A stretch of 21,988 nt of DNA from a virus. Where the stretch lies: the IMG/VR virus record IMGVR_UViG_3300042905_002876, positions 1 to 21,988 of that record; one strand, given 5' to 3'. How positions within the stretch are numbered: the first letter of the stretch is position 1; the number at the start of each line of letters is the position of its first letter. The notes beneath the pieces were generated by a model. That model made no database searches, was not told the DNA's origin, and was given only the letters and a program-made list of their open reading frames with translations. The position numbers and the translations under genes are program-made. This document shows, piece after piece, positions 1 through 21,988 of this stretch.

Positions 1-80
1 CTTAACGCTCTCAGTTGCTGCAAGCTTTCCGGCTGATTCCTAAGCCGCTGCTGTGGCTTAACCGATCCGGGATCACTAGC

Positions 81-98
81 GCTGACCATTCCGTCAGC
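81..98 (+). promoter_or_regulatory. Hairpin immediately before the tail tube start codon
   Basis: Bases 81-86 (GCTGAC) and 93-98 (GTCAGC) are perfect inverted copies around a six-base loop. The hairpin ends two bases before the ATG at 101. No Shine-Dalgarno is visible between the preceding stops and this ATG, so the hairpin occupies the place where a ribosome would bind. It could modulate translation or mark an mRNA processing site. The function is inferred from position only. Confidence 0.35.
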
Positions 99-100
99 AC

Positions 101-934
101 ATGGCCAAGCAGTACACCAGGGGATTCGGCTACAAGTTCTACATCCAGATCATCAAACCCACGGCGATTGATTTCGGCACTCTCAACGGTGAGCTGTCCG
201 ATTTCATGGACATCGCCACGTTGCTGAGCAACGACGCCACGGTGATTAAGACCGGCACTGGATCCACGCTCAAGATCGCAACCGGCACCGCAAGAACCCC
301 CACCAAGGCCGCTATCGCCTCCAACGTCGGCACCCTGACCTTTGGCGCCGCCCATGGGATCGCCGCTGGCGCATCGGTGAGCGTCGCCCAAATGCCGGCA
401 CCCTTCACGAAGCTCAACGGCAACTTCACGGTGACAGCTGTCACCGCGTCGGCACCGTTCACGCTGAGCTTCGCCGTCACGGCAACAAACCAGGCCGAGG
501 CCACGGTGAGCAAAGGCAAGCTGGTGAGCTCCTTCCTGGCGCTGGACGGCACCGATGCACCGGTGCGGTTCCTGGGCCTCACCAATGCCGCGCCGAACGA
601 GTCCGAAACCGAGGAATCGGTGCGCGACTACGACGATGAGGCGCAGGGCTTTGATATCAGCATCGCAACGGGCAAGAGCCTGTCGTGGGCGCTTGAGGCC
701 AACCTGGATCACCGCGATGCCGCCTATCACCTGTTCCGCATCGCCAGCAAGGACAGCGTCAGCGAAGGCCTGATGATCAAGTGGGCCCGCGTCGGCCCGC
801 GCGGCTTCGATGAGGCCACCTACGGCTATGGCCGCTTCACCAACTTCCAGGAGAACCCCGCCGTGGGTTCGGTGGTGAAGTTCTCCAGCGGGATCAAGGT
901 CTACGGGCCCTACGAGCTGGACTTCACCAGCTAA
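101..934 (+). CDS. Phage tail tube (major tail) protein
   Basis: This 277-residue protein would polymerise as stacked rings to form the inner tube of a long tail. The N-terminus (MAKQYTRGFGYKFYIQ) and the C-terminal segment ending KVYGPYELDFTS read like tail tube proteins of siphoviruses. Its place two genes before a tape measure fits that role. Residues about 73-141 form an inserted beta-rich module of the type GTLTFGAAHGIAAGASVSV...NGNFTVTAVT, which recurs in many phage virion proteins as a surface-exposed Ig-like insert. The ATG at 101 is the only sensible start; there is no obvious Shine-Dalgarno, and a hairpin precedes it. The stop (932-934) abuts the stop of the opposite-strand gene. 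I see homology-like features, not a diagnostic motif, so assignment rests on sequence style plus context. Confidence 0.72.
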   Translation: MAKQYTRGFGYKFYIQIIKPTAIDFGTLNGELSDFMDIATLLSNDATVIKTGTGSTLKIATGTARTPTKAAIASNVGTLTFGAAHGIAAGASVSVAQMPAPFTKLNGNFTVTAVTASAPFTLSFAVTATNQAEATVSKGKLVSSFLALDGTDAPVRFLGLTNAAPNESETEESVRDYDDEAQGFDISIATGKSLSWALEANLDHRDAAYHLFRIASKDSVSEGLMIKWARVGPRGFDEATYGYGRFTNFQENPAVGSVVKFSSGIKVYGPYELDFTS

Positions 935-1176
935 TCATTGCCGCACAACGTGCGACTCACCGCCTCGGCGTCTTCGGATGCCGGGGCGTTTTGCCTTGGG
1001 AGCTGCTGCCGGGCCATCAGCAAAGCTTGAGCCTGGTTGACTTCCGCCATCTCCAGCACCCGCAGCGCCAGCTGTCGCAGGCTTTCCAGATCGCCGGGAC
1101 CCGCCGCGTTGATCATCGCCTCAACGTGCCGATACCGGAACTGCCAGTGAAGCGGCAGCAGCTGACGGGACCCCAT
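931..1176 (-). CDS. Small helical protein, NblA-like candidate (opposite strand)
   Basis: This 81-residue protein starts at the ATG read from 1176. A longer frame open to 1239 begins with a Trp/Cys-rich stretch that looks non-coding. Residues 8-60 look like a helical hairpin: LPLHWQFRYRHVEAM, a short GPGD turn, then a leucine-rich helix ending ALLMARQQLP. The pattern L-x-L-x-x-Q-F-x-x-R followed by two leucine-spaced helices resembles NblA/Ycf18, the phycobilisome degradation adaptor that some freshwater cyanophages carry. The similarity is by eye, and key residues are not fully conserved. It is the only opposite-strand gene inside the tail module and fills the gap between two tail genes; its stop overlaps the tail tube stop. 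That is a moron-like layout. The plus-strand frame here (991-1185) looks like a shadow. A tail chaperone usually found at this spot is not visible. Confidence 0.5.
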   Translation of the reverse strand: MGSRQLLPLHWQFRYRHVEAMINAAGPGDLESLRQLALRVLEMAEVNQAQALLMARQQLPRQNAPASEDAEAVSRTLCGND

Positions 1177-1217
1177 GAGCGGTGAGCAGTTGAGGCAGGT
1201 TGCCGGAAAGCTCCAGC

Positions 1218-1652
1218 ATGACCACGCCCACCAGTTCACAGGAGATCTACGACCTACTGGCCGCCGATCCGGTGATCAGCGCCGAGCTTGGCACCTACCT
1301 CTCTCCTGGCGGGTCCAGCCTGCCGGCGATCTCGGTGCTCGCGGCCAACGAGAACCTCCCGCCTGGCACCGTGGCCGGCGGCATCGAGATCACCATCACC
1401 CGGATGCCGGGCCTGGCGCCACAGCTCACCCTGGGCGGGGACACGATGCTGAACCCAACCTGGCGGATCTACGTGATCGCCTGGGATGCCCTGGGCGAAC
1501 TGCAGACCGTGGCTCAGCGCGTGATCGCCCTGCTACCCGGCGCCACCGCGATGGGGCTTCAGGCCGACCCACCAGGGGAGGGGCTGGGGGTGCTTGAGCA
1601 GGTGGTGATCAGCTGGACAAATCCCGCTGTCGTGCTGGAGGGGATTGAATGA
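1218..1652 (+). CDS. Tail terminator-like / tail completion protein
   Basis: A 144-residue protein starting MTTPTSSQEIYDLLAADPVI. The ATG at 1218 has a GGAAAG seven bases upstream, so I prefer it to a TTG six codons earlier. An N-terminal helix is followed by alternating strands (GGIEITITRMPG, PTWRIYVIAWD), then a helix (LQTVAQRVIALLPG) and a final strand pair. This is the general plan of the small alpha/beta tail terminator or joining proteins (lambda gpU or HK97 gp10 type) that cap the tail tube. Those usually precede the tail tube gene, whereas this one follows it, so a tail assembly role is also possible. It overlaps the tape measure start by four bases (ATGA), implying translational coupling. 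Confidence 0.5.
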   Translation: MTTPTSSQEIYDLLAADPVISAELGTYLSPGGSSLPAISVLAANENLPPGTVAGGIEITITRMPGLAPQLTLGGDTMLNPTWRIYVIAWDALGELQTVAQRVIALLPGATAMGLQADPPGEGLGVLEQVVISWTNPAVVLEGIE

Positions 1653-4600
1653 GCGACTTCGTTGTAACAGCAGGCGCAGATTTCAGCGAAGTTCTCAAGG
1701 GTTTCCGCAGTCTGCCAGGGGAGGCGCAGCGGGCCGGCGAGGCGATCGGGAGGGGGTTGGGGGCCGGCATCACTGACGCAGAGAAGAACATCGGTGTCCT
1801 GGCAAGCCAGATCCGAGCACTGAAGGCGGTTCAGGCCAAGCTGCCGGTCGATTCCAGCGAGTACAAGAAAGCCCAGCGCGACATCGAGGATCTCGGACGG
1901 CGGATCAACGAACTCAAGCGCCAGAAGGTCACCCTGCAGGCTGATCCCTCCAGCATCGTTGCGCTGAATGCCCGCCTGGGCGATCTCCGCGGCGAGCTGG
2001 AGCGGGTCGCTATCGGCAGCCAGCGATTCAGGGAGCTGCAGGCCGCCGTCCGCGACACGGAACGAGAGCTGCAGAAGGCCGGCGAATCGGCTGATCAGTT
2101 CCGCCTGCTCGATGGCGTGATCCAGGGCATCGCGTTCAGCCTCACCAACAGCGTGATGGGCGCCCTCGGTGCTGCCTTCGCCAAGCTGCAGCAGTTCGTC
2201 GGCGGCTACGCGGCCCTTGACACCGAGATCAGGAAAGCCGCTGCTGCCGGCGGTGAGTCAGGCGGTTACGACAAGCTCGCGCAGGCCATCGACAAGGTCG
2301 GCATCGAGGCGGCCGGCACCCAGCAGGAAGTCGCCCAGCTGACGACAGAGCTAGTCCGCGGCGGCATGACCGTCACCCAGGCCACCCAGGCGCTCGCGGC
2401 GATCGTGCGGGGGGCGGAGGCCACCGGAACCGCCTACTCCCGCATGGCTGAGGTGACGGCGGCATCAATCAAGATCTTCGGGCTTCAGGCCGGCGACGCG
2501 ACCCGGGTTGTGGATGCCCTGGTGCAGGGGGCCAACGCTTCGGCGACCAGCGCCAGCGAGATGGGCATGGCATTCAAGTACGCGGGCCCCGTCGCCAAGA
2601 TCCTCGGGGTCTCGATTGAAGAGCTCGGGGTAGCCGTGGGCCTGTTGGCCAACGCCGGCATCCCCGCGGCAGAGGCTGGCGTGACCCTGCGCAATGGCCT
2701 GTCAAAGCTGGCGTCCGCTGCCCCCCAGGCCGGCAAGGGTATGGGGGATCTCACTGGTCAGGCGGCTGCAGCAGCCAGGACGATGAAGGCGCTGAACCTC
2801 GACATTTACAACGTCGACGGCACGCTCAAGCCGATGCAAGAAACGCTGCTGAAGCTCAAGGCAGCGTTTGGGCAGTTGGATCCGGCGACCAAGATCCGCA
2901 TGGCCGCCAACCTATTCGGCGGGGAGGACGATGGGGCCAAGTGGCTTTCGCTGCTGGGGCTGACGGTTGAAGAGATCAAGACCCTCAGCGCCACCATGGC
3001 GAACACCAAGGGGGCGACCGACACAGCCCGCGATGCCATGCAGGGCTTCGAGATGGTCACCAAGCAGCTGGGCGGCACCCTGGACAGCCTCGGAAACTCA
3101 GTCGGCAAGGTCGGGGCTACAGCCCTGTTGCCGCTGCTGAACCTGGCCAATGCCGCCGTGGGCGCCGTGGCGGGGCTACCGGATCCGATCAAGTACACCG
3201 CCATCTCCCTGGGCCTATTCACCACCGCCACTGTTGCCGCTACGGCAGCATACGCGATATTCAAACGGGCGTTGACATATGACATGATCCAAACAGCCGG
3301 TAGAGAGATACTTGAGATGTCCAGGATATTCACCGGCGTTTTTACTAAGGCAATCGTTGCCGCTAAAATTGAGTGGATTATCTTTAGCAAGGCCGTACAA
3401 ACAGAAGGCATGTTGTCCGCGATCGGTGGGTACGCGGTCGGCTTTGGTAAGCTTGCAGCCTCCATGGCCGTTGTAGTTTTAAGGTTTGCCGTGATCGCGG
3501 GAGCGATAGCGGGCATTCAGTATCTACTCAGTGGCGCCGGTGATGCGACTAACGACTTTGCGGCATCACAGAAAGCACTAGATGAGATTGTCGGGCAGGT
3601 TGAGAAGTCCACCAAGAAGGCAGCCGCAGCCATCAGCGATCAGGGTAAGGCTGCCAGGGATACCGGGCCACTGATCTTGACGTGGATCCGCAACAGCCGC
3701 GAAGAGCTCACCATGCTGCGCACTTCGCAAGAGTTTGAGAAGATGCAGGGCGGATTCACCAAGGTTCAGCAGTCTGCGCTTGCCTTCTATTCGTCGCTGC
3801 GGGGTTCGCGGTTCATCACTGATCAGCAGAAAACCCAGGCCAAGGAATACATCGATCAACTGCAGAAGATCGCCGACATTGCTAAGGCGCAGGCCTCAAC
3901 CCTGCGCGGTCGCGCAGTGGAAGCCGATCGCTCCGGTGATGACAGGCTGGCGAGTCAGCTCAAGATCCTCGCCAAAGCCGCGGACGATGAGGAGCGGGGC
4001 TCCCGCAAGGCCGCAGCAGCCCTGAAGGCGCTCACCGCTGAGACCAGGGCGGCAACCGCGGCGGCAGTTGATCGCCTGGGGCCGATCCGGCAAACGATCC
4101 AGGCGGAGGAGCTGCTGAGCAGCCGCCTTCAGAACCGCATCGCCATCAGTCAATCCCTGGTGGGGCTGGCCAAGGGCCTAAGTGACGTGGAGCAGTCGCG
4201 CTACGGCGTGGTGCGGGCCAGGTTGCAGTTCGAGCTCTCGAAGCTCCAGGAGATCGGCGCAGGGGAAGACATTCTGAAGGCCAAGCGCGATGAGGTTGAT
4301 CGGTTGGATCGTGCTGCGCTATCAGCCCGCTATCAGAACCTGCTGCTCCAGCAGTCCCTAGAGCAGCGGATCCTGGAGATCAACCAGGCCAAGGCCCGAC
4401 TGGAGGGCCAGAAGGCGGTGAACACAGCACAGCTCGATCTACTGAAGGCGGAGGCCGAGCTGGCCAAGGAAACCGATCAGGCCAAGCGGGCCAGCCTGCA
4501 GGATGTGGTCGACAAACAGGCCCAGGCGCTCACCATCGCGCGGGAGCAGGTGGCCCTGACGGCCAGCACCCAGCCGATTGAAGCGGCCATCAGCCAGCTC

Positions 4601-5530
4601 ACGGCCGAAACCGCACGCAACAACCTGCAGGCCGAAGCCGCGGCGAAGGGGTTCAAGATCGCCGCGAATGGCACGCTGGAGGCCATCTCTGGCATGGCCA
4701 GCGGGCTCAGCGGCGTGGCCACCTACGCCAAGCTCACGGCTGATGAGCAGGATCGCTACCGGCGGATCGCCGCCGATGCCGGCCTGGCCATCGGCCAGAA
4801 CAGCCAAGGCACCTTGGCGGTTGGGCGCAGCCAGGCGGAGGTGAACACCGCCGTGGCGGAGATGAACGCCCTCCTCGATCAGTCCAAGGTCGGATTCGAC
4901 GACACAGCGCGGAAGGCCTCGGATGCCGCAAGCCCGGCCGCAGCACTGGCGCAGGCCTTCACCCAGACCGGCGACAAGGCCCCGGCGCTCCTTCAGGGCG
5001 CCCAGGGCTTCGCCGAGTACCTGGCGCAGGCTGGCGGCTACGCGAACGACATCAAGGGGATCAACCTCGAAGGCAAGTTTCAATCGGTCAGCGGCAGCAT
5101 GAGCAGCGCCGCCAGCTCTGCCCGGGACTTCTATGGCTACCTGCAGCAAGCAGCGAACCTCCCTGGTTCCCGATGGACTGGGGGCCCCGTGGAGGCCGGC
5201 GAAACCTATCGCGTCAACGAGCTCGGTCAGGAGATGCTGCTTGCAGCCGGGCGGTTGATGCCCATCGACGCCCCGGCCAACAGCCTCTGGCGGGCACCCT
5301 CCAGTGGAACTGTGATCCCGGCCGGGATCAGCGCACGGATCCAAGCCACAGGCGCCACGATCGCCACAGGTGCCGCGGCGCCGGCCGGCGTTGCTGAGCT
5401 GGCCCTCGAGGTTGGAAAGCTTCGGCAGGAAGTCGGCGCCCTGGCCCGGCGGGACTGGAGCATCCACGTGCAGCAACGGACAGGCCCCACCGCAAGCCAG
5501 GTGATGCAGCAGATTCAACGGCTGAGGTGA
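1649..5530 (+). CDS. Tail tape measure protein (TP901 type)
   Basis: At 1293 residues this is the longest gene in the window. It sets tail length and probably leaves the tail during DNA entry. Residues about 50-147 are heptad-like coiled coil. Residues about 189-360 match the TP901 tape-measure core, with ASATSASEMGMAFKYAGPVA and GVAVGLLANAGIPAAEAGVT. Hydrophobic segments at about 489-539 and 602-629 could cross the inner membrane. Residues about 814-984 form a long charged coiled coil. Near the C-terminus, about 1174-1221, is the pattern GGPVEAGETYRVNELGQEM common at tape-measure ends. The start overlaps the previous stop (ATGA). DNA between about 3240 and 3560, encoding the hydrophobic part, is visibly richer in A/T than its flanks, suggesting that this segment was exchanged. 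No lytic domain was recognised. Confidence 0.93.
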   Translation: MSDFVVTAGADFSEVLKGFRSLPGEAQRAGEAIGRGLGAGITDAEKNIGVLASQIRALKAVQAKLPVDSSEYKKAQRDIEDLGRRINELKRQKVTLQADPSSIVALNARLGDLRGELERVAIGSQRFRELQAAVRDTERELQKAGESADQFRLLDGVIQGIAFSLTNSVMGALGAAFAKLQQFVGGYAALDTEIRKAAAAGGESGGYDKLAQAIDKVGIEAAGTQQEVAQLTTELVRGGMTVTQATQALAAIVRGAEATGTAYSRMAEVTAASIKIFGLQAGDATRVVDALVQGANASATSASEMGMAFKYAGPVAKILGVSIEELGVAVGLLANAGIPAAEAGVTLRNGLSKLASAAPQAGKGMGDLTGQAAAAARTMKALNLDIYNVDGTLKPMQETLLKLKAAFGQLDPATKIRMAANLFGGEDDGAKWLSLLGLTVEEIKTLSATMANTKGATDTARDAMQGFEMVTKQLGGTLDSLGNSVGKVGATALLPLLNLANAAVGAVAGLPDPIKYTAISLGLFTTATVAATAAYAIFKRALTYDMIQTAGREILEMSRIFTGVFTKAIVAAKIEWIIFSKAVQTEGMLSAIGGYAVGFGKLAASMAVVVLRFAVIAGAIAGIQYLLSGAGDATNDFAASQKALDEIVGQVEKSTKKAAAAISDQGKAARDTGPLILTWIRNSREELTMLRTSQEFEKMQGGFTKVQQSALAFYSSLRGSRFITDQQKTQAKEYIDQLQKIADIAKAQASTLRGRAVEADRSGDDRLASQLKILAKAADDEERGSRKAAAALKALTAETRAATAAAVDRLGPIRQTIQAEELLSSRLQNRIAISQSLVGLAKGLSDVEQSRYGVVRARLQFELSKLQEIGAGEDILKAKRDEVDRLDRAALSARYQNLLLQQSLEQRILEINQAKARLEGQKAVNTAQLDLLKAEAELAKETDQAKRASLQDVVDKQAQALTIAREQVALTASTQPIEAAISQLTAETARNNLQAEAAAKGFKIAANGTLEAISGMASGLSGVATYAKLTADEQDRYRRIAADAGLAIGQNSQGTLAVGRSQAEVNTAVAEMNALLDQSKVGFDDTARKASDAASPAAALAQAFTQTGDKAPALLQGAQGFAEYLAQAGGYANDIKGINLEGKFQSVSGSMSSAASSARDFYGYLQQAANLPGSRWTGGPVEAGETYRVNELGQEMLLAAGRLMPIDAPANSLWRAPSSGTVIPAGISARIQATGATIATGAAAPAGVAELALEVGKLRQEVGALARRDWSIHVQQRTGPTASQVMQQIQRLR

Positions 5531-5534
5531 TCCC

Positions 5535-6278
5535 ATGGCGATCACGGTTGGCGGGCTGACGATCCGAGCGCTTCAGGAGTTCCCCTACGGCCATGCGGGC
5601 GACAGCCTCAATGGGCGAACGGCGCGGCGCTGGCCCGTGAAAGCAATCATGCGGCCATCGGAGTGGCTGGCGCTAGAGAACATCTATCTCACCTGGCGGG
5701 CGGCTCGGATCGCCGAACCCGACACGATGGTGTCGCTGTCGGTCGGCACCACGGTCACCACCAGCGGCAAAGCCTACGGGCTCACCTGGTCCAATGTGCC
5801 GGCGTGGTTCACCTCCCCACCAGCGGCAGCAGCTGCAGGGGGCATGCTGTCGGTTTCGTTCGAGCTGATCGACGCGGCGCAGCAACTGGCGGTGCTGACC
5901 CGCAGCGATGAGATTTCGCAGCAGCTGCAGGACAACGAATCCACCTATGGCACCTACTCGATTACTGGGCTGACCCTGAATCTCACCGCAGCGGTGGAGG
6001 CCTACCAGGACGGGCCTCGGATGGAGCTGGCGGCCACAGGCACCCATGTGATTCGGGGCCCCCTGATGGCGACCCGACTGCGCAAGGTGCAGGGCTGGAC
6101 CCATGCGGCCAACGCCGGAGCCACCATCCGGACCTGGTATGAGCAGCAGATCGCAGCCACGCCAGCAGTTGGCTCCTGGTGGCCGGTGTCGCCTCCAACG
6201 ACCGAGCAGACACCGGTGATCGTGGCCGGCGCCCGTGTCACACGCCATCTGATCACGCTGGAGCTAGGGCAGGTCTGA
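5535..6278 (+). CDS. Distal tail-like / minor tail protein
   Basis: A 247-residue protein starting MAITVGGLTIRALQEFPYG, four bases after the tape measure stop and overlapping the next gene by one base (TGATG). Position between tape measure and hub/fibre protein is where siphoviruses encode the distal tail protein, which forms the ring at the tail tip. The sequence is beta-rich with an internal stretch GKAYGLTWSNVPAWF and ends TRHLITLELGQV. No diagnostic motif is visible, so the call rests on synteny. A baseplate or minor tail role is equally possible. Confidence 0.5.
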   Translation: MAITVGGLTIRALQEFPYGHAGDSLNGRTARRWPVKAIMRPSEWLALENIYLTWRAARIAEPDTMVSLSVGTTVTTSGKAYGLTWSNVPAWFTSPPAAAAAGGMLSVSFELIDAAQQLAVLTRSDEISQQLQDNESTYGTYSITGLTLNLTAAVEAYQDGPRMELAATGTHVIRGPLMATRLRKVQGWTHAANAGATIRTWYEQQIAATPAVGSWWPVSPPTTEQTPVIVAGARVTRHLITLELGQV

Positions 6279-9200
6279 TGGCGGTTGATCTGCGCCGGAT
6301 CGTCGCCTGCAACCTCGGCCCGATCGTGTCGGGTGACCTGGGCTGCAACCACATCAGCGACCGCTCGGGCCTGGTGATGTGGTCCGGCAGGCTTCAATTC
6401 GACGGGATCGTGAACCCGGCGCGGGGCGCCCTGGTCGAGCTGCTGGTGGCCAGCCCCCAGCGAGGCACGGTGACGCGGTTCCCGATCCCGTTGCGGGTGA
6501 TTCGCGCGGTGACGTTCGTCAAGGAGCGGCGGTCAGAGGTTGAGGTCGGCTGCAAGCTGACGTTGATGAAGGAACGCAAGGACCAGGCGCAGTATTTCGC
6601 CAACTATTACACGCCGTCGTGGTACACCGAAACGCGAAACGCCGGATTCTCGGAAGAGGCGATTAACAGGATCGCACCACGGCCGATTTATACACATCAG
6701 ATGCTGCTTCACTGCCTCGGCAAGCTTGGGCTGACACTGGCCGGAACCAGCGAGCAGCTGTCGTTCAGCGTTCTCAGGAACAGCATTGATCTGTCACAGG
6801 GCTACATCCAGGTGATGGGTGATCTGATCCGGTCGGAATGCTGCTATGGCCGAATCCTGCCAGATGAAAGCTTCCAGATCGTCAGGATGAACCTGGCCAA
6901 GGGCGGCAAGGGGCCAATCCTGCGTGATTACAACCTGATCAGCATTGATCCGATCACCACAGGGGCGGAGCCGGCAGATTATTACACTGTGCGATATTCG
7001 GCTATTCAGATCAAGTTCAACCCGGAGGACCCCGCATCTCCTGGCGGTGGTGGCGGTGGTGGCGGTGGTGGCAGCCCAGCGGACCCCAATGACCCAATAT
7101 CACCGGGGTCCGACTGGACCGAAAGCGAAACAATCTCACCGCCAAACAAGATTGAGATCAGCTATGCGCCCGTGGTTAACAATACCAAAGTTGAGCGCAG
7201 GGTAACACTGACAAGTACGACGCGAGCAAGTAGTAGAAGCGAATATGAATCTATCCTCTACGAAGATGCCGGCGGCAAGCAGCAACAGCGAGATGTGCTG
7301 TTGAAAAAGACAGATACAACCTGGGCGACCATTGCATCTGTGAACCAGGCCTATGTGGCGTGGTGCCTTGAAAATGGTCGCGGGTTGCCAAGTGGCGGAG
7401 CGAAGTCGGAAAATATCACTTACTACAAATACTACGTTGGCACCGACGGGCCAGTGCTGTTTGAGGAAACGACAGAGCAGTACATCAGCGAAGCCCAGTT
7501 CGCTGGCGGGTTGCAGTTGTATAGCTACGCCGGCTATCAACCGTCCGGGGAAAAACAGATTCTTTCAGAACGCACCATTAGAACTACGCTAGCGTTTAAG
7601 ACAGCGCAGGGGCGCGACTATACCCAGGTCAAAACAAGCCGATGGATGGCACGCGGTGTTAACGCAGAAGGCAAGCAAGACATCGCCGGTTTCATCGGTA
7701 AAGCCAAAGAGTTGATTGATGTTGATCCGACAATCGTGGCCAGGGTTGCTGCGGGTGCGGTTGCTTTGGTATTTGAAGGCACGGAGGTTCAAAATGAAAC
7801 CGGTAGGCTTGCGCTACCAAGTAAGCCAACCGATCAGGAGCTAGCAGCAGATAGAGCTCAGAATGAGGAATCTCCGCCAGAAGCGCTTACATCGCCAAGT
7901 CCACAGGTTATCGACTCAGCCAGCAAAAATAAGTCAGGAGCAGAATACACCACAACATCAGAGCGCACGTTTATCGCCCGTGCTGTTTTTGATGAGCAGC
8001 AGTACACCAACTCAGACACTACAAAGGTCGCTGTCTACAGCATGCCGTACTCTCCAGATGATATGTATATCGTCAATGCGCAAGGGAAGGTGAATGGATT
8101 CAGGGCGGGATCCAATGGCGCCGCTCAGCGGTTTGGTGCACTTGAAAATGCCCTTGATATTGGCCACGCCTATGGGTGCAATATCGTCACAGGGTTCGAT
8201 GAAATGCCGTCGTTACCGATGGCGCCCGTCTATGTCCGTCAGGCCGGCATCGAGGCGGCATTCTTGACCGATTCGATCAGCTATGCCTTTGATGGTGATG
8301 GCATGGTGGTGTCGGCCGATCTGATGCTGCTTGGGGTCACCGGCTACTACGGGGCCAACCCGCCAGCAGTGAGCTGGGTGCGGCTGCCAGTGCCCCCCGC
8401 AGGCCTGAACCAGCTCGACGACGGCACCACGGAAGCCAACTACGCCAAGGCCAACACGATCAGCATCCCGGCCGGGTTTGACCCCACCGCTCCGGGGCCG
8501 ACTTTTGCAGCGCTGCCCGCCAACGGGGTCGACGTGTTCTCCTCCTGGCGGGATCAGCCCCATATCGTCGGGCCAACGCTGGAGGTAGTAACCAGCGAGA
8601 CGGCCATCAGTGTTACCGGCGACACGGTGGAATACCCCTATGAGCTGTTCTTGGAACCAGTGATCAGCGAAACCGGTATCAGCGTCACCGGTGATTCAGT
8701 GGTGAGCCCTGCGTTCTATTCGGTTGAGATTCCGACGGCCGTGGTTGAGGTTGTGGCATTGGCGCCAGCAACTGAAATCAACGTGATCGCAAGTATCCCG
8801 GCCGCGATGGTCAACATCGACGCACTGGTGCCAGTGATTGAAGTACCGGCCCTGATTGACGTGCCGTCGGCAACGGTGAATATCTACGCCATGGCGCCAG
8901 CCGTTGAGGTGCCGGTTGTGATTGATGTGCCGGTTGCCGTGGTTGACGTTGTGGCGCCAACGCCAGCCGTTGAGATACCGATTGCTCCGGTGTTGCTATT
9001 GCGCATGGACGGGTCGAATGGATCGACAACGTTTACGGATGACAGTCCAAATAATTTCACTATCACAAGGACGGCTAATAGCGGCGACTATCCTCTGATC
9101 TCAACCGCTCAAAGCAAGTACGGCGGAGCTTCTGCTTATTTTAATCAAGGATCGGGCGCCGCGTATCTGCAAACACCATCTTCAACACTGCTTGACCCAA

Positions 9201-9628
9201 GCGGTAAATCCTTTACCATTGAATGCTGGGTTTACAACGTCTCAACTGGCGGATACAATAGCGTGTTTGGCTATAGATCTGGATTTAACATTACACTGTT
9301 TACTGTTATGATGGTAGGAACTGGAGTGCGGATCCTCGTGGGATCGGCTGCTCTAAATAGTTGGAGCGACATTTGGGAATCAAGCCCAGGGATTGCCTCT
9401 TACAACACATGGTCACATATCAGGCTTGTTGGTGATGGCAGCACGCTGACGCTGGCTGTAAACGGATCGGCCGTGCGGACAACAGCCCAGCCGGCATGGT
9501 CCGCAGCAAGCAGGATTCTCTACATCGGCGCTGATCCCGACGGGCGAATGTCTGGATACATCGATGACCTGCGCTTCTCCCCCGTGGCGCTGCAGGCAGA
9601 CGGTTTCACCCCGCCAGGCGCGTTCTAA
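6278..9628 (+). CDS. Tail hub/fibre protein with tandem repeats and C-terminal LamG-like domain
   Basis: This 1116-residue protein starts at the ATG at 6278, which overlaps the previous stop; an in-frame extension to 6179 would run inside the upstream gene and looks wrong. Residues 1-250 form a conserved-looking domain (start MAVDLRRIVACNLGPIVSGD). A ten-glycine linker follows at about 256-265, then a long beta-rich middle region that is A/T-richer. A second compact domain at about 600-700 ends ADLMLLGVTGYYG. Residues about 771-811 hold two copies of an SETxISVTGDxV unit, and 821-904 hold 22-residue Pro/Val repeats. The last roughly 210 residues resemble a concanavalin/LamG jelly roll (SFTIECWVYN, NTWSHIRLV, GYIDDLRFSP), a fold often used for carbohydrate binding. 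I infer a tail-tip hub with a receptor-binding arm. Confidence 0.7.
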   Translation: MAVDLRRIVACNLGPIVSGDLGCNHISDRSGLVMWSGRLQFDGIVNPARGALVELLVASPQRGTVTRFPIPLRVIRAVTFVKERRSEVEVGCKLTLMKERKDQAQYFANYYTPSWYTETRNAGFSEEAINRIAPRPIYTHQMLLHCLGKLGLTLAGTSEQLSFSVLRNSIDLSQGYIQVMGDLIRSECCYGRILPDESFQIVRMNLAKGGKGPILRDYNLISIDPITTGAEPADYYTVRYSAIQIKFNPEDPASPGGGGGGGGGGSPADPNDPISPGSDWTESETISPPNKIEISYAPVVNNTKVERRVTLTSTTRASSRSEYESILYEDAGGKQQQRDVLLKKTDTTWATIASVNQAYVAWCLENGRGLPSGGAKSENITYYKYYVGTDGPVLFEETTEQYISEAQFAGGLQLYSYAGYQPSGEKQILSERTIRTTLAFKTAQGRDYTQVKTSRWMARGVNAEGKQDIAGFIGKAKELIDVDPTIVARVAAGAVALVFEGTEVQNETGRLALPSKPTDQELAADRAQNEESPPEALTSPSPQVIDSASKNKSGAEYTTTSERTFIARAVFDEQQYTNSDTTKVAVYSMPYSPDDMYIVNAQGKVNGFRAGSNGAAQRFGALENALDIGHAYGCNIVTGFDEMPSLPMAPVYVRQAGIEAAFLTDSISYAFDGDGMVVSADLMLLGVTGYYGANPPAVSWVRLPVPPAGLNQLDDGTTEANYAKANTISIPAGFDPTAPGPTFAALPANGVDVFSSWRDQPHIVGPTLEVVTSETAISVTGDTVEYPYELFLEPVISETGISVTGDSVVSPAFYSVEIPTAVVEVVALAPATEINVIASIPAAMVNIDALVPVIEVPALIDVPSATVNIYAMAPAVEVPVVIDVPVAVVDVVAPTPAVEIPIAPVLLLRMDGSNGSTTFTDDSPNNFTITRTANSGDYPLISTAQSKYGGASAYFNQGSGAAYLQTPSSTLLDPSGKSFTIECWVYNVSTGGYNSVFGYRSGFNITLFTVMMVGTGVRILVGSAALNSWSDIWESSPGIASYNTWSHIRLVGDGSTLTLAVNGSAVRTTAQPAWSAASRILYIGADPDGRMSGYIDDLRFSPVALQADGFTPPGAF
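8738..8989 (+). repeat. 66-bp (22-codon) tandem repeats within the tail hub/fibre gene
   Basis: Three full units start at 8738, 8804 and 8870, and a partial unit starts at 8936. Each encodes a pattern like AxVxIxALxPxxEVPxxIDVP. Unit length is exactly 22 residues. Sequence differs between units at the DNA level, so the array is old rather than freshly duplicated. It separates the body of the protein from the LamG-like tip and probably forms an extended stalk. Confidence 0.85.
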
Positions 9629-9642
9629 TTACTCAATGGATC

Positions 9643-9677
9643 GGCCCATGGGGCCACGGAAAGCTAAGGCAGCTTCC
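9643..9677 (+). promoter_or_regulatory. Two small hairpins between fibre and structural genes
   Basis: In the 60-base gap after 9628, GGCCC (9643-9647) pairs with GGGCC (9651-9655) around ATG. GGAAAGCT (9658-9665) then pairs with AGCTTCC (9671-9677) with one bulged A. No T-run follows, so a classical terminator is unlikely. mRNA processing or translation control of the GTG-started gene at 9689 is possible. Confidence 0.3.
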
Positions 9678-9688
9678 GCCCCTCGCTT

Positions 9689-10123
9689 GTGGCCGAGACC
9701 ATCACGCTTTACGACCACACCATAAACAGGTTCGCATCTGGCGCCAACGCGGCTGGCGACACCTACAAGCTCATCCTGTGCACGGCGTTGACAATCAACA
9801 CCACGCATACCCAGCTGTCGCAGATCACCTACACCGAGGTGGCCAGCGGCAATGGTTACACCACTGGCGGGGCCACGCTTCAAAACGTGAACTTCGCGCA
9901 GGCGAACACGACTGATTCGCGATTCGATGCAGATGATGTTCAGTGGACTGCCGGATCGTCTCCACTGTCGGCAACCCATGCGCTGCTGGTGAATACCACC
10001 GACGCAAATATCCCACCAGTGGCGGCAATCAACTTCGACGGCACCAAGACGACGCCAGCGAATCAACTATTTACGGTTCGGTGGAATGCCGAAGGCATCA
10101 TCCGCTTCCGTAAGCCTGTTTGA
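9689..10123 (+). CDS. Phage virion-associated protein of unknown role (144 aa)
   Basis: The only in-frame start is a GTG at 9689, giving MAETITLYDHTINRFASGAN. The pattern of a DTYKxILCTA motif, a GNGYTTGGATLQN motif, DADDVQWTA and a terminal RWNAEGIIRFRKP is one I associate with a widespread, uncharacterised family in tail regions of phages and prophages. The protein is beta-rich, with no signal peptide or membrane segment. No Shine-Dalgarno is clear; two hairpins lie upstream. It is followed two bases later by the next gene. A tail or fibre accessory role is inferred from neighbours. Confidence 0.65.
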   Translation: MAETITLYDHTINRFASGANAAGDTYKLILCTALTINTTHTQLSQITYTEVASGNGYTTGGATLQNVNFAQANTTDSRFDADDVQWTAGSSPLSATHALLVNTTDANIPPVAAINFDGTKTTPANQLFTVRWNAEGIIRFRKPV

Positions 10124-10125
10124 TC

Positions 10126-10521
10126 ATGGCTCAAACAGTAACCCCAGGTGAACTTGAGTTCATCTACGCCTATGCCTTTGCGGGCAAGGCATTCAAGATC
10201 TTTGCAGCCATAAAAGGCAGCTTAACGATCAACAGCACGTTGGCAGAGTGGGAGGCTGCAGAGCTGCCAACCACCAACGGCTATCTGCCGATCACGGGCA
10301 CCATTGGCAGCGGCACCTACAACGCCACGACTGGCAAGTTTGCGGCGCCAACCATTGCAGGCCAGTTCAAGGGCAGCGGCGCCGGGTTCACCTATGACGC
10401 CGTGGTGATCAAGGTGGCAGGTCGCACCAAGCCCCATTCAGTGGACATCCTCGATGTGCCTGTGGTGCTGGCAGCAAGTCAGGCAAAGCTTTATGAGCAC
10501 ACTTTTGTCGCAAAGTTGTGA
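10126..10521 (+). CDS. Probable phage structural protein (131 aa)
   Basis: The protein starts MAQTVTPGELEFIYAYAFAG at the ATG at 10126, two bases after the previous stop; a TTG two codons earlier is less likely. A short amphipathic start is followed by repeated small strands (TNGYLPITGTIGSGTYNATT, GAGFTYDAVVIKVAG) and a final ASQAKLYEHTFVAKL. Composition (Gly, Thr, Ala rich, no membrane segment) fits a virion surface protein. Its stop overlaps the next start (GTGA). I do not recognise a named family. Confidence 0.6.
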   Translation: MAQTVTPGELEFIYAYAFAGKAFKIFAAIKGSLTINSTLAEWEAAELPTTNGYLPITGTIGSGTYNATTGKFAAPTIAGQFKGSGAGFTYDAVVIKVAGRTKPHSVDILDVPVVLAASQAKLYEHTFVAKL

Positions 10522-11567
10522 GCCCAGCTGTCAACATCACGCTAGAAGAGGTACCATTTGCCATTTTGGAGGCGGTAAAGGCTAGAATCCTTGAAAATCG
10601 TCGAAAACTGGGCGAGAGCAGTAAGCGGAGGCCGTCCACGCGGCCAAAGCCACAGTTTCGCATGTTTGGCGCAAGTGATCGACACTGGAGTAGACCGCGT
10701 TATGCGACGAATGTAGACGCAGAGGAGTATAAGGGGGATAAGCGGATTGTATATGTAACGACGGCCTGGGAATTGGGATTTAATTTAGTGAGTAGATGGA
10801 ATAACGTAGTTGGCACTGAACTCACGCAAAAGTCAACTATACTAAAAAGCCTGATAACGCCTATAATTTTAGCTGAGCCTGAAACTTCGTATTTTGATCA
10901 AAGCACTCGCGTGTATAAAGTGTGGTACAAATATAGCGATGAAGGGGTGTTCCCGCCTTCGGCCGAGATTCCAGGAGACCCGGGTTCGTGGTTCGGCTAT
11001 GATCCACTTACTACTGGTTTTACAAATGAACAAGTAGAAGCCATATACCAAACATCGTATAGACCGCAATGGATTCAAAGGGTAGCAGCGTTTCTAAGCG
11101 CGTATGGAGGGAGGTATTTAGGCTTTCCTGAAGTCAGAAGGTCGCAGATTGATTTAGTGCTTACTGGAAGCACAGAGCAGGTGTTCTCAGGAAGTGGATA
11201 CGAGCGCGTTAGCACTGGTATTCTTGATGTCGATGTCTTTCAAGGTCAACACGTAGTCAAGATCAAAAGCTATCAGACGGTTTCAAATAAGTTCGATCTG
11301 GTTCTAGGCTCAAATCAGCTTGATGGAAGGCTTGCGGAAATAGGCGGCAACAAGTATGTCATCATTGAATCCAATCAGACCGACACCGGCGAGTGCTTAG
11401 TGAGATTAAGAAAGGAGGATTCCAGTCAAGGCATCCTTGATTACACAGCAGCCGGGTCAAGGGTGGACATTTTTGCGTATTGGGAAGAGTCCAAGATTTA
11501 CCAGCGGCCAACAGCTGTTGCTCTCAGCGGCTACCAGCAGGTCATCCCTGGTTCTGAACTGCCATGA
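10518..11567 (+). CDS. Unknown protein in an A/T-rich gene (349 aa)
   Basis: I do not recognise this protein. It starts from a GTG at 10518 that overlaps the preceding stop, and ends overlapping the next small gene (ATGA). The first 65 residues are basic and rich in Arg/Lys/Pro (ENRRKLGESSKRRPSTRPKP). The rest is mixed alpha/beta with many aromatic residues (TRVYKVWYKYSDEGVFPP, YRPQWIQRVAAFLSAYGGRY) and ends in beta segments. Codon choice and base content are clearly more A/T-rich than in the genes on either side, a sign of recent acquisition or of a hypervariable slot in the late operon. It could be a fibre accessory, an appended moron or a head-tail protein; nothing decides between them. 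Confidence 0.6.
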   Translation: MSPAVNITLEEVPFAILEAVKARILENRRKLGESSKRRPSTRPKPQFRMFGASDRHWSRPRYATNVDAEEYKGDKRIVYVTTAWELGFNLVSRWNNVVGTELTQKSTILKSLITPIILAEPETSYFDQSTRVYKVWYKYSDEGVFPPSAEIPGDPGSWFGYDPLTTGFTNEQVEAIYQTSYRPQWIQRVAAFLSAYGGRYLGFPEVRRSQIDLVLTGSTEQVFSGSGYERVSTGILDVDVFQGQHVVKIKSYQTVSNKFDLVLGSNQLDGRLAEIGGNKYVIIESNQTDTGECLVRLRKEDSSQGILDYTAAGSRVDIFAYWEESKIYQRPTAVALSGYQQVIPGSELP

Positions 11568-11710
11568 ACGAAACACCACGGCCGCAGCCCATCACCCTGA
11601 CCGATCAACAGGCCGCCTTGATCGAAATCGCCCAACTGCGCATTGCCTCCAATCGGCTGCGGATGACCGAACAACGTGAGAACGGAAAGCTAAAGGGCAC
11701 CGTGGCGTGA
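11564..11710 (+). CDS. Small hypothetical protein (48 aa)
   Basis: An ATG at 11564 overlaps the previous stop by four bases and opens a 48-codon frame, MNETPRPQPITLTDQQAALI onward, ending GKLKGTVA. Residues 12-35 form a likely amphipathic helix (LTDQQAALIEIAQLRIASNR). The scaffold gene starts six bases after its stop. Tight packing and high third-position GC support a real gene. The role is unknown; small helical proteins at this spot may assist head assembly. Confidence 0.55.
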   Translation: MNETPRPQPITLTDQQAALIEIAQLRIASNRLRMTEQRENGKLKGTVA

Positions 11711-11716
11711 TGCCCA

Positions 11717-12535
11717 ATGCCGTTCAATCTCTACCGCAGCAAGCTCACAGGGGAGATCCCTGATCTGCTGCCCCTGTTCACAGTCGATCAGCAGCCAGCC
11801 GATGAAGCCGACGGCGGCGGAACCGATCCTTCAGCCTCTGGCGGGCCCAACGATACCGGCACCGATGACCTGGCCGGATTGCGTAAGGCGCTGACTTCTG
11901 AACGTGAGCAACGACGCGCGGAGGCAGCTGAACTCAAGCGACTCAGGCGGGAGCTTGCGGAGGTTGGAGACAAGAACCCCAAGCTCCTAGAGGAAGCCAA
12001 GCAGAGGGTGCAGGAAGCGCAGGATCGCGCGGACACAGCAGAGCAGTTGGCGAATGCCAGGGTTCGGGAGGCTGAAGCAAAGCACGAGGCGATCCTTGCC
12101 AAGCGCACGGCGGACCTGGAGGCCAAGACACGAGACGCCGAACGGGCTGCGCTCAAGGTCAAGACAGAGCGGATCTACCTCGCCAATGAAGGCCGATCGG
12201 AGGCCAGCAGCATTGATGGCAGCACTCCCTTCGACTACCTCTGGCAGGTCTTTGGCGGCCAGTTTGCGGAGGACGAGCGGGGGATTCACCTGATCGATGC
12301 GACGGGCAATCCGCAGATCGATACCGAGACCGGGAAGCGCATCACGCCGGCTGATCTGTTCCAGAAGCTTCGCGACGATCCCGTGCATGGCGTGTCCTTC
12401 AAGCCTCGCTTCGGTAGCGGTTCCGGTGTGCGTGCGGGACGCGATGGCCGGGTGACAACGCCTGAACAGCTCGACGGACTCAAGACAAGCCAGCTGCTTC
12501 AGATGGGGCTGCGCAACGCCAGGAAAACGGCTTAA
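11717..12535 (+). CDS. Capsid scaffolding protein
   Basis: At 272 residues this has the classic layout of a scaffold encoded just before the major capsid gene. The N-terminus is short, residues 25-50 are acidic and Gly/Asp-rich, and residues about 55-150 are a long charged coiled coil (ALTSEREQRRAEAAELKRLR and on). A C-terminal folded tail follows, with PFDYLWQVFGGQFAEDERGI near residue 172 and TTPEQLDGLKTSQLLQMGLR at the end. Scaffolds of this kind template shell assembly and leave the procapsid. No Ser-His-Asp protease signature was noticed. The ATG at 11717 is used; an ATG at 11710 is in another frame. The call is by architecture and adjacency. Confidence 0.8.
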   Translation: MPFNLYRSKLTGEIPDLLPLFTVDQQPADEADGGGTDPSASGGPNDTGTDDLAGLRKALTSEREQRRAEAAELKRLRRELAEVGDKNPKLLEEAKQRVQEAQDRADTAEQLANARVREAEAKHEAILAKRTADLEAKTRDAERAALKVKTERIYLANEGRSEASSIDGSTPFDYLWQVFGGQFAEDERGIHLIDATGNPQIDTETGKRITPADLFQKLRDDPVHGVSFKPRFGSGSGVRAGRDGRVTTPEQLDGLKTSQLLQMGLRNARKTA

Positions 12536-12553
12536 AGGCGCTGGGCAGGTTGA

Positions 12554-12594
12554 GGGCGTGGAGGCGGGATGCCCCACGCCCCGGCGTGACGCCG
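12554..12594 (+). promoter_or_regulatory. Paired hairpins in the leader of the major capsid gene
   Basis: The 84-base gap between scaffold and capsid genes carries an 8-bp stem, GGGCGTGG (12554-12561) with CCACGCCC (12574-12581). Right after it comes a perfect 13-base palindrome-like element, CGGCGT-G-ACGCCG (12582-12594). No T-run follows and the capsid ATG at 12620 has no Shine-Dalgarno. An mRNA-stabilising or processing role for the highly expressed capsid message is a reasonable inference; attenuation is an alternative. Confidence 0.4.
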
Positions 12595-12619
12595 TTCATC
12601 CAACCTGCACCCGGTATTC

Positions 12620-13543
12620 ATGGGCCTCACTTTCCTGGAGGCGCGGAAGAGCGAAGTAGACCCGCTCCGCCGTGCTCTCATCAATGAGCTTTCACAAGGC
12701 GAACTCCTCGGCATCATCCCATTTGAAAATGTGGAGAACGGAGGAGTCCAGTACAACCAGACCGCTGAACTCCCGTCGGTCGCATTTCGTGGAGTCAACG
12801 AAGTTCTGCCAAGCGGCTATGGGGTGATCAATCCCCAGTTTGAAGCCTGGAAAATGATGGGCGGTGACATTGACGTGGACACGTCGATCATCAACACCCA
12901 AGGCGAAGGAGAGATCGCCAAGCAGGTCACCATGGGCATTCAGTCCATGCGGATGGCCTTTGAAGACAAGTTCATCAATGGCGATGAAACCCTCAATCCT
13001 CGCGAGTTTGATGGCCTCAAGAAGCGCGTTCCGATTGGCTCAAGCCAGGCCATCAGTGCCGGCGGCGCTTTGTCGCTGACGAAGCTCGACGAGCTGATTG
13101 ACGCATGCGATGCGGCTGGCGGACAACAAAAAGTCCTGGTAATGAACCGGACCATTGCCCGACTCCTCAACGCTGCCAGCCGCGACACCACAAAGAGCGG
13201 ATTTATCGTGCACGACCGCGATCAGTTTGGCCGCCGTGTTGCCACGTATAACGATTGCCTGATCGTTCGTACGATGGTCAACGGGCAAAACCAAGAGGTT
13301 CAGCCGTTTACAGAATCCGGCAGTTCCACCAGTGTCTATTGCATCTCCTTCGGTGATCTGCTGACCACCGCTATCCAAGGTCGCGTCGGCCAGCAGTTTG
13401 GCCCCAGCATCAGGCCCCTTGGCGAGGTTGATGACGCCCCGGTCAACCGCACCCGCCTGGAGTGGTACGCCGGACTTGCTATCTACCACGGTCGTTCCGT
13501 GGCGCGGCTGCATGGCGTCACCAACGCGGCTGTCATCGCCTAA
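12620..13543 (+). CDS. Major capsid protein (HK97-type)
   Basis: The 307-residue sequence (MGLTFLEARKSEVDPLRRAL) has the flow of a compact HK97-fold capsid protein. An N-terminal helix is followed by GGVQYNQTAELPSVAFRGVN. A long segment (GIQSMRMAFEDKFINGD, residues about 110-126) matches the spine-helix region, followed by the FDGLKKRVP motif. The ending is RLEWYAGLAIYHGRSVARLH. There is no N-terminal delta/scaffold extension, consistent with the separate scaffold gene just upstream. It is the main shell subunit. The ATG at 12620 lacks a Shine-Dalgarno but has two hairpins in its leader. The unusual point is location: it lies after, not before, the tail genes. Confidence 0.85.
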   Translation: MGLTFLEARKSEVDPLRRALINELSQGELLGIIPFENVENGGVQYNQTAELPSVAFRGVNEVLPSGYGVINPQFEAWKMMGGDIDVDTSIINTQGEGEIAKQVTMGIQSMRMAFEDKFINGDETLNPREFDGLKKRVPIGSSQAISAGGALSLTKLDELIDACDAAGGQQKVLVMNRTIARLLNAASRDTTKSGFIVHDRDQFGRRVATYNDCLIVRTMVNGQNQEVQPFTESGSSTSVYCISFGDLLTTAIQGRVGQQFGPSIRPLGEVDDAPVNRTRLEWYAGLAIYHGRSVARLHGVTNAAVIA

Positions 13544-13566
13544 TTCACCTCGGAGGACACTCAACC

Positions 13567-14049
13567 ATGGGACAAAGATCAACCGGCCTACCTAATCGCA
13601 GGGGGTTTCTCCTTGACGCATCCACCGTCCTGGTGGGTGCTGTCGCTGGCGGCACCAAGGGCCGACCTGCTGCTACTCGCACCGGTGCAGCCCTGCTGCT
13701 GAACACCCGCCTCGAAGCCAACAACGCAATTCGCATCTTGGCTTCACCGCAGTCCAGCAACTCCGCCGGGGGCTGGATCATCGAGGCTGCTCATGTTCCC
13801 GAGGGTGGGGACCTGACGGGTGCCAGCACCTACGCCCCCATCGCAACAATCACCGTTACGGCCGGCCAGCCCGCGACCGAGGTGATCCTCGGCGGTGATC
13901 AGATCCGCAAGGCTGTCGCTACCGCTGGCAGCCTCACCGGCGACGTGCGGGTGGTGGCTGTCCGGGCTACCGCTGGCACCGGATCTAACGGCGTGGCGGT
14001 TCCCGCTGGGACCAACACCGTGATGATTCAGCCGCTGGCGATGTGCTGA
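13567..14049 (+). CDS. Probable head decoration or capsid-associated protein
   Basis: A 160-residue protein starts MGQRSTGLPNRRGFLLDAST at 13567 with a GGAGGA about nine bases upstream, one of the better ribosome sites in the window. A longer frame upstream overlaps the capsid gene and is rejected. The sequence is Ala/Gly/Thr/Val-rich, with alternating strands (GWIIEAAHVPEG, APIATITVTAGQPATEVILG, DVRVVAVRATAGTG) and no membrane segment. It lies 23 bases after the capsid gene, a usual place for a decoration protein. A terminator-like hairpin follows it directly. The function comes from position and composition, not a motif. Confidence 0.55.
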   Translation: MGQRSTGLPNRRGFLLDASTVLVGAVAGGTKGRPAATRTGAALLLNTRLEANNAIRILASPQSSNSAGGWIIEAAHVPEGGDLTGASTYAPIATITVTAGQPATEVILGGDQIRKAVATAGSLTGDVRVVAVRATAGTGSNGVAVPAGTNTVMIQPLAMC

Positions 14050-14054
14050 AAACC

Positions 14055-14072
14055 GGGGCCCAACAGGGCCCC
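14055..14072 (+). terminator. Strong GC hairpin after the capsid/decoration pair
   Basis: GGGGCCC (14055-14061) and GGGCCCC (14066-14072) form a perfect seven-pair stem around the tetraloop AACA, with AAAA just before it. Only TT and then a mixed CACCATTT follow, so the U-tract is weak. It probably reduces, rather than stops, read-through into the fibre genes. Placement after a high-expression cassette supports this. Confidence 0.55.
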
Positions 14073-14093
14073 TTCACCATTTGAGGCACCGAG

Positions 14094-14279
14094 ATGAACG
14101 TTTCGATCTGCCCAGGGATGACCGTAGCCGACACGCTGCGGGCCATGGGCCAGGACCCGCCAGGGGTGGAGCAGGGTCAGGGTCAGGAGCCCAAGCGAGC
14201 TCGCGCCGCTGGCGGGAAGTTCCGCGGCGACAACCCGGCGACGCCGGAGGTTAATGAGGCCTGGGAGCCGGAAAGCTGA
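14094..14279 (+). CDS. Small hypothetical phage protein (61 aa)
   Basis: It starts MNVSICPGMTVADTLRAMGQ at 14094 with GAGG seven bases upstream and stops three bases before the next gene. The middle is basic and Gln/Gly-rich (GQGQEPKRARAAGGKFRGDN), and the end PATPEVNEAWEPES resembles a tail-end pattern seen in small phage head-tail genes. No membrane or catalytic motif is visible. Spacing and ribosome site support a real gene of unknown role. Confidence 0.6.
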   Translation: MNVSICPGMTVADTLRAMGQDPPGVEQGQGQEPKRARAAGGKFRGDNPATPEVNEAWEPES

Positions 14280-14282
14280 GGC

Positions 14283-14645
14283 ATGGCGCTCCCAGAAACC
14301 TACGCTTTCCCGATCGAGCAAGGTGCACCAGCTGAGCTGCACCTGAGGTTGAAGAGCGAGGAGTTGGAGGGCAATCCTCCAGTTCCCCTCACCGGATACA
14401 GCGCGAACTGGGAGATCTGGGATCCCAAGCGGCGGAAGAAATATGCAGAGGTGGCCGTGGATTGGCCTGATCGTCTCGACGGGCAGGTGCGCGGCAGGCT
14501 GACGGCTCAGCAGACGCTGGTGATCCCCACTAAAGCGGGGAAAGCGATTCACGATCTGCACCTATTCCCACCAGTCGGGGACAGTTTCTACGTAATCAAA
14601 GGCGCGGTCGTCGCCGAAGTCCGTGTTTCGAGGGATGCGCCGTGA
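14283..14645 (+). CDS. Small beta-rich protein preceding the collagen-like fibre (120 aa)
   Basis: It begins [20 protein letters not shown] at 14283. The pattern of a polar start, then [20 protein letters not shown], then [16 protein letters not shown] and a closing [12 protein letters not shown] is like the Ig-like N-terminal modules of baseplate or fibre proteins. Its stop overlaps the GTG start of the collagen-like fibre (GTGA), so the two are probably coupled. It may anchor or adapt the fibre to the virion; this is inference from adjacency. Confidence 0.6.
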
Positions 14646-16171
14646 TCGTCGAAGTTCTGATCCCTGGCATTCCTGGCCCTCCGGGGACCGGCGGGGGTGG
14701 TGTTTCGGTAAGCCTGGGCGCCACTGTGGCCGACGTGCTGGGGCTGACGGGGCAGCAGCTGACAGCCGATGACCCCGGGGCGGGTGCTGATCGGTTGGTG
14801 TTCTGGGACCACTCAGCCGGACGCCTGCGGCATCTGGCGCTCGGCGCCAACCTGACGATCACCGACACCACCATCGGCGCTGCCGGGGCCCAGGGCCCCG
14901 CCGGCCCACAGGGCCCGCAGGGCCCGACCGGGGCCACCGGGGCGGCGGGCCCTGCTGGAGCAGCAGGGACAGCGGGCGCGAAGGGCGACACTGGAGCGAC
15001 TGGTCCCCAGGGCCCTGCCGGCCCTGCTGGCCCTGCTGGCGCTCAAGGCCCTGCTGGCGCTCAAGGCCCTGCTGGTGCTCAGGGGCCGGCCGGCGCCACA
15101 GGCCCTGCTGGAGCAGACGGCACCGGATTCGTGATCCGTGGCACCGTCGCAACGGTTGCGGCTCTGAGCACGATCCAGGGCGCTGCAATCGGTGATGCCT
15201 ACAAGGTCACAGGCACAGGCGATGTCCACGTCTGGAGCGGCTCTGCGTGGGTGAACCTGGGGCCAATCCAGGGCCCGCAAGGCCCTGCTGGCCCGACCGG
15301 GACCACTGGTCCTCAAGGCCCTGCTGGCCAAACTGGAGCAACAGGACCAGCTGGGGCCAAGGGCGACACAGGAGCAACTGGCCCTGCTGGCCCCGCCGGA
15401 ACGAATGGCAGCGACGCCTATGAGGTAGCTGTTGCTCAGGGGTTTACCGGCACACGCACGCAATGGCTGGCGTCCCTGGTCGGCGCCCAGGGACCCACTG
15501 GTCCGGCAGGCCCTGCGGGGCCAACCGGAGCAACAGGCGCTACTGGGCCCCAAGGGCCTCAGGGCTTGAATGGCGACACCGGGGCAACAGGGCCACAGGG
15601 CCCCGCCGGCCCACAGGGTCCGGCCGGACCAGTTGGGGCAACAGGGCCGGCCGGCGCTGCCGGCAGCAGCGCCTACCAGGTGGCTGTGGCCAATGGGTTC
15701 TCCGGCACTGAGGCGCAGTGGCTGGCGTCCCTGGTCGGCACTGCCGGCGCCCAGGGCCCGCAGGGCCCGACCGGGGCCACCGGGGCGGCGGGCACCACCG
15801 GGGCCACCGGCGCCACCGGGGCGACTGGAGCCGCAGCCACCGTCGAAATCGGCACGGTCACCACTGGAGCAGCTGGATCGCTGGCAAGCGTGACCAACAG
15901 CGGCACCAGCTCTGCCGCCGTTTTCAATTTCACAATCCCCCGAGGTGACACCGGCGCCTCGGGTACTGGCGGTGGCAGCTCCACAGCCGTGCGCATCGAC
16001 TCCACGTCTACCGCGAACACGGTCTATGTCGGCAAGGCCCCGGCTGGTTCCAGCGAGGCTGCGGCCGTGTGGTCAATCACCAGGACCCAGTTCAGTGCTG
16101 CCGGGGTCCAGACCGGCAGCAGCACTATCACGGCTGTCACCTGGACAGGCCGCACGACCCACGCCTACTGA
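14642..16171 (+). CDS. Collagen-like tail fibre protein
   Basis: A 509-residue protein starts from a GTG at 14642 overlapping the previous stop. After an N-terminal domain (residues 1-80, starting [15 protein letters not shown]), four Gly-X-Y collagen blocks lie at about 14885-15120, 15268-15408, 15487-15665 and 15745-15835. They alternate with short folded modules: a [10 protein letters not shown]...GDAYKV...[10 protein letters not shown] unit (residues about 160-207), and two copies of an [23 protein letters not shown] unit (residues about 258-282 and 343-367). The C-terminal roughly 110 residues are beta-rich. Collagen blocks trimerise, so this is most likely a trimeric side or tail fibre for surface attachment. 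High internal repetition makes it prone to length change. Confidence 0.88.
14909..15793 (+). repeat. 42-bp exact direct repeat within collagen blocks
   Basis: The 42 bases at 14909-14950 recur exactly at 15752-15793; both begin CAGGGCCCGCAGGGCCCGAC. A second pair, beginning TGGCTGGCGTCCCTGGTCGG, is found at about 15465 and 15719, in front of the third and fourth collagen blocks. Short 18-bp units (Gly-Ala-Gln-Gly-Pro-Ala) also repeat three times near 15037. These give substrates for unequal recombination that would delete or add whole fibre blocks. Confidence 0.85.
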
Positions 16172-16173
16172 TC

Positions 16174-16506
16174 ATGGCTATTCCAAACCCACAGCCACTG
16201 TACAACGGGATTGAATACCCGTATTTCAGCGTTGAGCTAGCGCTGAGCACACGCCCAGTCGGGCTCGATATGGAGGTGGGTTTGGTGGTGACCTTGACCC
16301 CGTATCGAGTCACCGGCGATGGCGTGGATGTCCTAACTCCCTACACGGTCACTGATGAGGATGGCATCGAGACACAGGTGGGTCGCATGACCATGGTGTT
16401 TGGCAATGCCAGGACGCAGGCACAAACGAATCCACGCTTAGCCGCTTTTCTGTCAGCAATCGAGACTGCAGGACAACAGTACATCCTTGGGGGGACCAAT
16501 GGCTGA
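16174..16506 (+). CDS. Hypothetical phage protein after the collagen fibre (110 aa)
   Basis: The ATG at 16174 follows the fibre stop by two bases and yields MAIPNPQPLYNGIEYPYFSV; a longer upstream frame overlaps the fibre gene and is not used. The protein is mostly strands (LDMEVGLVVTLTPYRVTGDG, IETQVGRMTMVFGN) with a final helix (PRLAAFLSAIETAGQQYI). It overlaps the next gene by eight bases. No family is recognised; a virion or fibre assembly role is inferred from its neighbours. Confidence 0.65.
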   Translation: MAIPNPQPLYNGIEYPYFSVELALSTRPVGLDMEVGLVVTLTPYRVTGDGVDVLTPYTVTDEDGIETQVGRMTMVFGNARTQAQTNPRLAAFLSAIETAGQQYILGGTNG

Positions 16507-17677
16507 CATCAGAGCTACTCAGGCCGGGGATTTTGGCCTTGGATCTACGTGGGTTGGCGGGAACGTCCCTGGATCCGGGGATGTCGCCTTCTCCAATGGG
16601 TTTACCATCCCTGTCAGCGATACCAGGACAGTTCAGGCGATCAGCAATGCTGCGGGAACCAGCATCAGCGCTGGCGGCAGCTTCGTTTTAACGAACGGAG
16701 CTAACCTCACATGCACCAACGCAAGCGGAATCATTCAAGGCGTTACTACGGCAAGTTGCGTAACCACTAGCCTAACGGTAGGCCAGACTGCTACTTTAAC
16801 GGCAACCAATTCCGTAGCCCCAGCCTCTGGGGCTACGGCGATAAACATAACCGGGAATGGAACCATAAATCTGGTTGGCAACTACACAGCGGCAAGCTTT
16901 GCTTCCCTGACCATTGCCAACAGCTTTGTTGGCACCCTGAACATAACAGGGTCGATCTCTGCGGCTTCTGGATTTAACATATCTGGAGTGTCCCTTTCGG
17001 CGGGAGCTGGGGCGGTGATAAACCACACCGGCAACATAACCGGAAGTACGAGCGGCGGTGCTACTTCTTACGGGCTGGTGGCCAATGCCGCATTTGCGGG
17101 AACATGGATCACAACGGGGAACATCACAGCCGGGTCAACCGGCAGCTCCTCTGGCGCAGCCATTGTCAACAACAGCACAATTGGAATTGTCAGGATCAAT
17201 GGAATAGTGCAGGCGTCTACATTCCGGCCAGCGGTTGATGCTGGCGTGATTGGCCAGAATACCCAGCTATCAGGACCGTTCCTGATTTCATCGAATAACG
17301 TAAATCCGGTAGTGGCCCTGAGCTGGCGATTTACGCCCGCTCAGCCTGCGACGTATTATCAGGTCTGGACGTCTACGGGAGCGACGGTTAGATCGTTATA
17401 CCCAGCGGATGCGCTGCCCAGCGGCAACTATCCGGCCGCTGCGAATACGCGCAGCGGGACCGTCTACGGACCCAACCTAGAGATCACGGGAACAATGGCT
17501 GTTCCTGCTGCGGGCAGTGTCGCCCTAGGAGTCGCAGTTGACAATACCGTTGGCACTGCTGTCCTGACGTCGGCCAACGTTGTAACAGCCCTGGGTCAGT
17601 TTGCATCCGGTAGGCTGGCCAATGTTGCCACGGTCGACACCACCGGGTTTCAAATCCAGGCGGCAGTCAGCGCATGA
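16499..17677 (+). CDS. Beta-rich tail fibre / probable beta-helix protein
   Basis: A 392-residue protein starts MADIRATQAGDFGLGSTWVG at the ATG at 16499, overlapping the previous gene. The opening pattern (STWVGGNVPGSGDVAFSNG, then TVQAIS) is common at the start of phage fibre proteins. Residues 40-230 are short Gly/Thr/Ser/Asn-rich strands at regular spacing (TLNITGSISA, VINHTGNITG, WITTGNITAGSTG), typical of a parallel beta-helix. The C-terminal third is a more ordinary beta domain ending DTTGFQIQAAVSA. Base content is somewhat A/T-richer than the collagen gene. A second receptor-binding or fibre role is likely; an enzymatic depolymerase activity cannot be judged by eye. Confidence 0.65.
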   Translation: MADIRATQAGDFGLGSTWVGGNVPGSGDVAFSNGFTIPVSDTRTVQAISNAAGTSISAGGSFVLTNGANLTCTNASGIIQGVTTASCVTTSLTVGQTATLTATNSVAPASGATAINITGNGTINLVGNYTAASFASLTIANSFVGTLNITGSISAASGFNISGVSLSAGAGAVINHTGNITGSTSGGATSYGLVANAAFAGTWITTGNITAGSTGSSSGAAIVNNSTIGIVRINGIVQASTFRPAVDAGVIGQNTQLSGPFLISSNNVNPVVALSWRFTPAQPATYYQVWTSTGATVRSLYPADALPSGNYPAAANTRSGTVYGPNLEITGTMAVPAAGSVALGVAVDNTVGTAVLTSANVVTALGQFASGRLANVATVDTTGFQIQAAVSA

Positions 17678-17701
17678 CCAGCCGCCGTCGCAATAACAAC
17701 A

Positions 17702-17709
17702 TAAGGAGG
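17702..17709 (+). promoter_or_regulatory. Canonical Shine-Dalgarno for the holin-like gene
   Basis: AAGGAGGT at 17702-17709 lies four bases before the ATG at 17714. It is the most complete ribosome site in the window, where most genes have weak or no Shine-Dalgarno. It fixes the start of the lysis cassette and suggests independent, strong translation. Confidence 0.8.
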
Positions 17710-17713
17710 TCGG

Positions 17714-18190
17714 ATGAGAGAATCTGACCTTTTACCGTTTTACAACCGCCTCGCCAAGCTCGAAGGCTTGATGGAGGCCGTGCATTTGTCCTTACAGGAC
17801 AGTCGGCGCGAAGCCACAAGGTACCTACAGCGCGTGGATCAGCTGGAGAGTAGGCAGCTTGATATTGAACGCAGGATGGTTACATTTGAACAGTTTCAAG
17901 AGCTATCCAGCAAGGTAAGCACATTAGTCATCAATGATACAACAAGAGGCGAAAACGCTAGGTTAATTCAAGAGCTGTCAAGCAAGGTAGCCACACTTGA
18001 GAAAGGCGAAGCAGAAAGAATAGGTGGTGACAAAGAGAAGAAAAATGGCGTATCAACACTGCAGTTCTACCTAACACTGTCCGTTGCCATTGCTGCGTCA
18101 ATCATTGCACTTGGTCAGGCGGTGCTACCCTCGCTGATCAATCAACCGGCACCGCAGCAGACAATCTCACCGCCCCACGCCAAGCCATGA
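17714..18190 (+). CDS. XhlA-like holin or membrane lysis accessory protein
   Basis: A 158-residue protein with residues 8-105 as a coiled coil (an internal repeat reads FQELSSKVSTL at 61 and IQELSSKVATL at 85). One transmembrane segment spans about 116-140 (QFYLTLSVAIAASIIALGQA), followed by a short proline-rich tail. A coiled coil before a single C-terminal membrane span is the plan of XhlA-type proteins that act with holins; this one is longer than typical. It sits directly before the endolysin and has its own strong Shine-Dalgarno. Its stop overlaps the ATG at 18187. An i-spanin is less likely because those carry the membrane span at the N-terminus. Confidence 0.6.
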   Translation: MRESDLLPFYNRLAKLEGLMEAVHLSLQDSRREATRYLQRVDQLESRQLDIERRMVTFEQFQELSSKVSTLVINDTTRGENARLIQELSSKVATLEKGEAERIGGDKEKKNGVSTLQFYLTLSVAIAASIIALGQAVLPSLINQPAPQQTISPPHAKP

Positions 18191-18390
18191 GCAACACCAT
18201 CGTCAGGGCCTTAGTGGGTTGCGCAGTCATCTCCGCGCTAGGTGGGTTCGGCGCTCCCCTGTTTTGCGGCGGACGCGGGGCAGAATGCACTGATCAATGG
18301 CGGCAAGCTTCAATGGGCGCCCTGGCAGCTTCTGCCAGCCTCGGGACCCTGCTCGCCCGCCCCCCTGGTGGGCCTGGGGCCGAGCCCTGA
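18187..18390 (+). CDS. Short frame resembling a detached endolysin signal peptide, or small membrane protein
   Basis: The ATG at 18187 overlaps the preceding stop by four bases, the coupling seen throughout the operon, and opens a 67-residue frame. The first 20 residues (MSNTIVRALVGCAVISALGG) form a signal-like n- and h-region. Beyond about 18245 this frame becomes Cys/Arg/Pro-rich and looks non-coding. The adjacent frame continues SALPCFAADAGQ, which completes a hydrophobic core and an Ala-x-Ala-type cleavage region. One base fewer in the GGG run at 18244-18246 would join the two into a secreted endolysin. Alternatives are a genuine 67-residue membrane protein or a read-through site. I favour a broken or frameshifted signal peptide. 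Confidence 0.45.
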   Translation: MSNTIVRALVGCAVISALGGFGAPLFCGGRGAECTDQWRQASMGALAASASLGTLLARPPGGPGAEP

Positions 18391-19609
18391 GCCGGTCCGC
18401 TGCCGGAAACCTGCCGCAACGGTGCTCCCCGTCATGCCGGATCTTGCTTCAGCAGCAGCTCAATTCACCAACCAACCCCGTCAGCTCGCCGCGTTTCGCG
18501 CCGTTGATCAGCTGCTGACATCACAGCAACGGGATGAGTTCTGGGTCACCTTCAACGGCACAAACCCGCCGGCTACCGAGGCGCCGGTAGCTGATCAAGG
18601 TGGTTGGCTGGCTCAATGCCTCAAGATCGTCCAGGAGTTCGAGGGGTGCAGGCTGGCGGCCTACCCCGATCCCGCCAGTGGTGGAGAACCGTGGACGATT
18701 GGGTGGGGCACCACCACCTACTCCAACGGTCAACGGGTGAAACAGGGCGATCGAATCACCCAGGCTCAAGCTGATTCGCTGCTGATCACCAGGCTTACGG
18801 GTGACTGGCAGGTGCAGGCCAAGCGGATCCCGACATGGGGCCGGATGACCCAGAATCAACGCGCTGCGCTTGTTAGCTTCAGCTACAACTGCGGTGCGGC
18901 GTGGTTCGGCAGCGAAGGATTTAACACCCTGACCTCGGTGGTGCGGGCCGCTGATTGGCCAGCTGTACCCAAGACCCTGATGCTCTACGTCAACCCTGGC
19001 AGCTCAGTGGAAGCCGGCCTTCGGCGGCGGCGGCGGGCCGAGGGGGCATTGTTCGCTGGACAGGCGTCAGCTCCTGCGGTGGCGGGACGCATGGTCGGAC
19101 CCGGCAAGCGGCCAGATCTGAAGCCAGGCGATCACCACCTGATCGCCAACGACGTGAACCAGACCATCACGGCTTACACCCACGATGGCGTCAAGGTTTG
19201 GCAGGTGCCATGCCTGTGCCGTGGGCAGGGCGGAGAATCGGAGTGGAACACCACCGGTAGCGACACACCACCCGGCCTCTACCTCGTCGGCAAGGTCCAC
19301 CGCGATTACGACGATGACCCCTCAGAGCGGTTCAGCGAGGAGCGGCAGTCCTACGGCTGGTATTCGCTCGACTTGATGGGCCAGGAGGGCCAGGAGGGCC
19401 CCGGAAGCCGCAACGGGCGCGATGGGATCATGATCCATGGCGGCGGCACGGCTTGCGGCTTTCCCGGGGCCTGGGCGCCGCGGCAAGAGCTGCACCCGAC
19501 CCTGGGCTGCATCCGGATGCACAACGAGGACATTCGCGATCGCGTGCTGCCGTTGCTGCTGCTCGGGCGGATCTGGGTCAGCGTCTATCAGGAGGCGCCG
19601 CCAGCCTGA
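18242..19609 (+). CDS. Endolysin: GH24 lysozyme fused to YkuD L,D-transpeptidase
   Basis: This 455-residue frame opens with GTG just after an in-frame stop (18239-18241); an internal ATG at 18434 is an alternative start. Residues about 115-270 are a T4-type lysozyme that cleaves glycan strands. The proposed catalytic Glu134 and Asp143 have the T4 spacing of nine residues, Thr152 follows in EPWTIGWGTT, and the domain ends LRRRRRAEGALFAG. Residues about 290-450 are an L,D-transpeptidase (YkuD) domain with MIHGGGTACGFPG (His399) and TLGCIRM (Cys423, Arg425). The usual His before Gly-Cys is Leu here. YkuD enzymes form or exchange peptide cross-links, or trim stem peptides. The fusion thus joins a glycan cutter and a stem-peptide enzyme in one protein. 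The N-terminal 30 residues appear to need the signal sequence in the other frame. Confidence 0.88.
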   Translation: MGSALPCFAADAGQNALINGGKLQWAPWQLLPASGPCSPAPLVGLGPSPEPVRCRKPAATVLPVMPDLASAAAQFTNQPRQLAAFRAVDQLLTSQQRDEFWVTFNGTNPPATEAPVADQGGWLAQCLKIVQEFEGCRLAAYPDPASGGEPWTIGWGTTTYSNGQRVKQGDRITQAQADSLLITRLTGDWQVQAKRIPTWGRMTQNQRAALVSFSYNCGAAWFGSEGFNTLTSVVRAADWPAVPKTLMLYVNPGSSVEAGLRRRRRAEGALFAGQASAPAVAGRMVGPGKRPDLKPGDHHLIANDVNQTITAYTHDGVKVWQVPCLCRGQGGESEWNTTGSDTPPGLYLVGKVHRDYDDDPSERFSEERQSYGWYSLDLMGQEGQEGPGSRNGRDGIMIHGGGTACGFPGAWAPRQELHPTLGCIRMHNEDIRDRVLPLLLLGRIWVSVYQEAPPA

Positions 19610-19773
19610 GGCCACGGCGGGGGCTCGATACCGCGGGAGCGGCACAGGGCCTCAAAGCAGGCCTGAGCTCGTGGGATCGTGGACTCCACCACGCAGACCC
19701 CGCCGGAGCAGATTCGCCACGCCACTCCCCCGTCCTGGCGGGTGGTCACGTCGGTAACAGGGAGATCGGCCAT
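19588..19773 (-). CDS. Small cysteine-containing hypothetical protein (61 aa)
   Basis: The ATG read from 19773 gives MADLPVTDVTTRQDGGVAWR and on; an in-frame extension to 19836 looks non-coding. Residues 15-35 read as two strands around a CSGGVC turn (Cys22 and Cys27), then a helix with two more cysteines (ACFEALCRSRGI), so metal binding or disulfides are possible. It overlaps the 3' end of the endolysin by 22 bases in a convergent layout. I do not recognise the family. A beta-beta-alpha plan and good codon use support it being real. Confidence 0.5.
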   Translation of the reverse strand: MADLPVTDVTTRQDGGVAWRICSGGVCVVESTIPRAQACFEALCRSRGIEPPPWPQAGGAS

Positions 19774-20079
19774 GGCTTCAGGTTGCCAGGAAGTGGGCGC
19801 GAGGCGCGGGGCGCAGGGTGAACAGAAATGCACCATCGCCGAAAACCATTGCGGTGACTGGGCTGGAAATACGATATTCGCGAAATCTCGGAGGATCTGT
19901 ACGCAGCAGTCCTAGCAAGGCGAATCGCTGAAACTGACTGCAGCGCAAGAGGACTGGGCGCATGATGGAGCCCGTTGCAAGTGTCAGCAAGGCTCAGCAA
20001 GTGTCAGCACGTGCAACCGTGATGCACGCGGTTTTCATCGGCTGAGACCGCTCATCCCGTCCGCGTCGTATTCGCTCCC
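19774..20079. other. Divergent intergenic region with repeats, likely integration/control region
   Basis: This roughly 306-base gap separates the small minus-strand gene from the integrase. It contains a palindrome TTCGCGAA at 19877-19884 inside an imperfect longer dyad (19873-19887), and two direct copies of GCAAGTGTCAGCA at 19977 and 19997. A short inverted pair, GTGCA...TGCAC, lies just after the second copy. A possible promoter toward the integrase is TTGCGG (19849) with GATATT (19873). The sequence shows no convincing gene. Phage attachment sites with integrase arm repeats often lie beside the integrase, so this is the best place to look for attP; an operator role is the alternative. Confidence 0.45.
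19977..20009 (+). repeat. Two 13-bp direct repeats 20 bases apart upstream of the integrase
   Basis: GCAAGTGTCAGCA occurs at 19977-19989 and again at 19997-20009, with a partial GGCTCAGCA copy between them. The spacing of 20 bases, about two helical turns, would place bound proteins on the same face of the DNA. Arm-type integrase sites or regulator sites fit this pattern. Confidence 0.7.
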
Positions 20080-21081
20080 ATGGCATCGCTCAACATCTAC
20101 CGGGGCCGGCTCTACCTGCTGGCCAGGGTGCCCAGGCGTGATGGACGGCCGGGATTGGCGCAGGCACGGATCGCCTTGCGGATGGACGACACGCCGGTCA
20201 ACCGCAGGGCGGCAGCCAAGCAGCTGCAGACCCTGGAGCGGCAGCTGCGCGAGGGTTCGTTCAGCTGGGCCTACTGGAGCGATCAATCCGAGGGGTTGAC
20301 CTGGCGGGAGGCAATCGCCAAGCTCTACCGAGCTCGGGTGGTGCTGGGGCGGACCAGTGAGACCACGTGGGAGATCAACTACATGGGGCGACTTCGACGG
20401 ATCCCGCCAGATAGTGAATGCACAACGGAAAGCATTGCCGCAGCACTTGAGCGTTACAGCCGCAATAGCTGCAGCTACAAGGAGCTGTTCTATCTGCTAC
20501 GGCATCTTTCGCGGTTGGCTGCTGTGCCGTTTCCGGAAATGCCAGTTCCAACCTATTCACAGGCCGAGCTAGTGCCAGTTCCAACCGATGACCAGATCGT
20601 GGCCTGGGTTGAGAGCGCGGGGCCAGCCGGCTGGTACTTCGGCATGATGGCCACCTATGGCTTGCGCCCCCACGAGATCGAGGGGGCGGTGCTGATCGAA
20701 CGGGATTACTGCCAGGTCCAAGACGCCACGAAGACGGGCTTTCGCACCGTGATCCCGCTGCCTCGCGAGTGGGTGGATCGGTTCCGGCTGCATGATCGGC
20801 GGCTGCGGCCAACCCTCCAGGGAGCGGCGCACGATCGGGTCGACGCGGTGGCGAAGTGGCTGAGCAAGGAGCTGCGCCGGCTAGGCCTCCCGTGGCGACC
20901 CTATGCGCTCCGGCATGCGTTTGCCGGCAGGCTGTGGCGGGAGGGTGGTAGCAGGTTGGACATCTACACCGCTGCCAGGCTGATGGGGCATTCAGCGACT
21001 CAGCACTCCCGCACCTACCGGGCGCACATCCAGCCGCATGCGGTGGCGGAGGCGGCGGAGAGGGCGTTGATGGGGGAGTAA
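20080..21081 (+). CDS. int: Tyrosine recombinase / phage integrase
   Basis: A 333-residue integrase. The N-terminal part (MASLNIYRGRLYLLARVPRR) looks like an arm-DNA-binding start, residues 60-150 are the core-binding helices, and the catalytic domain begins near 165. Catalytic residues by pattern are Arg196 in TYGLRPHEI, Lys218 in ATKTG, Arg278 in PYALRHAFAG, His304 in LMGHS and nucleophile Tyr313 in SRTYRAH. The histidine normally three residues before the second arginine is Tyr275 here, a change also common in cyanobacterial integrases as far as I recall. All other active-site positions are intact, so it is probably functional. It would insert and excise the phage at attP/attB. It ends exactly where the convergent minus-strand operon ends. 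Confidence 0.93.
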   Translation: MASLNIYRGRLYLLARVPRRDGRPGLAQARIALRMDDTPVNRRAAAKQLQTLERQLREGSFSWAYWSDQSEGLTWREAIAKLYRARVVLGRTSETTWEINYMGRLRRIPPDSECTTESIAAALERYSRNSCSYKELFYLLRHLSRLAAVPFPEMPVPTYSQAELVPVPTDDQIVAWVESAGPAGWYFGMMATYGLRPHEIEGAVLIERDYCQVQDATKTGFRTVIPLPREWVDRFRLHDRRLRPTLQGAAHDRVDAVAKWLSKELRRLGLPWRPYALRHAFAGRLWREGGSRLDIYTAARLMGHSATQHSRTYRAHIQPHAVAEAAERALMGE

Positions 21082-21354
21082 TCAGCGCCAGGTTCTGTGC
21101 TTCTCAGCAACCCATTCGTTGCCGTCGTAGCTCTCAATTTCCCATTCAACATCGTCGGGAATCTCGACAACTATCAACGATGCAAGGCTGCCGCTTGCGC
21201 GTTCCCCCAGCTTTTCGACGCAGGCAACAAGACTGGGATCATTGCGTTTGATTTTGCCAGCAAAACCATAGCCGTCCCACTCAAGGCCAAGCTCTTGATA
21301 GGCGGCTTCCGACAGGGAGTAGCCGCCGTACTCGTTGTTGATGACAATCTTCAT
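21082..21354 (-). CDS. Conserved hypothetical phage protein (90 aa)
   Basis: The sequence MKIVINNEYGGYSLSEAAYQ and the closing VVEIPDDVEWEIESYDGNEW are a pattern I recognise from many small phage and prophage proteins of unknown function. There is an N-terminal strand with a YGG turn, a helix, a variable centre and a C-terminal acidic strand pair. Its start overlaps the stop of the helix-turn-helix gene (ATGA), so it is the last gene of the minus-strand operon. Its stop lies directly against the integrase stop. No catalytic motif is visible. Confidence 0.8.
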   Translation of the reverse strand: MKIVINNEYGGYSLSEAAYQELGLEWDGYGFAGKIKRNDPSLVACVEKLGERASGSLASLIVVEIPDDVEWEIESYDGNEWVAEKHRTWR

Positions 21355-21593
21355 GGCGCGGTGGTGGCAATGGGTTGATTCTGTATGGCTCCGGGGACGA
21401 TAGCCCCCACGTTCACCCGCACCATCCGGCGCTGGGCGTTGACGGGGGCGAGGTTGATCAGCTCACGGCCCCACCGCCAGCGGCTGCGACGGTTGGCGTC
21501 AGCTTCGGCGATCAAGCGATTGATGTGGCTGACGCTGACGCCCAAGGCATCGGCCGCCTCTTCCTTGGTGAGCAAGCGGCGGGGTTCAGTCAT
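21351..21593 (-). CDS. Helix-turn-helix protein, excisionase-like
   Basis: The ATG read from 21593 gives an 80-residue protein; a GTG one codon earlier is equally possible. Residues 7-30 (LLTKEEAADALGVSVSHINR) are a clear helix-turn-helix of the MerR/excisionase (HTH_17-like) kind, followed by a basic wing (RRSRWRWGREL) and a tail. Small proteins of this type near an integrase often direct excision or repress early genes. It overlaps the zinc-ribbon gene upstream by eight bases and the 90-residue gene downstream by four. The exact role, excisionase or repressor, cannot be read from sequence. Confidence 0.72.
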   Translation of the reverse strand: MTEPRRLLTKEEAADALGVSVSHINRLIAEADANRRSRWRWGRELINLAPVNAQRRMVRVNVGAIVPGAIQNQPIATTAP

Positions 21594-21810
21594 CACCAGG
21601 ACTCACGATCACGCCCGACCGCGTCCAGGAGACGCGACCCGGCGGAAGGTTTACGGGATCGGCCTGGAACGTCTCCCAGACCCGATGGCACCGTGCGCAA
21701 CTGTGCATCCTGACCTGGCCAACATCAGATGGGATCCGCCTGGTTCGCTCACATTCATGCTTCCTGGATCGGAAGCCGCAATGAGCGCACGTGAGGGGAA
21801 CGGTTTTCAC
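21586..21810 (-). CDS. Small zinc-ribbon protein (74 aa)
   Basis: A GTG read from 21810 starts MKTVPLTCAHCGFRSRKHEC. Two CxxC knuckles, Cys8/Cys11 and Cys38/Cys41, are spaced 26 residues apart, the plan of a zinc ribbon; a basic stretch lies between them. An in-frame extension to 21933 is Pro/Arg-rich and would overlap the upstream gene, so it is rejected. The start overlaps the preceding stop by one base (TAGTG). A nucleic-acid or protein binding role in phage regulation is likely. Confidence 0.68.
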   Translation of the reverse strand: MKTVPLTCAHCGFRSRKHECERTRRIPSDVGQVRMHSCARCHRVWETFQADPVNLPPGRVSWTRSGVIVSPGDD

Positions 21811-21965
21811 TAGACGTCGCCCTCCAGCTTGGCGGCGATGGCGGCCAACACGCGGCGATCGTTCGGCAGGTGGTGGGCAGCAGCGCGGAGGGCGGCGGCG
21901 ACCTGGCGGCGGCGATAGGCGGGATAGTAGCAAGAACCCAGCGGAACATTGATAAACGCATGCAT
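21810..21965 (-). CDS. Small helical hypothetical protein, possibly partial (51 aa)
   Basis: An ATG read from 21965 gives MHAFINVPLGSCYYPAYRRR and then an Ala/Arg-rich helix ending IAAKLEGDV, 51 residues. The frame stays open to the window edge, so the true start may lie outside. The stop (TAG) shares one base with the GTG of the zinc-ribbon gene, which supports co-translation. The function is unknown. Confidence 0.5.
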   Translation of the reverse strand: MHAFINVPLGSCYYPAYRRRQVAAALRAAAHHLPNDRRVLAAIAAKLEGDV

Positions 21966-21988
21966 TACAGCCTGCGCGGCGGGGGAGA

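Follow-up and report, generated by a model that had tools for sequence, protein, structure and literature searches.

The lysis locus and its phage

The window, by which we mean the whole stretch of DNA analyzed, has 21,988 nt and covers positions 1 to 21,988 of the IMG/VR record IMGVR_UViG_3300042905_002876. It is a fragment of a longer contig, because a second record of 28,977 bases (IMGVR_UViG_3300034106_003220, L002) contains all of it at 99.99% identity. The genes considered here, with reference to a relative whose lysin is 93% identical (L003), are the following.

17714-18190, + strand: 158 aa protein with a coiled coil predicted by eye and one C-terminal transmembrane (TM) segment (hydropathy peak 2.1); same gene order in L003
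18187-18390, + strand: 67 aa small membrane protein (hydropathy 1.9); frame kept in L003
18434-19609, + strand: endolysin gene, 391 aa, ATG start, stop included; ATG kept in L003; Pfam matches to GH24 and YkuD
20080-21081, + strand: tyrosine integrase (phrog_1 integrase, E 5e-13; PF00589 match below threshold)

The initial annotation placed the start of the endolysin gene at GTG 18242, which comparison of the window with its nearest relative rules out, as both the start codon and the frame are broken there. In L003 this GTG is replaced by GCG, and the extended frame contains an in-frame stop upstream of ATG 18434, while the ATG itself is conserved. The gene therefore runs from 18434 to 19609 and encodes 391 residues. 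The small ORF that overlaps the extended frame (18187-18390) is intact in L003.

Together with the lysin, the two upstream genes look like a lysis cassette, in which the 158 aa protein is a candidate lysis-cassette membrane protein and the 67 aa protein a candidate holin. Homologs of the 67 aa protein lie directly 5′ of YkuD lysins in three other phages (L035, L057 and L080). Searches against PHROGs matched none of the cassette proteins to a named holin family. The 67 aa protein also carries a pair of cysteines and possibly represents a new holin family. The lysin itself has no signal peptide or TM segment, and the same holds for 121 of its 124 relatives, with the LdtB control scoring positive; export or membrane anchoring, which is typical (not strictly defining) of cellular L,D-transpeptidases (LDTs), is thus not found here. 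Consequently, the lysin would presumably reach the wall only once holins have opened the membrane.

The phage is probably temperate, judging from the integrase and from a small ORF close to it (21351-21596, - strand) that resembles a helix-turn-helix excisionase by eye. Its major capsid protein is nearest to that of the Prochlorococcus siphophage PSS2 (45%), so that the host is probably a picocyanobacterium. A protein of the tail region (14642-16171) has five stretches of long collagen-like repeats of the Gly-X-Y type (PF01391).

A GH24 lysozyme fused to a YkuD domain

In phage lysins, the enzyme that cuts the glycan is normally accompanied by an amidase or by a peptidase from one of the known cutting families, and the YkuD fold is known mainly for 3-3 cross-linking and for anchoring proteins to the wall. 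The lysin of the window joins a GH24 lysozyme to a YkuD (L,D-transpeptidase-fold) domain, as listed below. Catalytic residues (E134 to R425) keep the numbering of the initial annotation, which counts along the 455-codon ORF 18242-19609 (+).

18434-18604, + strand: N-terminal helical segment, residues 1-57 of 391, with the motif HQLAAxxALDxxLTxEQRxxF
18635-19042, + strand: GH24 phage lysozyme domain (PF00959; phmmer; PHROG endolysin families)
18641-18643, 18668-18670 and 18695-18697, + strand: codons of E134, D143 and T152, the GH24 triad
19043-19090, + strand: linker, a weakly conserved stretch between the domains
19094-19606, + strand: YkuD domain (PF03734, E 7e-9; AF2 pLDDT 85; Foldseek matches 1y7m, 6xj6, 7o21 and 7uo3)
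19436-19438, + strand: codon of the catalytic His399, invariant in 115/115 domains and paired with the catalytic His of LdtB
19508-19516, + strand: codons of Cys423-Ile424-Arg425, the nucleophile and the transpeptidase-type Arg; Cys and Arg invariant in 115/115 domains and paired with SHGCVR of LdtB

Both domains are recognized by Pfam above their curated cut-offs: PF00959 (Phage_lysozyme) at residues 132-267 with an E-value of 2.3e-25 (89.8 bits, cut-off 22.3), and PF03734 at residues 299-432 with an E-value of 7e-9 (36.8 bits, cut-off 23.4). The fusion proposed from the sequence is therefore real rather than a chance match, and the catalytic residues, including the triad, H399, L421, C423, I424 and R425, sit exactly where the initial annotation had placed them.

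The GH24 part aligns by phmmer to solved lysozymes of Acinetobacter phages (9kbq and 6et6), and PHROGs assign the first part of the protein to endolysin families. By its E-D-T triad, this domain would be a muramidase; nearly all GH24-YkuD relatives have an E-D-T or E-C-T triad, with A in place of T in 3 records. The N-terminal segment is not hydrophobic, lacks a signal peptide, and behaves as a mobile module that recurs in front of Phage_lysozyme2-YkuD proteins and standalone YkuD proteins, with a similar segment in the GH24-M15 lysin of phage S-CBS3. It matched no known family and might serve in wall or host targeting. Synonymous divergence between the window and its relatives L003 and L029 is ~0.03 in the YkuD part (19091-19606) and 0.15 in GH24, a difference that suggests recombination at the domain junction.

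The YkuD domain contains the motif HG...(S/T)XGC-phi-R as H399-G and T420-L-G-C423-I-R425, and all 63 family members compared with PF03734 match it at E <= 0.01. Across 115 distinct domains, His399, Thr420, Gly, Cys423 and Arg425 are invariant, and the distance between His and Cys is constant at 24 residues, compared with 16 in LdtB. When the family profile is aligned to E. coli LdtB, its motif falls exactly on the LdtB catalytic His and SHGCVR, and the phage domains prove to carry 8 additional residues, inserted in a stretch with a near-invariant GWPGAW. The domain is under purifying selection, with a dN/dS of ~0.06-0.19 in divergent pairs; these were used because the YkuD parts of the window and L003 differ by too few synonymous changes.

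The residue preceding Gly-Cys, where a change from His to Leu had been suggested as a possible influence on activity, proves variable, with H in 56 of the 115 domains, L in 49, Y in 4, R in 3, Q in 2 and M in 1. The published consensus, phi-G-phi-H-G-(S/T)-X10-(S/T)-X-G-C-phi-R-(M/L), likewise allows any residue there (PMC12729407). We therefore reject this substitution as a general functional switch, since the site varies freely across the family.

Structure prediction points to the same fold. Sequence profiles searched against solved structures gave chance matches only and no LDT, so that a search by fold was needed. The model of the full-length protein has moderate confidence (pLDDT 70), and its Foldseek matches are GH24 lysozymes followed, lower down, by the L,D-transpeptidases 4lpq and 5bmq. 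Modeled alone by AF2 from a 73-sequence alignment, the YkuD domain reaches a pLDDT of 85 and a pTM of 0.84. By E-value, this model matches B. subtilis YkuD (1y7m) first, and a YkuD beta-sandwich is indicated by Foldseek probabilities of 1.00 to 1y7m, 4a1i, 6xj7 and 7o21. TM-scores are 0.57 for Pgp2, 0.55 for Bd1075, 0.53 for Tlde1a, 0.51 for YkuD, ~0.47 for LdtMt enzymes and 0.44-0.46 for DpaA; at ~0.5-0.57 the best of these are modest, and they confirm the YkuD fold while not discriminating between reactions. In a library of viral protein models (BFVD), the top match was F5B3Y2 (250 aa, 54%), evidently gp112 of phage S-CRM01, and more distant YkuD-like folds were found in other cyanophage proteins, one of them with GH19 (S-N03).

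A phage YkuD family with exchangeable partners

Scanning IMG/VR with the whole protein returned 19 loci, and scans with YkuD alignments returned 414 and 476 relatives, so that ~476 contigs encode this phage YkuD family. Among 124 distinct proteins drawn from the best 80 of the 414 and the best 80 of the 476 relatives, which do not give unbiased frequencies, YkuD is joined to GH73 in 36, to GH24 in 29, to GH19 in 8 and to Phage_lysozyme2 in 7. The combination of the window is thus recurrent in other phages, where the initial annotation had proposed to look for it. The GH19 domain lies C-terminal to YkuD, which reverses the domain order. The remaining 44 of the 124 listed proteins lack a recognized partner, some of them being interrupted by contig ends, and 14 of these 44 have an N-terminal segment of ~65 residues or more. 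Every partner in the 80 fused proteins listed is a glycan cutter, and YkuD thereby fills the slot of the peptide cutter. A plasmid search for the family gave no match, and cellular relatives, sought in one scan of genome contigs by narrow patterns, were limited to a weak match in Planctomycetota.

Matches among phage records were confined to five records of Synechococcus phages. Isolates with the family are S-CRM01, S-CBS4 and B23, all infecting Synechococcus, and in each of them the YkuD domain is unannotated. S-CRM01 (NC_015569) has the same arrangement as the window, with GH24 followed by YkuD of the same family (~54% identity), but distributes it over two overlapping annotated genes, gp113 and gp112; the frame breaks inside the end of GH24, and the final stretch of the lysozyme forms the start of gp112. 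This split over two frames lies at 2776-2866 of the S-CRM01 locus (L022), beside a short A run. It may stem from an error in sequencing or from frameshifting, or the gene may truly be divided; some relatives are intact. The S-CBS4 protein gp063, annotated as N-acetylmuramidase/endolysin with no mention of YkuD, ends in a YkuD domain of the family (52% identity) but uses a GH73 glucosaminidase as its glycan cutter. In B23 gp319, which is annotated as hypothetical, the YkuD domain (46% identity) comes first and is followed by a GH19-like domain. Finally, the S-CBS3 lysozyme gp23 resembles the window lysin in its GH24 domain (~50% identical) and in an N-terminal segment of like kind, but has Peptidase_M15_3 where the window lysin has YkuD.

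YkuD domains in phage lysins are already known, being catalogued but rare, and the initial view of a transpeptidase as unexpected in a lysis enzyme was overstated. In PhaLP, YkuD forms a cluster that occurs 10 times among the lytic proteins of phages and is placed with the peptidases (PMC8310338), and endolysin domains listed elsewhere include YkuD (PMC5017753). A single gut phage lysin is reported to combine GH25, choline-binding repeats and YkuD (PMC13284279); it differs from the window lysin in partner and lineage. The L,D-transpeptidase gp80 of phage Mic1 is the product of a late gene with a suggested role in lysis (PMC11237433); it was not matched by our family and therefore seems to belong to a different YkuD lineage. 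Our literature search found no description of a cyanophage family joining GH24, GH73 or GH19 to YkuD. What is new is the size of the family, its swapping of partners, and the possible existence of lysins that consist of YkuD only.

Such YkuD-only lysins are suggested by several contigs in which the YkuD gene stands alone. In two examples (G002, 48 kb, and G003, 67 kb), six-frame family searches of the contig found no GH24, Phage_lysozyme2 or GH73, with the proviso that these contigs are possibly incomplete and may encode lysins of other families. For G003 the absence rests on the six-frame searches, because picking the longest ORFs missed the YkuD gene itself. A search for GH19 gave no signal anywhere, controls included, and is uninformative about the absence of that family. 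A third contig of 38 kb (G004), which also encodes terminase, portal, capsid and tail proteins, has its sole Phage_lysozyme2 domain within an ORF of 1046 aa, probably a tail gene.

What the YkuD domain may do in lysis

We propose, with a probability of roughly 0.6, that the protein is an endolysin of two enzymes that depends on a holin, and that its YkuD domain attacks the mDAP–D-Ala bond and cleaves or caps the stem rather than cross-linking it. Being the endolysin of a temperate siphophage and lacking an export signal, it would depend on a holin, possibly the 67 aa protein, for access to the wall. GH24 would cleave glycan strands with its E-D-T triad, and YkuD would act as a live Cys-His acyltransferase, whose Cys423 attacks the mDAP-D-Ala bond of a stem at the L-center carbonyl of mDAP3. 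The resulting acyl-enzyme could be resolved by water or by a small amine or D-amino acid. In one outcome, 4-3 cross-links would be opened where their donor stem is used: the D-Ala4 of the donor stem carries the 4-3 cross-link, and attack on mDAP3-D-Ala4 would therefore open it, with YkuD presumably accepting cross-linked stems. In the other, free stems would be trimmed or capped and so be lost to renewed cross-linking during the cutting of the glycan. We infer the catalytic activity, the bond attacked, and the preference for cleavage or capping over net cross-linking. A destructive role is favored because YkuD is fused exclusively to glycan cutters (80/80), occupies the position of a peptidase in S-CBS3, and lacks an export signal; on these grounds, the cleaving or blocking role suggested in the initial annotation appears the most plausible.

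Enzymes with this fold and related activities are known. Csd6, Pgp2 and Bd1075 are LD-carboxypeptidases (PMC8938487), LdtCd2/3 have LD-endopeptidase activity (PMC12729407), DpaA is a YkuD-type amidase (PMC10653827), and the toxic Tlde1a both trims and exchanges (PMC9638812). Pgp2 of C. jejuni and Bd1075 of B. bacteriovorus, which gave the best TM-scores, share the Cys-His active site, but they are exported shape enzymes with an NTF2 domain and with Ala or Val rather than Arg at Cys+2 (PMC8938487). Neither feature of the Csd6/Pgp2/Bd1075 subgroup is found here: all 115 domains have Arg at Cys+2, and Pfam detects GH24 and YkuD as the only domains of the window lysin, with no NTF2 domain. B. subtilis YkuD (1y7m) and E. 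coli LdtB share the fold and the HG...GC[IV]R motif with the window domain, which differs from them in its 8-residue insertion relative to LdtB, its lack of an export signal and its fusion to a lysozyme.

Arg at Cys+2 is typical of L,D-transpeptidases, with Ala or Val in the hydrolases Csd6/Pgp2, Bd1075 and DpaA (PMC8938487, PMC10653827). The transpeptidase-type Arg425, being invariant, argues against a pure hydrolase, so that exchange, or capping with small amines, has to be taken seriously as an alternative. It is conceivable, though less likely than not, that the viral YkuD has turned wall-breaker altogether: as an L,D-endopeptidase it would open 4-3 (and 3-3) cross-links and, in its glycosidase-free forms, suffice as the sole endolysin of a phage. 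We think it rather unlikely that YkuD is solely an exchanger or capper similar to Tlde1, which would swap D-Ala4 for D-amino acids or amines, consume donor stems and hydrolyze few cross-links, leaving lysis to the lysozyme. The invariant Arg fits this role, and Tlde1a, one of the T6SS effectors that come with a T6SS context and an immunity gene, is matched by this phage-encoded domain in fold only. Moreover, replacing the His before Gly-Cys in Tlde1a (H129A) preserves exchange and greatly reduces cross-linking (PMC9638812), and by analogy a similar shift is possible for the half of the phage family without that His. The other half, however, retains it, and standalone YkuD lysins on contigs without a glycosidase would be left with no lytic activity.

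Other roles fit less of the evidence than cleavage or capping within a two-enzyme endolysin. Endolysins often have binding domains, and Pfam recognizes no other candidate in the window lysin, which would suit YkuD as a wall-binding module for stem peptides with dispensable catalysis; this is very unlikely, as binding would not demand the invariance of the active-site His, Thr, Cys and Arg in 115/115 domains, and standalone YkuD forms exist. It is more doubtful still that YkuD makes 3-3 cross-links or anchors the protein to the wall, for instance guarding the wall until lysis or during lysogeny: the nearest family by name is that of the L,D-transpeptidases and Arg425 is kept, but the domain is joined to wall cutters in 80 of the 124 listed proteins and, having no export signal, would meet the wall only at lysis. 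Least probable of all is a DpaA-like amidase that substitutes for a spanin by freeing outer-membrane proteins from the wall at lysis, since DpaA, although among the fold matches (TM 0.44-0.46) and in keeping with the lack of a recognized spanin among the cassette proteins scanned, has a closed pocket and, like YafK, a buried Ala at Cys+2 where the phage family has its invariant Arg (PMC10653827), and Lpp-type linkage is not established in cyanobacteria.

Implications for cyanophage lysis

The occurrence of YkuD beside four unrelated glycan cutters (GH24, GH73, GH19 and Phage_lysozyme2) across hundreds of viral contigs makes this domain a real and recurrent part of the phage lysis machinery; its most likely task is to break or cap peptide links in the wall. 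The annotation is thereby corrected for the cultured cyanophages S-CBS4, S-CRM01 and B23, so that the proposed activity can be tested with isolates. If the domains cleave, they would be natural L,D-specific endopeptidases, and would allow a test of what makes a hydrolase out of a transpeptidase that retains its Arg. They may also draw attention to how cyanobacterial walls are cross-linked, about which little is known.
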